A stretch of 64,000 bases of DNA, taken from positions 62,001 through 126,000 of the forward strand of contig JAJZMF010000027.1 of assembly GCA_021850325.1 (NCBI GenBank), written 5' to 3'. The position numbers and the translations under genes are program-made. Every line of letters begins with the position of its first letter. Position 1 is the stretch's first letter. Positions 1-64,000 of this stretch are shown in pieces. Origin of the DNA: Actinomycetes bacterium (lineage in GTDB: Bacteria > Actinomycetota > Acidimicrobiia > Acidimicrobiales > Palsa-688). The notes beneath the pieces were generated by a model. That model made no database searches. It had not been told where the DNA came from and was given only the letters and a program-made list of their open reading frames with translations.

Positions 1-962
1 GCCAGGGCAACGGAGCCGTCGGTGAACTCCAGGTTCATCCATGCTGCAGCACCGGGAGCGTGCTTGACCACGTTGGTCAGTGCCTCCTGGGCCACCCGGT
101 AGAGGGCAAGGCCGACGTCGGGACCGACCTGCCTGGGCCGCCCGTCCACCGCCAACGTCGCACCCCGGTCCCTGGCGAGCGCAGCCAGTGCCGTCTCCAG
201 CGAAGGCGAGTCCTCCCGCAGTGCCCGCACCGCCCCGCGGGCCTCGTCGAGGCCGTCCCTCACCAACCGCTTGACCATGTCCAGCTGCTCGCGTGCGTCG
301 CCCCCCGTGGCCACCACGGTGTCGAGCACCTCCAACTGGAGGGAAAGGGCCGACAGGGTGTGGGCGAGGACGTCGTGCAGCTCGCGGGCGAGATGGTTAC
401 GGCCGGCGAGGAGCTCGGCGCGCGCCTTCTCGGCATCGGCGCGGGCTTCGCTGACCTGGACCTCCACCTCCCGGGCCGCCGCCTGGACGGACTGGCGCCG
501 GCTGAACCCCATCGCCCCACCCGCCAGTACGGCCGCGGCGGCCGCCCCCAGGTACGCGTCCGGACGGCCCGTCAGCGCCGAGGCGACCGCCACCGCCGCC
601 GGGCCGCTGAGCGCCACCCACACGGCCGACCGCGGCTCCCAGGCCACCGTCGCCCCCAGCGCCGCCACGCCCACGAAAACCAGCCCGAGCGGGGAGAAAA
701 CAGTGAGGGCACCGCCGGCGAGGCCGAAGGTGACGGTGCAGACAGCCGAAACCGCGGGGACGTCGCGGCCCCGGCTCACCAACCAGCCGGCCCATCCGGC
801 AGTGGAGGCGACCAGGAGCGCCAGCACCACCAGGTGGTGGCCGGCAAGGCCCGGCTGGGCCTGGGTGGACACGCCGTAGACGAGCGCGCCCAGCGACGCC
901 ACATTGAGCCCCAGCGCCAAGGGATGGCGCACACCCGTCGCAGGATCGGTCAGCGCGGTCAC
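1..962 (-). CDS. NarL-type sensor histidine kinase, C-terminus beyond window edge
   Basis: Membrane sensor kinase of the NarL/DesK class that would phosphorylate a LuxR-type response regulator. The start is taken as GTG at 962; TTG codons at 965 and 971 are in-frame alternatives. About 150 residues of hydrophobic segments are followed by an Ala/Glu-rich helical linker and a HisKA_3 dimerisation box (ARELHDVLAHTLS, phospho-accepting His196). The ATPase N-box EALTNVVKHA lies near residue 293, and the protein runs off the left edge about 25 residues later, so the rest of the ATPase domain is not seen. The stop of the preceding membrane-protein gene is nine bases upstream in the same frame, so the two are almost certainly co-transcribed. 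The partner regulator is presumably just outside the window (inference). Confidence 0.88.
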   Translation of the reverse strand, partial: MTALTDPATGVRHPLALGLNVASLGALVYGVSTQAQPGLAGHHLVVLALLVASTAGWAGWLVSRGRDVPAVSAVCTVTFGLAGGALTVFSPLGLVFVGVAALGATVAWEPRSAVWVALSGPAAVAVASALTGRPDAYLGAAAAAVLAGGAMGFSRRQSVQAAAREVEVQVSEARADAEKARAELLAGRNHLARELHDVLAHTLSALSLQLEVLDTVVATGGDAREQLDMVKRLVRDGLDEARGAVRALREDSPSLETALAALARDRGATLAVDGRPRQVGPDVGLALYRVAQEALTNVVKHAPGAAAWMNLEFTDGSVAL

Positions 963-971
963 CAAAGCCAA

Positions 972-1487
972 TCATGCCTGCTGGCCGCCGGCAGCGGCGG
1001 GTGCCAGCACATAGCCCCGGTAGGCCACCACGCCGGTGCGGACAAGGGCCTCGCCGATGGCCATCAGCACCAGCGCCGCCGTCCATGCCGCAGTGGAGGT
1101 TATGGAATGGGAGGCAGAGAAGCTGGCGATGTGGCTTGCACCACCATGGGTGGCGTAGAGCTGGAAGGCGAACCGGGCCCCCACCCCGACGACCCAGAAG
1201 GTGGCAGCGGCCGTGCCCGCCCTGGACAACGGGTGCCCGTCGGGGCCCGTTGTGACCTTGGTGTAGGCACCGGCCAGTGCGCCGAGGGCAACGCCCGCAC
1301 CCAGGCAGAGGGCCACGAGGAGCAGGTCGTTGCCGGCCGTGGGCACACCCCTCAGGTAGGTCACCGCCGCCCAAGCGCACAGGGCCACCGGGAGGAGCAG
1401 GAGCCGCAGGCTGAGCCGGCGGTCCCGGACCTGCAGGAACACGATGCCGATGAGCGCCAGGTCGATGGTCCAGTCCGTCGTGGTCAT
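972..1487 (-). CDS. small integral membrane protein (CcdC-like)
   Basis: A 171-residue protein made almost entirely of about five hydrophobic segments with short Arg-rich loops, the most obvious spanning residues 28-44, 54-75 and 145-165. Membrane proteins of this size and layout are often encoded directly upstream of NarL-type kinases in actinobacteria, and I place it with the CcdC/DUF1453-like group on that basis only. It ends nine bases before the kinase start in the same reading frame, so a single stop codon separates the two proteins. It could be an accessory sensor subunit for the kinase. No catalytic motif is visible and the function is unknown. Confidence 0.65.
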   Translation of the reverse strand: MTTTDWTIDLALIGIVFLQVRDRRLSLRLLLLPVALCAWAAVTYLRGVPTAGNDLLLVALCLGAGVALGALAGAYTKVTTGPDGHPLSRAGTAAATFWVVGVGARFAFQLYATHGGASHIASFSASHSITSTAAWTAALVLMAIGEALVRTGVVAYRGYVLAPAAAGGQQA

Positions 1488-1526
1488 AGGCTCATCGTCC
1501 GGCCGCCGGGCCGTCGTGTCGTCAGC

Positions 1527-2477
1527 TCACGGGTGGGTTGCGGGTGTAGCAGGCGGGTGGAGACGTCCACCCGGGCCGGGCGTCACAGCCGGCCCGGCGC
1601 CCTGGGGCCGCCCGCCTCCGGTCGGCAGCCCCTGCAACGCGACGCGCTCTTCGCCCGCGTACAACTTGAAACGGCCCGGCCGGAGGAACCCGACCAGGGT
1701 CAGGCCGAACTCCCGGGCCAGGTCCACCGCGAGGCTGCTCGGCGCGGAGACCGAGCACAGCGCCGCCGCGCCGGCCGACACGGCCTTCTGTACGAGCTCG
1801 AAGCTGGCGCGCCCGCTCACCACCAGCACGTGGCCCTCCAGAGGGAGCCTGCCCTGCATGAGCGCCCAGCCGACCACTTTGTCCATGGCGTTGTGCCGCC
1901 CGACGTCCTCCCGGGAGGCCACCAACCGGCCCTCCGAGGTGAACAGCCCGGTTGCATGGAGGCCCCCGGTGCTGTCGAAGAGCCGCTGGGCGCTCCTCAG
2001 CTGGCCGGGGAGCGAACGCAGTACCTCAGGCCTGAGCTCGGGGCCGGGGGCGGGAGGGCCCAACCCCCGCCCCCGCAGCGCGTCGAGGCTGGCCTTGCCG
2101 CACACACCACAGGCGCTCGTAATGGAGAAGTGCCGCTCCAGCAGGGCCAGGTCCTGCGTCCTCGCACCCCGGACCTCGACATTGACGATGTTGTAGCGCT
2201 GTTGTTCGCCCACTCCGGGGTCGGTGCAGTAGCTGACCGCCCTCAACTGGCTGCGCTCCCGGATGATGCCCTCGCTGTAGAGGAAGCCCGCTGCCAGTTC
2301 GAAGTCGGCCCCGGGGGTGCGCATGGTCACCGCAACCGGGGCCCGCCGCTCGCCCGTCACGAGGCGGATCTCCATCGGTTCCTCGGTCGCCAAGGTGTCC
2401 TCGCCACGATGGACAGCCTCGTCGAGCACCTCCCAGGCCGCGGTGCGCACCGTCGGCCCCGGGCGCACGGGGCCCAC
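1527..2477 (-). CDS. fdhD: formate dehydrogenase accessory sulfurtransferase FdhD
   Basis: FdhD passes sulfur from a cysteine desulfurase to the bis-MGD molybdenum cofactor before insertion into formate dehydrogenase; without the sulfido ligand the enzyme is inactive. The 316-residue protein carries the diagnostic CGVCG loop (Cys123 and Cys126) and the family blocks ELAAGFLYSEGII and REDVGRHNAMDKVVGW. It starts at a GTG two bases after the stop of the oxidoreductase gene, so enzyme and maturation factor form one operon. The last 40 residues or so are Gly/Pro-rich and not conserved, a longer tail than usual. Confidence 0.95.
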   Translation of the reverse strand: MGPVRPGPTVRTAAWEVLDEAVHRGEDTLATEEPMEIRLVTGERRAPVAVTMRTPGADFELAAGFLYSEGIIRERSQLRAVSYCTDPGVGEQQRYNIVNVEVRGARTQDLALLERHFSITSACGVCGKASLDALRGRGLGPPAPGPELRPEVLRSLPGQLRSAQRLFDSTGGLHATGLFTSEGRLVASREDVGRHNAMDKVVGWALMQGRLPLEGHVLVVSGRASFELVQKAVSAGAAALCSVSAPSSLAVDLAREFGLTLVGFLRPGRFKLYAGEERVALQGLPTGGGRPQGAGPAVTPGPGGRLHPPATPATHP

Positions 2478-2479
2478 TC

Positions 2480-4738
2480 CTAGGCCCTCCCCGGCCCCGG
2501 CCCGGTGCTTGCCGGCACAACATCGATGAAGACGGCCGTCGTGTAGTCGGGGATCCCCGAGCCGCTCGAGCGGCGGTGGGCCCCCAGGAGCACGTTCCCC
2601 TCCGGCCAGTGCACCTGCACGGTGCCCCGGGCGACGGGTGCCAACTGGGCCTCACCTTCGAGCGAGCCGTGCTCGTTGCGCAGGACGAGACGGCTCCCCG
2701 GCGCAGCTCCCAGGGCAGCGGCGTCCAGGTGGTTGAGCATCACAGAGGACCGGGTGGCACCGGTGTGGCCGTCCCTGTCGCCCTGCACCATGCTGTTGAA
2801 CTGTTTGCCCCTCCTGGCGGCAACCAGGAAAGCTCCCTCCGGCACGGCCTGCTCGGGCACGTCCACCACGGCGAAACGGGCGCGCCCGTCCGGCGTCGGG
2901 AACTTCCACCCTGCGCACAGGGTGGCCCCTCCGTACTGGAACTGGTCGCCCTCCCGCTCCAAGGTGCCCATGAGCTCGTAGTTGGGCACCACCCGGGCGA
3001 TCTCGCGGCGGATGGCGGCGGTGCCGTCGAAGGCGAGGTGGGGAGCCCTGTCCGGACGGGCCAATGAAGCGAGAGCGGCGAAGACCTCCCACTCGGCCCT
3101 GGCTTCTCCGATCCGGGGACCGGGGACCTCGGGGCTGAAGATGACCCGGCGCTCGGTCGACGTCTGGGTTACCCCACCTCTCATCTCGTAACGCGTCTGG
3201 ACCGGCAGCAGTACGACCGTCCCTGCTCCGGGCACCAGCATCTGGGAGGAGGGGACGATGTCCAGGTGCACCCGCAACGGCAGCCGGCCGAGGGCCTCCC
3301 GGACGTACGCGGGGTCCGGGAGCACCTCGAGGAAGTTGCCTCCCGAGGCGACGAGAGCGTCCAGGCGCCCCTCGTGCGCCGCGTCGACCATCTCGGGCGC
3401 CGTGAGCCCGGGGGACGCAGGGACCGGGAAGCCCCACAGTTCGCTGAGGTGCGCTGCGTTGGCCTCATCGACCGCCACGCCACCGGGGAAGGCGGTGGCA
3501 TAGGCGCCCATCTCCGCCCCTCCCTGTACCCCGGAGTGCCCGCGGACAGGCATGAGCCCGCAGTGCGGCCGGCCCACGAACCCCCGGGCCAGGCCGAGGT
3601 TGACCACCGCCCGTACCGCATCCTCGCCATGGCTGGTCTGGGTGACCCCCATGCTCCACACGAGCACCCCGGTGCGGGCCCGGCCGAGCATCCGCCCGAG
3701 TGCCTGCATCTCCTGGCGGTTGGAACCGGAAGCCGCCTCGAGCGCCTCCCAGCCCTGGTCGGCCAGGCTCCGCGCCAGCTCGTCAAAGCCGGTGGTGTGG
3801 CCGTCCACGAACTCGCGGTCCACCCAGCCTTCGGAGATCATGTGCTTGAGCACCCCGTTGAGGAAGGCGATATCACCGCCCACCTTCACCTCGAAGAACC
3901 GGTCGGTCACCTTGGTCCCGAACACGGCGCTCTCCAGGTTCGACGGCACCCAGTACCGCTCCATAGCGGGCTCCCGGTAGGTGTTGACCACCGCCACCTG
4001 GGTGCCCGCCTTGCGGGCGTGGTACAGGTACTTCATCATGACCGGCTGGTTCTGGGCCACGTTGGAGCCGATGAAGACCACCAGGTCCGTACCGATCAGG
4101 TCGGTGTAGGAACAGGTGGTGGCGGCCACACCGAGCGCTCCCTTGAGCGCCAGGGTGCTGGGGGCGTGGCACAGCCGCGCCGCGCTGTCGACCGAGTTCG
4201 TGCCCAGGGCGCGTGCCGCCTTCTGTGCCACGTAGTAGTTCTCGTTCGGCTCGCCCCGGCTGGTCAGGTAGAAGGCCAGGCGCTCCGGCGGGGACGCGGC
4301 CAGGCGGGAAGCCACCAGTCCGAGCGCCTCGTCCCAACTGGTCCGCCTGAAGCCGGCTTCACCCTGCTGGCGGACCATGGGGAAGGGGAGACGGCCCAAC
4401 TTGTGCAGCTGGCGTGGTGGCATACCCTCGAGCCGGGAGACGTCCTCCAGCAGCGAGGTGTCCATCGCCGGCGCCGTGTTGAGCCTCAGCAGGCGGAGCC
4501 TGACGTTGCACAGGTGGACCTGGTCCAGGGTCCAGTCCTGCATACCCGTGGTACCGAGGGCGCACCCGTCGCAGGTGCCATGGTTGAGGATCCGCCACGC
4601 GTAGGCCAGGTTGTCCCGGTTGTCGACCAGAGCGTCCAGGATCGACTGGAGGTTGTTGGGCCGCGCCTGGCCCAAACCGAACGGTTTGAGCGATACCCAG
4701 TGGGCGGGGTCCAGTCGCTTCTCACGCCGCTTCGCCAT
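2480..4738 (-). CDS. FdhF/YdeP-family molybdopterin oxidoreductase (formate dehydrogenase-like)
   Basis: A 752-residue cytoplasmic molybdoenzyme of the FdhF/YdeP group, formate dehydrogenase alpha-like. The N-terminus has a reduced iron-sulfur signature, CDGC (Cys56, Cys59) and a further Cys77. Molybdopterin-binding blocks follow, and SAARLCHAPS puts Cys190 at the expected molybdenum-ligand position. The C-terminal MGD-binding beta-barrel starts near residue 640, with RRGKQFNSM and SSVMLNHLDA. No signal peptide is present. No NuoE/NuoF-like or membrane subunits lie nearby, so the electron acceptor is unknown. Members of this family are also linked to acid tolerance or to other substrates, so formate as substrate is an inference strengthened by the adjacent fdhD. 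It forms an operon with DUF6457 upstream and fdhD downstream. Confidence 0.9.
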   Translation of the reverse strand: MAKRREKRLDPAHWVSLKPFGLGQARPNNLQSILDALVDNRDNLAYAWRILNHGTCDGCALGTTGMQDWTLDQVHLCNVRLRLLRLNTAPAMDTSLLEDVSRLEGMPPRQLHKLGRLPFPMVRQQGEAGFRRTSWDEALGLVASRLAASPPERLAFYLTSRGEPNENYYVAQKAARALGTNSVDSAARLCHAPSTLALKGALGVAATTCSYTDLIGTDLVVFIGSNVAQNQPVMMKYLYHARKAGTQVAVVNTYREPAMERYWVPSNLESAVFGTKVTDRFFEVKVGGDIAFLNGVLKHMISEGWVDREFVDGHTTGFDELARSLADQGWEALEAASGSNRQEMQALGRMLGRARTGVLVWSMGVTQTSHGEDAVRAVVNLGLARGFVGRPHCGLMPVRGHSGVQGGAEMGAYATAFPGGVAVDEANAAHLSELWGFPVPASPGLTAPEMVDAAHEGRLDALVASGGNFLEVLPDPAYVREALGRLPLRVHLDIVPSSQMLVPGAGTVVLLPVQTRYEMRGGVTQTSTERRVIFSPEVPGPRIGEARAEWEVFAALASLARPDRAPHLAFDGTAAIRREIARVVPNYELMGTLEREGDQFQYGGATLCAGWKFPTPDGRARFAVVDVPEQAVPEGAFLVAARRGKQFNSMVQGDRDGHTGATRSSVMLNHLDAAALGAAPGSRLVLRNEHGSLEGEAQLAPVARGTVQVHWPEGNVLLGAHRRSSGSGIPDYTTAVFIDVVPASTGPGPGRA

Positions 4739-4747
4739 GGAGGCCCC

Positions 4748-4972
4748 TCAGTCTGCCGGTCCGGGCATGGCCAGGCGCCGGGCGACAGCCAGGGCTTCGC
4801 CCGCAGGACGGCCGGCACGCGCCGCCACCCAGCAGCAGATGGGCGCAGCCATCCTCTCCGAGGCATTGGCGGCCACCGACGCCAGCGACAGCACGTCGGC
4901 CCGCTCCTGCTCCGACGGGGCGTCGACGCCCAATGCTGCGGAGAACTCCTCTATCCAGGTCGTGGCGTCCAC
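4748..4972 (-). CDS. DUF6457 small protein of the formate dehydrogenase operon
   Basis: A 74-residue soluble protein starting at GTG 4972 (VDATTWIEEFSAALGV) and ending nine bases before the oxidoreductase start. The pattern WIEEF-ALG-x-LSLA-VA-x-ER-AAP is that of the DUF6457 family, short helical proteins commonly encoded beside or fused to molybdopterin-guanine dinucleotide or FdhD genes in actinobacteria. Its role in cofactor delivery is likely but not shown. Longer upstream extensions of this frame lack a ribosome site and run into Gly/Pro-rich sequence, so the short start is preferred. Confidence 0.75.
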   Translation of the reverse strand: MDATTWIEEFSAALGVDAPSEQERADVLSLASVAANASERMAAPICCWVAARAGRPAGEALAVARRLAMPGPAD

Positions 4973-5117
4973 GACCCCGATGCTACAGCGGGCCCCCCCG
5001 CTCAGGGACGGCCCGGACGGCCCAGCGCCTCCACCGTCCCGGGCACCCGAGCCCAACGTCGGTCACCGGTACAACCGACATCGGGCACGGGAACCGCTGG
5101 CCTGGCAGGATCGCAAT

Positions 5118-6074
5118 GTGTTCCCACCGATCGAACCGTACGACTGCGGCCACCTCGACGTCGGTGACGGCCAGTCCGTCTACTGGGAGGCCGTCGGCAC
5201 GCCGGGCGGGATCCCCGCCGTGTGGCTGCACGGCGGCCCCGGCTCCCCTCCCAACGCCGGCACCCGTCGCAGCTTCGACCCGGCCCGCTGGAACGCTGTG
5301 TTCTTCGACCAGCGAGGCTGTGGGCGCAGTCGCCCGCTGGTGTCCGAGCCCGGTGCCGACCTCACAACGAACACCACCGACCACCTCGTCCGCGACATCG
5401 AGCGGCTACGGGTGCACCTGGGCATCGACCGCTGGGTGGTCGTGGGCGGGTCATGGGGGGTGACCCTCGCCCTGGTCTACGCCGAGCGCCACCCCGGACA
5501 GGTGCTGGGGCTCGTCCTCGGGGCCGTGACCTCCGGCCGGCTGCGGGAGACGCAATGGGTCACGCGCGACATGGGCCGGTTGTTCCCCCGGGAGTGGGAC
5601 GAGTTCGTCGGGTTCCTGCCCGAGGACGAGCGGGGGGGCGACCTGGCCGCCGCTTACGCCCGTCGGTTGGCGTCCCCTGACCCGGCGGTGCAGGAGGAGG
5701 CCGCCCTACGGTGGTGCACCTGGGAGGACACCCACATGTCCCTGGCTCCGGGCGCCGGGCCCCGCCTACAGCTGCGCGACCCGCAGTGGCGGTTGGTCTT
5801 CGCCCGGCTGGTCACCCACTACTGGGGCCACGGGTGCTTCCTGCCCGACGGCGAGGTGCTGGCCAACGTCCACCGCATCGCGCAGCTGCCCGCCGTGCTC
5901 GTGCATGGGCGCCACGACGTCTCCGGGCCCCTCGACACCGCATGGGAGCTGCACAAGCGCTGGCCTGCCAGCCGGCTCGTCATCGTGGACGACGCCGGCC
6001 ACTTCGGCGGCAGCATGAACGACGAGCTCGACGCCGCCATCGCAGACATGGCCGACCTGGTCCGTTTACCCTGA
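5118..6074 (+). CDS. pip: prolyl aminopeptidase (alpha/beta hydrolase, S33)
   Basis: Releases N-terminal proline from peptides in the cytoplasm. The 318-residue length is typical. The oxyanion motif HGGPG is at 38-42 and the nucleophile elbow GGSWG at 110-114 with Ser112. The acid is Asp267 (HGRHD) and the catalytic His is 295 (DAGHFGG). FFDQRGCGRS is the family's classic strand-4 block. Translation is placed at GTG 5118, giving VFPPIEPYDCGHLDVGDG, the usual start for the family; upstream codons in this frame overlap the divergent DUF6457 gene. It stands alone between divergent and convergent neighbours. Confidence 0.95.
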   Translation: MFPPIEPYDCGHLDVGDGQSVYWEAVGTPGGIPAVWLHGGPGSPPNAGTRRSFDPARWNAVFFDQRGCGRSRPLVSEPGADLTTNTTDHLVRDIERLRVHLGIDRWVVVGGSWGVTLALVYAERHPGQVLGLVLGAVTSGRLRETQWVTRDMGRLFPREWDEFVGFLPEDERGGDLAAAYARRLASPDPAVQEEAALRWCTWEDTHMSLAPGAGPRLQLRDPQWRLVFARLVTHYWGHGCFLPDGEVLANVHRIAQLPAVLVHGRHDVSGPLDTAWELHKRWPASRLVIVDDAGHFGGSMNDELDAAIADMADLVRLP

Positions 6075-6166
6075 CCACGGGTCGGTAGCAGGCCCTCCGC
6101 GGCGAGCGGCTCACCGGAGGGTGGCCCGACGGCCCGCCTGGTCGAGATGACGGTCTCCTTGGCCCA

Positions 6167-9100
6167 CTACCTACTGGCACCAGGTAGAGGAGCGGGCACG
6201 GTGGGCGCGGTCTCCCGCGCCGGCCCGGGAACCCCGAGTATGCAGGCGGTGACCCGTTCGGCGAGGGGGGTCAGCTCCGGCAGGTCGGCGAACGCCTCGG
6301 TGACCATGCTGACGGGCAGGGGTTCGCGCCGGAGGGTAGGCGTGATGTCGGACAGGAGGACATAGGGCCTGCGGTGCTGGCGGCGGCGGTGCGCGTCGAG
6401 GGTGGGAGCGACGAGGGTGAGCCAACGTTCGGCTACCAGGTACGGGTCGACCGCGGTGTCAGCGCCCCGGGGCTGGGCCAGGTCTGCGAGGCTGTGAAGT
6501 ACCCGTGCGCCGTGCTCGTCGGCGGCCTGGCGGGCGGCCAGGGCCCACGACTGCAGCACTGTCCGCATCTGCTGCAGGGCACGCTGCATCCGCTGGGGTA
6601 AGGCGCGGAACTCTTGACGCGAGGCTGCTTCGAGGGCTCGCTCGAGCAGGTCGGCTGCGTCGGGGTCGAAGGTGGCACCGGGCGGGCCCGACGACAGCTC
6701 ATGGCGGAGGCGGGCGCAGATGGAGCCGAGGTCGCCGGCGGTGTGCTGCAGGTGAGGCCCGTCGAGGAAGTGCCAGCGAGGGGCGCCGTCAGAGCTGCCG
6801 GCCACGGCAAGGAAGGCCCACGGCTGGTGGGTGCGAAGGAGGCTGACGCGGGCAATGACCCGGTGGGGGGTCTGGCGCAGACGTTCGTAGACCTCGGGCG
6901 CGAGGAGCGGGTCGTTGCCCCCGACGAGCCTACGGACAGGGTCGAGGGCGTCGCGGATGCCGTCCCACTGCTCGGCGCCGGGCTGCTCGGCCTCGGCGAT
7001 CTTGTCCTCCACGTTCACGATCCGCTCGGCATCGGTTTCGCCGGTGAGGTCGGGGATAGGCAGGTTGGAGCCGAGCAGCCGGGCGTTCTCGTCGGAGCGC
7101 TGGGCCAGGAGCTCGTTGGCGCGGGTGGCGAAGGCGGGCCCGTCCTTGGGCCAGAGCACTTCGATCCGGTCGTGCGGGCTGTCCATGCGGTCGACCCGCC
7201 CCACGCGCTGCTCGGCCACCCGTAGAGTGGTGGGCAGGTCCAGGTGGACCACCGCGGCGGCGCCTTGGAGGTTGAGGCCTTCGTTCAGGGCATCGGAGCA
7301 CAGCGCGACGGCCTGTCCGGTGGCGGTCCGGCGGAACATCGTCTCGACGCGCTGCCTGCCGGCCTGGTCGCTGCCCGTGGCCACCACCGGGTCGAGCCCC
7401 CGCTCATGCAGGTGGCCGGCCAGCGCCGCCAGCGTGATGGGGTGCTGGTCGAAGGCGAGGACCCGTTCTCGCCGGGTTGCCAGGTCAATGATCACCGCTG
7501 CCTTGGCCCTCTCCCGAGCTGGGGAGATCCCCGAGACCAGTTCGAGGATGGCGCGGTAACGGCTCTGTTCGGCGTGGCATTCCTCCGCCCATCGCCCGGG
7601 GTCGGTGAGCCAGTCCGGGGCGGGGCAGGCGATGTCCATCTCCGGTGGCCCCTGGGTGGCGAGCTCGTCCAGCCTGGCGATGACGTTGCCGGTTGGTGCG
7701 GGCTTGGCCTTCCCGCCGAGCCCGTAGCGGCCGACGGCGGCGGCGGTGCCCTCGAGGTGCTCGACGAGGGCGGCACGAGAGGAACGCAGGGCGGCCAGGA
7801 CCTGGTGGAGGGCGAGGCCGTGGGTGGAGCGCAGGCGGAACGCCAGCCAGCGTTCGTCGCTGTACTCGGAGCGGAGCGCAAGCGGCACGCTGACCCGCCT
7901 CTCGAGGCGGGCAATACCCGAGAGGCCGGCAGCCGCTTGGCGGACAAGGGTGGCAGCCTCCTCGTCGCCGGCGGTCTCGCCGGTCGGATAGGTACGGGCG
8001 TCGTGGGCGGGGTAGCGGCAGACGCGGCCGCTCTCGGGGTGGGTGTAGGAGCCGGGGTCGCGCTCCACCAGGTCGTTCAGCTGGCTCTTGGTCCGCCGCA
8101 CGGTGAACCGGGCTATCTCGGTTCGGAGAACGTCGAGTTGCTGGCCGGACAGGACCTGGTCGGAGCCACGACGGGCGGCCAGTTGGGAGAGGGTGGCCAG
8201 GGTGGAGTCGTCGAAGTTGTCGGCCCCGAGGAGGCTCACGAGGGCAAGGAGGTCGCCGGGCCCGCGGTTGATGGGGGTGGCAGTGAAGAGCAGTACGTGG
8301 TCGGCCCGGCTGCGGCGCAGCTGCTGTGTGCGGTTTGCCTCCCGGTTCAAGAAGTTGTGGGCCTCGTCGACGGCGAGGATCTGGGCTCTGGCGACGGCCT
8401 CCTCTTCCATCCTGGGCCCGTCCGCTCGGGTGCGGCTCAACATCCCGTGTGAGGCGATGTCGAGGCTGAGGCCGCAGGCGAACGCCTCCCGCTTCCAGGT
8501 GGCGGTGATGGCCGGCGGTGACACCAGGACGCACAGGTCCCGCCGTACACGGCCGCTCGACCACAGTCGGTCCCGTAGAGCTCTGACCAGATGGGCGCCC
8601 ATCCGGGTCTTGCCCGAGCCGGTGGCGTCCGCGACCAGAACGCTGCCCACGTCCTTGGTGACCCAGAGAGCCTGGGCGATCCCGGCCCGCTGCGACGGCC
8701 AGAGCGCCCCCGCCTCGGTGGGCAGGGCCCCCAGGTAGCGCTCGGCCCATTCTCCCTCCAGCAGCTCGGCACATGCCCGGGCCAGTGCCTCGCGCCAGCC
8801 GACCACCTGAAGAAGACCTTCGAGCAGCTCCCGTAGCTCGGCCGTCCAGTCGGTGGCAGCGGACCACAGGTTCTCGGCGATGCCCACCAGCTCGTCATAG
8901 CGGTGGCGGTCGCGCTCGGCTTCGAAGCGGGCGTTGACCTCCACCTGGTCGGAAAGGCCCGCTGCCGTGAAGTTGCTGGACCCAAGTGTGGCGGCGTTGG
9001 CGCCGACGTAGATCTTGGCGTGGAGACGGCTTGTGCCGTGGAGGAAACGGGCGCTGAGCTGCCCGCGGTCGATGGCCTCCAGGACCTGGACTATGCGAGC

Positions 9101-9481
9101 CGAGTGTTGGAGCGAGATGCCTCGTTCCTCCAACCAGTACCGCTGGACCTCCTCGGTGAAGCCCGCCGTCGTCGACGAGAAGTCCCGTCTGGCGGTCGGG
9201 TAGGGCTCGCCACCCAGGAGCACCCGCACCGTGGCGGCCTCGTTCGACGGCCTGCAGCTCGCCCACTCGGAGACGAAGTCGATCAGCTGGGCGACAGAGG
9301 CGTACCCGGCGACGATCATCGGCTGACCGGACTCGAGGAGGTCGTGCCAGACGACGGGACGGACCTTGGCGCTGGCTCGGTTGACCGGGAAGCGGCCGGG
9401 GCTCGGCCACCGGTACGCGTCGAGGCGGTGGGCGACGTCGCCTGCGGGATCTACGGAGAAGAGGTCTGCCTCAGCAGCCAT
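6167..9481 (-). CDS. PLD-like nuclease fused to SF2 (Snf2-type) helicase, candidate defence protein
   Basis: A large cytoplasmic protein, 1104 residues from ATG 9481, which has GAGG nine bases upstream; two earlier in-frame ATGs lack such a site. The N-terminal domain is a single phospholipase D-like half with HxK as HAKIYVG (His154, Lys156 from this start) and the partner GSSNF near 167. A Snf2-like helicase follows: Walker A DATGSGKT near 286-293, DEAH near 372, FTATP near 399, and a C-terminal lobe with ALNEGLNLQG and AEQRVGRVDRMD. The last 350 residues are helical and unassigned. PLD plus Snf2 helicase is an architecture of phage-defence and restriction loci (DISARM-like and related), but no methyltransferase or other partner is next to it. 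Toxin-antitoxin debris lies immediately upstream. Substrate and function are inferred. Confidence 0.85.
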   Translation of the reverse strand: MAAEADLFSVDPAGDVAHRLDAYRWPSPGRFPVNRASAKVRPVVWHDLLESGQPMIVAGYASVAQLIDFVSEWASCRPSNEAATVRVLLGGEPYPTARRDFSSTTAGFTEEVQRYWLEERGISLQHSARIVQVLEAIDRGQLSARFLHGTSRLHAKIYVGANAATLGSSNFTAAGLSDQVEVNARFEAERDRHRYDELVGIAENLWSAATDWTAELRELLEGLLQVVGWREALARACAELLEGEWAERYLGALPTEAGALWPSQRAGIAQALWVTKDVGSVLVADATGSGKTRMGAHLVRALRDRLWSSGRVRRDLCVLVSPPAITATWKREAFACGLSLDIASHGMLSRTRADGPRMEEEAVARAQILAVDEAHNFLNREANRTQQLRRSRADHVLLFTATPINRGPGDLLALVSLLGADNFDDSTLATLSQLAARRGSDQVLSGQQLDVLRTEIARFTVRRTKSQLNDLVERDPGSYTHPESGRVCRYPAHDARTYPTGETAGDEEAATLVRQAAAGLSGIARLERRVSVPLALRSEYSDERWLAFRLRSTHGLALHQVLAALRSSRAALVEHLEGTAAAVGRYGLGGKAKPAPTGNVIARLDELATQGPPEMDIACPAPDWLTDPGRWAEECHAEQSRYRAILELVSGISPARERAKAAVIIDLATRRERVLAFDQHPITLAALAGHLHERGLDPVVATGSDQAGRQRVETMFRRTATGQAVALCSDALNEGLNLQGAAAVVHLDLPTTLRVAEQRVGRVDRMDSPHDRIEVLWPKDGPAFATRANELLAQRSDENARLLGSNLPIPDLTGETDAERIVNVEDKIAEAEQPGAEQWDGIRDALDPVRRLVGGNDPLLAPEVYERLRQTPHRVIARVSLLRTHQPWAFLAVAGSSDGAPRWHFLDGPHLQHTAGDLGSICARLRHELSSGPPGATFDPDAADLLERALEAASRQEFRALPQRMQRALQQMRTVLQSWALAARQAADEHGARVLHSLADLAQPRGADTAVDPYLVAERWLTLVAPTLDAHRRRQHRRPYVLLSDITPTLRREPLPVSMVTEAFADLPELTPLAERVTACILGVPGPARETAPTVPAPLPGASR

Positions 9482-9525
9482 CGGACCGGACCTCGCTCGG
9501 CGCGCCATTGCCAATGTTGTAGTCG

Positions 9526-9771
9526 GTGGAGCAGGCACAGGTGCGCAATGGACGCCACCCTCAGGGCGGGCTCCAACGCCGCAGCGACCACTGCTATGCC
9601 CCGGCGGGCTCCTCCGAGCTGTTCGGGCTTCGCCGCGAGCAGGTCGAGGCCGCGTTGGCGTACTACGCCGAGTTCACCGACGAGATCGGTGCGCAGGTCG
9701 AGGCGAACCGACGGGCTGTAGACGAGGCGGAGGCCCTCTGGCACCGCCAGCAGGCGCTGCTGGCAGGGTGA
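9526..9771 (+). pseudogene. antitoxin remnant (C-terminal part of a small TA antitoxin)
   Basis: The last 49 residues (LFGLRREQVEAALAYYAEF, then DEIGAQVEANRRAVDEAEAL and HRQQALL) match the helical C-terminus of small antitoxins that pair with DUF5615/PIN-like toxins. The first 30 residues of the frame do not look like the DNA-binding part, and no good ribosome site is visible, so the 5' end seems decayed or replaced. The stop codon overlaps a GTG (GTGA at 9768-9771) that opens a toxin-like frame, the usual antitoxin-toxin coupling. Confidence 0.5.
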
Positions 9772-9834
9772 AGCTCCTGCTCGACGCGCACCACTCCCCC
9801 CCTCGCCGCCGAGAGACGTCCTGGCTGAGCTGCT
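9768..9834 (+). pseudogene. truncated DUF5615-like toxin start
   Basis: A GTG overlapping the antitoxin stop opens VKLLLDAHHSP, the characteristic N-terminus of DUF5615 PIN-like toxins, which normally have an acidic residue after the first strand (LLLDxHxSP). The frame reads out after 22 codons. The rest of the toxin, normally about 100 residues, is missing, and the following sequence belongs to a different module in another frame. Confidence 0.5.
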
Positions 9835-9991
9835 AGCCGAGCTACGTGCCGAACATGGCCCCGCACCTGACGGTCAGATCGAGGAGGTCGGTCGATCGTG
9901 GCGAGCCCCGCGACGTCACCAAGTCCGTCCCGGCGTAGCGGACCTCCTCGTACTAGACACCGAAGGGCTGGCCAAGGCGGCGGGACCGAGC
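9812..9991 (+). pseudogene. second TA relic: antitoxin tail joined to PIN-domain start
   Basis: This frame is open without an ATG start. It reads DVLAELLAELRAEHGPAP, a typical C-terminal stretch of CopG/Phd-like antitoxins. After about 30 codons it reads DLLVLDTEGLAKAAG, the first strand and helix of a VapC-type PIN toxin with its first acidic metal ligand. The PIN homology then stops abruptly, where the convergent MOSC gene begins. Both halves are incomplete, so this is debris from at least one further toxin-antitoxin pair. Confidence 0.45.
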
Positions 9992-10036
9992 GCGCGCTGC
10001 GGCCCGACGGGTCGGCCCTCCCGTTTGCACCGTCGC

Positions 10037-10753
10037 TCAGGTCGGTGGCGGGCCCTCGTCGCCCGGTTGTCCCGCCTCGTCGTCCGGCCCTTCGTCAATG
10101 TCAAAACCCTCGCCCGCAAGGGCGCGTTGGCGCAGCTCGGGCTCCAGGTCGTCGCCGGCGGCCAGGAGCCGGGGCAGCAGGGCACGTTCCCGGGTCAGGG
10201 CGCGAAAGCAGAGGCCGATGTCGACATCGTGGTCAGGCCGATGGACAAGCTCGATGGTGTCGCCCTCCTGCACCTCTCCCGGCACCACCACGCGCAGGTA
10301 GGCCCCCGGGCGTGCTCGGGCCGTGAACGCCTTCAGCCACCCCCGCTCGCGCATCCAGACGGCAAAAGTGGCACAGGGTATGCGCGGGGTGGTGACAGCC
10401 AGGACCACCTGCTCCCCCACTCTCCAACGCTCCCCGAGGCGGGCCGATGTTACGTCGAGCCCGACGGTGGTGAGGTTCTCGCCAAAGCTGCCGTTGGGCA
10501 CGGGGCGACCAAGACGGCCCTGCCACCAGTCGAGGTCCTCCCGGGCCACGGCGTACAGCGCCTGCCCGGGGCCACCGTGGTTGGGGGTGTCGCAGATGTG
10601 GTCGCCGTCCAGCCCGCTGCGCCCGGCGCTGGGCTCCGCCACCCGCACTGCTCCCGCAACGGGCCGCTTGTCGATCCCGCTCCAGCCCGACTTTGCCCGC
10701 ACCGGCCTCGGGGCCCCGACATTGACCGAGCTCAAGTAGGCGTGCTGGGACAT
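10037..10753 (-). CDS. MOSC-domain protein (molybdenum-cofactor sulfurase C-terminal-like)
   Basis: A 238-residue cytoplasmic MOSC protein, a fold that binds molybdopterin or delivers sulfur and metal to electrophiles (YiiM-like). Family blocks seen are SGIDKRPV near residue 23, GLDGDHICDTPNHGGPGQAL (the DxxNHGG metal and substrate loop), FGENLTT and RIPCATFAVWM, where the Cys is the conserved sulfur carrier. ATG 10753 (MSQHAYLSSVNVG) is preferred over an ATG further upstream. Its stop is close to the end of an Asp/Gly-rich tail. It overlaps the end of the truncated PhyH-like gene, so the two are probably one transcript. A link with the molybdoenzyme cluster at 1.5-5 kb is possible but unproven. 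Confidence 0.9.
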   Translation of the reverse strand: MSQHAYLSSVNVGAPRPVRAKSGWSGIDKRPVAGAVRVAEPSAGRSGLDGDHICDTPNHGGPGQALYAVAREDLDWWQGRLGRPVPNGSFGENLTTVGLDVTSARLGERWRVGEQVVLAVTTPRIPCATFAVWMRERGWLKAFTARARPGAYLRVVVPGEVQEGDTIELVHRPDHDVDIGLCFRALTRERALLPRLLAAGDDLEPELRQRALAGEGFDIDEGPDDEAGQPGDEGPPPT

Positions 10754-10754
10754 C

Positions 10755-11321
10755 TCATCGGACCTCCTGGTGGCGAGGGACATCATGCAGCGCCGCCCTG
10801 ATCGCGGCCTTCACCGACGAGGTGCCGGCGAAGGCGTCAAACGACGTGTTCGTCCACCCCGGTGGGTGCAGGGGTGGCTGGGCAATGATACGCGGGGAGC
10901 GCCCCCGGTGGGCCTGAGCCGCGTGGACCAGGAACGGGTGGCAAAGGTACACGTCGCCGGGCCGTCCGGTGGCCAGCGCCACGGGGTGGTCGGCCGTCGC
11001 CTCGGCCGCGCGCTGCGAGGCGGCCAGCATGCTCAGCCCGTCTTCGCCATGGGGGGCGAGGATCCGGGCCACGTCGTGGTGGGGCCCGACGCGTAGCCGG
11101 GTCGGAGCGTCCTGCGCCGTGACATCGGTCAGGAGGAACAACATGAGCAGCGCCCGGCCCCTCGTGTTGACATTGGCTCGCCGCTGGAAGGCGTCGTGGC
11201 GTCGTGCCGGGAAGCTCGAGTCGATGTGCCACCCGTCGTCCCCCGGCGGCTGTTCGCTCGGGAACCGCACGACGAAGCTCCCTAAGTTTAGTTCAAGCAA
11301 TTGAGTCGTGTACCGCTCCAT
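10755..11321 (-). pseudogene. N-terminally truncated PhyH-like Fe(II)/2-oxoglutarate dioxygenase
   Basis: From ATG 11321 the protein would have 188 residues. It keeps the iron-binding core: GWHIDSSFP supplies HxD, and CHPFLVHAAQAHRG supplies the distal His and the 2-oxoglutarate Arg. GRALLMLFLLTDV and the PTRLRVGPHHDVARILAPHG block identify a phytanoyl-CoA dioxygenase-like group whose full members are about 100 residues longer at the N-terminus. That part is absent here, and the sequence upstream of residue 10 belongs to the divergent cupin promoter side. It is probably inactive, although the retained iron site leaves some doubt. The 3' end overlaps the MOSC gene. Confidence 0.6.
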
Positions 11322-11394
11322 CGGCCGCAACGTGACGGCCGGCAGGCAGGCCCGCAGCGACCGGGGGCTGCGCCCAAAGTGGCAGAGTGGGTGC

Positions 11395-11793
11395 ATGGCA
11401 CCTACCCGTCCCGTCAACCTGTACTCGGCTCTGGCCGGCTTCAGCGAGACTTACAGCCCTCGCATCGTCGGGCGCATGAACGATTACGACGTCAAGATCG
11501 CCCATGCCCTGGGCGAGCACGTGCGCCACACGCACGACGACACCGACGAGTTCTTCCTCGTGCTCGAGGGCGAGTTCGACATCACGCTGTACCAGGGGGA
11601 CGGGAGCAACGAGACCGTTGCGCTACGGGCAGGCGATGTCTTCGTCGTGCCGAGGGGCCTCGCGCACAAGCCGTCGTCGAACGGTGGGTCCGTCCTCATG
11701 TTCGAGCGCGCTGGGACATCCTCGACGGGAGACCATCACGACGGTCCCGTCCCGGGGCACGTCGACAGCACGACCGGGCACGGCTTGGCCTGA
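11395..11793 (+). CDS. single-domain cupin protein
   Basis: A 132-residue cupin from ATG 11395. The first motif EHVRHTHDDTDEFFLVLEGE supplies the metal ligands His45, His47 and Glu52, and the second motif gives GDVFVVPRGLAHKP with the fourth His. Proteins like this bind a divalent metal and act as small isomerases, dioxygenases or sensors, and the substrate cannot be read from sequence. The last 25 residues are His/Gly-rich and unstructured. It is transcribed divergently from the truncated dioxygenase; the shared intergenic segment near 11280-11310 is relatively AT-rich. Confidence 0.85.
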   Translation: MAPTRPVNLYSALAGFSETYSPRIVGRMNDYDVKIAHALGEHVRHTHDDTDEFFLVLEGEFDITLYQGDGSNETVALRAGDVFVVPRGLAHKPSSNGGSVLMFERAGTSSTGDHHDGPVPGHVDSTTGHGLA

Positions 11794-11887
11794 GGCGCCA
11801 CAGGGCCTGCTGCATGACATTTGTCATCGGCAATTCCTGACCGATCTCACTGGCGTGCCGGCGCCGGCCAGGCCATCGTATTGAGCC

Positions 11888-12811
11888 ATGGCAAGCACCA
11901 TGCACGGCCCGCCCGGCATCCTCGTGACCGGGCTGCACAAGTCGTACGGGCCGGTCGAGGCCGTCAGGGGCGTCGACCTCCGCATCGACCCGGGCGAGAC
12001 AGTTGCCCTGCTCGGCCCAAACGGTGCGGGCAAGTCGACGACAATCGACATAGTGCTCGGCCTGGCACAGCCGGACGCCGGGCAGGTCAGCGTGTTCGGC
12101 ACGACCCCGGCCGGCGCGGTGTCGGCAGGCAGGACCGGCGGGATGCTCCAGACGGGCTCGCTCATAGAGGGCCTCTCGGTACGAGAGCTCGTGACCATGG
12201 TGGCCTCGCTTTACCCGCACCCCCTCGACGTGGAGCAGGTCCTAGAGACTACGGGCGCCGAGAGTTTTGCAGACCAGAGGACGACGAAGCTCTCGGGAGG
12301 CCAGGTGCAGCGTGTTCGCTTCGCACTGGCGCTGGTGGGCAACCCTGACCTGCTCGTGCTGGACGAGCCGACCGCTGCCCTCGATGTCGAGGGCCGCCAT
12401 GACTTCTGGCGCTCGATGCGCGATATCGCGCGCAACGGCAAGACGGTTGTCTTCGCCACCCACTATCTCGAGGAGGCCGACGCATACGCTGACCGCATAG
12501 TCCTCATGGCCCGGGGCCGCGTCGTAGCCGACGGCCCGGCAACGCAAATAAAGGCCCGAGCCGGTGGCCGCACGGTACGCGCGACACTCCCCCACGCCGA
12601 CCTCGGAGCCCTGAGGGCCCTGCCCGGCGTCACCAGTGCGGACCTCCGTGGTGAGGCCGTCGTGCTGGCCTGCAGCGATTCCGACAGCGCGTTGTGGGCG
12701 CTGCACAGCGCCTTCCCCAACGCACACGACATCGAAGTCCGTGGCGCGGGGCTCGAAGACGCGTTCCTCGAGCTCGTCGCCGGCGACCAGAGCGAGGTTG
12801 CGGCACCATGA
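11888..12811 (+). CDS. ABC-2 type exporter, ATP-binding subunit
   Basis: A 307-residue ATPase that powers an exporter of drugs, lipids or peptides. Walker A LGPNGAGKST is at 42-51, the signature LSGGQVQR near 135, Walker B LLVLDEPTAALD near 155, and the switch His in FATHYLEEAD. The C-terminal 80 residues form the extra domain seen in NodI/DrrA-like ATPases. The stop overlaps the permease start (ATGA), so translation is coupled. The following NarL-type two-component system suggests control by an envelope or drug signal, as in LiaRS- or DesKR-associated exporters (inference). Confidence 0.95.
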   Translation: MASTMHGPPGILVTGLHKSYGPVEAVRGVDLRIDPGETVALLGPNGAGKSTTIDIVLGLAQPDAGQVSVFGTTPAGAVSAGRTGGMLQTGSLIEGLSVRELVTMVASLYPHPLDVEQVLETTGAESFADQRTTKLSGGQVQRVRFALALVGNPDLLVLDEPTAALDVEGRHDFWRSMRDIARNGKTVVFATHYLEEADAYADRIVLMARGRVVADGPATQIKARAGGRTVRATLPHADLGALRALPGVTSADLRGEAVVLACSDSDSALWALHSAFPNAHDIEVRGAGLEDAFLELVAGDQSEVAAP

Positions 12812-13542
12812 ACCACACCACCTACCTGCGCTACGAACTGGTCCGCACCTTCCGCAACCGCCGGTTCCTCTTCTTCTCGCTCGGCTTCCCACTCTTGATG
12901 TTCCTGCTGATCGCCGGCGCAAACGAGTCCAGGAGGCTGGACGGAATACCGTTCCCGCTCTACTACATGACCGGGATGGTCTCGTGGGGGGCGATGATCG
13001 CCATAATCTCCTCGGGCACCCGCATCTCGGCCGAGCGCCAGATCGGTTGGGCCCGCCAGCTCAGGATCACACCGCTCAGCACGCGGACCTACTTCCGGTC
13101 CAAGGTGGTAGGCGGCTATGTCATGGCACTGCTGACGATCGCCGTCCTCTACGTCGCCGGCTCGATGCTCTCTGTCCACCTCGCCGCCAAGCAGTGGGCC
13201 CTCATGACGCTGCTTCTCCTGGTCGGCCTGGTGCCCTTCGCCGTCCTCGGGATCATGCTCGGGCACCTGCTCAAACCTGACTCCCTCGGCCCGGCCGTCG
13301 GCGGGGTGACCTCCCTTTTCGCCCTGCTGGGAGGAGCATGGGGGCCGCTGTCCACGAGCACGGCCTTCGTCGATATCGTCAAGTGCATCCCGTCCTACTG
13401 GTTGGTCCAGTCGGGCAAGGTCGCCCTCGGCGGCCCGGGCTGGCCCCCGCTCCAGGCATGGGTCGTCCTGGCGGCTTGGACGGCCGCCCTCGCCTGGCTG
13501 GCCGTGGTCGCCTTCAGGCGTGACACGGCACGGCTCACCTAG
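12808..13542 (+). CDS. ABC-2 type exporter, permease subunit
   Basis: A 244-residue integral membrane protein with the six-helix ABC-2 layout. A short amphipathic N-terminus (YLRYELVRTFRNRRF) precedes the first helix, the conserved signal ERQIGWARQLRITPLS lies between helices 2 and 3, and the last helix is near residues 215-235. ATG 12808 overlaps the ATPase stop. It pairs with the upstream ATPase as the transmembrane half. The substrate is not predictable from sequence. Confidence 0.92.
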   Translation: MNHTTYLRYELVRTFRNRRFLFFSLGFPLLMFLLIAGANESRRLDGIPFPLYYMTGMVSWGAMIAIISSGTRISAERQIGWARQLRITPLSTRTYFRSKVVGGYVMALLTIAVLYVAGSMLSVHLAAKQWALMTLLLLVGLVPFAVLGIMLGHLLKPDSLGPAVGGVTSLFALLGGAWGPLSTSTAFVDIVKCIPSYWLVQSGKVALGGPGWPPLQAWVVLAAWTAALAWLAVVAFRRDTARLT

Positions 13543-13666
13543 CCGGCCCGGGCGGACAACCTCGGCCGTGGGCCCGGACATTTCGGCGGCCCTTCCCAGG
13601 CAACAGGGCTCCCGTACGAGTGCGCCTGGACGGTCATGGCGACACGGAGAGCTAGCCTCAAGCGAC

Positions 13667-14806
13667 ATGGCTACCTGCTCAGCATCGGCTGGGCCGAACG
13701 ACGCGGCCTGGGTCGCAGACCAGCGCAAGTGGGCGCACGGATGGCGCGGGGTCGTGTTCCCCGTCGTCTTCCTGGCATGGTTGGTCGAGCCGGCGGCTGC
13801 CATCCCGGCAGACGTGCACAGCCCGGCGGCGCGTGCCGCCGGTTTCGCTGTCCTCGCCGCCTTCTGTGCCTGCTACATAGCGATGCTCGCCCGCCGGCGC
13901 AGCACTCGCTCGGCCCATCTTTGGCTGCTGGCAACCTCGATCGCCCTCACCCTGGCCGAGCTGCCGTTCGCACACGCCGACGCCATGGTCATGGGCGTCT
14001 TCGTGTGTGCCGCCGCCCTGATCCGCTATGCCGAGAAGGGAGCGTTCCTGGTCGTTTTCTTCACGGCGCTGACGGTGTTGCTGCCCCCCTCGGTGCCCTC
14101 GTGGCACGATGGCTTCGGCACGTGCCTGCAAAACGGGACCATATTCGCCATCCCCCTCACCGGGCTGGCGATGTTCGGCTTCGGTCGGCTCCTGCGCGGC
14201 AACATCCTGCTCGCCGAGGCCAGGACCGAGCTGGCCCGCCTGGCAGCCGAGAACGAGCGAAGCCGGATAGCGCGAGACCTGCACGACCTCCTCGGCCACT
14301 CGCTGACGACCATCGCCGTAAAGGCCACCCTGGCCGACAGGCTGAGCGGCCCGGACCCCGCGGGCGCCGCCAACGAGATCCGCGAGGTGGCGGCATTGAG
14401 CCGGCGCGCCCTGGCCGACGTACGTGCCGCTGTGTCCAACTACCGGGAGGTGACGCTGGCCGGCGAGCTCGCCACGGGACGCGAGCTCCTGCGGGCGGCA
14501 GGCATCGTCGGGGAGCTCCCGCCGTCCGTCGACGTGGCAGACAACGCCAGGCAGGAGCTGTTCGGCTGGGTGGTCCGGGAGGGCCTGACGAACGTCGTGC
14601 GGCATTCTCATGCCCGCACCTGCCGGGTCCGGATCTCCGCCGACGCCATCGAGATCGTCGACGACGGTACCGGAGGTGCGGCCGGCTGCGGCAACGGTCT
14701 AACGGGCCTGCGCGACCGCGTCGCCGACCTGGGCGGAGCCATAGAGGCCGGGCCGGTCGAGCCGCGCGGATGGCGCCTGGCTGTGAACCTTCGAGCGGCG
14801 CAATGA
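13667..14806 (+). CDS. NarL/DesK-type sensor histidine kinase
   Basis: A 379-residue kinase starting at ATG 13667, taken because it lies 124 bp after the permease and upstream extensions are low-complexity. About five membrane helices fill residues 25-175. The HisKA_3 box RSRIARDLHDLLGHSLTTIA follows (His about 206), and the ATPase domain has an N-box LTNVVRHSHA and a G-box with GNGLTGLRDRV. Its stop overlaps the response-regulator start (ATGA). With the ABC exporter upstream this forms a four-gene sense-and-export unit. Confidence 0.93.
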   Translation: MATCSASAGPNDAAWVADQRKWAHGWRGVVFPVVFLAWLVEPAAAIPADVHSPAARAAGFAVLAAFCACYIAMLARRRSTRSAHLWLLATSIALTLAELPFAHADAMVMGVFVCAAALIRYAEKGAFLVVFFTALTVLLPPSVPSWHDGFGTCLQNGTIFAIPLTGLAMFGFGRLLRGNILLAEARTELARLAAENERSRIARDLHDLLGHSLTTIAVKATLADRLSGPDPAGAANEIREVAALSRRALADVRAAVSNYREVTLAGELATGRELLRAAGIVGELPPSVDVADNARQELFGWVVREGLTNVVRHSHARTCRVRISADAIEIVDDGTGGAAGCGNGLTGLRDRVADLGGAIEAGPVEPRGWRLAVNLRAAQ

Positions 14807-15411
14807 CCATACGCTTGCTCCTTGCCGACGACCAGGAGCTCATACGCTCGGCGCTGGAGCGCTTGCTCGACATGGAGGAGGACTTCTCCGTGGTCGCCTC
14901 CGTGGGCAGGGGCGACGAGGTGGCGGATGCCGCCCGGCGCACCCAACCCGACGTCGCGTTGCTGGACGTCGAGATGCCCGGCCTCGACGGTCTGGCGGCG
15001 GCAGCCCTACTGGCCCAACACGCCCCGGGCTGCCGTACCCTCATCCTCACGACGTTCGGGCGACCGGGCTACCTGCGCCGGGCGATCGAGTCGGGAGCCG
15101 CCGGCTTCGTGGTGAAGGACTCGCCGGTCGACGACCTGGCTGTGGCGATCCGCCGGGTGGCGGCCGGCGAGCGGGTCATAGACCCGGCCCTGGCGGCGGC
15201 GACTATTGCCCACGGCCGGTCCCCTCTCACCCAGCGCGAGCGTGACGTACTGGTGGCAGCCCGGTCGGGCACCACGGTGGCCGACATGGCCGGCCGGCTG
15301 TTCCTCTCGGAGGGCACGGTACGCAACCACCTTTCGGCCGTCATCGCCAAGACGGGGGCGAAGAACCGCTTCGACGCGCTGCGCATCGCCGAGGAGCGGG
15401 GTTGGCTCTGA
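14803..15411 (+). CDS. NarL/LuxR-family response regulator
   Basis: A 202-residue regulator with an N-terminal receiver (acidic pocket DD at 9-10, phospho-acceptor Asp55 in LLDVEMPGLDGL, Lys near 104 in VVKDSP) and a C-terminal LuxR helix-turn-helix (SPLTQRERDVLVAARSG, then LFLSEGTVRNHLSAVIAK). The start ATG 14803 overlaps the kinase stop, so it is the cognate partner. The ABC genes directly upstream are the obvious regulatory target (inference). Confidence 0.95.
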   Translation: MTIRLLLADDQELIRSALERLLDMEEDFSVVASVGRGDEVADAARRTQPDVALLDVEMPGLDGLAAAALLAQHAPGCRTLILTTFGRPGYLRRAIESGAAGFVVKDSPVDDLAVAIRRVAAGERVIDPALAAATIAHGRSPLTQRERDVLVAARSGTTVADMAGRLFLSEGTVRNHLSAVIAKTGAKNRFDALRIAEERGWL

Positions 15412-15650
15412 AGAGGCTCCGCTCCTCAGGCCCGTACGCCTCCCACGGCCTCGTAGGCGCCAGGCGACCGCGCCGAGCATCAAGGCGACGACAGCGAGGG
15501 CTGCCAGCAGCAGTGCATTGGTCCCACCCGTACCGCCGCCGGCTGTCGGCACGGCCGCCGCGACCGGGGGCAGTTGCCGCTCGTACATGTCCACCAGCTC
15601 GGGACGGGTGGCGGCCAACCAGGACAGGTAGTGCTCCCTGACCCAGGACG
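15412..15650 (-). pseudogene. unassigned C-terminal gene remnant behind the integrase relic
   Basis: Beyond the point where integrase similarity ends, the minus strand reads VREHYLSWLAATRPELV and then a Pro/Gly linker with one strong hydrophobic helix (ALLLAALAVVALMLGAVAW) and an Arg-rich tail. The first part resembles the C-terminal segment of Rv2578c-type radical SAM proteins, but this is weak. The frame has no start and no natural stop before running antisense into the response regulator. It is probably a fragment stranded by recombination. Confidence 0.3.
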
Positions 15651-16060
15651 GCGAACATCCTCACGACGGTCGACGCGCTGTGAGCCTGCGCCCACTGGTC
15701 GACGAGGCGCTGGACGTCGGCGCGGGTCAGCCGGGCGACGCGGACGGCGCCGACCACACCGAGGACGTGGTTGTCGAAGCTGCCACGGTCGCGCTCGCGG
15801 CTGGACTGCCGCTTCGTGGGGTTGGACGACAGCTACCGCTCGGCCAGCTCCGCGAACGTGGTCTTGCCCGCGTTCGGGTCGACCCAGGCGCCCCGGGTGA
15901 TCTCCGCCTCCGAGCGTGAGAGCCACGCCAGGGCGTCGGCCTCGGTGGGGAAGGTGTCCGGCGCCACAGGACGGATCTCGCCATGCAGGTACCGGGGCTG
16001 GTAGCGGCCCCAGGGGAGCTTCCTCACGCTCCCGAAGCGAGGTCGCCGTGTCGCCGGCAC
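15650..16060 (-). pseudogene. tyrosine recombinase (phage-type integrase) relic with in-frame amber
   Basis: ATG 16060 opens an integrase N-terminus: RRPRFGSVRKLPWGRYQPRY is an arm-binding AP2-like start, and TFPTEADALAWLSRSEAEI leads to AGKTTFAELAER. A TAG at 15833-15835 stands where the family has Trp (ERW). The same frame then continues as the core-binding domain (DNHVLGVVGAVRVARLTRAD, VQRLVDQWAQAHSASTVV) before homology is lost near 15650. The catalytic domain with R-H-R-Y is absent. The gene points away from the 3' end of tRNA-Ile 113 bp upstream, the usual place of int in tRNA-integrated elements, so this is the attachment-proximal relic of an island. Confidence 0.8.
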
Positions 16061-16172
16061 GGCCAGATGGTACTGCTGCTTTGGGCACGGATTGGGTACG
16101 TGGTGGGCGCGCCGACTGGTTCGGGATCGGTCTACTTGCCGCCTCCACCACCCTGACGAGGGACTTTGTGGG

Positions 16173-16246
16173 TGGGGCTAGGTGGAATCGAACCACCGAC
16201 CTCAGCATTATCAGTGCTGCGCTCTAACCGGCTGAGCTATAGCCCC
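16173..16246 (-). tRNA. ileT: tRNA-Ile (anticodon GAT)
   Basis: A 74-nt cloverleaf on the minus strand. The acceptor stem is GGGGCTA paired with TAGCCCC and discriminator A. The D arm is AGCTCAGCCGGTTAGAGC, the anticodon stem-loop contains CTGATAA (GAT), and the T arm is GGTTCGATTCC. CCA is not encoded; the genome continues CCC after the discriminator. In mycobacteria tRNA-Ile follows gyrA and a DUF3566 gene, as here, and is followed by tRNA-Ala, which is missing in this window. The 3' end abuts the integrase relic. Confidence 0.97.
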
Positions 16247-16300
16247 TGGACCGTCCGGCCCACTGGCTGGGCCGAGCTAACAGGTTACACGACGGGCCTC

Positions 16301-17005
16301 TCAGGCATCCTTGTCACTGATGGTATAGACCTGCACGCCGCCGACCAGGTCGCTGATCAGGTTGTAGAGCACGGCTGCCAGCACGTTCAACAGGACCCCC
16401 ACCAGACAGAACAGGGCTCCGATGGCACCACCCCACTCCAGGGCGACGAGGGGGTGGAGCTTGAAGGTGGTGAGGGCGAAGAGGGAGCGGACCAGCTTGT
16501 CGGCGTTGTTGATGACCCCGAAGGCAGCAGCCACGTTCCAGATGACCGCACCGGCCACGAGCAGGACGACCAGGGCGCAGAAGTAGAAGACCAGGGAGAC
16601 CTTCAGCACACTGAGCACGTCCAGGCGACGGACGACCCGGCGGTGCTGGACGTCGCGGACCACCCGTGCCGGCCGCTTGGGGCCGGGCCGGGCCGGGCCT
16701 CGGGGAGCAGGTGGGCCGCCGCGGTTGGTGACCTGTGTGGGCGGTCCTCCCCGGGTCACACCCCGTGGCAACTGGCTACCAGGGGCTCTCGGTGGGCCGG
16801 GCGGCCGGGCCCCGGGTTGGGCCCCGGTCGGCGCACCCCTCCCCCCCGGGGGGTAGAAAGGCCCGCTCGGTTGCCCTGCGTAGCGGGGCATGGCTGACGT
16901 CGCCTTGTCCCAGCCGGGGGGCACGCCCTGGTCGGGCTCGCCACCGGCCGGTAGCGGTCGACGGGCTCCCGGTCGACCGCGCTGTCCGTGTAAGGGGTCA
17001 GCCAT
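16301..17005 (-). CDS. DUF3566 transmembrane protein
   Basis: A 234-residue protein with a long disordered Pro/Gly/Arg-rich N-terminus (about residues 1-120), then the DUF3566 core with two membrane helices (VSLVFYFCALVVLLVAGAVI near 140-160 and ALFCLVGVLLNVLAAVLYNL near 200-220). DUF3566 proteins sit directly downstream of gyrA in actinobacteria; their exact role is not settled. The start overlaps the gyrA stop region by eight bases, consistent with translational coupling. Confidence 0.9.
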   Translation of the reverse strand: MADPLHGQRGRPGARRPLPAGGEPDQGVPPGWDKATSAMPRYAGQPSGPFYPPGGRGAPTGAQPGARPPGPPRAPGSQLPRGVTRGGPPTQVTNRGGPPAPRGPARPGPKRPARVVRDVQHRRVVRRLDVLSVLKVSLVFYFCALVVLLVAGAVIWNVAAAFGVINNADKLVRSLFALTTFKLHPLVALEWGGAIGALFCLVGVLLNVLAAVLYNLISDLVGGVQVYTISDKDA

Positions 17006-19486
17006 CGCTCTCGTCGTCCACGGCTAGCACGGGCGCCACCGACGCTACCTCCTGACCGGCGTCCACGCTCACCACCCTGACCCCGGTGGCGTCACGGCCC
17101 TGGCTCGAGATGTCGCGGGCAGCCAGCCTGACCACCACCCCGGAGGAGGAGATGACCAGGATCTCGTCCTCCAGGCCGACGGTGAAGGCGGCAACCACGC
17201 CACCCCGCTTGGAGGTGAGCCTGATACCCCGTACCCCTTGGCCACCCCTGCCCTGACGGTTGAAGTGGTGCAGCTGGGTCCGCTTGCCGTAGCCGGCGGT
17301 GGTCACCATGAGGATGCTGGTCTCGTCCCGGGCTATGTCGGCCGCCACCACGCAGTCGTCACCCTTGAGAGCCATGCCCCGTACCCCCGCCGCGTCCCGG
17401 CCCATGGGCCGGACGTCCTCCTCTGAGAAACGGATGGTCTGGCCGGCTTGGCTCACCATGAAGATGTCGTCCTGGCCTGTCGTGACCACCACCGCCACCA
17501 GCTCGTCCCCCTCCCTCAGGTTGAGGGCGATGAGGCCGTCACGGCGGCTGCGGTCGTACTCGGCGAAGGCGGTCTTCTTGACCTGGCCCAGCTTGGTGGC
17601 GAAGAAGAGGTACCTGTCCGAGCTGAACTCACGGGTGTCGATCAGGGCTTGCACCCGCTCGCCCGGTGCCAGGGGCAACAGGTTGACGATCGCCGTACCC
17701 CGCGCCGTCCGCTCCTGCAGGGGGACCTCGTAGGCCCTCAGCCGGTACACGCGGCCCAGGTTGGAGAAGAACAGCAGGTAGGCGTGGGCTGTGGTGTGGA
17801 TGACCTTGGAGACGATGTCCGCCTCCCGCAGGTTGGTGCCCCGTACGCCCCGCGTGCCCCGGCCCTGGGTCCTATAGGTCGAGGCGGGTACGGCCTTTAT
17901 GTAGCCGGCCCGGGTCATGGTGACCACCAGCTCGCCGTCCTCGATCAGGTCCTCGACCGACATCTCGCCCGGGTCGATGGTCACCTCGGCCAGGCGGGGG
18001 GTGGCGTACCTGGAGCGCACCTCGGCCATTTCGGCCTTGATCACGCCGCGCAGCCGTCCCTCGTCGGCGAGGACCGCCTCCAGTTCGGCGATCGTCTGGC
18101 GCAGCTTGGCCATCTCCTCTTCCAGGTCGGCCCGGCCCAGTCGTGTCAACCGGGCCAGCTGCATGTCCAGGATGTGCTCCGCCTGCACCTCGCTGAACTC
18201 GAAGGGGGCGCTCATCAACCGGTCCCTGGCCTCGGCGCGGCTCTCCGAGGCCCGGATGGCGTCGATGATGGCGTCGATCATGTCGAGGGCCTTGATGAGG
18301 CCCTCGACGATGTGCGCCCGGGCCCGGGCCCGGCGCAGGCGGTACTGCGAACGCCTGGTGACGACGTCCACCTGGTGGGCTATGTAGGCCTCGAGCGCGC
18401 TGCGCAGGTTGAGCGTCCTGGGGCCCCCGTTTACCAGGGCCACCATGTTGACGGCGAAACTGGTCTGCAGAGGGGTCAACTTGTAGAGGTTGTTCAGCAC
18501 GACGTTGGCGTTGGCGTCGCGCTTGAGCGGTATGACGATCTTGGTCTCCAGGCCGGCCGAGAGGTCCTGGATGTCACGTATGCCCTCGAGCTCACGGCTG
18601 TTCACCAGCTCGGCGATGCGCTCCTGGATCGAGTGGGAACTGGCCTGGTAGGGCAGTTCGGTGATGACGATCTGGGAGCCGTTGCGGGTCTCCTCGATCG
18701 TGGCCCGGGCCCGCATACGCACCGATCCCCGCCCGGTCCGGTAGGCCTCGATGATGCCCTGGCGGCCCAGGATGAGCCCTCCGGTCGGGAAGTCCGGGCC
18801 CTTGACGAAGCGCATGAGGTCGTCCGGCGTGGCGTCCGGGTTGTCGATCAGGTACGTGGTGGCGTCGATCACCTCCCCCAGGTTGTGGGGAGGGATGTTG
18901 GTGGCCATTCCGACGGCGATGCCCTGGCTCCCGTTGACGAGCAGGTTCGGGAAGCGGGACGGCAGGACACTGGGCTCGTCCTCGTCGTTGAGGTAGTTGC
19001 GGCCCATGTCGACCGTCTCCTCGTCGATGCCCTCCAGCATGTGCACCGACAGGTTCGACAGGCGGCACTCGGTGTAGCGGGCGGCAGCGGCCGGGAAGTC
19101 GGGGGCGCCGTAGTTGCCGTGGAAGTCGACCAACGGGTCGCGCAGGCTGAAGGGCTGGGCCATGCGTACCAGGGCGTCGTAGATGGCCATGTCCCCGTGT
19201 GGGTGGAAGCGGGCCATCGTCTCGCCCGTGACCTTGGCGCACTTGACGTGCGGCCTGTCGGGCCGGTAGCCCTGGATGTGCATGGTGTAGAGGATCCGCC
19301 GGTGGACGGGCTTCAGGCCGTCACGGGCGTCGGGCAGCGCCCTCTGCACGATGACCGACATGGCGTACTCCAGGAAGGAGCGCTCCATCTCGACATTGAT
19401 CTCGACCGGCTCCACACCGGTGACAGCGCCTCCGTCGGCTCCCTCCTGGGGGCCGTCCCCGTCAGTGGGGCCCATGGTGTCAGCCA

Positions 19487-19487
<1 letters not shown>
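16998..19487 (-). CDS. gyrA: DNA gyrase subunit A
   Basis: The 829-residue cleavage-religation subunit introduces negative supercoils with GyrB. It carries the catalytic Tyr138 in ARYTECRLS, a coiled-coil region around 370-480, and a C-terminal six-bladed pinwheel with the GyrA-box-like GRGGQGV. In the quinolone-determining loop [11 protein letters not shown] the residue equivalent to E. coli Ser83 is Met100, while the acidic residue (Asp104) is kept. The loop before the catalytic Tyr ([16 protein letters not shown]) is shorter than in the common actinobacterial form. ATG 19487 overlaps the gyrB stop by one base. A short acidic N-terminal extension precedes the conserved [15 protein letters not shown]. 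Confidence 0.96.
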
Positions 19488-21442
<1,955 letters not shown>

Positions 21443-21565
21443 TCAGCCTTCACTTCGTGCTCTGGTCTGGGGGCGCGACGTGCAGCATTGAACGCGCTGG
21501 ACGACCTTGCGACGGCCCGGGGCGGCGAGGCTGTCGTGGAAAGCCGCACCTACCTCGGCTTTATC

Positions 21566-21940
21566 CTACCAGCCCTGGTCTGAACGGGGGTTTACCTGGA
21601 GCACGATGGAACCGACCCCGGGCACCACCGAGCTCGCCCGCTTGACCAGGTCGGCCGAGAGGATCCTGAGCTCGGCCGCCCACGCGTTGTGGTCGACGAC
21701 CACAGTGAGCACTCCCTCGCGGAGCTTGACCGGCCGGCAGTGGTCAGCCACATGGCCTCCCACCAGGCTCGGCCAGTGTGAGCGCAGTGAGGCGATCTCC
21801 ACTGCACCCTCGGCGCCCAGCTGCCGCGCCACCTCAGGAAGTGAGCTGGTCAGCGAACGCGGCCCTGGCGGAGGCCTGTGCCTCCAATCGTGCTCGTCAC
21901 CCCGAAGCTCACGCGCAGACCGCCCACCACCTACAGGCAT
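21566..21940 (-). CDS. DUF721/DciA-like protein
   Basis: A 124-residue protein between recF and gyrB, the fixed place of the DUF721 gene in actinobacteria. The conserved part starts near residue 45 (IASLRSHWPSLVGGHVADHC, then LREGVLTVVVDHNAWAAEL), the DUF721 fold that in DciA loads the replicative helicase. The N-terminus is basic and disordered. ATG 21940 is chosen; upstream codons in frame overlap recF. In genomes without DnaC, DciA is the proposed DnaB loader, and a dnaB gene lies close by. Confidence 0.85.
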   Translation of the reverse strand: MPVGGGRSARELRGDEHDWRHRPPPGPRSLTSSLPEVARQLGAEGAVEIASLRSHWPSLVGGHVADHCRPVKLREGVLTVVVDHNAWAAELRILSADLVKRASSVVPGVGSIVLQVNPRSDQGW

Positions 21941-21980
21941 CGGTGGCCACGCTACAGGGGCGCACCGACCGCTGCCTCCC

Positions 21981-23075
21981 TCAGAGCTGGGTGAGGGTGC
22001 CGGCCGAGACCCGGTAGCAGCGCGCCACAGGCAGCTCGCCCGGTACGGCCCCGGCCGTGGTGAGCAGGGCCTGTCCAGGGGGCAGGCAATGGGCGAGGGC
22101 GGCACAACGCCCCGGGTCCAGCTCGGAGAAGATGTCGTCGAGCAGGAGCACCGGGCTCGAGCCCTGGCGGGCGGTCACCAAGGCGTGCCCGCCCAGACGG
22201 ATGGCAAGGGCGAGACTGCGTTGTTCACCCTGAGAGGACTGGCCCCTGGACGTGAGGCCGTTGACGGTGGCGACAAGGTCGTCGCGGTGGGGACCGGCAC
22301 TTGTCACCGCCCTGCGCAGGTCCTCGGAGCGTGCCCTGGCGACCGCCTCGGCCAGCGGCCCCTGCCAGCTGCGTTCGTAGCGGAGCCTGACCACCTGGCG
22401 GCCTGCCTCGGACGGAGCGGCGGACAATGCCTTGTACGCCGCAGCAACCTCCGGTTGCAGCGCCTCGACCAGCTCCTCCCTGGCCTGGGCCACCAGCTCA
22501 CCCGTCTGTGCCAGTTTGGCGTCCCACACATCGAGCGTCTCTGCCATCCCCGCCCGGAGCAGGCCCCCTGAGCTGCGGAGCAGCGCGTTGCGCTGCCTGA
22601 GGACCCGTTCCAGCTCGGCCAACAGTGCCGAGTTGCGGGGGTGCAGCGCCGCCAACAGGTCGTCCAGGTAGTCCCGCCTACCCCCGGGCCCTCCTTTTAC
22701 CACCTCGATGTCGTCGGGCGTGAAAACGGTCGAGGACACCGCGCTGAGCAGGTCGCTGCTGCGCCTCAGCGGCTGGCGGTTCAGCCTCACCCGGTCCCGG
22801 CCGGCCGGGTTGAGCTCGACCTCGACGAGCACCCGACGGCCCTCGCGGGACACCTCTGCTCGCAGCACAGCCTGTTCGGAACCCTGCCGGACGAGGGCAG
22901 CGGCCCCGGTACCGCGGAAGCTGCGCAGCGTGGTCACGTAGCCAACAGCCTCCAGGACGTTCGTCTTGCCGGCTCCGTTGTCACCTCGGAGCAGGGTCAC
23001 ACCCTCGGGTGAGGGCTCGAAGACCGCCTCCTCGTAGTTACGGAAGCGAACCAGCTCGAGATGGTCTACATGCAC
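21981..23075 (-). CDS. recF: DNA replication and repair protein RecF
   Basis: A 364-residue SMC-like ATPase that helps load RecA at gaps and arrested forks. Walker A GDNGAGKTN is near 34-42, the signature SRGQSSQGEQRSLALAIRLG near 270-290, and Walker B PVLLLDDIFSELD near 310. The start is immediately after the dnaN stop (adjacent bases 23075/23076) and the stop is 40 bp before the DUF721 start, the standard dnaN-recF-DUF721-gyrB order. Confidence 0.96.
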   Translation of the reverse strand: MHVDHLELVRFRNYEEAVFEPSPEGVTLLRGDNGAGKTNVLEAVGYVTTLRSFRGTGAAALVRQGSEQAVLRAEVSREGRRVLVEVELNPAGRDRVRLNRQPLRRSSDLLSAVSSTVFTPDDIEVVKGGPGGRRDYLDDLLAALHPRNSALLAELERVLRQRNALLRSSGGLLRAGMAETLDVWDAKLAQTGELVAQAREELVEALQPEVAAAYKALSAAPSEAGRQVVRLRYERSWQGPLAEAVARARSEDLRRAVTSAGPHRDDLVATVNGLTSRGQSSQGEQRSLALAIRLGGHALVTARQGSSPVLLLDDIFSELDPGRCAALAHCLPPGQALLTTAGAVPGELPVARCYRVSAGTLTQL

Positions 23076-24179
23076 TCATGCCACCCGCACCGGCATGAGC
23101 AGGTAGACGTAGTCGGAGCTCTCGGTCGGCTTGAGCGTGGCAGGCTTCAGGGAGTCGGTGGTCTCCAGGAGGACCTCTTCGCCCGGTACTGCGTCCACAC
23201 CATCTGCCAGGTACGCAGGGTTGAACGCGATCGTCATCTCCGCTCCCTCGTACTTGGCGTCCACCTCTTCCACAGCCTGGCCCCAGTCGTTGGTGATCAC
23301 GCTCAACTGGACCGAACCCGACTTCAGGAGCATCCGCACCGGCGTGGTGGCATCACGGGCCACCAGTCTCACCCGGCGCACGGCATCAAGGAGGGCCTCC
23401 CGGCCTATCACGAGCCGGTTGGGGTAGTTGAACGGGATCAGCTGCCGGTAGGGCGGGAACTCGCCCTCGATCAGGCGCGTGGACAGCTGTACCCGACCCG
23501 TGCTGAAGCGCACCTCGTGCGTGCCCAGGCGGATCTCGACCGCTTCAGCCTCCCCGCCGAGGAGGCGCTGCAGTTCGCCCAGGGCCCTGGAGGGGACCAG
23601 CACCTTCTGGCCCTCGGCAAGTACACCGTGGGCACCAGGGAGGTCGCGGACCGCCAGACGGTAGGAGTCCGTGGCGACCAGGCGTATGCCCTCGGCTTCC
23701 GCTGCCATGAGCACACCGGTGAGGACGGGCCGGGTGTCCTCCGATGAGGCGGCCCTCACCACCTGGCGCAGAGCCTCCGCCAAACCGGCCGTGGAAAGTG
23801 AGACCGTGGGCCCACTCGGCGCGCTCAGGTGGGGGAAGTCCACCACGTGGTACGGCCGGAGGACGAACTGGGAGCGCCCGGCGGAGACCTGCAGCTCCTC
23901 CTCGTCCCCTTCGAGCTGCACAGCACCTGGGCCCAGGGCACGGACGATGTCGGTGAGCAGGCGGCCAGGGGCCACCACCACGCCGTCGGCCGTACCGGCC
24001 ACGGTCACCTCGGTCGAGATGGTCAGGTCCTGGTCGGTGCCTGTCACCTCCAGCGTGTCCCCGTTCAGGACGAGCCTGGTGCCGGCAGGCCCCCCACTGC
24101 CTGCCGAACGGCCCGACCCGGCGCGGCCAGCGGTGGCCAGAGCGTCAAGGAGGCTGTCGCGCTCACATCGAAGCTTCAC
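23076..24179 (-). CDS. dnaN: DNA polymerase III beta subunit (sliding clamp)
   Basis: A 367-residue beta clamp with the three-domain layout. Diagnostic stretches are VVAPGRLLTDIVRALG, PVLTGVLMAAEAEGIRLVAT and the C-terminal LKPTESSDYVYLLMPVRV. The region around 17-36 is a Gly/Ser-rich insert. It starts 234 bp downstream of dnaA across the candidate oriC and is contiguous with recF. The leader just upstream (24196-24216) is locally AT-rich. Confidence 0.97.
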   Translation of the reverse strand: MKLRCERDSLLDALATAGRAGSGRSAGSGGPAGTRLVLNGDTLEVTGTDQDLTISTEVTVAGTADGVVVAPGRLLTDIVRALGPGAVQLEGDEEELQVSAGRSQFVLRPYHVVDFPHLSAPSGPTVSLSTAGLAEALRQVVRAASSEDTRPVLTGVLMAAEAEGIRLVATDSYRLAVRDLPGAHGVLAEGQKVLVPSRALGELQRLLGGEAEAVEIRLGTHEVRFSTGRVQLSTRLIEGEFPPYRQLIPFNYPNRLVIGREALLDAVRRVRLVARDATTPVRMLLKSGSVQLSVITNDWGQAVEEVDAKYEGAEMTIAFNPAYLADGVDAVPGEEVLLETTDSLKPATLKPTESSDYVYLLMPVRVA

Positions 24180-24413
24180 TTTTCCAGTGCCCCTCTACTA
24201 TGAGATTTAAAGATCCAAGGCTGTAGCTGTAGTGGTGTGGATTGTGCATGGCGGCCCTTCAGGGCAGGTCGGAGCATGTGCGGTTGTCCGGGCCCGTGTG
24301 GACGCACCGGCCGGCCGGTTGGGCCGACAGGGTGCCCGGTGTGGACAAAGGGCCTCCGGGCCCCCAGAACTACATCGCCCCGGCACAGGATCTCCAGAGA
24401 GGCCACGGCCCGC
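24180..24413. other. candidate chromosomal origin (dnaN-dnaA intergenic region)
   Basis: This 234-bp gap has a perfect actinobacterial DnaA box at 24340-24348 (minus strand TTGTCCACA) and two weaker ones with two mismatches each, at 24236-24244 (CAATCCACA) and 24297-24305 (GCGTCCACA). An AT-rich patch (GAGATTTAAAGATCC, 24201-24215) could be an unwinding element. In mycobacteria and streptomycetes oriC lies between dnaA and dnaN, which supports the assignment. The box density is low for an actinobacterial oriC, so the flank upstream of dnaA may contribute too. Confidence 0.5.
24340..24348 (-). promoter_or_regulatory. DnaA box (TTGTCCACA, perfect)
   Basis: The minus strand reads TTGTCCACA, the actinobacterial DnaA box. 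It lies in the dnaN-dnaA gap about 65 bp downstream of the dnaA stop. Confidence 0.6.
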
Positions 24414-25835
24414 TCACCCGTTGGACTTGATCTTGTGGATCAGCTCTGTGACCTGCTCGTAGACCTGGCGCTTCTCCCCCATCATGCGGGCGACCTTCTT
24501 CTGGGCGTGCATGACAGTGGTGTGGTCGCGGTCGCCGAACTCCCTGGCTATGGCAGGGAAGCTGTAGTCGGTGAGCTCTCTGAACAGGTACATAGCCGTC
24601 TGGCGCGCCGCGACGAGAGGCCGGCGGCGGCTCGGTCCGCAGATCTCCTCCACGCTCAGGTCGAAGGCGTCCGCGGTGGCCTCCAGGATCTGCTTGGCGG
24701 TCACCTGGCGGGGAGCACTGGCGGCTATGACGTCCGACAGCACTTCCTCTGCCAACTGGGTGGTCACCTTGACCCGGTGGATGCTGGCGAAGGCGGAGAG
24801 CCTGATCAACGCCCCTTCGAGCTCCCTGATGTTGTCCTTGACGTGCGTGGCGATGAGCTCGAGCACGTCCTCCGGTACGTTGACCCGCTCACCCTCCGAC
24901 TTCTGGCGCAGGATGGCCAGGCGCGTCTCCAGTTCAGGTGGCTGGATGTCGGTTATGAGGCCGGACTCGAAACGGCTGCGGAGCCGGTCCTCGAGGGTCG
25001 CGATCGCACGCGGGTGACGGTCGGAGGATATTACGATCTGCTTCTCGGCTTCATAGAAGGAATTGAAGGTGTAGAAGAACTCCTCCTGGGTCTCCTTCTT
25101 GCCTTCGAGGAGCTGGATATCGTCCACCAGTAGCACGTCGTAGGCACGGTAACGGCGCTTGAACGCTGTTTGCCCGTGCGTACGTATCGACTCGATGAAC
25201 TCGTTGAGAAAGGTCTCCGTCGACACATAACTGACGTTGAGGCTGGAGAAGTTCTCGAGGACGTAGTGGCCGATGGCGTGGAGGATGTGGGTCTTGCCCA
25301 GGCCGGAGGCCCCGTATATGAACAACGGGTTGTACGCCTTGGCCGGCTCCTCTGCCACCCTCTGGGCGGCGGCCTGGGCAAAACGGTTGGAGGCCCCGAT
25401 GACGAAGGCCTCGAAGGTGTAGCGCGGGTTGAGGTTGCCCCGTTGCCGGGCGCCGTCGCGGGCGGGTGAGGCCGGGGAGCCGGGGGCCACGTTGTCGGGG
25501 CCAGGGCCGCTGGCGGTGGGTGCAGGGACGGGCACGACCTCGGGTGCCTCGCCGGCGCCGGCCCCACCGGGGCTGTACCCGGCTGTCTCGGTGACAACGA
25601 GCTCGACCTCGGGTGAGGGGGTTGAGGTCGCCTCGGCGAGCACCTGTTCGATGAGAGGTTGGAACCTGGTCAGGACGAGCTCGCGTACGAAGGAGCTGGG
25701 CGCCGCCAGGACGAAGGTGGACCCTCTCACCTCCACGGGGACCAACGGGGCCAACCAGGCGTTCCAGGTGGGCTCGGGAACCTGCCGGCGTAGGACCGTG
25801 GCACACTCGGCCCACACTTCACCCAGGTCGTTCAT
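24414..25835 (-). CDS. dnaA: chromosomal replication initiator DnaA
   Basis: A 473-residue initiator starting at ATG 25835 ([20 protein letters not shown]), where the conserved domain I begins; the upstream open frame is intergenic. Domain II is Gly/Pro-rich (about 95-135). The AAA+ domain has Walker [10 protein letters not shown] near 175, Walker B VLLVDDIQ, and the sensor region. Domain IV ends with the DNA-binding signature [14 protein letters not shown]. It is divergent from dnaB rather than from rpmH. A DnaA-box-like site 43 bp upstream suggests autoregulation. Confidence 0.97.
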
Positions 25836-26218
25836 GTTCCAGTCACGGCCGTCAGCCACGTCAAGCCCACAATCCCTTGTTGACAACTTGTGGAGATCGA
25901 AGCACGCCCCGCACCGGGCACCATGTCCTGCGCCCGTCGGGCCGGGGGGAAGAGCCGGTCTCGCAAACTGGGTTCTACCTCTAGTCCTACGGCGTCCACA
26001 GGCGCTGTAGGCAGATGAGGCTAGCACCTCGGTGCCTCGCCGGCGATGGCCGGTACCCGGCTCGAGGAGCCCGGCCGACCCGAACAGACGTTCGCTACAA
26101 TGGCACGTGTGAGGTTCGCGGAGGCCCTCCTGTCCCCAGGGTTGAGGCGGTCGTCCACGACAAATCAACACGTTGTCCCCTGGAGCCTCACAGGTCCTGC
26201 ACGCGAAGGTGGGACGCC
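25836..26218. promoter_or_regulatory. divergent dnaA/dnaB control region
   Basis: A 383-bp gene-free segment between dnaA (-) and dnaB (+). It contains a DnaA-box-like site at 25878-25886 inside the small palindrome TTGTTGACAA, and weaker box-like strings near 25990 (GCGTCCACA) and 26152-26175 (CGTCCACG and TTGTCCCC). No coding sequence or RNA gene is visible. It should carry both promoters, and with the dnaN-dnaA gap could form a bipartite origin (inference). Confidence 0.5.
25878..25886 (-). promoter_or_regulatory. DnaA-box-like site upstream of dnaA (TTGTCAACA)
   Basis: One mismatch to TTGTCCACA. It lies 43 bp upstream of the dnaA start and overlaps the inverted repeat TTGT-TG-ACAA, so it could serve DnaA autoregulation. 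Confidence 0.4.
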
Positions 26219-27589
26219 GTGGCGAGAGCGATAACAGACATACGCGACCTGCCGGGCCCCGTCCGTTCCCGCCTGGACCGCACCCCGCCCCACGACCTCC
26301 AAGCGGAGGAGTCGTTGCTCGGGGCGATGCTGCTGTCGCGCGATGCCATCTCCTCGGCCGTGGAGCTGTGCAAGGCGGACGACTTCTACCGGCCGTCGCA
26401 CGGGCACATCTTCGAGGCCATCTGCTCTCTGTACGCCCAGGGTGAACCTGCCGACCCCGTCACGGTGGCGGACGAGCTCAAGCGTGCCGACCTGTTGGAC
26501 AGCGCGGGAGGTACGGGCAACCTGGTCGCTCTCCAAGCGAACACGCCGGCCATTGCCAACGCCGGTCGCTACGCCCGCATCGTCCAGGAGCACGCCCTGT
26601 TGCGGCGTCTCATCGGTGTGGCGAGCGAGATAGCCGAGATGGGCTACTCGTTGCCGGACGACGTGGTGGCCACGCTGGACAAAGCCGAGGCGATGGTGTT
26701 CGACGTCGCCGAGCGCCGGGTCACGGACACCCTGAAGCCGCTGCGGGAACTGCTGGCAGCAAGCCTCGACCACCTGGAGGCCCTGTACAACCGCGGGGAC
26801 GCGATAACCGGCGTGCCGACTGGCTACACGGACCTGGACGAGCAGTTGTCGGGCCTCCAGCCGAGCGCTTTGGTGATCGTTGGAGCCAGGCCATCCATGG
26901 GCAAGACAGCTTTTGCTCTCGGCATGGCTGCGCACGCTTCGATCGAAAAGCGCCTGCCGGTGCTGCTGTTCTCGTTGGAGATGAGCCATCTCGAACTGAC
27001 CCAGAGGCTCCTGTGCTCTGAAGCACGCGTGGACTCGACCCGCATGCGCAACGGCAAGCTGCACGAGTCCGACTGGCCCAAGGTCGTCAACGCGATAGGC
27101 AAGCTCGGCGAGGCGCCCCTGTTCATAGACGACAACCCCAACCTCACAGTGATGGAGATACGGGCCAAGGCACGGCGTCTGAAGAGCCGAGAGGGCTTGA
27201 GCTTGATAATCGTCGACTACCTCCAGCTCATGTCGGGGCACGGGAGCTCGGAGAACCGCCAGGTGGAGGTCTCGGAGATCAGCCGAGGGCTCAAGATCCT
27301 GGCCCGTGAGCTGTCAGTCCCCGTTGTCGCTCTCTCCCAGTTGTCACGCAGCCTGGAGGCCCGTGCCGACAAGCGCCCGGTCCTTGCCGACCTGCGTGAG
27401 TCCGGGAGCCTGGAGCAGGACGCCGACGTGGTGATGTTCATCTACCGCGACGAGGTCTACAACAAGGACTCGGCGGACAAGGGCACGGCAGAGATAATCG
27501 TCGCCAAGCACCGCAACGGGCCGACCGGTACGGCGCAGCTCGCCTTCTTGGACCACTTCACCCGCTTCGCCAACATGGCGCGCGTCTGA
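26219..27589 (+). CDS. dnaB: replicative DNA helicase DnaB
   Basis: A 456-residue hexameric 5'-3' helicase. The N-terminal domain starts at [18 protein letters not shown], the linker lies around 165-190, and the RecA-like domain has Walker [12 protein letters not shown] near 220, Walker [11 protein letters not shown], and the C-terminal [20 protein letters not shown]. There is no intein; the length is normal. GTG 26219 is taken because it gives the usual short basic N-terminus ([13 protein letters not shown]), whereas the upstream frame runs through the dnaA promoter region. A strong hairpin ends it at 27603-27637. Confidence 0.96.
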
Positions 27590-27602
27590 TCTGCCTCACA
27601 AA

Positions 27603-27637
27603 ACAAACGACCGGGCCTGCACAGCCCGGTCGTTTGT
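27603..27637. terminator. bidirectional terminator between dnaB and rplI
   Basis: A perfect 14-bp stem (ACAAACGACCGGGC with its reverse complement) and a 7-nt loop, lying between two convergent genes: 13 bp after the dnaB stop and 39 bp after the rplI stop on the other strand. Its A/T-rich outer arms give short U-runs in both directions. Confidence 0.85.
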
Positions 27638-27676
27638 CGGTTGTACGCGGTTGGCCCTGCTGTCAGGCTGCCTTGC

Positions 27677-28123
27677 TCAGGCCCTAACGACCTCTACCGT
27701 CACCGGGAACTCCACCTCGGAGTGCAGCCGCGCCGGCACCTGGTGGGACCCCAGGGACTTGATCGGCTCGGGCATCTGGAGACGGAAACGGTCGATGTGC
27801 AGGCCGGCCTGCTCGGCGATGGCGTCGGCGATGTTCGCCGTCGTCACCGACCCGAACAGCTTGCCCTCCGGCCCGGCACGCATCGGGATGCGGATGACCT
27901 GTTGCACGAGGCGCCGGGCGATCGTCTCGGCCTCCTGGCGGTCGTGGGCGTCCTTGACCTCCCGGGCGCGGCGCATGTTGGCTGCCTGGTCCGTGATGCC
28001 ACTCGTGGCCAGGATGGCGTGGCCCTTGGGGAGGAGGTAGTTGCGGGCGAAGCCGTCCGCAACCTCGCACACGTCCCCCCGTTTGCCAAGCTTGGGCACG
28101 TCGGAGCGCAGTACGACCTGCAT
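27677..28123 (-). CDS. rplI: 50S ribosomal protein L9
   Basis: A 148-residue bL9. The N-terminal rRNA-binding domain [20 protein letters not shown] and the signature GFARNYLLPKGHA are followed by the long connecting helix and the C-terminal domain with LFGSVTTANIADAI. The start overlaps the rpsR stop by one base. It is the last gene of the rpsF-ssb-rpsR-rplI operon and faces dnaB across a terminator. Confidence 0.97.
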   Translation of the reverse strand: MQVVLRSDVPKLGKRGDVCEVADGFARNYLLPKGHAILATSGITDQAANMRRAREVKDAHDRQEAETIARRLVQQVIRIPMRAGPEGKLFGSVTTANIADAIAEQAGLHIDRFRLQMPEPIKSLGSHQVPARLHSEVEFPVTVEVVRA

Positions 28124-28530
28124 CAGGCCTCCACCTCCTCGAGCTCGGGCTCGGCGTCACCCTCGTAGCCCGGGGCCTCCTCGACGTTCGCCTGCTCCTC
28201 GGTGCCGGCACTTTCACGGCCGGGCTGGGGACGGGCCCTGCCCGGGCCTCGTTCACTGGCCGTGCGCTGCACGTAGGGCAGGAGCGCCAGCTCACGGGCG
28301 GTCTTGATGGCGACCTGGACGTCACGCTGGTGCTGGGTGCAGTTGCCGGTGACACGGCGGGAACGGATCTTGCCCCTCTCGCTCATGAACCTGCGCAGCA
28401 ACCCGACGTCCTTGTAGTCCACCCACTCGGCGTGCTCCTTGCAGAAGACGCACACCTTCTTCTTCCCCCGCGGCCGCGTCTCCTTGGGCGCCCGTTTGGG
28501 GTTGCGGTCCCTGTCGTTTGTCCTAGCCAT
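28123..28530 (-). CDS. rpsR: 30S ribosomal protein S18 with long acidic C-terminal tail
   Basis: The core (residues about 22-88) is bS18: [40 protein letters not shown], and [11 protein letters not shown]. Cys26, Cys29 and the later Cys-x2-His suggest the zinc-binding (C+) form. bS18 normally ends about here, at 75-90 residues, but this protein continues for about 47 residues rich in Glu, Gly and Pro, ending ELEEVEA. The frame is intact and overlaps rplI by one base, so the tail is genuine coding sequence. Its role is unknown. Confidence 0.93.
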
Positions 28531-28535
28531 GGGTG

Positions 28536-29018
28536 TTAGAAGGGCTCCTCGTCATCGTGGCTTGCGCCGTAGCTCGCCGGTGCAGGCTCGGCGGCCGGGC
28601 GCTGGTACGTGTGCTCGTGCATGCCGTGGCTCTCCCCGTTGTTGTCGGGGCTGCGGCGCTCGTTGCGGGTCACCTGGACAGTTGCCCAGCGCAGGCTGGG
28701 GGCGATCTCCTCGGCCGTTATCTCGACCTTGGACCGCTTGTCCCCATCAGGGGTCTCCCAGGAGCGCTGGTCCAGCCGCCCTGTGACCACGACGCGGGTG
28801 CCCCGGGCGAGGGACGTGGCGGCGTTCTCGGCCAGGGTGCCCCAGCAGACGACGTCGAAGAAGGAGGTCGACTCCCTGCGCTCCTGGCTCTGGCGGTCCG
28901 TCCAGGTCCGGTTCACGGCAATGCCGAACGTGGCCGTTGCCTGGCCGCTCGGAGTAAAACGCAGTTCGGGCTCACGGGTCAGGTTGCCGACGATGCTCAC
29001 AGAATTGTCTTGCGCCAT
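28536..29018 (-). CDS. ssb: single-stranded DNA-binding protein
   Basis: A 160-residue SSB with an N-terminal OB fold ([53 protein letters not shown]), a disordered His/Pro/Ala-rich linker and the acidic partner-binding tip DDEEPF. It lies between rpsF and rpsR, two bases from the rpsF stop, so replication and ribosome genes share an operon as in other bacteria. Confidence 0.96.
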
Positions 29019-29019
29019 T

Positions 29020-29382
29020 TCACGCTCCGTTCGTACTGGCGGCCACTGCAGGAGTGCTCTCGGAGGACGCCGCCGGACGGGAACGGCCGGCTGCCCGGTC
29101 GGGCAGCCTCACGACCTTGTGCCTCAGTACGTCGTCTGCCAGGCCGAGCTGGCGGTCGAGGTCCTTCAGCGCAGCGGGCTCGCCGTTGGCCTCGATGACC
29201 ACGTAGTAGCCCTCGTTCCGGTGCTTGACCGGGTAGGCCAGGCGCCGCTTACCCCAATTGTCTGCTTTGACAGACTTGGCACCGGCAGCGGAGAGCTGCT
29301 TGGTGTAGCGGTCCACCAGGCCCCGGACGGCATCGTCCTCCAGGCCGGCGTCGAAAATGACCATGACTTCATAGGGCCGCAT
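29020..29382 (-). CDS. rpsF: 30S ribosomal protein S6
   Basis: A 120-residue bS6 from ATG 29382 (MRPYEVMVIFDAGLEDDAVR), the canonical start; a GTG at 29394 would add four residues. The family strand NWGKRRLAYPVKHRNEGYYV and the helix LKDLDRQLGLADDVLRHKVV are present. The Ala/Ser-rich C-terminal tail of about 25 residues is longer than in E. coli. It is the first gene of the operon; the 172-bp gap before panB should hold the promoter, but no clear -10/-35 pair stands out. Confidence 0.95.
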   Translation of the reverse strand: MRPYEVMVIFDAGLEDDAVRGLVDRYTKQLSAAGAKSVKADNWGKRRLAYPVKHRNEGYYVVIEANGEPAALKDLDRQLGLADDVLRHKVVRLPDRAAGRSRPAASSESTPAVAASTNGA

Positions 29383-29566
29383 GAGGCGGCTCACCTACCT
29401 TTCCCTGTGGGCCGAGCTACCGGCCTGGCCGGCAGCTGGGGCTCCGGTGGTCCGGAGCAGGGCCTGTTCGGTTGTAGCGCATGCCATGGTAGCCGACGCC
29501 TGCGATCGTGCCATCGGCAGCCACGTTGCCACGGGGCAGTGACGCTGAAACGGTCGCCGCGCCGGC

Positions 29567-30376
29567 TCAGGCCTGGTAGGACTCCGCGACGTCGGGGAAC
29601 CGGTGGGCGCGGACGTCGGCGGCCCAGCTGGCGACAGCACTGGTCGCCTGGGCCTCGAGGTCGGCGTAGCGCCGTACGAAGCGGGGCACCCGTGGCCCCG
29701 ACAACCCGACGAGGTCGTGGAAGACCAGGACCTGGCCGTCGCAACCCGCTCCGGCGCCGATGCCGATGGTCGGGACCGGGACCACTTGGGTGACCTCTGC
29801 CGCCAGCGGCGCGGGGACGCCTTCGAGGACCAGCGAGAAGCACCCGGCGTCGGTGACAGCGACGGCGTCGTCGACCAGGGCCCGGGCCTGGTCGGGCATG
29901 CGGCCCTGGACCCGGTAGCCGCCCATGGCGTGCACTGACTGCGGGGTGAGGCCGAGGTGCCCCATGACCGGGATCTCGGCGTCGAGGAGGGCGGTCAGCA
30001 CTGCCAGGCGCTTGGCCCCCCCTTCGAGCTTCACCGCGCTCGCGCCAGCCCGCACCAGCCGGGCCGCGCTGCGGACGGCTTCTGCCCAGCCCTGGTGGTA
30101 GGTGGTCCAGGGCAGGTCGGCCACGACCAGGTGCCCGGGAGCACCCCTGGACACAGCCGCGGTGGCCCGCTCCATGTCCTCGAGGGTCACGTGCAGGGTG
30201 TCGGGGTAGCCGAGCACCACCATGCCCAGGGAGTCGCCCACCAGGACCATGTCGACGCCGGCGGCGGCTGCTACGCGGGCGCTGGGTGCGTCGTAGGCCG
30301 TGACCATGACAAGAGGCTCGGCCCCTTTGCGGTCCTGGACCGCAGGCACAGTGAGTGCACGCGTCGTTGTGCCCAT
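29567..30376 (-). CDS. panB: 3-methyl-2-oxobutanoate hydroxymethyltransferase
   Basis: First step of pantothenate synthesis: transfers hydroxymethyl from methylene-THF to ketoisovalerate. The 269-residue (beta/alpha)8 enzyme has MVTAYDAPSARVAAAAGVDM, the metal ligand Asp in VLVGDSLGMVVLGY, KLEGG near 130, GHLGLTPQSVHAMGGYRVQG, and GIGAGAGCDGQVLVFHDLVG. No other pan genes are in the window. It lies alone on the minus strand between rpsF and the DUF5318 gene. Confidence 0.97.
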   Translation of the reverse strand: MGTTTRALTVPAVQDRKGAEPLVMVTAYDAPSARVAAAAGVDMVLVGDSLGMVVLGYPDTLHVTLEDMERATAAVSRGAPGHLVVADLPWTTYHQGWAEAVRSAARLVRAGASAVKLEGGAKRLAVLTALLDAEIPVMGHLGLTPQSVHAMGGYRVQGRMPDQARALVDDAVAVTDAGCFSLVLEGVPAPLAAEVTQVVPVPTIGIGAGAGCDGQVLVFHDLVGLSGPRVPRFVRRYADLEAQATSAVASWAADVRAHRFPDVAESYQA

Positions 30377-30464
30377 CCAGGTTCACCTCCCCGGGGCCCA
30401 GGGCCCGGACGGCTACCGGCCCGAGAAGATGCTACCGGGGGCCGGCGCTGCTCCGGCCCGGGGC

Positions 30465-30959
30465 TCAGGGCCGGTCGCCACCAGGGGTTTCCGTGGGCCC
30501 CGCTTCCCCAGCCGCAGCCTCCTGGCCCACCGAGGCCTTGGACCTGGGCCGGCCCGAGGGCCGGGGGGTGAGCGAGAAGACCTGAGCCAGGTGGTTCCAG
30601 TTGCAGGCAGGGCAGACCTCGATGACGTAGCAGGCCAGGTCCTTGCCCAACGAGGAGAGCTTGGCCAGCTCCTTCTTGTTGGCCACACAGCGCCCTGAGG
30701 CCGGCAGCCGCGGCCCGAACACGTAGGAGACCAGCTTGATGGTGCTCTCCTCACATATGGGGCACTCCTCGTCGACCGGCTCACCGGCGTCGCTGGCCGC
30801 CCTCAGCAGCTCGGGCTGGGCGTCGCAGACGTCCAGCCGGGAGAGGTGGCCCTTGCGGTACTCGGACACCACAAGGTTGCGGGCGAGGCGGTAGTCGACG
30901 TTGCTCAGGACCTTGAAGCCGGAGCCGCGTGACATGGCTGCCTTGGGCAGGGAGCTCAT
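30465..30959 (-). CDS. DUF5318 zinc-ribbon-like protein
   Basis: A 164-residue soluble protein with two CxxC pairs, CPICEES near 95 and CPACNWNHLAQVFSL near 130, fitting a zinc ribbon. The conserved start of the domain is VDYRLARNLVVSEYRKGHLS. DUF5318 is an actinobacterial family that in mycobacteria also sits between the ino1/PadR genes and rpsF, as here. The function is unknown. Start choice: ATG 30959, with 30965 also possible. The C-terminal 30 residues are disordered. It is divergent from the PadR regulator. Confidence 0.88.
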   Translation of the reverse strand: MSSLPKAAMSRGSGFKVLSNVDYRLARNLVVSEYRKGHLSRLDVCDAQPELLRAASDAGEPVDEECPICEESTIKLVSYVFGPRLPASGRCVANKKELAKLSSLGKDLACYVIEVCPACNWNHLAQVFSLTPRPSGRPRSKASVGQEAAAGEAGPTETPGGDRP

Positions 30960-31053
30960 GACCATGTCGGCACCACGTCGCTCAGCGTACCTGTCCCGGC
31001 TGTCATGGCGCCCCGGCGGGCCATCACCCCGGAGGTTTGTGAAAGTGCTCTTC

Positions 31054-31074
31054 GATGTAACGGATCGATACATC
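31054..31074. promoter_or_regulatory. palindromic operator upstream of the PadR gene
   Basis: A 21-bp imperfect palindrome reading GATGTAACGG / ATCGATACATC, with only two mismatched pairs about its centre. Its outer arms ATGTA and TACAT are the typical half-sites of PadR regulators. It ends eight bases before the PadR ATG, so binding would block the ribosome site and promoter (autoregulation), and it lies in the divergent DUF5318/PadR gap. Confidence 0.6.
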
Positions 31075-31082
31075 TGGTCGCT

Positions 31083-31763
31083 ATGGTGGTGGACGTGCTG
31101 GAGATGGCCGTGCTCGGGTTGCTGAAGGAGCAGGACATGCACGGTTATGAGCTCAAGAAGCGGCTCTCGGACGTGTTCGGCGTCTCCACCGCCGTTTCGT
31201 TCGGGTCGCTGTACCCGGCACTGGCCCGTCTGGAGGCGGCGGGCGCGGTACGGGTGCTGGTCGCCGACGACGAGGTTGGCACCTCCCCCGTGGCCGACCG
31301 GCACGAGAGCCGCCGGCGCAAGGTCTACGGGATCACACCGGCCGGGTCGGCCATGTTCGAGGAGCTTCTCAACTCCAACCAGGGAGCGGGTGAGGACGAG
31401 CGCGTGTTCAACCTCCGCCTGGCCTTTGCCCGCTACCTTCCGGTGGAGGGTCGCCTCAGGCTCCTCGAGAGGCGCCGGGCCGTGCTCGGCGAGAGGCTCG
31501 CCCAGCTGGCTGCCCGTGCCCGTGCCCGGCGTGAGGACCGCTACATGAGGGTCCTCGTGGAGCGCCAGCGTGACGCCCTGTCGCGGGACATGAGCTGGCT
31601 CGACCGGCTGATCGACGAGGAGCGCGGAGCCGGGGGGGCACCGGGGCTGGGGCAGGTGCCGCAGCCTGCGGCCGGGCCCTTGCGGCTCGTCCCCCTGGCC
31701 AGCGCCTCGCAGCTCCAGCGCGCGGTCCGCCGGGGGCCAGGCGTCGACGCCCCCACCGGCTGA
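31083..31763 (+). CDS. PadR-family transcriptional regulator
   Basis: A 226-residue repressor from ATG 31083. The winged helix has the PadR signature VLGLLKEQDMHGYELKKRL, SFGSLYPALARLEAAGAV and RRKVYGITPAGSAMFEELL. The C-terminal half is a helical dimerisation domain with an Arg/Glu-rich coiled coil near 130-175, followed by a disordered tail. A homologue sits next to ino1 in mycobacteria. Its own operator-like palindrome is just upstream. It is followed at 56 bp by ino1, a likely co-regulated gene. Confidence 0.93.
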   Translation: MVVDVLEMAVLGLLKEQDMHGYELKKRLSDVFGVSTAVSFGSLYPALARLEAAGAVRVLVADDEVGTSPVADRHESRRRKVYGITPAGSAMFEELLNSNQGAGEDERVFNLRLAFARYLPVEGRLRLLERRRAVLGERLAQLAARARARREDRYMRVLVERQRDALSRDMSWLDRLIDEERGAGGAPGLGQVPQPAAGPLRLVPLASASQLQRAVRRGPGVDAPTG

Positions 31764-31819
31764 ACCGGACAGCCCTTGCCCGGGCAGGCTGCCCGGGGGA
31801 AAGTTGAGGAACGAACCAC

Positions 31820-32896
31820 ATGGCAAAGGTACGACTGGCTATTGCCGGCGTCGGGAACTGCGCCAGCTCCCTGGTGCAGGGCTTGGAGTACTACCGGGGC
31901 GCGAGCCCTGACGAGCACGTCCCCGGCCTGATGCACGTGGTGCTCGGTGGCTACCACGTGCACGACGTGGAGGTGGTAGCCGCGTTCGACGTGGACGCCA
32001 CCAAGGTGGGCCAGGACCTGGGCAAGGCCATCTGGGCGGGGCACAACAACACGGTCCGCTTCGCCCAGGTGGGCGAGCTGGGCGTGCAGGTGCTGCGGGG
32101 GCCGACGCTGGACGGCCTGGGCAAGTACTACCGGGAGACGGTCCAGGAGTCCCCGGCGCCGGCGGTGGACGTGGCCCAGGTGCTGCGCGACACCGGCGCG
32201 GACGTGCTCGTCTCCTACCTACCGGTGGGCTCCGAGCTCGCCCAGAAGGCGTACGCCCAGGCCTGCCTGGACGCCCACGTCGGCTTCGTCAACGCCATAC
32301 CGGTCTTCATCGCCAGCGACCCCGAATGGGCTGAGCGCTTCAGGCGGGCCGGGGTGCCGATAATCGGGGACGACATCAAGAGCCAGTTGGGCGCCACCAT
32401 CGCCCACCGCGTACTGGCGCGGCTCTTCGAGGACCGGGGGCTGGTACTGGACCGCACCTACCAGCTGAACTTCGGTGGGAACATGGACTTCAAGAACATG
32501 CTCGAGCGCGAACGGCTCGAGTCGAAGAAGATCTCCAAGACCCAAGCCGTCACCAGCCAGGTGGAGAGGGGGATCTCGGCACGGGACGTGCACGTCGGCC
32601 CTTCCGACCACGTCGACTGGTTGGAGGACCGCAAGTGGGCCTACATCAGGCTGGAGGGCCGCAACTTCGGTGATGTGCCCCTCAGCATCGAGCTCAAGCT
32701 GGAGGTGTGGGACTCGCCCAATTCGGCCGGCGTGGTCATAGATGCCGTCCGCTGTGCCAAGCTGGCCAGGGACAGGGGCATCGGTGGCCCGCTGCTCGGG
32801 CCGTCGGCGTACTTCATGAAGTCGCCGCCCGTCCAGTACCACGACGACGTGGCGCGTGAGATGGTGGACGAGTTCGCCCGCCCACCCCTCGACTGA
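31820..32896 (+). CDS. ino1: inositol-3-phosphate synthase
   Basis: Converts glucose-6-phosphate to myo-inositol-3-phosphate with NAD, feeding phosphatidylinositol and mycothiol synthesis in actinobacteria. The 358-residue protein starts with the Rossmann motif [18 protein letters not shown] and substrate blocks [25 protein letters not shown] and [15 protein letters not shown] are present, with the tetramerisation/catalytic [13 protein letters not shown]. Length and start match the mycobacterial enzyme. The dioxygenase gene follows 13 bp later with its own strong ribosome site. Confidence 0.96.
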
Positions 32897-32909
32897 GGAG
32901 GAGCAGCCA

Positions 32910-33731
32910 GTGGGACATGGCACTGTCGCCAGCATCGGGGAGGCGCTCGAGCTCCTCGGGGCGTCCGAGGACGAGCTGAGCCCGGCGGAGGTGCGCAGCC
33001 TGGACGAGCAGGGCTTCGTCGTCTTCCCGTCCCTGCTGGCAGACAGCGTCGTCGAGGGGTTGCGCCGCCGCTTCGAGGAGCTGGTCGCGAGCGAGGGTGC
33101 GCGGGCAGGCAAGGAGGTCGACACGAAGGAGGTCGGTGTGCGCCGCCTTGCCGACCTTGTCAACAAGGGCGAGGTGTTCGCCGTCTGTTACAGCCATCCC
33201 AAGGTCCTCTCGGCCATCGCCCACGTCTTCGGTCGGCGCGAGTTCAAGCTCTCCTCGCTGAACGGCCGGGACGCCGCTCCTGGCACCGGCGCCCAGCCGC
33301 TGCACGAAGACTGGAACGACTACAAGCAGGACGGCTCGTTCCGTGAGGCGGGCGACCCGTTCTACGTGGTCAACAGCCTGTGGATGCTCGACGAGTTCAG
33401 TGCGGACAATGGGGCGACACGAGTGGTGCCCGGCACCCACAGGATGCGGGCACCCCGCTTCCACCTGCCGAGCCCGCTCGCCGAGCACCCCGAGGAGGTC
33501 AAGGTCACGGGGCCGCCGGGCACCGTCGTGGTCTTCAACAGCCATCTCTGGCACGGGGGGACGAACAACACGTCGGGGCGGGTGCGCCGGGCCCTTCACT
33601 CGTACTTCGTGGTGCGCGACTTCGAGCAGCAGCTCGACCAGCGTGCCTATGTCACCAGGGAGACCTATGAGCGCCTGTCACCGGCCCAGCGGTACCTGCT
33701 GGACGTCGAAGGCGCCTACGCGGCCCCCTGA
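32910..33731 (+). CDS. PhyH-family Fe(II)/2-oxoglutarate-dependent dioxygenase
   Basis: A 273-residue non-heme iron oxygenase from GTG 32910 with a strong GAGGAGGAG upstream. The double-stranded beta-helix ligands are His-x-Asp in QPLHEDWNDY and the distal His in VVFNSHLWHGGTNNTSGRVRRAL, the last Arg being the 2-oxoglutarate anchor. SLWMLDEFSADNGATRVVPGTH is the usual PhyH strand. The substrate is unknown. Its tight coupling to ino1 suggests action on an inositol- or lipid-derived compound, but this is inference. Unlike the copy at 10.8 kb, this one is complete. Confidence 0.9.
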   Translation: MGHGTVASIGEALELLGASEDELSPAEVRSLDEQGFVVFPSLLADSVVEGLRRRFEELVASEGARAGKEVDTKEVGVRRLADLVNKGEVFAVCYSHPKVLSAIAHVFGRREFKLSSLNGRDAAPGTGAQPLHEDWNDYKQDGSFREAGDPFYVVNSLWMLDEFSADNGATRVVPGTHRMRAPRFHLPSPLAEHPEEVKVTGPPGTVVVFNSHLWHGGTNNTSGRVRRALHSYFVVRDFEQQLDQRAYVTRETYERLSPAQRYLLDVEGAYAAP

Positions 33732-33761
33732 CAGGCGGCGGCGCGTCAGGGCACCCGTCCC

Positions 33762-35156
33762 CTAGGCCCCGGCCGCCGGTTCCTGCTGGCCAGCCCACCA
33801 CTGGTCAAGCAGGGCGAGTGCCTCGTCCTCGCTGTGCGGCCCGTGCTCGAGGCGCTCCTCCAGCAGGTAGGCGAGGGCGCGGCCCACCACCGGCCCGGGT
33901 GCCAGACCGAGGTGGTCCATCACCTGGCGACCGTCCAGGTCGGGCCTTATGGCCGCCAGCTCCTCCTTTTCGCGCAGCTCGGCGATCCTGCGCTCGAGCT
34001 CGTCCATGCGCTCCGAGAGAGCCCTGGCCTTGGCTGCGTTACGCGTGGTGCAGTCGCACCTGGTCAGCTCGTTGAGGTCCTCCAGCAGGTCGCCCACGTC
34101 CCGCACGTAGCGGCGCACCGCACTGTCGGTCCAACCCATGCCGTAGGTGTGGAAGCGCAGGTGGAGCTCGACCAGCTTGCCCACCTTGTCGATGTCCTCG
34201 GCCGAGTAGCGCAGGGCCCGCATGCGGTCACGGGTCATGCGGGCCCCCACCAGCTCATGGTGGTGGAAGCTGACCATGCCCCCCGGCCCGAACGACCTCG
34301 TCTTGGGTTTGCCCACGTCATGGAAGAGGGCAGCCAGGCGGATAGTGCGCTCCGGTCGGGTGCGCTGCACCACGGCGATGGTGTGGGCCAGGACGTCCTT
34401 GTGCCGGTGCACAGGGTCCTGTTCGAGGGCGAGCGCGGGGAGCTCGGGCAGGAACTCCTCGGCCAGGCCGGTCTTCACCAGGAACCAGAGCCCCGGGGCG
34501 GGGTCCGGGACGACGAGCAGCTTGTCGAGCTCGTCGCGCACCCTCTCGTCGGAGACGATGTCCAGCCGGCTGCGCAACCGGGTCACGGCTGACACCAGGC
34601 CGGGTTCGGGCTGGAGGTTGTAACCCGCGATGAAGCGCGCCGCGCGCAGCATGCGCAGGGGGTCGTCGGTGAAGGAGGTCTCGGGTGAAAGGGGTGTCCG
34701 CAAGGTGGAGCTGGCCAGGTCGGCCACACCGTTGAACGGGTCGACCAGGCGCAGGTCGGGCAGCGAGAGGGCCATGGCATTGACGGTGAAGTCCCGCCGC
34801 GACAGGTCCGCCTCCAGGGCGTTCGAGAACACGACCTCCGGCTTGCGGGACGCCGGCTCGTACTGCTCGGCCCGGTGGGTGGTCACCTCTATGCGCCGGC
34901 CGGCACGGATGGCTGCGATGGTGCCGAAGCGCTTCCCCTGCAGCCAGATGCTGTCTGCCCAACCCAGCAGGACCCGTTCGGTCTGGTCGGGCAGGGCGTC
35001 CGTGGTGAAGTCCAGGTCGCTCTCGGGGCCCAGGCGGTCCAACAGGGCATCCCGCACGACACCTCCCACCAGGTACAGGTGCGCCCCGGCCGCCTCGAAC
35101 AGGCGCGCCAGGTCGATGACCGGGTCTAGGACGGGCCGGAGCCTTTCAGGTACCAC
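33762..35156 (-). CDS. cca: CCA-adding tRNA nucleotidyltransferase (class II, HD domain)
   Basis: A 464-residue enzyme that builds or repairs the tRNA CCA end. The head has LVGGVVRDALL and the catalytic DLDFTTDA, then RRDFTVNAMAL and the template-like DPLRMLRAARFIA. An HD phosphohydrolase domain follows with LFHDVGKPKTRS and HHELVGARM. The layout matches mycobacterial PcnA, and the neighbouring DUF6049-MurJ genes are also its neighbours there. The encoded tRNA in this window lacks CCA, so the enzyme is needed. Start GTG 35156. Confidence 0.95.
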   Translation of the reverse strand: MVPERLRPVLDPVIDLARLFEAAGAHLYLVGGVVRDALLDRLGPESDLDFTTDALPDQTERVLLGWADSIWLQGKRFGTIAAIRAGRRIEVTTHRAEQYEPASRKPEVVFSNALEADLSRRDFTVNAMALSLPDLRLVDPFNGVADLASSTLRTPLSPETSFTDDPLRMLRAARFIAGYNLQPEPGLVSAVTRLRSRLDIVSDERVRDELDKLLVVPDPAPGLWFLVKTGLAEEFLPELPALALEQDPVHRHKDVLAHTIAVVQRTRPERTIRLAALFHDVGKPKTRSFGPGGMVSFHHHELVGARMTRDRMRALRYSAEDIDKVGKLVELHLRFHTYGMGWTDSAVRRYVRDVGDLLEDLNELTRCDCTTRNAAKARALSERMDELERRIAELREKEELAAIRPDLDGRQVMDHLGLAPGPVVGRALAYLLEERLEHGPHSEDEALALLDQWWAGQQEPAAGA

Positions 35157-35196
35157 AGCACGAGCCTACGGAGCACCCGCCGCGCTCCGTGGTGTT

Positions 35197-36333
35197 TTAC
35201 ACCGAAGGCAACAGGCCCGCGGTCTGCAGGGCGACACGGAAGTCGTGGGGGTTGGTCGCGGCCTGGAGCGCCGCCCGCAGCGATATCTCGCCCGCCTTGA
35301 ACAGGCTGAACAGGCTCTGGTCGAAGGTGACCATGCCGTGGTACTCGCCGTCGGCGATGACGTCCTCGATGGTCTCACCCGAGCCACTGTTGGGGTCGAG
35401 GATGCGGTCGGCGATGCGGCCCGTCATGACCATCGCCTCCACCGCTACGCACCGCCCCACGCCGTCCGCCCTCGCCACCAGGCGCTGGCTGACGACGCCG
35501 CGCAGGACGGCGGCCAGGCTGATCCTCACCTGCCGTTGCTGGAAGGGCGGGAAGAAGTCCACGATCCGGTTTATGGTCTCGGTGGCGTTCGTCGTGTGCA
35601 GCGTCGACAGCACCAGGTGGCCGGTCTCGCCGGCGGACAGGGCGGCCTGGATGGTCTCGGGGTCGCGCATCTCACCGATCAGGATCACGTCGGGGTCCTG
35701 GCGCAGCACGCGGCGCATGGCCTGGCCCCAGTCCTTGGTGTCGGTGCCGATCTCCCGTTGGCTGATGATCGACATCTTGTCCCGGTGCAGGACCTCGATC
35801 GGGTCCTCGATGGTGATGATGTTGGCCGCCCGGTTGTTGTTGATGTGGTCGATCATGGCGGCCAGGGTGGTCGTCTTGCCCGAACCGGTGGGACCGGTCA
35901 CCAGCACCAGGCCCCGCTGTTCGTCGGCCAGCCGGGTGACCACGGGCGGGAGGCCGAGGTCGGTCGCCGACAGGGCGCTGGGCAGCACCCGGCGCAGGAC
36001 CAGGCCGGCCGTGCCGCGCTGGCGGAAGGCGTTGGCCCGGAAGCGGCCGAGGCCGCTGAGCGAGAGCGAGAAGTCCGCCTCACCGGTGGAGCGGAACTCC
36101 TCCAGGCGCTCGGGTGGGAGCACCACCTGGACCAGTTCCTCACACTCTTCGGGCCCGACGGCAGGGAACGGGGTCATGCGGAGGTCGCCGTTGACCCGCA
36201 CGCGGGGGGCCGAGCCCACTTTGATGTGGAGGTCGGAGGCACCCTGTTCCACAACGTGGCGCAGCACAGCAGGAAGGTCGATCACCACGAGCGGTATCGG
36301 CAGCTTCGGGGCCCGGGCTGAGCACTGTTTCAC
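35197..36333 (-). CDS. pilT: PilT/PilU-type pilus retraction ATPase
   Basis: A 378-residue hexameric ATPase. The N-terminal PAS-like part contains GASDLHIKVGSAPRVRVNGD, Walker A is TGPTGSGKTTT near 180, Walker B LIGEMRDPET, and the His box HLVLSTLHTTNA. The C-terminal half has QRLVARADGVGRCVAVE. It should depolymerise type IV pili. No pilB, pilC, pilM-Q or pilin gene is nearby, so it is an orphan in this window. The start is uncertain: GTG 36333 or GTG 36288, neither with a good ribosome site. Confidence 0.92.
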   Translation of the reverse strand: MKQCSARAPKLPIPLVVIDLPAVLRHVVEQGASDLHIKVGSAPRVRVNGDLRMTPFPAVGPEECEELVQVVLPPERLEEFRSTGEADFSLSLSGLGRFRANAFRQRGTAGLVLRRVLPSALSATDLGLPPVVTRLADEQRGLVLVTGPTGSGKTTTLAAMIDHINNNRAANIITIEDPIEVLHRDKMSIISQREIGTDTKDWGQAMRRVLRQDPDVILIGEMRDPETIQAALSAGETGHLVLSTLHTTNATETINRIVDFFPPFQQRQVRISLAAVLRGVVSQRLVARADGVGRCVAVEAMVMTGRIADRILDPNSGSGETIEDVIADGEYHGMVTFDQSLFSLFKAGEISLRAALQAATNPHDFRVALQTAGLLPSV

Positions 36334-36469
36334 GGCCCGGTCGCCGCCAGGGGGTGACGACCGGGTACCGGGGTGCCCGCCCGGGTGGCACCGGGGCCGG
36401 CCTACGGCCGCAGAGCGGCCCGCGCCCCGACGGGGCTAGGGTTGCTTGTGCTGCAACCGGGGTCCCGAC

Positions 36470-37210
36470 ATGCCTGCTCACGGCAACCTCATCCGCTGGG
36501 GTGACCAGTCCGCGCGGGTGGCACCGTGGAGGGCGGACAGCTCTGCTGCCCTGCTGGTGCCGGTGCCGGGCGGTGCGCCTCCCTCGGCGGAGTTCGTGCG
36601 TCGTTGCCTGCGGCTCCTGGCGAGGCAGGGTTACGACAAGGTGGTGACCGGGGCGCTGGCGCCTGACGAACAAGCGGGGTTCCTGGAGGCGGGGTTCGAG
36701 GTGCGCGAGCGCCTGCACCTCCTCATCCTGGACAGCGGGACGCCCCTGCCCGAGGTACCTCCCGGGCCGGCACTGCACCGCCCCTGGGGCAGGCGCCGTG
36801 ACGGCGCGCTCGAGGTTGACGCGGCCGCCTTCTCGCCCTTCTGGCGGCTGGACAGCACCGGGTTGCAGGAGGCGCTCGAGGCCACGGCGAGGCACCGCTT
36901 CCGTGTCGTGACGGACGGCGGCGGGCGTGTCGTGGGCTACGCCATCTGCGGCGCTTCCGGAGGCCGTGGCTTCGTGCAGAGGCTCGCCGTGGCACCGGCC
37001 CACCAGGGCCGCGGCCTGGGCCGCCGCCTGTTGCTGGACGGGCTCCACTGGCTCAGGTCGGTGGGAGCCAGCCTGGTGGCAGTGAACACCCAGCAGGGCA
37101 ACGCCCCCGCTCTGGCCCTGTACCGGGGGGTCGGTTTCCGCGACGACCCCGATGGGCTGTGCGTCCTCTCGGCCCGGGCCGAGGTGCCCGAGAGGCAGGC
37201 GGGGCAGTGA
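36470..37210 (+). CDS. GNAT-family N-acetyltransferase
   Basis: A 246-residue acetyltransferase. The C-terminal GNAT fold has the acetyl-CoA loop FVQRLAVAPAHQGRGLGRRL (Q-x2-G-x-G/A type) followed by NTQQGNAPALALYRGVGFR. The N-terminal 100 residues contain a second, degenerate GNAT-like lobe (LLARQGYDKVVTGALAPDEQ, GFLEAGFEVRERLHLL). ATG 36470 is preferred; a GTG at 36446 is in frame. The stop overlaps the DUF6049 start (GTGA), so the two are translationally coupled. The acceptor substrate is unknown. Confidence 0.88.
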   Translation: MPAHGNLIRWGDQSARVAPWRADSSAALLVPVPGGAPPSAEFVRRCLRLLARQGYDKVVTGALAPDEQAGFLEAGFEVRERLHLLILDSGTPLPEVPPGPALHRPWGRRRDGALEVDAAAFSPFWRLDSTGLQEALEATARHRFRVVTDGGGRVVGYAICGASGGRGFVQRLAVAPAHQGRGLGRRLLLDGLHWLRSVGASLVAVNTQQGNAPALALYRGVGFRDDPDGLCVLSARAEVPERQAGQ

Positions 37211-39501
37211 CCGACCGCGGGCGCACGCTCCTGCAGCGCGCCGCTGCCCTGGTGGGGGCGGTCCTCGCCTCGGCCGCACTCGTCCCACAAGGCACGGCGG
37301 GCGCTCTCACCCCTCGGGCCGGCGTGGCTCCTCGGGCTGGTGCGGCCTTGCACGCGGACCAGAGGCTGCGCCTCCACCAAGCCCGGGCCGCGGCGCCCGC
37401 CTCTGCCGTCCTCAAGGGCCCGGACAGCCTCCGGTTGCTGGGCCAGACCTACACCCTCAGGCCGGGCGACACCACCTTCCACCTCCGTCTGCAGGTCAGC
37501 GCGGGGTCGCCGGCAACAGAAGCCCTCGGCTTCAACGCCTACGGGCCACTGATCGCGCGCTCCCAGTTCCAGGCCGCCCGGGACGGCCAGGCGCTGACCC
37601 CGTTCTTCTACCAGCTCCCCGTCCCCGTCCCGCTGAAGAGCCTCCACCGGGACCCGGCGGGCGGGGTGGACCTGGGGATCCCGGTCAACACCGCGGGCGG
37701 CCTGCCCATCACCGCGACCGGCGTGTACCCGGTACAGGTCTTCCTCGAGCTCGACGGGGTACGGGTCGGTTCGCCCCTGACGACGTTCCTGGTGTACGCG
37801 GGCTCGGATGCAGCCGACCTGCGCAGGCTGAGGGTCGCCGTGGTGGTGGGCGGCGGCCCGGGCACGGCTCCCGGGCCCCGTTCGCCGGTGGGGGCCGGCT
37901 CCCAGGCAGCCACGGTTTCCGTCCTGCAGCGCGACGCCGGGGTCATCGGGTCAGCAGCGACGGCCAGGCACCCGGTGCCGCTCACCCTGGCCCTGGCTCC
38001 TTCCACGGTGAGCGCGATGAACAGTGGGCCCCCGGCTGAACGCCAGGCCGTGGCCGACCTGCGCTCCGCCGCCGCCAACGGCGACCAGGTGCTGCCGGCG
38101 ACCGAGGTGCCCGTGGACGTCCCCGCCGTCGTGGCTGCCGGTCTGTCCGGGGACCTGCAGGCACTGGTGGCCGAGGGCCAGAAGACGCTCCAGGCCGTCC
38201 TCGGCGTGACGCCGCCCACCAGTACATGGGCCTTCTCCTCCTACCTGTCCCCGGCGTCGGCGCGGGTGCTGGCCGCCCAGGGTGCCCAACAGCTGGTGGT
38301 CCCGGACGGCAACCTCGCCCAGCTGCCCCCTGCGTACCTCACCCGCACCTTCGCCCAGCCCGCCCAGCTGCAGGCAGATGGCGCCCGGCTGAGCGTGATC
38401 GGAGCCGACGGCGAGCTGGCAGCCCAACTGGCCAAGGCCGGCTCCTCCCCGGGCCAGGCGGTCCTTGTCACCGACCAGCTGCTGGCCGAACTGGCGATGA
38501 TCGACCTGGAGCGGGCGAGCGACCTGCGCGGTGTTGTGCTGATGGCGCCGGCCGGCACCGTCCCGGGCCCGACCGTCCTGTCGACGCTGGTCGCCGGTCT
38601 CGAGGGCAACCCCCTGCTCAAGGCGGTGACCCTGGACAGCGAGTTCGACTCCGTCCCCCTGGCCACCCAGGGCAGCGCCCCGATGGTACGCCGTCTGGCC
38701 GGCTGGCGTGGCCCGACGCCCCTGGCCGGCGTGGCCGGCCTGGCGGGCGCCGAACGGGAGGTGAGGGCGGACCGGGCGGTCTTCGGCTCCGCGCCGGGCG
38801 CGGTGACCTCCTACTCACAGAGGCTCCTCGACGCTCTCTCCTCTGACCTCTCCCCCGCTCAGCGACAGGCCGAGATAGCGTCCGTGCGGGCCGGGGCCCG
38901 GGCCCAGCTGGAGAGGGTGCGCCTGCCGACCCCGCTCGCGATCACCATCACGTCCCTCAACGCACAGCTGCCCCTGACCTTGTTCTCGACGGCCAACGTT
39001 CCCGCCCGCGTGGACCTGGTCCTGTCCAGCGAGCAGCTCTCCTTCGTGCCCAGGAGGTTCCCCCAGGGCTCCTGCGCGCCTACGGCCCCGGGCACCGAGG
39101 TCTGCCAGCTCACCCTGAGCCACCCCGCCACCGTCCTGCAGGTCCCCATCTCCGTCCGCACCCCGGGGGTGTTCCAGTTGGCGATGGAGCTGCAGACCGT
39201 GGACGGGGCTACGGTGCTCGACACGAGCACCCAGACGGTGCGCTCCACCGCCGTCCCCAACGTCGGCCTGGTGATCATCGTGGTTGCCGCCCTCTTCCTG
39301 GGCGTCTGGTGGGTACGCAACGCGCGCCACGGCCGGCGGGCCCGCCAGCTGGTGCCCCGGCCCGTTTACGAGGGTGAGTACGACGGCGAGTACGACCCCG
39401 AGGAGGCCTACGACGCCGGGGAAGCGGGCCCGGTCGACAGCGCCGACCTTGACGACACCCTGCCTGCGACGGGCAGCCCGGGCACCGGGGGCCCCGATTG
39501 A
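37207..39501 (+). CDS. DUF6049 secreted, membrane-anchored protein
   Basis: A 764-residue cell-surface protein starting at GTG 37207. A signal peptide (about 1-33, LVGAVLASAALVPQGTAGA) is followed by a large extracellular beta-rich region and a single membrane helix near residue 685 (VGLVIIVVAALFLGVWWV) with an acidic cytoplasmic tail. The family lies directly before MurJ in actinobacteria, and here the stop overlaps the murJ TTG. The function is unknown; the position suggests a role in peptidoglycan or envelope assembly. Confidence 0.88.
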   Translation: MTDRGRTLLQRAAALVGAVLASAALVPQGTAGALTPRAGVAPRAGAALHADQRLRLHQARAAAPASAVLKGPDSLRLLGQTYTLRPGDTTFHLRLQVSAGSPATEALGFNAYGPLIARSQFQAARDGQALTPFFYQLPVPVPLKSLHRDPAGGVDLGIPVNTAGGLPITATGVYPVQVFLELDGVRVGSPLTTFLVYAGSDAADLRRLRVAVVVGGGPGTAPGPRSPVGAGSQAATVSVLQRDAGVIGSAATARHPVPLTLALAPSTVSAMNSGPPAERQAVADLRSAAANGDQVLPATEVPVDVPAVVAAGLSGDLQALVAEGQKTLQAVLGVTPPTSTWAFSSYLSPASARVLAAQGAQQLVVPDGNLAQLPPAYLTRTFAQPAQLQADGARLSVIGADGELAAQLAKAGSSPGQAVLVTDQLLAELAMIDLERASDLRGVVLMAPAGTVPGPTVLSTLVAGLEGNPLLKAVTLDSEFDSVPLATQGSAPMVRRLAGWRGPTPLAGVAGLAGAEREVRADRAVFGSAPGAVTSYSQRLLDALSSDLSPAQRQAEIASVRAGARAQLERVRLPTPLAITITSLNAQLPLTLFSTANVPARVDLVLSSEQLSFVPRRFPQGSCAPTAPGTEVCQLTLSHPATVLQVPISVRTPGVFQLAMELQTVDGATVLDTSTQTVRSTAVPNVGLVIIVVAALFLGVWWVRNARHGRRARQLVPRPVYEGEYDGEYDPEEAYDAGEAGPVDSADLDDTLPATGSPGTGGPD

Positions 39502-41420
39502 ACCGGCCCGGCCAGCAGGGCGGCAACGGGGCCCCGAGAGGTGACCGGCAGCCGGGCAGGGAGGGCCCGGGTACCCCGCCGCGCCGCCTCCCCCCTCCGC
39601 CAGCCGGCCGGTTGCGCTTCCCGGCACCCCCGGGTGGGACGGCGCACGGTGGCGCGGTGCCACCCCCTCCACCTCCTCCCATGAAGCGTCGGCCCTCGGC
39701 CTCGGTGGCCAACCCTGCCAACCGGGCAGTGCGCGTCTCGCCCACGCTCACCGTGCTCGCCCCCTGGAGCAGCCCTTCGGCAGCCGAGGCGGCCCGCACA
39801 GGGGGGCCACCCCCGGTCACAACAGGTGCGTCCGGGGCGCCCTCCTCCGCCCGGAGCGCCGCTGTCATGGCGGTCGGGACCGGGCTTTCCCGCCTGAGCG
39901 GCTTTGCACGGGTCGTCGCCATCGGCTGGGTCCTGGGCCAGCACGCCCTCTCCGACGCCTACAACCAGGCGAACACCATCCCCAACACCATCTACGACCT
40001 CCTCCTCGGCGGTGTGCTCTCCGCCACCCTGCTCCCGGTGCTCATGCAGTCGCTCAACCGGCCCCGAGATGCCGAGGACGAAGACGCGGTGCCGGCGGTG
40101 GTGTCCTTCCTCACCGTGGCGCTCGTGGTGGCCACGGTCCTGTTCTGGCTGCTCGCGCCCTACATCGTCGACTTCTTCCTGGCGCTGGCCAATGGCACCC
40201 GGGGAAGCCAGGAGAGGGCGTTGGCCACCACCTGGCTCCGGCTCTTCACGCCCCAGCTCCTCTTCATCGGGCTGACCACGGTGGCCAACGCCCTGCTCAA
40301 CGCCCGCCGGCGATTCATGGCGGCCTCGTTCAGCCCAGTGCTCGCCAATGTGGTGACCATTGCCGCACTGGTACTGGCCGACCGCATGGTCAAGGCCCAC
40401 TCGCTGCAGGCCTACAGCCAGGACCGGGCTGCGGTCGTGGTCCTGGGTGTGGGCACCACGGCCGGCTACCTGGTCCAGTTGTTGGCCCAGGTCCCGTCCC
40501 TGGTCAAGGCCAGGGTCCCGGTCCGCCCGGTATGGAAGCCGCACCACCCTGCCCTGGTGGCGATCGGCCGCCTCTCGGGGTGGACGGTGGGGGCCGTGCT
40601 GGCCAACCAGGCCTCCCTGGCGCTGGTGTCGGTGCTGGCCAACCGTCACAGCGGCAGCTACTCGTCTTTTACCTACGCCTACTACTTCATGCTCCTGCCG
40701 TACTCCGTGATCGCGGTCTCCATCGCCTTCGCCGTAGCACCCGAGCTGGCCGAGCGGTGGTCGCTCGGGGACAGGGACGGTTTTGCCCTGCGGGCCACCA
40801 GGGCACTGCGCCAGACGGTGGCCCTCGTGGTGCCGGCCGGCGTAGGGCTGGCTGTCATCGGCCAGCCCGTCATGGTCCTCGCCATGGCCCACGGCAACCT
40901 GCCGACCTCGGCGGCGCGCTCCACCGGGGTGCTGCTCAGCATCTTCGCCCTGGGCCTCCCCGGTCTCAGCTCCTACCTGCTGCTGATGCGGGCGTTCCAG
41001 TCCCAACAGGACACCCGGTCCATGTTCGGGCTCTACCTGGTGGAGAACGCCATGACCGTCGTGGCTGCACTGGTCCTGTACCCCCCTCTGGGCGTGGTGG
41101 GCCTCACCATTGCCTGGATAGCCCCGTACAGCCTCTGCCTGCCCCTGGTCTGGCAACGCCTACGGCGTTCGGCCGACCTCGTGGTGCCGCCGCTGTGGTG
41201 GAGGAAGGTGGGCGTCGCCACCGTGAGCATGGCCCTGGTCGAGGTGGTCATGGACCACTTCGTGCCTGCTCCGGCGAGCTTCCTCGGAGGCGTTGTCAAA
41301 TTGGCGGTGGTCGTGGCCGCCGCCGGCCCGACCTACCTGCTGATGGCCCGGCGGCTCAACCTCACCGAGCTGGACCGGCTGTTGCCGGGCAGGTTCCCCC
41401 GCCGGGCCGGGGCCCGGTAA
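39498..41420 (+). CDS. murJ: lipid II flippase MurJ (MviN)
   Basis: Flips lipid II across the membrane for peptidoglycan synthesis. The 640-residue protein has a disordered Pro-rich N-terminus of about 115 residues, then 13-14 membrane helices of the MOP fold, with GLSRLSGFARVVAIGWVLG, ALSDAYNQANTIPNTIYDLL and LLGGVLSATLLPVLMQS. The putative TTG start overlaps the DUF6049 stop (TTGA); an internal ATG at 39681 would remove 61 disordered residues. There is no fused pseudokinase or extracellular domain, unlike mycobacterial MviN; those functions are on a separate gene here. Confidence 0.93.
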   Translation: MNRPGQQGGNGAPRGDRQPGREGPGTPPRRLPPPPAGRLRFPAPPGGTAHGGAVPPPPPPPMKRRPSASVANPANRAVRVSPTLTVLAPWSSPSAAEAARTGGPPPVTTGASGAPSSARSAAVMAVGTGLSRLSGFARVVAIGWVLGQHALSDAYNQANTIPNTIYDLLLGGVLSATLLPVLMQSLNRPRDAEDEDAVPAVVSFLTVALVVATVLFWLLAPYIVDFFLALANGTRGSQERALATTWLRLFTPQLLFIGLTTVANALLNARRRFMAASFSPVLANVVTIAALVLADRMVKAHSLQAYSQDRAAVVVLGVGTTAGYLVQLLAQVPSLVKARVPVRPVWKPHHPALVAIGRLSGWTVGAVLANQASLALVSVLANRHSGSYSSFTYAYYFMLLPYSVIAVSIAFAVAPELAERWSLGDRDGFALRATRALRQTVALVVPAGVGLAVIGQPVMVLAMAHGNLPTSAARSTGVLLSIFALGLPGLSSYLLLMRAFQSQQDTRSMFGLYLVENAMTVVAALVLYPPLGVVGLTIAWIAPYSLCLPLVWQRLRRSADLVVPPLWWRKVGVATVSMALVEVVMDHFVPAPASFLGGVVKLAVVVAAAGPTYLLMARRLNLTELDRLLPGRFPRRAGAR

Positions 41421-41467
41421 TAAGCTCCTGCGGCGTCTGTGCCCGTTCTGTCCCCCCAGGGAGCACC

Positions 41468-42310
41468 GTGCCTGTCCGAGTAGTGAGCGACACCGCATGC
41501 GACATCCCTCAGCCTGTAGTGGACCAGCTCGGGGTGGCCCTGGTCCCCCTTCACGTCCGTTTCGGCTCCACCGAGCTGGTGGACCGGGTCGAGCTCTCGG
41601 CGGCCGAGTACTGGGCCCGGGCTGCCACCCTGAGCGACCTGCCGACCACTGCCGCCCCCTCGCCGCTGGCGTTCTCGCAGGCCTTCGAGCGGCTGGCCGC
41701 AGAGGGTGCGGACAGCATCGTCTGCGTGACCTTGTCCTCACGGATGTCGGCCACCTGGGAGTCCGCCACCCAGGCCGCCCGTCAGGGCGCCCAGGGGGTG
41801 CCGGTGGAGGTGGTCGACTCCCTGAGCGTGAGCATGGGCGAGGGGATGGTCGTGCTGGCGGCCGCAGAGGCCGCTGTCGCAGGTGCCGGTGCCGCCGAGG
41901 TGGTCGCCGCAGCCCGGTCGGCCTTGCAGCGGGTGTCGGTGTTCGGTGCCATCGACACGCTCGAGAACCTGCGCAAGGGCGGGAGGATAGGCGGTGCCCG
42001 CGCCGTCCTGGGCTCGCTCCTGTCGATCAAGCCCGTGGTCGAGGTGCGCAACGGCCAGGTGGAAGAGGAGTCCCGGCAGCGCACGCGGGCCAAGTCGCTC
42101 CAGTACCTGGCGGCCAAGGTACGCGAGGCCGGCCCTCTGGAGCGGCTGGCGTTGATGAACGGCAACGCGCCCGACTTCCAGGTCCTGGTGGACATGTTGG
42201 CCGGCGTCGAGGTGGCCCGGCCCATGGTGCTGAGCGAGCTCGGGCCCGTTGTCGCCGCCCACGCCGGCCTGGGTGCGGTAGGCGCAGCCTGGGCCCGCGC
42301 CGCCGGCTGA
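41468..42310 (+). CDS. DegV family fatty-acid-binding protein
   Basis: A 280-residue DegV protein from GTG 41468. The N-terminal VRVVSDTACDIPQPV is the family start. The fatty-acid loop contains TAAPSPLAFSQAF, and DSLSVSMGEGMVVL and IDTLENLRKGGRIGGARAVL are conserved. These proteins (FakB-like) bind a fatty acid for phosphorylation by FakA; no fakA is in the window. It lies between murJ and the kinase gene, an unusual insertion relative to mycobacterial order. Confidence 0.92.
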   Translation: MPVRVVSDTACDIPQPVVDQLGVALVPLHVRFGSTELVDRVELSAAEYWARAATLSDLPTTAAPSPLAFSQAFERLAAEGADSIVCVTLSSRMSATWESATQAARQGAQGVPVEVVDSLSVSMGEGMVVLAAAEAAVAGAGAAEVVAAARSALQRVSVFGAIDTLENLRKGGRIGGARAVLGSLLSIKPVVEVRNGQVEEESRQRTRAKSLQYLAAKVREAGPLERLALMNGNAPDFQVLVDMLAGVEVARPMVLSELGPVVAAHAGLGAVGAAWARAAG

Positions 42311-42374
42311 GCGAGCCAGCCCGGTAGGCGTCCTGCGCCCGGGAGGGACGGGACAGCCTGTAGCCTGTCGCCTG

Positions 42375-44111
42375 GTGGCAGGTCTAGCACCCGAAGTGCC
42401 ACGAGCCCTGGCTGGTCGCTACCGGCTGGTCCGGTTGCTGGCCCGCGGTGGCATGGCCGAGGTCTGGGAAGGCCAGGACGACGTGCTCAGCCGGCCCGTG
42501 GCGGTCAAGATGCTCCTGCCCCACCTGGCTGCGGACCCCGCACTGCGTGAGCGCTTCCGCCGGGAGGCTGTGACGGCGGCCCGTCTGGTGCACCCGGGCA
42601 TCGTGGCCATATTCGATGCCGGTGTCGACGTCCTGAGCGACCACGGTGCAGGCCCGGGCACGGTGCTGTCGACCGGTTGGCCGCGGGAGGACGTCGTCCG
42701 GGCCCCCGTCGCTTGGCCCGAGCAGGCGAGCACGGCGTTCATCGTGATGGAGCTGGTGGCCGGTGAGACCCTGAAGGAGCTGATGGCGCGAGCCGGGCCC
42801 CTGCCCGCGGAACTGGCGGTGGCGATCGCCCTGCAGGTGACCGACGCCTTGGCCCATGCCCACGCCCACGGGTTGGTCCACCGGGACGTCAAGCCGGCCA
42901 ACGTCCTGCTGAGCGACGAGGGCCCGGGCCTGGTCCGGGTGAAGGTGGCCGACTTCGGCATCGCCCTGGCGACGGCCTCCAGCAACGACCTGACCGCCAG
43001 CGGGGCACTTCTGGGGACGCCCAAGTACATCTCCCCCGAGCAGGTGGAGGGCCGCGAACCCGACGCCCGTGCCGACCTGTACTCGCTCGGCGTCGTGATG
43101 TACGAGATGCTGGCGGGCCACGTGCCCTTCCGGGCCAGCACCGACATGGCCACCGCGCTGGCGCACGTCCAGCAGCCGGTGCCGGACCTGGGGCAGGAGA
43201 GGCCCGACGTGCCAGCCCCGGTCGTGGAGGTCGTGGCCTCGTTGCTGGCCAAGGACCCGGACCAGCGTGCCCGTTCGGCCCCCGAGCTGGCGCGGGCGCT
43301 CACCTCGGCCCGTCGCAGCATGGGGGCCCCACCCCCCGGCCCCGGCGGGCAGTTGCAGCTGGGGGAGGCTGCTCCGCCTCCCGGGGCCCGTGCCCAGCAG
43401 CAGCCGGGCGACGCTGCCGTCGACGACACCCTGAGCGGGGTCGACGAGCCGGGACGGGCGGGGGCCGACGGCACGGCCATGTTCGAGCGCCCGCCGGACG
43501 GTGGGCACCGACCGATGCGCACGAGCCGGTCGGTCAGCGCAGTGGTGGCTGCGCTGCTCATTGCCGGGACCGGGGTCGCCGTGGCCCTCGTGGAGGTGGG
43601 CCCGGGCCCGGCTGGACATGGCCGAGCGGGGACAGGCTCATCTGGGCAGACAGCCGGCCCGGGCCCGTCGACGGCGGGGAGCCAATTGACCATCACCAGC
43701 GCCCATGAGCTGACCCTGGCCCAGAGGGGCCTGTCCCCCACCGACCACCTGGCGACCCTCCCCAACATCTACTCCGCCCATCCCTCGGGGGTCTGGACCA
43801 GCTACATCTACAAAGGCCCGAACTTCGGTGGTTACGACGGCCTGGGGATCGTGCTGCAGGTGGGCCGCCCCGGGCCCCTCCACCACCTCTCGGTCACCAC
43901 CACCATGTCGGGCTGGACGGCCGAGGCCTATGTCAGCAACAACGACCCGCCGACCCTGGCCGGCTGGGGTGCCCCGGTGTCCAGGCAGAACGACATCCAC
44001 GGGAGCACCACGTTCCCCCTGGGCGGGCGCCGAGGTGCCTGGGTCCTCCTGTGGATGGTCGACCCTGGCCGGGCCCGCGAGGCCGAGATCACCAGGGTCT
44101 CGCTGAGCTGA
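42375..44111 (+). CDS. membrane Ser/Thr protein kinase with extracellular domain
   Basis: A 578-residue Hanks-type kinase. Its kinase domain (about 15-320) has GGMAEVWEGQ, VAVKMLLPH (catalytic Lys), HRDVKPANVLL (catalytic Asp about 171), ADFGIALA (DFG) and GTPKYISPEQ. An acidic/Pro-rich juxtamembrane linker precedes one helix near 383-403, then a 170-residue extracellular domain with YKGPNFGGYDGLGIVLQVG and Trp-rich strands, similar in position to the carbohydrate-binding-like domain at the end of mycobacterial MviN. All catalytic residues are intact, so unlike the mycobacterial pseudokinase it should be active. It probably regulates MurJ or cell-wall synthesis (inference). Confidence 0.92.
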   Translation: MAGLAPEVPRALAGRYRLVRLLARGGMAEVWEGQDDVLSRPVAVKMLLPHLAADPALRERFRREAVTAARLVHPGIVAIFDAGVDVLSDHGAGPGTVLSTGWPREDVVRAPVAWPEQASTAFIVMELVAGETLKELMARAGPLPAELAVAIALQVTDALAHAHAHGLVHRDVKPANVLLSDEGPGLVRVKVADFGIALATASSNDLTASGALLGTPKYISPEQVEGREPDARADLYSLGVVMYEMLAGHVPFRASTDMATALAHVQQPVPDLGQERPDVPAPVVEVVASLLAKDPDQRARSAPELARALTSARRSMGAPPPGPGGQLQLGEAAPPPGARAQQQPGDAAVDDTLSGVDEPGRAGADGTAMFERPPDGGHRPMRTSRSVSAVVAALLIAGTGVAVALVEVGPGPAGHGRAGTGSSGQTAGPGPSTAGSQLTITSAHELTLAQRGLSPTDHLATLPNIYSAHPSGVWTSYIYKGPNFGGYDGLGIVLQVGRPGPLHHLSVTTTMSGWTAEAYVSNNDPPTLAGWGAPVSRQNDIHGSTTFPLGGRRGAWVLLWMVDPGRAREAEITRVSLS

Positions 44112-44184
44112 CCGCCCTGCCCGGGCGGCCGGCTCGGCCCGGGCACATTGCTGGGTCGGAGGCCCACCGGGCTAGTGTTCCCCT

Positions 44185-44586
44185 ATGGACGGTTCTGAGG
44201 CTACCGCCTCTCAGGCGACCGGAGCCGGGTCGGTCGGGGCACAAGCAAGCCCCGGTGCCGCCGCAGTGGAGGGCCAGGGTGCTCCGCCGGCCTGGGCGGG
44301 CGAGCTGGCTGACCGTCTGACCGACACGGTCGCCCGGGTCAAGGCCCGGACCACGGTCAAGGTGGTCACGGCGCTGCGGGCCGTGGTCTACGGGTCCGTC
44401 GTGCTCGTGGCCATGGTGACGGCAGCCATCCTGGGCACCATCGGGGTGGTGCGCATCTGGGACGCCTACGTCCCCATCAGCCCTCTGGGGCGCAGGGTGT
44501 GGCTCGGTTACGTCGTGGTCGGAGGGCTCTTCTTCCTGGGCGGAGCCCTCGTCATGTCGCGTCGACGGGCCAGCCGGCACAGCTGA
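44185..44586 (+). CDS. small two-helix membrane protein
   Basis: A 133-residue protein with an Ala/Gly/Ser-rich N-terminus of about 40 residues, an amphipathic segment (ADRLTDTVARVKARTTVKVV) and two membrane helices (near 65-90 and 105-125), ending with SRRRASRHS. No family is recognised. Its place between the envelope kinase and trxB is where mycobacteria have sigM and its anti-sigma factor, but nothing in the sequence supports a sigma link. Confidence 0.75.
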   Translation: MDGSEATASQATGAGSVGAQASPGAAAVEGQGAPPAWAGELADRLTDTVARVKARTTVKVVTALRAVVYGSVVLVAMVTAAILGTIGVVRIWDAYVPISPLGRRVWLGYVVVGGLFFLGGALVMSRRRASRHS

Positions 44587-44649
44587 GCAGCACCGGCCCG
44601 GAATACGGCCCGGCCCCGGCGAGGTTGACTTACGGCGTAAGGAGCGAAA

Positions 44650-45627
44650 GTGGAACTGAACAACATGAACGACGTCGTGGTTATCGGATCTGGGCCGGCC
44701 GGCTTGACGGCGGCCCTGTACACGGCCCGGGCCAACCTTTCTCCTCTGGTGCTCGAGGGTGAGCCTTCCTCCACCTCCGACCAGCCAGGTGGCCAGCTGA
44801 TGCTCACCACCGAGGTGGAGAACTTCCCAGGGTTCCCTGACGGGGTGCTCGGGCCTGTCCTCATGGAGCAGATGCGTGCCCAGGCCGAGCGCTTCGGTGC
44901 CCGCCTCTTCGGGGCCAAGGCGACAAGGGTCAAGTTCCAGAGCGGCGGCCCGCACACCGTTTGGTACCGGGATCCCTCAACGGGGGACGAGGCTCAGGTT
45001 GAGGCCCGGGCCGTCATCGTGGCCATGGGAGCCCGCTCGCTGATGCTGGGCCTGCCCCGTGAGCACGAGCTGCTGGGCCACGGGCTGTCGACCTGCGCCA
45101 CATGTGACGGGTTCTTTTTCCGGGGCCAGCACATAGCCGTGGTCGGAGGTGGCGACTCCGCCGTGGAGGAGGCCACCTTCCTCACAAAGTTCGCCGAGAC
45201 CGTCACCATCGTGCACCGCCGGGGTGAGCTGAGGGCGTCCAAGATCATGCAGGACAGGGCCCTCAAGAACCCCAAGATCCGCTTTGCCTGGGACAGTGTC
45301 GCCACGGAGCTGGTGGGCCAGTCCAAGGTGGAGGGGCTCAAGCTGCGCAATGTCAAGGACGGCTCCGAGACCGTGCTGCCCGTCACCGGCGTGTTCGTGG
45401 CCATCGGCCACTCTCCCAACACCGACGTGGTGCGGGGTGAGCTCGAGCTCGACCCCGACGGGTACGTGGTCACCAGCGACGGCACCACCGCCACCAGCGT
45501 CGACGGGGTGTTCGCTGCCGGAGATATCGCGGACCGCCGTTACCGTCAGGCTGTCACGGCCGCCGGGAGCGGCTGCGCAGCTGCGATCGACGTGGAGCGG
45601 TGGCTCGAGTCGCACTCCGCCCACTAG
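44650..45627 (+). CDS. trxB: thioredoxin reductase
   Basis: A 325-residue FAD/NADPH oxidoreductase that reduces thioredoxin. The FAD motif is [17 protein letters not shown] near 10, the redox-active disulfide CATC near 153-156, the NADPH motif [15 protein letters not shown] near 170, and the C-terminal FAD motif [17 protein letters not shown]. Start GTG 44650 has AAGGAGCGAAA upstream. A short palindrome (CTTACGGCGTAAG) overlaps this leader and might be an operator, but support is weak. trxA follows. Confidence 0.97.
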
Positions 45628-45789
45628 GCCCGAGGGGCGCGGTCCCTCGGACGGCTCGGGGAGCACCGGGGCGATGGCGGCTGCATCTTGCGGGAGGGAC
45701 AGGACGGCCGGCGGCCGGGCCTGCTTGCGTGGTGTTCGTACCGACCCGGGCAGGAGCCTGTCCTGCCGCGGCTGAGAAAGGACAGGACT

Positions 45790-46116
45790 GTGTCCAAACT
45801 TACCCATGACCTGACCGATGCCACCTTCGACGAGGAGGTGGGAGCGGCCGAGCAGCCCGTACTGGTGGACTTCTGGGCTGAGTGGTGCGGGCCGTGCAAG
45901 CTCATCGAGCCCGTGCTGGAGGAGATCGCAGAGGAGAACGAGGGCCGTCTGCGCATCAGCAGGCTGAACGTCGATGACAACCTCGAGGTCGTGCGCCGCT
46001 ACGACGTCATGAGCATCCCGACGCTGATCCTGTTCAAGGACGGTGAGCCCCAGCTACGCCTGGTCGGGGCCAAGGGCAAGGCTCAACTGCTGCAGGAGAT
46101 CAACAGGCACCTTTGA
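45790..46116 (+). CDS. trxA: thioredoxin
   Basis: A 108-residue thioredoxin with the active site WAEWCGPCKLIEP and the cis-Pro loop VMSIPTLILFKDG. Start GTG 45790 has AGAAAGGAC upstream. It is 162 bp after trxB, in the conserved trxB-trxA order next to parB. It is followed by a strong terminator at 46223. Confidence 0.97.
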   Translation: MSKLTHDLTDATFDEEVGAAEQPVLVDFWAEWCGPCKLIEPVLEEIAEENEGRLRISRLNVDDNLEVVRRYDVMSIPTLILFKDGEPQLRLVGAKGKAQLLQEINRHL

Positions 46117-46164
46117 ACCCGCGTCCATGTGCACGACCACACTTTCCACAGGTATGTGCACAGA

Positions 46165-46173
46165 TGTGGATGA
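46165..46173 (-). promoter_or_regulatory. DnaA-box-like site between trxA and parB (TCATCCACA)
   Basis: One mismatch to the TTATCCACA box. Nearby is CTTTCCACA (two mismatches). There are too few to call an origin; they may be chance or a DnaA-binding control site. Confidence 0.25.
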
Positions 46174-46222
46174 GGTGAAGGTCGGGCCCTTCTGAACTAG
46201 CGGTTCAGGCTTTTGTGAGCCC

Positions 46223-46256
46223 GAGGAGGCCGGCTCGAGGGCCGGCCTCCTCTTTT
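46223..46256. terminator. rho-independent terminator after trxA
   Basis: A perfect 12-bp GC-rich stem (GAGGAGGCCGGC and its complement), a 6-nt loop, then TTTT on the plus strand. It lies between the convergent trxA and parB and has an A-containing complement that could also end parB transcription. Confidence 0.9.
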
Positions 46257-46337
46257 GCCTGCTCAACCCGGCGCGCAAGGCCGCTCCCGGAGGGAGGCTC
46301 AAGCCTAAAGCCGGTCCATGTAACTACATGGACGTGA

Positions 46338-47213
46338 TCAGGGTTCCTCGGGTTCGGTCATGGCCTTGTAGATACGCTCCAGGTCCTCGAGGGTGGCGAA
46401 CTCGATCACGACCCGTCCCCGGTTGGGCCCCATGTCCACCCGCACCCGGGTGCTCAGGTGGTCTGCCAACAGCTCTTCGAGCTCCAGGATGCCAGGTGGC
46501 CGAAGCCTGCTCTTGTCGTCATGCCCGGGTGAGCGGCCAGGTTCGTCGCTCATCTGGTTGCGCTGGCGGACTGCTTCCTCCACCGCCCTCACCGACATCT
46601 GTTCGTTGGCCGCCTTGCGGGCAAGGGCCTCCTGGTAGGCCCGGTCCGGCGTGCCGAGCAGTGCTCGGGCGTGGCCGGCACTGAGACGGCCCTCGGCTAC
46701 GAGACGTTGGACCGAGGGTGGCAACTGGAACAGGCGCAGGGCATTGGTAATGGTGGCCCGGCTCTTGCCCAGGCGAGCCGCGACCTGCTCGTGGGTGAGG
46801 GAGAAGTCCTCGATCAGCTGCTGGTAGCCGGCGGCCTCCTCCAGCGGGTTGAGCTCGGCCCGATTGAGGTTCTCCACCAGAGCCTGCTCCAGGCTCTCGC
46901 TGTCGCTGGCGGAACGCACGATCGCCGGCACGGTGGCCAACCCGGCCCTCCGGGCCGCCCGCCACCTCCGCTCGCCGGCTATCAGCTCGTACTCCTCGGG
47001 CCCCACCTGCCGGACCAGGACCGGTTGCAGGATGCCCATCTCCCGGACCGACGCCGTCAGCGATGCCAGTGCCTCTTCGTCGAAGTGGGTGCGGGGTTGG
47101 AGCTTGTTCGGCCGCACAGCATTGACGGCGATGTCCACCAGGGAGCCTCTGTCCTTGAGGACGTCTGTCGGTATGAGTGCCCCGAGGCCCTTACCCAACC
47201 CGCTGCGGCGCAC
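46338..47213 (-). CDS. parB: chromosome partitioning protein ParB
   Basis: A 291-residue CTPase/centromere-binding protein. The N-terminal GLGKGLGALIP is followed by the ParB nuclease-like CTP domain (IAVNAVRPNKLQPRTHFDEE and ELIAGERRWRAA), the helix-turn-helix LTHEQVAARLGKSRATITNALR and the C-terminal dimerisation domain. Two parS-like palindromes for it occur at 48278 and 51816. GTG 47213 overlaps the end of parA by 23 bases. Confidence 0.97.
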   Translation of the reverse strand: MRRSGLGKGLGALIPTDVLKDRGSLVDIAVNAVRPNKLQPRTHFDEEALASLTASVREMGILQPVLVRQVGPEEYELIAGERRWRAARRAGLATVPAIVRSASDSESLEQALVENLNRAELNPLEEAAGYQQLIEDFSLTHEQVAARLGKSRATITNALRLFQLPPSVQRLVAEGRLSAGHARALLGTPDRAYQEALARKAANEQMSVRAVEEAVRQRNQMSDEPGRSPGHDDKSRLRPPGILELEELLADHLSTRVRVDMGPNRGRVVIEFATLEDLERIYKAMTEPEEP

Positions 47214-48222
47214 CGCCGCTCACCTCCCGCGCCAGCTCCCGGTAGGCCGTTGCCCCCCGGGAGGAAGAGTCGAAGACAATGATCGGCTGCCCGTAGGAGG
47301 GCGCCTCGGACAACCGCACCGTCCGGGGGACGATGCTGCGACAGACCCGGGCACCAAAGTGCCCTCGGACCTCCGCCACCACCTGCTCTGCCAGCCGCGT
47401 CCGGGCGTCGAACATGGTCATGATGATGGTGCTCACGGCCAGGTCCGGGTTCAGGTTGGCCCGCACCCGCTGGATGTTGTTGAGCAGCTGGCCCAACCCC
47501 TCCAGGGCGTAGTACTCGCATTGGATGGGCACTGCGACCTCGGTGGCAGCGGCGAGGGCGTTCACAGTCAGGAGGCCCAGCGACGGTGGGCAGTCGATGA
47601 GGACGAAATCGAAGTCGTCGAGGACGTTGCTCACAGCCTTCTTGAGGCGCAGCTCACGGCTGAACGCCGGCACGAGCTCGATCTCCGCGCCGGCCAGGTC
47701 GATGGTCGCCGGCACCACGAAGAGGTTGCGGACATTGGTGGGCTCGATGCAGTCCTCGATGGGGACATCGTGGAGGATGACGTCGTAGACCGAGGACTCG
47801 AGGTTCCGGGCGTTCACCCCCAGGCCGGTGGTGGCGTTGCCCTGGGGGTCGAGGTCGATGACCAGGACGCGGTACCCGAGCTCAGCCAGTGAGGCGCCGA
47901 GGTTGACCGCCGTCGTCGTCTTGCCCACGCCGCCCTTCTGGTTGGCGATAGCCAGCACTCTGGGCAGGGGTGGCTTGTCGGTCGAGCCAGGGCCGAGGCC
48001 GATAGCTGTCTCCAGCTCTCTTGCTGTTTCCCTCAGGTGATCGAAACCGCCCGCTTCCGCCTCGTCGGCATGTCGCGCCTGAGCTCCGGCGTCTACTGCT
48101 CCGCCGGGCCCCGTGGCGTGACCGACGCCCCCACCGGCGCCCGGTTGTTCGACAAGGGTCGGTACCAGCTCGTCCTCGGCGCTTGAACCCTCGACGTTCG
48201 TCTCGTGCTCAGCGTCGTTCAT
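47191..48222 (-). CDS. parA: chromosome partitioning ATPase ParA
   Basis: A 343-residue Walker-type ATPase (Soj/ParA). The deviant Walker A NQKGGVGKTTTAVNLGA is near 95-110, VIDLDPQGNATTGLG follows, and DFVLIDCPPSLGLLTVNAL is the Walker B region. The N-terminal 90 residues are an acidic, Gly/Ala-rich extension not present in short ParAs. ATG 48222 is preferred because of AAGGGCG at the right distance; ATGs at 48234 and 48237 are alternatives. A parS site lies 56 bp upstream. Confidence 0.96.
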   Translation of the reverse strand: MNDAEHETNVEGSSAEDELVPTLVEQPGAGGGVGHATGPGGAVDAGAQARHADEAEAGGFDHLRETARELETAIGLGPGSTDKPPLPRVLAIANQKGGVGKTTTAVNLGASLAELGYRVLVIDLDPQGNATTGLGVNARNLESSVYDVILHDVPIEDCIEPTNVRNLFVVPATIDLAGAEIELVPAFSRELRLKKAVSNVLDDFDFVLIDCPPSLGLLTVNALAAATEVAVPIQCEYYALEGLGQLLNNIQRVRANLNPDLAVSTIIMTMFDARTRLAEQVVAEVRGHFGARVCRSIVPRTVRLSEAPSYGQPIIVFDSSSRGATAYRELAREVSGGAPQRVG

Positions 48223-48277
48223 TTCGCCCTTCATCATCCCGCGCATGCCGGCAACTGGCAAGCACACGGATGATCGA

Positions 48278-48293
48278 TGTTCCACGTGGAACG
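48278..48293. promoter_or_regulatory. parS site upstream of parA
   Basis: TGTTCCACGTGGAACG is a near-perfect palindrome whose central GTTCCACGTGGAAC matches the ParB-binding consensus. It lies 56 bp upstream of the parA start, as in many origin regions. Confidence 0.92.
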
Positions 48294-48654
48294 TAGGTGG
48301 CGCACCCCTCCTTCGTGACTGACCGGGCCCGCAGTCGGGCTCGCGGCTGGGCTTGGTCGGCGCAGTGGGCACGGGCGCTGCCCGGCTCCCGCTGCCCGGC
48401 CCCGCCGCTCGGCCCGCACGACAGCAGCTCGGTTACCCCGAGCTTTCGAGGGCCTGCCCCGGTTGCTGTTCCTCCGGTGCCCAGGGCCGGCGTCTCCGGT
48501 GTGGGGGACGGGAAGGCCCGGGACGCCGGGCCAGCGGTGGTGGGAGGACTGCTCGGCGGTGATGGCACGTCGCCGGCCCGCTACCTGGAGCTGTCCTCGG
48601 TACGCACGCTGGCGGTGAGCTGTCGGTGTACAACCTGACGTGTCGTTTCGCCCA
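48294..48654. other. gene-free segment between parS and the IS21 relic
   Basis: About 360 bp with no credible gene on either strand. It is GC-rich and lacks a clear promoter. It ends in the short direct repeats at 48655-48696 that mark the left end of the transposon relic. It probably holds the parA promoter near the parS. Confidence 0.5.
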
Positions 48655-48696
48655 CGACCTCATGTGCCGGTGCCGCGTACGACCCCATGTGCCGGT
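48655..48696. repeat. paired 17-bp direct repeats at the left end of the IS21 relic
   Basis: CGACCTCATGTGCCGGT (48655-48671) and CGACCCCATGTGCCGGT (48680-48696) differ at one base and start 25 bp apart. IS21-family elements carry such multiple short repeats inside their ends, where the transposase binds. No matching copy was found at the right side. Confidence 0.6.
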
Positions 48697-48740
48697 CGGC
48701 TCCCGGTGGTCCACCAGCTGATCGCGGGTTGACGGACACC

Positions 48741-50043
48741 ATGTTGTGCTCCGAGGAGGAGTGCATGGACCTGCGCGCCTATTGGTCGCAGAAGGCGGTC
48801 GGCGCAACGTGGGCGCACAGCGCCCGAGAAGCCGGGTGCGACTGGCGCACGGCCCGCAAGTACCTGTCAGAGCGGCGCCGTCGACGCCGCCCAACGCGAC
48901 GGGCCGGCCGAGGCCAGCCCGGGTCATCGACGCCTTCGTCCCGACGATCGACGCGCGGTTCACGGCCGAGCCGCGCCTTCGGGCGTCGGTCATCCATGAG
49001 CGCCTGGTGCCGCTCGGGTTCACCGGCACCTACCAGCGGGTGAAGCTCAATGTCGCCGAGGCGAGGGACGCACCTCGCCGCCCCCGGTCGAGCTGCACCG
49101 GCGCCTCGACGCCCTGCCCGGGGCCCAGGCCCAGGTGGAGCGGGGGACGAAGGGGTGATCACGGCCGGCGGCGGCCCCGTCCATGTCTACAGCTTCCACA
49201 TGATGCTCTCGTGGGGCCGTGACCCGTTCACGTGCTTTGTGACCGCCCAGGACATGACCAGCTTGTGGGACTGTCGCCGGAGGGCGTCCGCCCACATCGG
49301 CGGAGTGCCGGGCTCGGTCCTCTATGACCGGGCCAAGACCGCGGCTAAGCGCCACGTGGGACGGGGCGAGCTGGTGGCGCTGCACCCAGAGGCGATCGTC
49401 TTCGCCGCCCACTACGGCTTCTCCATCACCGTGGCCACCCCGAGGCGTCACCAGTCCAAGGGCCGGGCCCTGCACCAGGTGGTGATCGTGCGCGAGCACG
49501 CGCTGGTCGGACGGTCCTTCACCACAGGGGTGGAGATGGACCGGGCGTTCATGGACTGGGTGCCGGTCTGCCGGGCCCAGGTGCACCGCACCCACGGCGA
49601 GGTGATCGCGGCCCGGGCCGCCATCGAGCACCAGGCCTGCAGCCCCTGCCAGAGCAGCCCTACATCGTCTGTGAGCGACACCTGCGCTCGGTTGGGAAGG
49701 ACTGCCTGTTCAGCTCGAGTCGGCGCTCTACTCGGTCCCCTGGTGCAAGGTCTGCCGGCGCATGCGCGTCGAGCTGCGGATGACGCCGGGCACGGTGCCC
49801 ATCTTCATCCTGGGACCAGCGCCCGAGCTCTTGTTCCTACGTCCGGGCCATCGAGCCCGGCACCTGGGTGGTGGGCCCCGAGCACTGGAAGGGCCTTCCC
49901 GGTCCCCATGAGCTCACCGCGTGTGAGCTGGACGTGCCCGAGATCCCGGGCGAGGACCTGATGGCGGCGCGCACCAAGAAGGCCCTGGTGGCCGTGGCCC
50001 GTCGGGACCTCGCCACCTGCGACGCGGTGGGGCGCAGCGCATG
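48741..50043 (+). pseudogene. istA: istA transposase pseudogene (IS21 family)
   Basis: Homology runs across all three frames. MLCSEEECMDLRAYWSQKAV and GATWAHSAREAGCDWRTARK are the N-terminal helix-turn-helix. RVIDAFVPTIDARFTAEPRL and LGFTGTYQRVKLNVAEARDA are in a second frame, and QAQVERGTKG in a third frame stands where the family has the first catalytic Asp (QAQVDWG), here changed. VHVYSFHMMLSWGRDPFTCF to AIVFAAHYGFS returns to the first frame, and the tail (SVPWCKVCRRMRVELRMTPG, then EPGTWVVGPEHWKGLPGPHE) switches again. At least five frame changes and a lost catalytic residue make it inactive. Confidence 0.88.
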
Positions 50044-50836
50044 AGCGAGCTCGTGACCACCCGCATCAAGGACGCGGCCACCCGGCTGCACCTCACCCAC
50101 CTGGGGGACAACGTCGAGTCGCTCGTGGCAAGGGCCGAGGCGACCACCATGGGCTATCTCGACTTCTTGGACCTGGTGCTCGAGGAGGAGACCGGGGTGA
50201 AGGAGGGCCGGCGGTTGGTGAACGCCCTCTCGACGAGTTCGACTTCAGCTTCCAGCCCGACCTCGACGCCAGAAAGGTCCGCGATATCGCCACCTTTGCC
50301 TTCGTCCAGTCCCGTTCCAACGTGGCCCTCCTGGGACCACCGGGGGTGGACAAGACCATGCTGGCCGTCAGCCTGGCTGTGGCCGCCTGCCGGGTGGGGT
50401 TCTCCATCTACTTCCCCACCCTCGAAGACATGGTGGCCAACTTGAAGGAGGCCGAGGCCACCGGACGCTTCCAGAAGAATCTGCAGACCTACTTGAAGCC
50501 ATCGGTCCTGGTCATCGACGAGGTGGGCTACCTGTCGCTCGCGCGCGCCGAGGCCAGCATGGTCTTCCAGCTGGTCACCGGCACTACGAGCGGGGCTCGA
50601 TCGTGCTCACCTCCAACAAGGCCTTCAGTGAGTGGGGCCAGGTCCTCAGCGCAGACGTCTTGGCCGCCGCCATCTTGGACCGGTTGCTGCACCACTCTGA
50701 CGTGGTCGTGCCGCCTACGGCCACGTCTCCAGCCCTGGGCAGCCGTCGGGTGCCGCTGGTTCTCCCGGTCCCCAGGGACCGGTACCTGGACGGTGCGGAG
50801 CCGGAAGGTCACCGCGCACCCGAGGGCAAGCTCTAA
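50041..50836 (+). pseudogene. istB: istB ATPase pseudogene (IS21 family)
   Basis: ATG 50041 starts SELVTTRIKDAATRLHLTHL, an IstB N-terminus. A frameshift near 50230 leads to DEFDFSFQPDLDARKVRDIA and the Walker A LLGPPGVDKTMLAV, in which the usual Gly before Lys is Asp. VLVIDEVGYLSLARAEAS is the Walker B. A second frameshift near 50580 leads to GSIVLTSNKAFSEWGQVLSA and ILDRLLHHSDVV. Two frameshifts plus a damaged P-loop indicate a dead helper ATPase. Confidence 0.88.
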
Positions 50837-51815
50837 GGACGAGGCATCGGCTCGCGCCACGGGCTACGGACCGGCCCGGGTACCGCGACCGTCCGGGTGG
50901 CCGTGGCTTCACGCCCGCTGAGCACACGGCCAAGAAGGGCGCCTGGGCCCAGCCAGCGACGTTGGCTGGCCAGGTCCGGGGCGGGCCCTGGCAACACGGG
51001 CCTAGCTCCCGGCGCAAGACCATCCCCCGGGCCCGGGCAGTCAGGGCTCTCCCGACCTGGCCTCTTCGTCGCTGGCTGTCTGGCCTCGGCAGGTGCTCCC
51101 TGTTGGTGATGCCGGCGGCTTGGCTTAGCCGGCTGTGCGGGACAAGTGGCTGCGGCTAGCGGCATTGCCCGGCGCCCCCCTGCCGCTGCGTTGGCCCGGT
51201 CCGGACGAGCCCGTCCTCCCAGGCGTGGAGCGGAGGTGCCCCGCCTGGCGTTGACCGGGACGTTGTGGTCAGTGGTGGTCGGGCATTTGAGCAGAGCTGG
51301 TCGCGTCGAGGCCCTGGCGCCCCTCGGAACGCGGCCGGTCAAGGCCCGCTAGGGGAAAGGGGTGCCAGGTGTTGCACCCCGGCCTGGAGCGGCTGTTGGG
51401 CGCGGTCGATGGCCGCCTCAGGTCCATATCAGCTTCTTGGCTCATCGCCGACCGCGGGCGAGGCGCCAAGGGACCGAGCTCGTGGCCGTGGACCGTTGAG
51501 CCGGCATCGTGCACAGCGGCGCCAGGCGATCGCCGAGCGCCGGGGAGCCGGCCCCGGGGCCACTCCCCTCCGACCCTGGCCAGGTCGAGGTCGAACTGAC
51601 CCTGACCGCCGGTCAGCGGGGATGGTCGCCTCCTACCGCCACCCGGTCATCGCCGCCGTCGTCAGGAGAGGCAGCGAACGGGCCGGTTCTCCGCGTGCCA
51701 TCGTGCCCCCGTCGCCCTCGGCTCTGCAGGTCCCGGGGCAGGCCACCAGGCCCCGGGCCGCTGATCAGTGACCGATCGCGGTGAGCCGTGAGGGCCGACC
51801 AAGGGTGCTCGAGCA
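50837..51815. other. gene-poor segment between the IS21 relic and parS
   Basis: About 980 bp with no frame on either strand that reads as a protein family, no RNA gene, and no clear hairpin with a T-run. Base composition stays high-GC. It probably contains the right end of the transposon relic and decayed sequence beyond it, but no terminal repeat matching the left end was found. Confidence 0.5.
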
Positions 51816-51831
51816 TGTTCCACGTGGAACA
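51816..51831. promoter_or_regulatory. parS site (perfect palindrome) downstream of rsmG
   Basis: TGTTCCACGTGGAACA is a perfect 16-bp palindrome and the consensus ParB target. It is 3.5 kb from the other parS, on the far side of the IS21 relic, in the 3' flank of rsmG. Confidence 0.95.
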
Positions 51832-51955
51832 TCCGGCCCGTGGCACCTCGGTTGGTGGGGCGTCTGGCCGGCAGGCTGGCGCGGCGCCCTCCCCGCCTAG
51901 GCACCAGCACTTCCAAGACGACGCCCCCGGACTGGTGCTGGGAAGAGGCCGGCGC

Positions 51956-52666
51956 TCAGAAGAGAGGTCGTTTGCCCGGCGTGCCGGTACGGCGCGGGTA
52001 GCGGTCGCTGGGCAGGGTTACCTGGTCCATGTAGGCGACGGTGGTGGGCCCGGCAGAGGTTGCGACGACCTCCGTGCCCCCCAGGACGAGGCCGAGAGCC
52101 TGAAGGCCTCCGGGGGCCCACCGGGTCGTGGGCGCTCGGGTGCCTGGGGGCTCTGCCACGACCAGCCTGCCGCCCAGAGCCAGTAGGGGGGCGGCGCATT
52201 CCGCCGTTACCGCGGGGGCCCCGAAGCTCCGGGCTGTGACCAGGTCCTGAGTGTGGCGCAGGCCGGTCCGTCCGACGGCCTCGGCACGTTCGCAGAGCAC
52301 CCGTGCCCGCCCTGCCAGGCCCAGCCCGTCCAGCACCGCGGCCAGCCACGTGCTCCGGCGCTGGTTGCTGTCAACGAGCACCCACGACGATGCCGGCCAC
52401 AGGAGAGCCAGGGGCAGGGCCGGCACACCACCACCGCTACCCAGGTCCAGCGCCGCCGTGGGGGCGGGGGAGCAGCAGCCCAAGGCCAGGCTGCGGGCAA
52501 CGTGGCCCTCAACTGGCCCCGGGCCAAGGAACCCGTAGCTCCTGGCCTGCTCCAGCACCTCGAAGAGGTCCCTCAGTACCGAGGGGGGCAGCTCCAGGTA
52601 GGCCTGGCCGCACCTGGCCCAGGTCCCGGGCCGGTCAGGGCCGGCTGCCGCGCTCTCCTCGCTCAT
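51956..52666 (-). CDS. rsmG: 16S rRNA (guanine-527-N7) methyltransferase RsmG
   Basis: A 236-residue SAM-dependent methyltransferase. Motif I is ALDLGSGGGVPALPLAL near 75-90, WVLVDSNQRRSTWLAAVL follows, and VTARSFGAPAVTAECAAPLL is a family block. ATG 52666 (MSEESAAAG) is taken; an upstream ATG adds eight residues. Its normal neighbour parA is displaced by the transposon relic, whereas khpB lies 70 bp upstream as expected. Confidence 0.93.
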   Translation of the reverse strand: MSEESAAAGPDRPGTWARCGQAYLELPPSVLRDLFEVLEQARSYGFLGPGPVEGHVARSLALGCCSPAPTAALDLGSGGGVPALPLALLWPASSWVLVDSNQRRSTWLAAVLDGLGLAGRARVLCERAEAVGRTGLRHTQDLVTARSFGAPAVTAECAAPLLALGGRLVVAEPPGTRAPTTRWAPGGLQALGLVLGGTEVVATSAGPTTVAYMDQVTLPSDRYPRRTGTPGKRPLF

Positions 52667-52735
52667 GCCAGGCGAGGGACCGCTCTGCACCGGTGGCTGC
52701 TCCTGGGGTGCACCCCGGGTATGGGGAGCGGGATC

Positions 52736-53680
52736 TCAGGCGGTGGGCTCGGTGGCCGACGACGGGACCAGCACGACCCGCCGGTAGGGCTCCTCGCCTT
52801 CGGAGACGCTCACGACACCCTCTATGCCGGTCACGGCGTCGTGGACGACCTTGCGGTCGGCTGAGAGCATCGGCTCCAGGGCCCGCCGCTGGTTGGAGGT
52901 GACGACCTCGGCGGCGACCTGACGGGCGAACCGGGCCAGCGCCTCCTGGCGCTTCTTCCGGTACCCGTTGATGTCAACGACCACCCGGTTGTCGCCCTGG
53001 GCTGCTTGGCGCTGGAGGACGGTCCGGGTGATCTCCTGCAGTGCCAGCAGGGTCGCTCCCTTGGGGCCGATGAGCGCACCCAGGTCTTCCCCTGTGATCA
53101 GCACCTCGACCGTGCCGTCTCCCTGGCTGCTGGTTATCTTTGCCTCGGCGCCCATCTCCTGCAGAAGCCCTCGCAGGAACTCCTCGGCCAGCCGGGCCTG
53201 CTCCTCGCCGGTTACGGTGCTCACCTGGCTGAAGTTAGTTCCTTCGCCGTCGGATGTCTCGCTGCCCCCGCCGCCTGCCTCTCCGGAGGGCCCGGTACGC
53301 CTACGGCGCCGGTTCGGTTTGACTGCCGTGGCGGTCCCGGTCTCTGCCCCGCCCTGAGGGCGTGCCTCTCGAGCGGTGGTCGCCGCCGGCACCTCGGTCC
53401 CCGTGCCGGCGGTCCTGGCCGGCCGGGGTTCTGCCGCCTCGCCGGGCCGAGCCTCACCGGCATGCCCGCGTCTGCGGTCACGCCGCTCGCCCTTGGAACG
53501 CGGGTAGCGGGGCTTGACCCGGGCCCGGACCCTGGCTTCCTCTTTGAGGCGGCCGAAGAGGCCGATCTTGGGCTCTGAGAGGATCTCAACCTCGGCGTCG
53601 GAGCTGTCCACGCCAAGTTGCTCGAGGGCGGACCTGGTCGCCTCCTCCACGGTGCGGCCCGTCGTCTCGACCCATTCCAT
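52736..53680 (-). CDS. khpB: RNA-binding protein KhpB (Jag)
   Basis: A 314-residue protein with the three expected parts: Jag_N (EWVETTGRTVEEATRSALEQ, EILSEPKIGLFGRLKEEARV), a long Arg/Pro/Gly-rich disordered linker (about 60-150), a KH domain with ALIGPKGATLLALQEI and a C-terminal R3H domain with RRALEPMLSADRKVVHDAV. It binds RNA with KhpA and affects cell division and elongation in Gram-positive bacteria. It lies three bases from yidC. Confidence 0.95.
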   Translation of the reverse strand: MEWVETTGRTVEEATRSALEQLGVDSSDAEVEILSEPKIGLFGRLKEEARVRARVKPRYPRSKGERRDRRRGHAGEARPGEAAEPRPARTAGTGTEVPAATTAREARPQGGAETGTATAVKPNRRRRRTGPSGEAGGGGSETSDGEGTNFSQVSTVTGEEQARLAEEFLRGLLQEMGAEAKITSSQGDGTVEVLITGEDLGALIGPKGATLLALQEITRTVLQRQAAQGDNRVVVDINGYRKKRQEALARFARQVAAEVVTSNQRRALEPMLSADRKVVHDAVTGIEGVVSVSEGEEPYRRVVLVPSSATEPTA

Positions 53681-53683
53681 TGG

Positions 53684-54724
53684 TTATCTCCCCCTGCGTC
53701 TGCGGTTGCGGTTCCTCTGTGCGCCTGGTTGCGCTCCCGCTGGGTTGCGGGGTTGGCTCTTGGCGGTTGGCCGGTTCGCGGCCTGGCGGTCGCGCAGCAC
53801 CGGCAGGGGCGCGGCTCCCTTGCCGGCTGGACGGTCACCGCCGGTCGGTGCCAGGGCCTTCTGCCGGGTGGGAGCCTTGTCGTCGAAGTGGGCCTCGATG
53901 AACTCGAGGTCCTTCGCGTCCTTGGCCACCAGAGCCTTCACCTGCGGGTCGTAGCGGTACATCATCCACTGCTGGCCCACCCGGAACAGGGCCGAGACGG
54001 CGTAGTAGAGCACGAGACCGGACGGCAGGCGGATACAGATCAGGCCGAACACGACGGGGAAGAACCGCATCCAACGCATCTGCGGGTTGGACTGCTGGCT
54101 CTGGCGCACCATCGGGTTCAGGTTGGTGATCTGGATCTGCTGGTAGTAGTTGGCCGAGATCATCACCAGGAGCAGGAACAGGGCCCCAAAGACCTGACCT
54201 GCGCCGAAGTGCTTGGTGATCACGGTCCAGGGGCTGGCGCCGAGGTCGAGGCCCAGGGAGTGGATGGTGGCGCCCGTGCCGGGCTTGGCGCTGTGGACCA
54301 GCGCCTTGTACATGGCCGTCTTGTGGTTGAGGTAGAGCGGCACGGCCGCACAGGCCCGGGCCGCTCCGGTGCCGGTGCAGGTGACGTGGGTCAGGCCGTC
54401 GATCACGCGGTAGAGCACGTAGAACAGGGGCAGCGGTATGAGGGTGGGGATGCAGCTACCGAACGGGCTGACCCCCTCCTCCTTGTACAGCTCCGTCATG
54501 GCCTGGTTGAGCGCCAGGCGGTCGTTCTTGTGCTGCTGTTGAAGCTGCTTCAGCTTGGGCTGCAGCCTCTGCATGGCAAGCATGGAGCGGGTGGACTTGA
54601 GGGTGAGCGGGACCACGAGGGCCATGAAGGTGAGGCCCAACATGATTATGGCGAAGGCGTAATTGGGGACGAGGGAGTAAAAAGCGGCCAGTACCCAGCC
54701 GACGAGATCGCTGAGCGCGGTCAT
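53684..54724 (-). CDS. yidC: membrane protein insertase YidC
   Basis: A 346-residue Oxa1-type insertase. Five hydrophobic segments are seen, beginning LVGWVLAAFYSLVPNYAFAI, with the first cytoplasmic loop STRSMLAMQRLQPKLKQLQQ and the hydrophilic-groove helix around RFFPVVFGLICIRLPSGLVL. The C-terminus is a long basic tail (GAQRNRNRRRRGR) for ribosome contact. ATG 54724 overlaps the yidD stop (ATGA) and has AAGGAGAAG upstream. Confidence 0.96.
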   Translation of the reverse strand: MTALSDLVGWVLAAFYSLVPNYAFAIIMLGLTFMALVVPLTLKSTRSMLAMQRLQPKLKQLQQQHKNDRLALNQAMTELYKEEGVSPFGSCIPTLIPLPLFYVLYRVIDGLTHVTCTGTGAARACAAVPLYLNHKTAMYKALVHSAKPGTGATIHSLGLDLGASPWTVITKHFGAGQVFGALFLLLVMISANYYQQIQITNLNPMVRQSQQSNPQMRWMRFFPVVFGLICIRLPSGLVLYYAVSALFRVGQQWMMYRYDPQVKALVAKDAKDLEFIEAHFDDKAPTRQKALAPTGGDRPAGKGAAPLPVLRDRQAANRPTAKSQPRNPAGAQPGAQRNRNRRRRGR

Positions 54725-55044
54725 GGACGCTTCTCCTTGTCCGATGGGCCCGGGACTGCCTCCGGGACCGGGTCGTAGCCGAAGGGGCCGCCCGGGCGGC
54801 ACCGCCCGAGACGCCTGAGGGCGAGGCCGGTCCCCCTCCATGCGCCGTGGGCCTCGAGCGCCTCCAGGGTGTACTGGGCGCACGAAGGGGTGAACCGGCA
54901 GGCCGGGCTGCGGTGGGCGCTGTAGCCCCGGTAGATGCGCACGAGCAGGATCATGACCCGTGCCACCACCGAGGGGCGCGTCACCGGCATGTCGTCGGGC
55001 GTCTGGAGGCCCGACGTCTGGAGGCCCGGTGGCTGCCCGGTCAT
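54721..55044 (-). CDS. yidD: membrane protein insertion efficiency factor YidD
   Basis: A 107-residue YidD. The diagnostic block is GYSAHRSPACRFTPSCAQYT, with GPFGYDPVPEAVP at the end. The N-terminus has an amphipathic helix RVMILLVRIYRGY. ATG 55044 overlaps the rnpA stop (ATGA); the N-terminal 20 residues contain a repeated LQTSGLQTP. The stop overlaps yidC. Confidence 0.93.
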   Translation of the reverse strand: MTGQPPGLQTSGLQTPDDMPVTRPSVVARVMILLVRIYRGYSAHRSPACRFTPSCAQYTLEALEAHGAWRGTGLALRRLGRCRPGGPFGYDPVPEAVPGPSDKEKRP

Positions 55045-55370
55045 ACCGGACCGGCGGTTTGACGTGCGAAGCGGGAGGTGGCGTGCCGAAGGTGTACTGC
55101 CAGCTCCTCGAACTCGAGGTTCGCGGCCTCCGGGCGCGCTCTCACCAGGTAGGTGCCGCACGGCAGGTCCAGGCGCAGGCGTACGAGCTCCTTGAGCCTT
55201 CGCCGCAACCGGTTGCGGACCACTGCGTTGCCCACTCTCTTCCCTATGGCGAAGGCGAAGGCGGCTGGACAGGGTGCGGGTACGAACGAGACGCTGATCG
55301 GCCCTGACCGGCCGGTGCGGGCGCCCCGCATCTGCTGGAGAGAAGCGCGTCGAGGTGCCTTCCACCTCAA
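55041..55370 (-). CDS. rnpA: ribonuclease P protein component
   Basis: A 109-residue RNase P subunit, with the RNA-binding signature [20 protein letters not shown] and the preceding strand [15 protein letters not shown]. The only start of normal length is TTG 55370, which overlaps the rpmH stop as TTGA, so translation would be coupled to rpmH. Longer frames run back through rpmH and are not real. The N-terminus is slightly shorter than usual. Confidence 0.88.
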
Positions 55371-55501
55371 GCTGCCAGGTCTTGCCGGCCCTTCAGGCGC
55401 CGCGCTTTGAGGACAGCCCGGCCGGCACGAGTGGCCATGCGATGGCGGAAGCCGTGCCGCTTGGCGCGCCGCCGGTTGTTTGGCTGGAAGGGTCGTTTCA
55501 C
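55367..55501 (-). CDS. rpmH: 50S ribosomal protein L34
   Basis: A 44-residue bL34 beginning at GTG 55501: [20 protein letters not shown], then [21 protein letters not shown] perfect AGGAGG precedes the start. It is the first gene of the rpmH-rnpA-yidD-yidC-khpB-rsmG operon. The expected adjacent dnaA is not here but about 30 kb away. Confidence 0.96.
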
Positions 55502-55741
55502 TGGTTGCCTCCTGGTAGGGCCAACGCCGCCCAGCCCGGGGCGCCGCCTGAGGCCTGCTCACCACCTGGGCCGGGAGGCCCGAGGCGGCCCGTGAACGGA
55601 CCGGCACGCGTCAGCCAAGGCCGGGCTACGGCCTGCGCCTCCAGCGTAGAGGACAGAGCGCCCCTGTCGCCAGGAGAGCGCAGGCAGGCTACGCCGGCGG
55701 GGCCGGAGACCAAAGCCCGTCGACCGGGGTAGCTTCGGGGG

Positions 55742-56704
55742 GTGGCCGACGCAGTGAGACCGCGCCCGGCGGAAGGTGCCCGCCCGGGCCCGGGGCGACC
55801 AAGGTCGGGGGCCCCTTGGCACCGGCGATTGCTCCTCATGGGCTCGACCGGGGGCTGGCCGGGCTCGCCGCCTCCCTGGCCCCCGTCGGGTGACTGGCCG
55901 ACAGGTGGCGGCGGAGGCCCGGCCTGGCCGCCATTGCCCGAGGACCGGAGCGAACCGGTCTGGCCCGGCCAGCCCCCTGCGGGCCCGGAGCCGACGGCGG
56001 GCGGCGCCCGGGTGCCGGCCAGGGCCGCCTGGTGGGGCCTGGCGGGCGCCGCAGTCGGCCTGGTGCTGGCAACACTGCTCCAGGGCATCGGGCTGGCGGC
56101 CACGGGCCAACGCTCGGTGACCCCGTCGAACACGGCCTTGCTCACCGTCCTGGGCGAGGTGGGGCTGTGGGCCGCCATGCTCGGCACCGCCGTGTTCGTG
56201 TCGCGTCGGTACGGGTCGCGCAGCCTGCAGCGGGACTTCGGCCTGGGGATCAGGCCGGCCGACATCGGCTGGGGCGCCCTGGCCATGGTCGGAGGCTTCG
56301 TGGCCAGCAGCGTGGTCGTTGCCGCCTTTGCCCACACCCGCTTTGCCGGGAGCAACTCCCAGATCGTCACCGGGCAGAAGGGCCACGAGCTCGGCCTGGT
56401 CGTGGTGGGCCTCGTCGTGGCGGTGGGGGCGCCCTTCTTCGAGGAGCTGTTCTTCCGCGGTTTCCTGCGGACGGCCTTCGAGGCCCGGCTGGGAGGCCAT
56501 GGGGCGGTGTGGGCACAGGCCGGCTTCTTCGCCCTGGCCCACCTGGGGGAGGCGGGCGGTTGGGGCAACGTCTCGGTGGTCAGCGCTCTGTTCCTGCTCG
56601 GCGTGGTCCTCGGCTACACGGCGAAGCTCACCGGCCGGCTGGGCGCGGGTATGGTTGCCCACGGCATGTTCAACCTGGTCGCGGTGGTGACAACGGTCCT
56701 ATGA
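55742..56704 (+). CDS. CPBP family intramembrane metalloprotease
   Basis: A 320-residue membrane protein. The first 90 residues are Pro/Gly/Trp-rich and disordered. Six to eight hydrophobic segments follow, with the Abi/CPBP motifs FFEELFFRGFLRTAF (tandem Glu of the metal site, near 232-245), HLGEAGGW and the last MVAHGMFNLVAV (His and Asn). Such proteins (Rce1-like) process peptides or prenylated proteins, or give immunity in bacteriocin loci. The start GTG 55742 could also be ATG 55838. The stop overlaps the next gene. Confidence 0.9.
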   Translation: MADAVRPRPAEGARPGPGRPRSGAPWHRRLLLMGSTGGWPGSPPPWPPSGDWPTGGGGGPAWPPLPEDRSEPVWPGQPPAGPEPTAGGARVPARAAWWGLAGAAVGLVLATLLQGIGLAATGQRSVTPSNTALLTVLGEVGLWAAMLGTAVFVSRRYGSRSLQRDFGLGIRPADIGWGALAMVGGFVASSVVVAAFAHTRFAGSNSQIVTGQKGHELGLVVVGLVVAVGAPFFEELFFRGFLRTAFEARLGGHGAVWAQAGFFALAHLGEAGGWGNVSVVSALFLLGVVLGYTAKLTGRLGAGMVAHGMFNLVAVVTTVL

Positions 56705-57468
56705 ACGGTCCTATGAGCAGCAGCGAAAGTGCCAAGGAACAGGTGGTGCGGTCGTCGGCCGAGATGCACCCCAGCACGGAGCACCATCACCGCAACGTCC
56801 AGGGCGGTGCGGTGCGGGCTGCGGTGTTCGGGGTGAGCGACGGCCTGGTGACGAACATCTCGTTGATCCTGGGCGTGGCGGGGGCTCAGGCAGGTGCGGG
56901 GTACGTGCGCCTGGCGGGGCTGGCAGGCCTGATGGCCGGAGCGTTCTCCATGGCGGCCGGCGAGTACGTCTCGATGTCGGCTCAGAGGGAGCTGCTCCAA
57001 AGGGAGCTGGAGATCGAGCGCCGGGCCCTCCACCAGGACCCGGAGGCCGAACTGGAGGAGCTCACGGACGTGTACGAGAGGCGGGGACTGAGCACGGAGG
57101 CGGCCTCGTACCTGGCACAGACGATGATGCGCACCCCCGAGCTGGCCCTCGAGACCCACGCACGCGAGGAGATAGGGATCGACCCGTCGGCCATCGCCTC
57201 GCCCTACCCGGCGGCCGTCTCCTCGTTCCTCAGCTTCGGTGTCGGGGCGCTCATACCGCTCCTACCCTGGTTGTTCCTCCGGGGCGGTGGGGCCGTCATG
57301 GCCTCCATCATCCTGACCGTCGTTGCCTCGCTGGTGATCGGGGCCCTGGTGGGCCAGGCCACCGGGCGCTCCGTCTGGCGTAGCGCTGTCCGCCAGTTGG
57401 CCGTAAGTATGCTCGCTGCTGTTGTCACCTACCTGGTCGGGAGGCTCGTCGGAGTCGGTGTGCACTGA
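56701..57468 (+). CDS. VIT1/CCC1-family iron/manganese transporter
   Basis: A 255-residue membrane protein of the VIT1/CCC1 group. The first helix region AAVFGVSDGLVTNISLILGV and second LAGLMAGAFSMAAGEYVSMS are signatures. The cytoplasmic Glu-rich metal-binding helices lie around 90-160 (QRELLQRELEIERRALHQDP), followed by three more helices. ATG 56701 overlaps the CPBP stop (ATGA), with 56713 as an alternative. It probably exports Fe2+ or Mn2+ from the cytoplasm. Confidence 0.93.
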   Translation: MNGPMSSSESAKEQVVRSSAEMHPSTEHHHRNVQGGAVRAAVFGVSDGLVTNISLILGVAGAQAGAGYVRLAGLAGLMAGAFSMAAGEYVSMSAQRELLQRELEIERRALHQDPEAELEELTDVYERRGLSTEAASYLAQTMMRTPELALETHAREEIGIDPSAIASPYPAAVSSFLSFGVGALIPLLPWLFLRGGGAVMASIILTVVASLVIGALVGQATGRSVWRSAVRQLAVSMLAAVVTYLVGRLVGVGVH

Positions 57469-57534
57469 GCCCGTCCCGGGCCCGTCCCGGGCTGCGGGCG
57501 CCGCGCGCCGACCTGCGCCCTGTCCGGTGAGCCC

Positions 57535-58530
57535 GTGGTGCTGACGGGTCTCCCCTTGCCCCGGAGCGCACCCTCCGGGCAGGGCGGTGCGGTTGTAGAC
57601 CGGGGCGTCCTCTACCACCTGCTCACCTGGGCCGGGGTCTCACCGGCCACCGCCAACACGGTGGGGGGCCTGCTGACCGAGCCCCTGGTGGCCGTGGGCG
57701 TGCTCCTCGTCGCCTGGCTCATCGCCCGGTTCGAAAGGCGCCTTTCCAGGCGCATCGTCGCCTCGCTCCGCCTGGTGTCGCCCCTGGTCCGCAGCACCCC
57801 ACGGGGTGGTGACCGGGTCAGGACCATCACGGGAGCCGTCGACGCCCTGTTCAGGGTGGTGATCTGGGTGACCGCCCTGCTGGTGGTCATGGGCCAGCTC
57901 AACGTCCACCTGACCCCCTTCGTGGCTACGGCCACCATCATCGGTGCCGCGCTGGGCTTCGGTGCGCAGACCCTGGTGAAGGACTTCCTGTCCGGCATCC
58001 TCATCATCGCCGAAGACCAGTACGGGGTGGGCGACACGATCGAGGTCAACTCACTGGTGGCGACCGTGGAGAACGTGACGCTGCGGGTCACCCGCCTGCG
58101 GGCCCTGGACGGGGTCGTGTGGTACGTGCCCAATGGGGACATCCGCACCGTCGGCAACCACTCGGAAGGTACCAGTCAGGCCGTGATCGACCTCCAACTG
58201 CCTTCCGGCAGCGACCTGCGCCAGGCCGGGCGCCTGGCCGAGGAGGAGGGGGCTGCCATGGCCGCCGACCCGGACTGGGCCCAGGAACTGCTTTCCCCCC
58301 CGGTGTTCTCCGGTGCCCAAGCCGAGGACGCCGGCACCGTGACCATCCGGGTGCTGGCGCGCACTCCTCCCGGGCACCACTTCCGCGTGGCCCGGGAACT
58401 GCGTCTGCGCATCCTCGACCGGCTGGTCAGGGAGGGCGTGGCCTGGGCCCCGGGCCCGGGAGCCACCGCCCCGGGTGCCGGCAATGCAGATGGCGGTGCC
58501 GGGGGCGGCGCCCTGTCCGAGGACGGCTGA
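57535..58530 (+). CDS. MscS-type mechanosensitive channel
   Basis: A 331-residue channel with three membrane helices before the pore. The pore helix GAALGFGAQTLVKDFLSGIL is the MscS TM3 signature, and the beta domain starts with DQYGVGDTIEV and continues VTRLRALDGVVWYVPNGDIR. The C-terminal tail is Gly/Ala-rich. It releases solutes on hypo-osmotic shock. It lies 16 bp before the thiolase-like gene, so they may be co-transcribed. Confidence 0.94.
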   Translation: MVLTGLPLPRSAPSGQGGAVVDRGVLYHLLTWAGVSPATANTVGGLLTEPLVAVGVLLVAWLIARFERRLSRRIVASLRLVSPLVRSTPRGGDRVRTITGAVDALFRVVIWVTALLVVMGQLNVHLTPFVATATIIGAALGFGAQTLVKDFLSGILIIAEDQYGVGDTIEVNSLVATVENVTLRVTRLRALDGVVWYVPNGDIRTVGNHSEGTSQAVIDLQLPSGSDLRQAGRLAEEEGAAMAADPDWAQELLSPPVFSGAQAEDAGTVTIRVLARTPPGHHFRVARELRLRILDRLVREGVAWAPGPGATAPGAGNADGGAGGGALSEDG

Positions 58531-58546
58531 GACGTCGGCACGGCAG

Positions 58547-59737
58547 GTGGTGGTCGTCGGGGCGGTACGTACCGCTTACGGCCGCCGTGGTGGTGCCCTG
58601 GCCGCCTGGCACCCTCTCGACCTGTCCGCCGAGGTGCTGGCCGCCCTTCTCGAGCGTTCGGGTGCCCGGCCGGAGGACGTCGGTGCCCTGTGGTGGGGCT
58701 GTGCCTCTCAGGTGGGTGCGCAGTCGGGCAACCTGGGGCGGCGCGCCGTCCTGGCCGCGGGCTGGCCCGAGAGCGTCCCCGGGGTGACCCTGGACGCCCA
58801 CACTGCGTCCTCGGCGTACGCCGTGCACCTGGCTGCCCAGGCCGTCGCTGCCGGTTCGGAGGACCTGGTGGTCGCAGGGGGGGTGGAGTCGACGTCGACC
58901 GTGCCGCTCGGGGCGGCTCTCGGTCAGCCCACGCTGGGCAAGCCGGCCGGGCGCCTCCTGGCCGAGCGCTACCGCGCCGGCGGTGGCCTGCTCCCCCCCG
59001 GGCTGGTGGCCGAGAACGTGGCCACCCAGCGGGGGCTCGGGCGCCGGCGCCTTGACGACTGGGCGCTCAGCAGCGCCCAGAAGGCAGCCCGTGCCCAGCC
59101 TGCGGCCACGCCCTACATCGTGGTGCCGGGAGGCGGAGCCGGCCCCACGGAGGCGAGGGGCGGGCGACGGGGCACCAGCCTGCCCGGGGCCCTGGACGAG
59201 GCGGTGCCCTACTCCCTCGCCCGTGGCCCACTGTCGGCCCTGCCCCCTCTCTACCTCGAGGGTGGGGTGGTCACCGCGGCCAACCTGGCAGCCGAAGGCG
59301 ATGGGGCCGCAGCCGTCCTGCTGGCCGAGGCAGGGTTGGCGCGCCGGCTCGGTCTCGGGGCGAGCGCCCGGTTGGTGTCCTTCGGGGTGGCAGGGGCGAG
59401 CCCGCACGTGGGGTTGCTGGCCCTGGCCCCGGCTACGAGGCTTGCCCTTGGCCGGGCCGGTCTGGGGGTTGCCGATGTGAGCCGGTGGTACGTGCTCGAG
59501 GCGAGCGCCGTCGCCGTCCTGGCCTGGGTGGACGAAATGGGGGTCGACGAGGGCCTCGTCAACCCCGAGGGAGGGGAACTGGCGTCGACCTGCCCTCTCG
59601 GCGCCGCCGGCGCCGCCCTGTTCGCCGCGGCTGCGCAAGGGCCGGGCGGGGGGGACGGAGGCGGGCGCTACGTCGGGGTGTGCTCAACCGGTGAGGGCGG
59701 CGTGGCGACTGCGTGCATCATGGAGCTGGCCCGATGA
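58547..59737 (+). CDS. thiolase-fold protein lacking most catalytic residues
   Basis: A 396-residue thiolase-fold protein (VVVVGAVRTAYGRRGGALA at the N-terminus, LVVAGGVESTSTVPLG, and a C-terminal YVGVCSTGEGG). The nucleophile Cys of true thiolases (consensus VNRxCASG) is replaced: here LDAHTASSAYAV puts Thr86 at that place. The NEAF motif is LEAS, and the GHP motif (GGxxAxGHPxG) is ASTCPLG with Cys for the catalytic His; only the second Cys (GVCSTG) remains. Fold assignment is clear, but classic thiolase chemistry is unlikely. GTG 58547 is used because the upstream frame lies inside mscS. Its true substrate is unknown. Confidence 0.88.
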   Translation: MVVVGAVRTAYGRRGGALAAWHPLDLSAEVLAALLERSGARPEDVGALWWGCASQVGAQSGNLGRRAVLAAGWPESVPGVTLDAHTASSAYAVHLAAQAVAAGSEDLVVAGGVESTSTVPLGAALGQPTLGKPAGRLLAERYRAGGGLLPPGLVAENVATQRGLGRRRLDDWALSSAQKAARAQPAATPYIVVPGGGAGPTEARGGRRGTSLPGALDEAVPYSLARGPLSALPPLYLEGGVVTAANLAAEGDGAAAVLLAEAGLARRLGLGASARLVSFGVAGASPHVGLLALAPATRLALGRAGLGVADVSRWYVLEASAVAVLAWVDEMGVDEGLVNPEGGELASTCPLGAAGAALFAAAAQGPGGGDGGGRYVGVCSTGEGGVATACIMELAR

Positions 59738-59769
59738 AGACGGCAGCCGATGCCCGGTATTTGCACACC

Positions 59770-59778
59770 TGTGGATAA
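59770..59778 (-). promoter_or_regulatory. perfect DnaA box (TTATCCACA)
   Basis: An isolated match to TTATCCACA in a 147-bp gap before the MarR-DUF488 gene. No other box is near it, so it might be a DnaA titration or regulatory site rather than an origin. Confidence 0.4.
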
Positions 59779-59884
59779 GGCTGGGGAGCGTCACATACCT
59801 GTAACTCCTCGGTAAACAAGGGCGGCCGCCCCAGGTTGACGGGCGGCGTACCGAGGAGCACCGGCTTTTACTTAGCATTGCCAT

Positions 59885-60700
59885 GTGGGCCTCTCGGACG
59901 AGCAGTACCGGCAGCTGCTCGCGTTGCGCACCGACCTCCGTCGCTTCCTCCGCTGGAGCGACAAGCAGGCCCGTGCGGCGGGCCTCAACCCGGCTCAGCA
60001 CCAGCTGCTGCTGGCTGTGCGGGGCCACGGAGGGCCGGGGGCACCGACCATCGGGGACGTGGCCGAGCACCTCCTGCTCGAGCACCACAGCGCAGTGGGG
60101 CTCGTGGACAGGGCCGAGGCCGCCGGCCTGGTCGAGCGGGTGCGCCCCGGCTCAGGTGGCGACCGTCGTGTCGTCCGCCTACGGCTCACCCCCGATGGCG
60201 AAGGCCTTCTGGAGCGCCTGTCGGCGTCGCACCTGGACGAACTGGCACGGCTGGGCCTGGGCCTGCCCCGCCCGGTACCGGGTGCGGCTCAGCTCGACGC
60301 TCCGGCACCGCCGGAGCCCTTGCCCGGGGCGGGCCGGGCCCACCTGGTCGCGACCGCCCGCGTCTACGGGCCCCACCAACCGACGGCAGCGCATGGGGTG
60401 CTGGTCGACCGGCTCTGGCCAAGGGGCCTCGCCCGCTCGTCGGCGCCGTTCGACGAGTGGATGAGCGACGTCGCACCGAGCACGGAACTGCGCCGCTGGT
60501 ACGACCACCGGCCAGAGCGCTTCGAGCGCTTTGCCGCCGTCTACAGGCAGGAGCTGGGCCGGGAGCCGGCCTCGGGGGCGCTGTCGCGCCTGCACCGGAC
60601 GGCCGCTGAACGCGACGTCGTCCTCTTCACCGCCACCCGTGACCTCGCCCTGTCGGCGGCCGAGGTGCTCCGCCAGGTCCTGGCCGGAGGCCGCGGGTGA
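59885..60700 (+). CDS. MarR-family regulator fused to a DUF488 domain
   Basis: A 271-residue two-domain protein. Residues 1-130 are a MarR winged helix: LNPAQHQLLLAVRGHGGPGA, IGDVAEHLLLEHHSAVGLVD, then the wing GGDRRVVRLRLTPDGEGLLE. Residues 155-270 are DUF488 (YeaO-like): RVYGPHQPTAAHGVLVDRLW, PRGLARSSAPFDEWMSDVAP and LFTATRDLALSAAEVL. DUF488 proteins are usually separate and of unknown function. GTG 59885 is chosen. The stop overlaps the response-regulator GTG, so the fusion and the two-component system form one operon. Confidence 0.9.
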   Translation: MGLSDEQYRQLLALRTDLRRFLRWSDKQARAAGLNPAQHQLLLAVRGHGGPGAPTIGDVAEHLLLEHHSAVGLVDRAEAAGLVERVRPGSGGDRRVVRLRLTPDGEGLLERLSASHLDELARLGLGLPRPVPGAAQLDAPAPPEPLPGAGRAHLVATARVYGPHQPTAAHGVLVDRLWPRGLARSSAPFDEWMSDVAPSTELRRWYDHRPERFERFAAVYRQELGREPASGALSRLHRTAAERDVVLFTATRDLALSAAEVLRQVLAGGRG

Positions 60701-61386
60701 GGGTCCTGCTCATCGAGGACGAGCACCATCTGCGGGAGGCCCTGCGCCGTGGGCTCTCCGAGGCGGGGGACGAGGTCGTGGGCGCAGCGACCGGTCCCGA
60801 AGGGCTGCGGCTGGCCCGTGAGCAGGTGTTCGACGTCATCGTGTGCGACATCCTCCTGCCCGGCCTCAACGGCTTCCAGGTGTGCCGGCGGCTGCGGGAA
60901 CAGGCGGTCTGGACGCCGGTGCTCGTGCTCACGGCCAAGGACGGCGAGTGGGACCAGGCCGAGGCTCTCGACGCCGGAGCCGACGACTACCTCACCAAGC
61001 CCTTTTCGTACGTGGTCCTGAGGGCCCACCTGCGGGCGCTGGCCCGCCGGGGGGCCCGGTCGGACAACCAGGGGGCGGACCTCATGCGCTGGGGCGATAT
61101 CGTCCTGGACAAACGGGCCCACCGCTGCAGCCGTGCCGGGCGCACCGTCGAGCTCTCCAACCGTGAGTTCGAGCTGCTGGCGGAGCTGCTGGCGAGCGGG
61201 GGCAGGGCGGTGACCAAATCGGAGCTGCTGGAGAGGGTATGGGGCCCGGGGTTCAACGGCGACCCCAACATCGTCGAGGTCTACGTGGGCTACCTGAGGC
61301 GCAAGCTGGACGCCCCCTTCGGCCGCCGGTCGTTGGAGACGGTCCGCGGCGTGGGTTACCGCCTCGCCCCGGACGAAGTTGACTGA
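60697..61386 (+). CDS. OmpR-family response regulator
   Basis: A 229-residue regulator. Receiver: acidic pair ED at 7-8, phospho-acceptor Asp51 (VIVCDILLPGLNG) and Lys near 101 (DYLTKPFSY). C-terminal winged helix: VELSNREFELLAELLASGG, ITVRE-type end ETVRGVGYRLAPDE. The start GTG overlaps the MarR-DUF488 stop (GTGA), and the kinase TTG overlaps its stop. Its likely target is the repeat cluster at 62898-62991. Confidence 0.95.
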   Translation: MRVLLIEDEHHLREALRRGLSEAGDEVVGAATGPEGLRLAREQVFDVIVCDILLPGLNGFQVCRRLREQAVWTPVLVLTAKDGEWDQAEALDAGADDYLTKPFSYVVLRAHLRALARRGARSDNQGADLMRWGDIVLDKRAHRCSRAGRTVELSNREFELLAELLASGGRAVTKSELLERVWGPGFNGDPNIVEVYVGYLRRKLDAPFGRRSLETVRGVGYRLAPDEVD

Positions 61387-62848
61387 GCCTCAGCCGCCCC
61401 GGGCCGGCTTCTGGCGACGCCTGGGCACGGTGCGGGCCAGGGCGGCCATCGTGTCCGTGCTCGCCGTGGGAGGCGCACTGGGGGCCACGTCGGTGAGCGT
61501 CGTCCTGCTGCTGCGAGGCGCCCTCTATCAGAACGCCGGCAACACGGCCCGCTCCGAGGCCCAGATCGTGGCCTCCGTGGTGAGCACGCGTGGCACCCGT
61601 GGCCTGCTGCACCATCCTGTTCCCAACGCCATCGAGGAGATGGCCGTGCAGCTGGTCGGCCCGGACGGCACGGTACTGACCTCCAGCAGGAACATCCGGG
61701 GTGAGCCGGCCATGCTGCCGACCATGCCCGTGGGGCAGCGGACCGTGGTCTCGGGGCCGGTCGTGCTCCGTGTCCGCCGCTTCACCCACATCAACCTGAA
61801 CCTGGACAGCCGGTTCGTGGTCGCAGCCACGGGGGTGCTCAGCCCCAACTTCGACGGCACCGTCCTGGTGGCCTACTCGCTGGGTGCGGCCGACCACGCA
61901 ACCGAACTGGTCCTGCTCGTACTGTCCATCGCCGCACCCGCCCTTGCGGTGCTGGCCGGTGGCCTGGTGTGGGTGCTGACAGGTTGGGCCCTGCGACCGG
62001 TCGAGGCGGTCCGCGCCGAGGTCGCCACCCTCTCCGCGGTCGACTTCTCCCGCCGGGTGCCCGAGCCACCGGTGGCAGACGAGGTGGGCAGGCTCGCCAG
62101 GACCATGAACGACCTGCTCGGTCGCCTCGAGTCCGCTTCGCTGCGCCAGCGTCGGCTCCTCTCCGATGTCTCCCACGAGCTGCGCAACCCGCTCGCTGCC
62201 CTCCGGGCCCAGCTCGAGGTGATGGCCGAGCACCCTTCCCAGCTCACCGGGCCTTCGCTGTCGGGGCCCCTGGCAGACGTCGAGCGGATGGGCAGGATGG
62301 TCGACGACCTGCTCACGCTGGCCCGTATCGACGAGGGGATGCTGCGCCTGCGGGTGAGCGACGTGGACATCGACGAGCTCGTGCTGTTCCACGCCGACCG
62401 GCTCCGGCTCCAGGTGCCCGTGGAGGTCTCGGTGCGGGGGGTGGGAGCGGCGCGGGTGAGGGGGGACGAGGCGCAGCTCTCGCGCGCCGTGGCCAACCTG
62501 GCCGAGAACGCAGGCCGGTACGCACGCGGGAAGGTGGAGTTCTCGGTGGAGGCGCATGAGCGGTGGTGCACGCTGACTGTGCGCGACGACGGGCCGGGCA
62601 TCCCCGAGCAGGAGCGTGAACGGGTCTTCGAACGCTTCGTGCGCCTCGACGAGGCCAGGCCGTTGGAGGGCAGCGGTGCCGGCCTGGGGCTGTCCATCGT
62701 CAAGGAGATCGTGACCGCCCACGGGGGCTCGGTCGGGGTGGAGGGCACCGGGCCGGGCACCGTTTTCGTGGTACGCCTCCCGCTCGCTGCCGACTTCGTC
62801 TACGACGCCCCGGAGGCCAACAGCGGCACTTCCTCACCCGGTGGTTGA
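61379..62848 (+). CDS. OmpR-partner sensor histidine kinase
   Basis: A 489-residue membrane kinase. Two helices (about 22-46 and 178-204) flank a 130-residue extracellular sensor. HAMP follows, then HisKA with LSDVSHELRNPLAALRAQLE (His about 265), and the ATPase domain with NLAENAGRYA, DDGPGIPEQERERVFERFVR and GAGLGLSIVKEIVTAHGG. TTG 61379 overlaps the regulator stop by eight bases and is the only start giving the normal N-terminus. It follows the regulator in an operon. Confidence 0.95.
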   Translation: MTEPQPPRAGFWRRLGTVRARAAIVSVLAVGGALGATSVSVVLLLRGALYQNAGNTARSEAQIVASVVSTRGTRGLLHHPVPNAIEEMAVQLVGPDGTVLTSSRNIRGEPAMLPTMPVGQRTVVSGPVVLRVRRFTHINLNLDSRFVVAATGVLSPNFDGTVLVAYSLGAADHATELVLLVLSIAAPALAVLAGGLVWVLTGWALRPVEAVRAEVATLSAVDFSRRVPEPPVADEVGRLARTMNDLLGRLESASLRQRRLLSDVSHELRNPLAALRAQLEVMAEHPSQLTGPSLSGPLADVERMGRMVDDLLTLARIDEGMLRLRVSDVDIDELVLFHADRLRLQVPVEVSVRGVGAARVRGDEAQLSRAVANLAENAGRYARGKVEFSVEAHERWCTLTVRDDGPGIPEQERERVFERFVRLDEARPLEGSGAGLGLSIVKEIVTAHGGSVGVEGTGPGTVFVVRLPLAADFVYDAPEANSGTSSPGG

Positions 62849-62897
62849 CCGCCTGACTTCGGCCCGCCGCCGCCGGCGCGAAAACCGGGAGCGCTGC

Positions 62898-62991
62898 TCT
62901 CAGCGTTCTCTCAGCACTTCTCAGCGTTGACGCCCAGGTAGGTGCACCGGCGTTGCCGGTGGGCCCCGAAGACGCTCAGCCGCCTTTCAGC
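62898..62991. promoter_or_regulatory. phased TCTCAGC direct repeats, candidate OmpR operator
   Basis: Three exact TCTCAGC copies start at 62898, 62909 and 62919 (spacing 11 and 10 bp), and two one-mismatch copies (GCTCAGC at 62974, TTTCAGC at 62985) are 11 bp apart. The spacing fits one helical turn, as for OmpR/PhoP-class dimers binding direct repeats. They lie between the kinase and the secreted-protein gene, 92-185 bp before its start. Confidence 0.6.
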
Positions 62992-63082
62992 TCTCGCCAG
63001 CAGGCCCTCCCGCCCAGGTACACCTGGTTGCGAACGAACGTCCCCCGGGGACCGGAACGTCCCCAGTACCGAAGGAGGAACA

Positions 63083-63355
63083 GTGAGCCTTGCTCTCTCC
63101 AAGCGCATCGTCCCCCTGGCCGCAGCTCTCAGCATCGCCGCTACCGGAGCCGTCCTCAACCCCGCTACCGCCCTTGCCCAGCACAAGGGGGTCAAGCACC
63201 ACGTGGTGACCAAGCATGTCACGCACACCGCGGCACCGAAGGCCGGTAGTGCCTGCACCAAGGCCGAGCTGCACAAGACGGCCCCCAAGACGGGCAAGGT
63301 CGTGCTCACGTGCGAGAAGGTGGGCAAGTCCTTCAAGTGGGTAGCCAAGAAGTAG
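63083..63355 (+). CDS. small secreted His/Lys-rich protein
   Basis: A 90-residue preprotein from GTG 63083 with a strong AAGGAGGAAC site. A signal peptide (about 1-32, IVPLAAALSIAATGAVLNPA, then TALA-Q) is followed by a His/Lys/Val-rich linker and a C-terminal module with two Cys and a Trp (SACTKAELHKTAP, then VVLTCEKVGKSFKWVAKK). That Cys-Cys-Trp module recurs at the ends of actinobacterial surface proteins. It is probably under control of the repeats upstream. Its function is unknown. Confidence 0.8.
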   Translation: MSLALSKRIVPLAAALSIAATGAVLNPATALAQHKGVKHHVVTKHVTHTAAPKAGSACTKAELHKTAPKTGKVVLTCEKVGKSFKWVAKK

Positions 63356-63399
63356 GCCTGGGCCCGGAGCAGTAGGCCCGGTACCAGGAGGTCATAGCG

Positions 63400-64000
63400 G
63401 TGGCCCTGTTGACCGGTGCCCGGGCGCGTCCAGCCCGGGTGGTCGGGTCGGCGCTCGTCTATGGCGCCGTGGTGGCCGCTCTGGCGCCGGGCCCTGCTCA
63501 GGCGACCGGGAGGGCGAACGCCGGCCATCTGGCGCTGCCGGTGCCCGTGAGCGCTCTCCCTGCGGTGCGGATCCAGGTCGGTGCCCGGCTCGGGCGCCCT
63601 GTCAGCCGGTACGTGTTCGGGGCCAACCTGCTCTGGGCCTACAACGCCGAGGGGGCGTTCAACCCGCGGACCGGGCGCTTCGACCCGGGCTTTGTCCGGG
63701 CCCTGCGCCGGCTGGGGGTCACCGCCCTGCGGTACCCGGGCGGCACCACCTCGGACAGCTTCTTTTGGCAGCGGGCTGTCGGCCCGAGGCGTGACCGGCC
63801 CCCGAACGAGCCCTATGGCATGCAGGCGGCCCGCCGGTCCCCGATCTGCTGTGTCCTCGACGGCCCGGCTGCCTCGAACGTGGGCCCGGACGAGTTCGGG
63901 CGGCTCCTCGGCCAACTGGGGGCTGCCGGGACTGTGACTGTCAACTTTGCCACCGGTACGGCTCAGCAAGCCGCCGACTTCGTGGCCTACATGACGGCCC
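63400..64000 (+). CDS. secreted glycosidase-like protein (GH51/arabinofuranosidase-like), truncated by window edge
   Basis: The 200 visible residues start at GTG 63400 behind AGGAGG. A signal peptide with AQA-type cleavage (VVAALAPGPAQA, about residue 36) is followed by FGANLLWAYNAEGAFNPRTG, FVRALRRLGVTALRYPGGTT and VTVNFATGTAQQAADFVAYM, which match the first strands of GH51/alpha-L-arabinofuranosidase-like (beta/alpha)8 enzymes. The Cys-Cys pair near 148 is unusual for this group. The catalytic Glu residues lie beyond the edge, so activity cannot be judged. Confidence 0.7.
   Translation, partial: MALLTGARARPARVVGSALVYGAVVAALAPGPAQATGRANAGHLALPVPVSALPAVRIQVGARLGRPVSRYVFGANLLWAYNAEGAFNPRTGRFDPGFVRALRRLGVTALRYPGGTTSDSFFWQRAVGPRRDRPPNEPYGMQAARRSPICCVLDGPAASNVGPDEFGRLLGQLGAAGTVTVNFATGTAQQAADFVAYMTA

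Follow-up and report, generated by a model that had tools for sequence, protein, structure and literature searches.

A thiolase-fold protein without the four catalytic residues, inherited in place within a clade of Acidimicrobiales

According to the available part of PMC3406046, MsTLP1 of Mycobacterium smegmatis is a thiolase-fold protein of unknown function that lacks both the catalytic fingerprints and thiolase activity. TLP1 binds CoA only at about 0.6 mM, branches near the SCP2-thiolases, carries a YSCF motif and an extra C-terminal domain, and is 15% identical to the Zoogloea thiolase (same source). Sal, Ltp2 and the Trypanosoma SLP have the thiolase fold without the thiolase nucleophile and are characterised by the YDCY, YDHF and YDCF motifs, and Sal and Ltp2 have a DUF35 partner, as described in the accessible text of PMC12329534. 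The classical AcCoA-C-Actrans thiolases (TIGR01930; PRK07801/PRK06504-like) include a syntenic ortholog, in sister Acidimicrobiales genera, of the gene described here.

The gene lies in a stretch of 64,000 nucleotides that was analysed as a whole (the window). It is on the forward strand, from a GTG at 58547 to a stop ending at 59737, and encodes 396 amino acids plus the stop; a previous sequence-only reading had its coordinates and frame right. The GTG is the predicted start, the longer frame opening at 58475, within the MscS gene. The protein exceeds the Pfam cut-offs for both Thiolase_N (PF00108, 138 bits, cut-off 26.4) and Thiolase_C (PF02803, 49.4 bits, cut-off 27), while its score for TIGR01930 (acetyl-CoA C-acyltransferase), 228.8 bits, is below the curated cut-off of 240.55. 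The identity to solved thiolases is about 27-37%. Structural modelling, which the sequence-only reading had proposed for the pocket, gave a confident thiolase fold, with a pLDDT of 89.2 and a pTM of 0.91 for the AlphaFold model, and 1ulq_A matches this model with a Z of 57.1 and an rmsd of 1.9 over 377 residues. The domain scores, the model and the structural match agree that the fold is retained, as that reading had expected. Residues 1-395 of the model align to plain thiolases, and the protein stops with the thiolase C-domain. By homology over both domains and by its predicted fold it is a full-length classical thiolase. The loop at residues 203-211 is modelled with low confidence; it is the site, after about residue 200, where the two other copies from genus g1 (L011, L003) have a Gly/Ser/Pro/Arg-rich insertion some 20-25 residues long.

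Counting from the 58547 start, the column of the nucleophilic Cys is occupied by Thr86 (codon 58802..58804, forward strand, as are all codons below), the Asn of NEAF by Leu317 (59495..59497, motif LEAS) and the His of GHP by Cys349 (59591..59593, motif TCP). These three replacements, first noticed in the sequence-only reading, are borne out by the alignment. The second catalytic Cys had been taken as kept. However, the CxG Cys column (TMCEGGG in canonical thiolases) falls on Thr381 (59687..59689), and the Cys in question is Cys379, two residues earlier on the same predicted strand (375-382 in the model). In the alignments none of the four catalytic residues remains, one more loss than the earlier reading had counted. 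The placement of Thr381 comes from two MAFFT alignments (124 rows and 42 rows) made from sequence only, and it brings Gly384, Gly385 and Glu393 into register.

Among the 124 aligned rows, 104 keep the Cys-Asn-His-Cys set. The remaining 20 are the window protein and its relatives: eleven distinct copies, nine of them present twice, that lack all four residues in every case. We call them the dead copies. In the order Cys, Asn, His, Cys, the patterns are TLCT (the window), GLCV (two copies), AHDA (three), AHAA (three), VHSA (one) and DHSA (one). Over ten dead rows the substitutes are thus A/G/T/V/D, H/L, C/A/S/D and A/V/T in the four columns, with His at column 317 in seven. No copy has an internal stop. 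As the loss is common to all eleven distinct copies, we reject a sequencing or alignment accident. Thiolase chemistry is very probably gone, as had been suspected from the window protein alone.

The relatives sought on the advice of the sequence-only reading were found with a profile built from seven copies and searched against 32 genomes of the family; a first scan of the genome contigs with the window protein alone as query found none. The profile splits the family thiolases into two groups, with eleven matches above 490 bits and all other listed matches at or below 396 bits. The eleven copies are found in ten of the 32 genomes, in genera coded g1, g3, g9 and g16. Five hosts (G000, G001, G004, G018, G022) are 89-95% complete and the other five bins 59-68%. 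One genome, G046, has a second copy on contig C59 with the same motifs as the G043 copy, which may be a binning error. Outside the family, sampling 397 genomes from the order and 396 from the phylum gave no clade member at the thresholds used. Two extra matches there (400 and 397 bits, in G104 and G466) score as intact copies do; the G104 match keeps C, N, H and C when read, and the G466 match is placed by score only. We also kept 80 of 167 matching named GTDB loci, of which nine belong to the dead clade and 71 keep the four residues. Their records are metagenome bins titled Acidimicrobiales, Acidimicrobiaceae or Actinomycetes, some of bog or fen origin. Three loci with Acidimicrobiales-like thiolases (L096, L122, L138) stand under Bifidobacterium breve titles and are probably mislabelled metagenome bins. 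Our literature search, in which subscription papers were mostly outside reach, returned no report on this clade or on an "inactive thiolase" or similar phrases.

In sister genera the intact thiolase lies in the interval from yidC to crgA-pabA-pknB and often follows MscS and a peroxiredoxin. Of the seven intact family loci examined, five have this yidC-crgA slot (L069, L070, L073, L074, L075), and in the two loci of genus g4 (L071, L072) the intact gene is elsewhere. In the fetched flanks of the 71 named intact loci, many of which end at a contig edge, pabA is found in 60, pknB in 52 and crgA in 28. The dead copies occupy the same yidC ... crgA-pabA-pknB slot. No intact match of the syntenic kind is found in the genomes that bear them, where the other listed thiolases score 212-236 bits. 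Directly after the relocated g4 gene, L071 has a thiolase homolog (9747-11252) that carries the YSCF motif known from TLP1, and a VIT1 gene about 3 kb beyond that; L072 has a thiolase homolog in the same place.

In a tree of 56 rows, made by a quick method, the dead copies form one clade (support 100) whose stem measures 1.61 changes per column, and they do not join the intact genes of the family. Trees that join them with the family's intact genes are 9.8 log units better (AU p 0.65), and trees that join them with all syntenic-type genes 28.6 log units better (AU p 0.91). Because of the long branches the placement by sequence is unsure, and synteny bears the argument on origin. The dead and intact copies are positional orthologs, which shows descent in place. 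Horizontal replacement is rejected, as the slot is kept and the AU test does not speak against a union with the intact genes.

We estimated dN/dS by pairwise codon maximum likelihood with our own script. For three pairs of dead copies the ratio is 0.126 (G001-G002, dS 0.76), 0.094 (G004-G043, dS 0.44) and 0.061 (G022-G041, dS 2.28), and omega = 1 is rejected in each (likelihood ratios 172, 134 and 252). Three other dead pairs are synonymously saturated (dS 4.7, 12.5 and beyond estimate). The two least saturated of five intact pairs have 0.010 and 0.012, and VIT1, in the same order of dead pairs, has 0.031, 0.101 and 0.052. The dead copies are under purifying selection; the constraint is relaxed, dN/dS being roughly tenfold higher than in the intact genes, yet ordinary for a working gene.

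Open frames, this range of dN/dS and the lost catalytic set agree with the earlier proposal that the gene is selected for something other than thiolase chemistry. The fold is conserved, the catalytic motif is absent and the gene is kept by selection, as is characteristic of a pseudoenzyme. We give a probability of roughly 0.6 to the reading that the protein is a pseudo-thiolase, kept as a folded body with a non-catalytic role, as a binding or structural partner. A thiolase gene in a slot near the replication-origin genes, common to Acidimicrobiales, was inherited in place. One lineage then lost the four catalytic residues together with most of the surrounding acyl-CoA pocket, while the fold, the frame and most other conserved positions stayed under purifying selection. 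A reduced beta-oxidation may have freed the protein from its thiolase role. The folded body, probably still dimeric, would bind another protein, or hold a small ligand in the rebuilt pocket. As a weaker suggestion, its partner or client may be encoded in the same membrane-protein operon, where VIT1 is the one constant neighbour.

The changes to the pocket were followed in near-invariant columns, defined as those with at least 96% identity in 32 active rows. There are 150 such columns, compared with ten dead rows (the C59 copy of G046 was omitted as alike to the G043 copy): 64 are unchanged in all ten, 33 are changed in all ten and 53 are mixed. The losses are enriched at catalytic and pocket columns (9/11 against 24/139, Fisher p 1.8e-5), and for the non-catalytic pocket columns by themselves 5/7 are lost (p 0.0036). 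The pocket of the Zoogloea thiolase is lined by F235, F319, H156, M157, M288, S247, L249, H348, L148 and I350, according to the available part of PMC7337054. We mapped it by motif spacing and checked the result against the PhaA alignment, leaving L148 unmapped; the H156 column is variable in sister genera. Four pocket columns hold a new residue in all ten dead rows. Three of them are Tyr236 (59252..59254) at F235, Phe in active thiolases, Glu250 (59294..59296) at L249, Ile or Leu in active thiolases, and Ser320 (59504..59506) at F319, again Phe. The fourth, the M157 column, Gln in sisters, is Pro in all ten. The M288 column has Trp, Gly or Ser, the S247 column has eight Ala, one Cys and one Ser, and the I350 column is variable. 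Thr348 (59588..59590), also clade-invariant, replaces the Gly of GHP. Seven new residues are invariant in the ten rows (Ala87, Leu121, Pro151, Tyr236, Glu250, Ser320, Thr348), and four of them (Pro151, Tyr236, Glu250, Ser320) are in pocket columns. Judged from these columns, the acyl-CoA pocket has been rebuilt in the dead clade. Varying catalytic columns beside seven new invariants would be expected of a protein that gave up the chemistry and whose pocket was afterwards used, or filled, for something else.

The same invariants also speak for a different enzyme, which we consider unlikely. Against a non-catalytic role, a new catalytic set may consist of Glu250, Ser320, Thr348 and Tyr236, joined by His317 in seven of ten rows and acting on a substrate that is not a thiolase substrate; all seven new invariants are in near-invariant columns, four of them in the pocket. 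There is a precedent for a change of reaction, as the thiolase-fold proteins Sal and Ltp2 are retro-aldolases that use a Tyr and a Cys or a pair of Tyr, according to the accessible text of PMC12329534. However, the four catalytic columns vary freely inside the clade, and the YDCY/YDHF motif of Sal and Ltp2 is absent, LEAS or HESS standing in its place. DUF35 (PF01796) has no match in any of the ten hosts, while 16 of the 32 family genomes have some. With motif and DUF35 both absent, an aldolase of the Sal/Ltp2 type is rejected.

The neighbours had been judged to give no clue. This holds for the downstream gene, a MarR domain fused to DUF488 (59885-60700, forward strand), which is not conserved. 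Among DUF488 models it matches the "inactive" N3 subclade PF22752 best (104 bits, against 64 for the "active" model), so that a second predicted inactive domain adjoins the dead thiolase. It does not hold for the upstream genes, which lie on one strand with the thiolase: a CPBP (Rce1-like) intramembrane protease (55742..56704), a VIT1 family transporter (56701..57468), whose start the protease gene overlaps by four bases, and an MscS-type channel (57535..58530), which stops 16 bases before the thiolase start. Sister genera have MscS, too, in the slot that holds their intact gene. All eleven dead loci have VIT1 upstream on the same strand, and it directly adjoins the thiolase in ten, with a possible start codon 2-43 bases past the VIT1 stop in nine of these (the gap in L067 is longer). 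It was not found at any of the 71 named intact loci, but at both g4 loci it is about 3 kb from the intact gene. Two dead loci, L032 (9376-10833, G001) and L033 (265-1725, G002), have a permease gene between the thiolase and crgA that is absent from the others.

VIT1 is our guess for the partner of the pseudo-thiolase. In a more specific form, the thiolase would have become an accessory or sensor subunit of the VIT1-type metal transporter after beta-oxidation was cut back, its emptied pocket binding and reporting a new ligand held by Glu250, Ser320, Thr348 and Tyr236; this we regard as unlikely. The adjacency may reflect shared descent instead of function, because eleven loci of a single clade lack independence. 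In G017 the order CPBP-VIT1-MscS-crgA is kept without any thiolase match, a clean loss from which it follows that VIT1 manages without the thiolase there and that the gene is dispensable in this genome. Between crgA and pabA, L180 of G017 has a reading frame (3351-4730) that we take to be HipA-like. Within the same reach of the literature, nothing was found that joins a thiolase, a vacuolar iron transporter and an operon.

The dead thiolase correlates with few beta-oxidation genes in the host genome. Acyl-CoA dehydrogenase N-domain matches number 0-4 in the ten hosts and 8-51 in 21 of the 22 other genomes (none in G017), and enoyl-CoA hydratase family matches 0-5 against 6-52 (three in G017), a contrast that is inflated by the low completeness of five host bins. 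Four hosts that are 91-95% complete (G000, G001, G004, G022) have 1, 3, 4 and 1 acyl-CoA dehydrogenase matches. The 3HCDH domain (PF00725) is a weak indicator of the pathway, found in just seven of the 32 genomes, and these include three hosts (G004, G022, G043). Further Thiolase_N matches are present in six hosts (G001, G004, G010, G018, G022, G043). With other thiolases in six hosts and 3HCDH in three, beta-oxidation is reduced, not always gone.

A gene on its way out after the loss of beta-oxidation would also leave few pathway genes in its hosts, and the long stem, the relaxed dN/dS and the missing thiolase in the G017 slot could be read as such decay. Yet all eleven frames are open, 64 invariant columns are kept in every copy, neutrality is rejected at a dN/dS of 0.06-0.13, and the youngest pairs show a constraint similar to that of VIT1 (0.031-0.101), which makes a decaying remnant quite improbable. 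Inactive pseudo-subunits are common in other enzyme families, and the further thiolases of six hosts would provide an active partner for a regulatory or structural subunit of a thiolase heteromer. However, a search of the window's genome (95% complete) at E up to 1e-3 gives no Thiolase_N match besides the dead copy itself, and in G002, G041 and G046 (59-68% complete) the matches are likewise limited to clade members. A scaffold for an active thiolase, as the sequence-only reading had allowed, is thereby ruled out in the window genome unless a second thiolase is in the missing 5%, and a heteromer is very improbable for the clade. That the protein is still a thiolase, its catalysis taken over by Cys349 in the His column and by Cys379 close to the column of the second Cys, is hardly tenable: a migrated Cys or His is rejected since these are Cys in only three and four of ten rows (Cys379 in the window protein, L011, L003 and L005), the nucleophile has no substitute, and the pocket is altered too, at the columns of Zoogloea F319, M288 and L249.

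It is often impossible to place the active ancestor of a pseudoenzyme. Between these sister genera, the active and the dead gene are found at one and the same chromosomal slot, which makes it possible to locate the loss on the tree, trace it residue by residue and follow it beside the shrinking of the pathway once served. The dead copies are likely annotated automatically as acetyl-CoA acetyltransferase, which would add a false beta-oxidation or acetoacetyl-CoA step to metabolic models of these genomes.

Compared with the syntenic classical thiolase, the dead clade is alike in fold, length, chromosomal slot, 40-44% identity and 64 of the 150 invariant columns, and differs in the absence of the four catalytic and most pocket residues, with the window protein below the TIGR01930 cut-off. 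As far as the available parts of the sources describe them, MsTLP1 shares with it a thiolase fold without catalytic fingerprints, and Sal, Ltp2 and SLP a thiolase fold minus the thiolase nucleophile. In contrast to MsTLP1 as described there, the dead clade is of the classical type, the slot of its active ancestor is still recognisable, the extra C-terminal domain is absent from the window protein, and in place of YSCF at the NEAF position the window has LEAS and its relatives LELS, HESS or HEGS. The same four motifs, and hosts lacking DUF35, separate it from Sal and Ltp2. The dead clade belongs neither to TLP1 nor to the Sal/Ltp2 aldolases.

Follow-up and report, generated by a model that had tools for sequence, protein, structure and literature searches.

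The pho box of E. coli PhoB is composed of direct repeats at an 11-bp pitch, which replace the -35 element and lie some 10 bp ahead of the -10 element. CpxRA of E. coli, a two-component system of the OmpR type, responds to envelope damage and has htpX among its targets. An envelope damage response with htpX among the targets is also governed by the OmpR-type system AmgRS of P. aeruginosa, which controls HtpX, a protease for the quality control of membrane proteins (PMC4335980). PhoP of M. tuberculosis sits on TCACAGC-N4-TCACAGC in the form of a tandem dimer, and its binding to triple and quadruple arrays is tighter (PMC4832192). CutRS of Streptomyces is an actinobacterial secretion-stress two-component system dealing with the quality control of secreted proteins, and the motif of CutR is TAWATAAA (PMC12802291).

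Here we describe an array of TCTCAGC repeats in a 64,000-nucleotide stretch of DNA (the window) from a member of the Acidimicrobiales. The element is of an ordinary kind, a predicted OmpR/PhoB-type direct-repeat operator; it is well supported, its targets can be predicted, and it brings to light a secreted peptide family without a name as well as a candidate rule relating residue to base. Judging from genome comparison, the repeats very probably serve the adjacent OmpR/PhoB-type system as a PhoB/PhoP-type operator that would activate the peptide gene and htpX, probably as part of an envelope-stress regulon; binding, activation, the signal sensed and what the peptide does are what we infer.

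The closest solved relative of the regulator is PhoP of M. tuberculosis, with which the locus shares 7-bp direct repeats, a 4-bp spacer and four of the six base-contact residues (N212, E215, Y217 and Y220), whereas V213 and S216 are replaced by Ile and Val, respectively. The targets differ as well, and the heptamer TCTCAGC departs from TCACAGC in one base (position 3), so that it falls outside the PhoP motif; the likeness is that of the closest solved structure and not an established orthology. The pho box resembles the layout seen here at htpX but differs in half-site sequence and targets. An operator-like pair at htpX, present in four genera but degenerate in that of the window, would bring the system close to CpxRA and AmgRS; these belong to a different phylum, and the likeness would be one of function, not of descent. 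CutRS is likewise an actinobacterial two-component system, but TAWATAAA is unrelated to TCTCAGC and a CutR-type site was rejected on that ground.

The repeat array and its neighbouring genes

All parts of the locus from 60697 to 64000 lie on the forward strand. The response regulator gene (60697-61386) encodes a receiver domain and a winged-helix Trans_reg_C domain (E 1e-27 and 6e-23) with the recognition helix GDPNIVEVYVGYLRRKL, and none of the named NCBIfam regulator families (CseB, PhoB, MtrA and others) scored above its curated cut-off, the best being CseB with 182 bits vs 350. It is overlapped by the gene of a sensor histidine kinase (61379-62848) having an extracytoplasmic domain and the Pfam domains HAMP, HisKA and HATPase; orthologues of the kinase exist, and its adjacency to the regulator is kept in relatives. 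Upstream, a gene for a fusion of a MarR and a DUF488 domain (59885-60700) overlaps the regulator start by 4 bp, which makes its co-transcription with the regulator probable; the fusion gene was not found at the loci of other species examined.

The first-pass annotation, made from the sequence of the window, had described five copies of the heptamer in two clusters, spaced by 10-11 bp and preceding a secreted peptide gene immediately after the kinase gene of an OmpR system. This arrangement was borne out, three of the copies being exact and two degenerate. The repeats occupy the 234-bp gap ahead of the peptide gene. The predicted distal operator cluster (62898-62925) contains exact TCTCAGC at 62898-62904, 62909-62915 and 62919-62925 in steps of 11 and 10 bp, and the predicted proximal cluster (62974-62991), placed 76 bp past the distal one, contains GCTCAGC (62974-62980) and TTTCAGC (62985-62991) in a step of 11 bp. 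Pairs of this kind are conserved in relatives, and direct repeats at about 11-bp pitch are as found in operators of the OmpR/PhoB family.

Three TCTCAGC on the strand did not arise in any of 5000 dinucleotide shuffles of the gap. The more general pair YTCAG-N5/6-YTCAG was observed three times in the gap, a single pair arising in 0.18% of 5000 dinucleotide shuffles, and was found nowhere else in the window on either strand. TCTCAGC as such is not enriched over the whole window (8 found vs 10.2 expected); it is the local array that stands out. A fourth exact TCTCAGC at 63127, within the peptide coding sequence, is probably incidental. The suggested genome search for the repeats gave no further TCTCAGC-N3/4-TCTCAGC in the 3.18-Mb genome, making the tandem form unique to the locus, and literature text searches for the heptamer found no paper naming TCTCAGC as a regulator site.

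A sigma-70 consensus scan of the gap detected no promoter. The sequences of relatives contain TA-containing hexamers 27-30 nt past the proximal pair, and the corresponding candidate -10 here would be TACACC at 63019-63024, 28 nt past the proximal cluster. A ribosome-binding site, AAGGAGGA (63072-63079), precedes the GTG start codon at 63083.

The peptide gene (63083-63355) encodes a secreted protein of 90 aa composed of a signal-peptide-like N-terminus, a Lys/His-rich linker and a C-x18-C-x8-W module (C58, C77 and W86). The initial description as a small His/Lys-rich secreted protein with a Cys-Cys-Trp module holds for the module, which is invariant among the homologues, and fails for the His-rich character, the linker being variable; a His-rich metal-binding effector was rejected on the ground of the non-conserved linker. 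Comparison of the peptide with Pfam, NCBIfam and PDB, by sequence and by fold, gave no credible match. The AlphaFold2 model is confident only at residues 56-89, a three-stranded unit with no match in the PDB.

After a gap of 44 bp, in which no terminator-like site was found, follows a gene for a secreted GH51-like arabinofuranosidase-type glycosidase of 700 aa, identified by PDB sequence hits. It begins at 63400 and runs past the window end at 64000 (L003 1400-3502). The glycosidase, proposed at first as a possible regulon member, adjoins the peptide gene in six species and is in that respect a conserved neighbour; it may be co-transcribed with the peptide gene.

Conservation of the repeats and their probable link to the regulator

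Conservation was assessed in 32 genomes of the Acidimicrobiales family to which the window genome (G000) belongs, and the related records are MAGs bearing the label Acidimicrobiales, Acidimicrobiaceae or Actinomycetes. One or two repeat pairs precede the same peptide gene in seven species of four genera of this one family, so the absence of the repeats from relatives, which would have spoken against the original proposal, did not occur. The order regulator-kinase-repeats-peptide-glycosidase is found in G000, G001, G002, G004 and G017, as well as in G018, where a contig break interrupts it, with regulators 57-81% identical beside orthologous kinases. Peptide homologues are present in eight of the 32 genomes, and nine of the 11 peptide genes have a pair upstream, including copies unlinked to the kinase in G004 and G025; the upstream regions of two copies (G018:C237 and G010:C204) are without a pair. 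The peptide gene of G010 has an inverted orientation and still has two pairs upstream of itself, which indicates that the repeats are part of the peptide promoter. Where two clusters exist, their spacing is 76, 77, 77, 78 and 78 bp. When the gap sequences of five species are aligned, the proximal pair stands out as the principal invariant block, and the pair at 62974-62991 aligns with those in G001, G002, G004 and G018. The pattern CTCAGNRNTYTYTCAGS has 21 matches in the 32 genomes, 11 of which had served to build it, vs 0 for the reversed pattern.

The motif can be summarised as YTCAGS occurring twice at an 11-bp pitch. To relate it to the regulator, 106 distinct relatives of the regulator were collected across the order and their upstream regions searched with no motif assumed. 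The dominant hexamers repeated at a pitch of 10-11 bp were TTCAGC, TCTCAG or their complements, and no comparable hexamer enrichment was seen upstream of the 106 genes at other pitches. The YTCAG pair is present in the own promoters of 37 of the 106 regulators (shuffles 0.18; control region 0), and upstream of the orthologous regulator itself in G010 and G017, members of two genera; the regulator promoter of the window genome has no pair. At one locus (L069 3624-3661, the same locus as L210) four tandem TTCAGC with the 11-bp unit TTCAGCCGACG stand before a related regulator gene. Among the OmpR-type regulators of the window genome that were compared, only the one encoded at 60697 has the full N-I-E-V-Y-Y set of residues, others being partly similar, for example SNSLEVYIGYLRRK and SNVVDVYVGYLRRK. 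Taken as comparative evidence, this supports a conserved unit made up of the kinase-regulator pair, the operator-like repeats and the secreted peptide, in which several independent lines tie the repeats to the regulator. In other Acidimicrobiales lineages, eight orthologous kinase-regulator systems whose helix is identical (L104-L110 and L112) have neither an adjacent peptide of this kind nor a nearby pair, and the peptide would thus be a lineage-specific target.

Predicted wider targets and competing explanations

Further targets were sought by sequence patterns. A pair precedes htpX in G001 and G002 and, overall, in seven of ten genomes of the four genera carrying the system vs none of the 16 remaining genomes (Fisher p 2e-4, without correction for kinship). 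In all ten htpX promoters of the carrier genera the distance from the second half-site, exact or degenerate, to a TANNNT -10 is exactly 10 bp. The htpX promoter of the window genome (G000:C25:190996; L302) has a degenerate CTCATTGCCCTCTCAT 10 bp before the -10, where congeners have CTCAGTTTTCTCTCAG; control of htpX may possibly have been lost here. The htpX promoters of genera that do not carry the system (L310-L321) often have TTCTTN...TTTCTCAG at a similar spacing, perhaps the site of another regulator. An identical CTCAGGGGTTTCTCAG is located at -66, in reverse orientation, of a GtrA-like gene in both G000:C24:42947 and G001:C112:5255. In the window genome, CTCAGGGGTTTCTCAGG stands about 36 bp before the gene of a predicted secreted protein of 371 aa without a Pfam match (G000:C26:21772; L097), and in three other genera CTCAG pairs occur near the start of Acyltransferase_3-type membrane genes (L080, L089 and L081; the domain was checked for L080 only). 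Since in relatives the same motif marks htpX, the GtrA-like gene and the regulator's own promoter, the regulon of kinase, regulator, operator and effector proposed in the first-pass annotation stands as a conserved unit whose repeats are tied to the regulator by comparison, while the word dedicated does not apply.

It is conceivable, though improbable, that the repeats are the operator of a different OmpR-type regulator sharing the motif and that the neighbouring pair is a bystander. The genome encodes at least 13 other OmpR-type DNA-binding domains, two or three of them with near-matching recognition helices, and motif-like sites are also seen beside unrelated genes, acyltransferases among them, in genera that do not carry the kinase-regulator pair. 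Against this, the site at the htpX promoter tracks the presence of the kinase-regulator pair by genus, the motif marks promoters of the 60697 regulator's own subfamily and of its orthologue in two genera, and the complete helix set is confined to that regulator. With similarly small probability the same operator could be a repressor site through which the regulator silences the peptide gene until a signal removes it. For the peptide gene, the sites lie 28 nt ahead of the candidate -10, a position that is not diagnostic; still, this upstream location, the absence of a consensus sigma-70 promoter and the class II activator layout of the htpX site argue for activation. Chance, or a terminator or structural feature behind the kinase gene, whose stop codon lies 50-140 bp before the repeats, was rejected as extremely improbable on the shuffles and the absence of a terminator-like site, and the repeats have, moreover, moved with the inverted peptide gene and are present at unlinked peptide and htpX genes.

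A model of the regulon and the Tyr220 position

According to the preferred reading, an operator of the adjacent system, the phosphorylated 60697 regulator would most likely bind as PhoP does, in head-to-tail dimers that contact YTCAGS half-sites spaced by 11 bp. At the peptide promoter it would occupy two clusters about 77 bp apart, with three and two half-sites in the window, upstream of a weak promoter. Binding most likely activates, rather than represses, the secreted peptide gene and probably also the glycosidase gene behind it. In related genera the htpX site, 10 bp before the -10, would correspond to the pho-box promoter layout, from which it follows that envelope or secretion stress is most likely what the regulon answers to, the peptide being its most local output. 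The envelope-stress reading derives from the control of HtpX by AmgRS in Pseudomonas.

Relatives of the regulator differ at the position of PhoP Tyr220, the residue that hydrogen-bonds exactly the base differing between CTCAG and TTCAG. Regulators with Tyr at this position are associated with CTCAG in 15 cases, with TTCAG in two and with mixed sites in one, and for those with Ala, Arg, His or Ser the sites are TTCAG in 19 of 19 (locus-level Fisher p 2e-8). The window regulator, having Tyr and mainly CTCAG sites, matches what such a rule predicts. When corrected for the tree, about three to four independent changes at the position are counted and the association is not significant; as the tree needs only these few changes, the association is suggestive, not proven. 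A more ambitious proposal, which we consider rather doubtful as a whole, is that in a large Acidimicrobiales regulator family the residue at PhoP Tyr220 sets the first operator base (Tyr for CTCAG, others for TTCAG) and that the system in the window is an envelope-stress regulon with the Cys-Cys-Trp peptide as a new type of extracellular output or as a feedback ligand for the kinase. If true, operators could be read from protein sequence across the regulator family.

For an uncultured and little-studied actinobacterial lineage, the locus thus provides a predicted regulator-operator pair with named targets from DNA alone, together with a testable residue-to-base rule for the whole regulator family. 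In addition, it suggests that the principal local output of this probable envelope-stress system is a small secreted protein from a family that has no name as yet.
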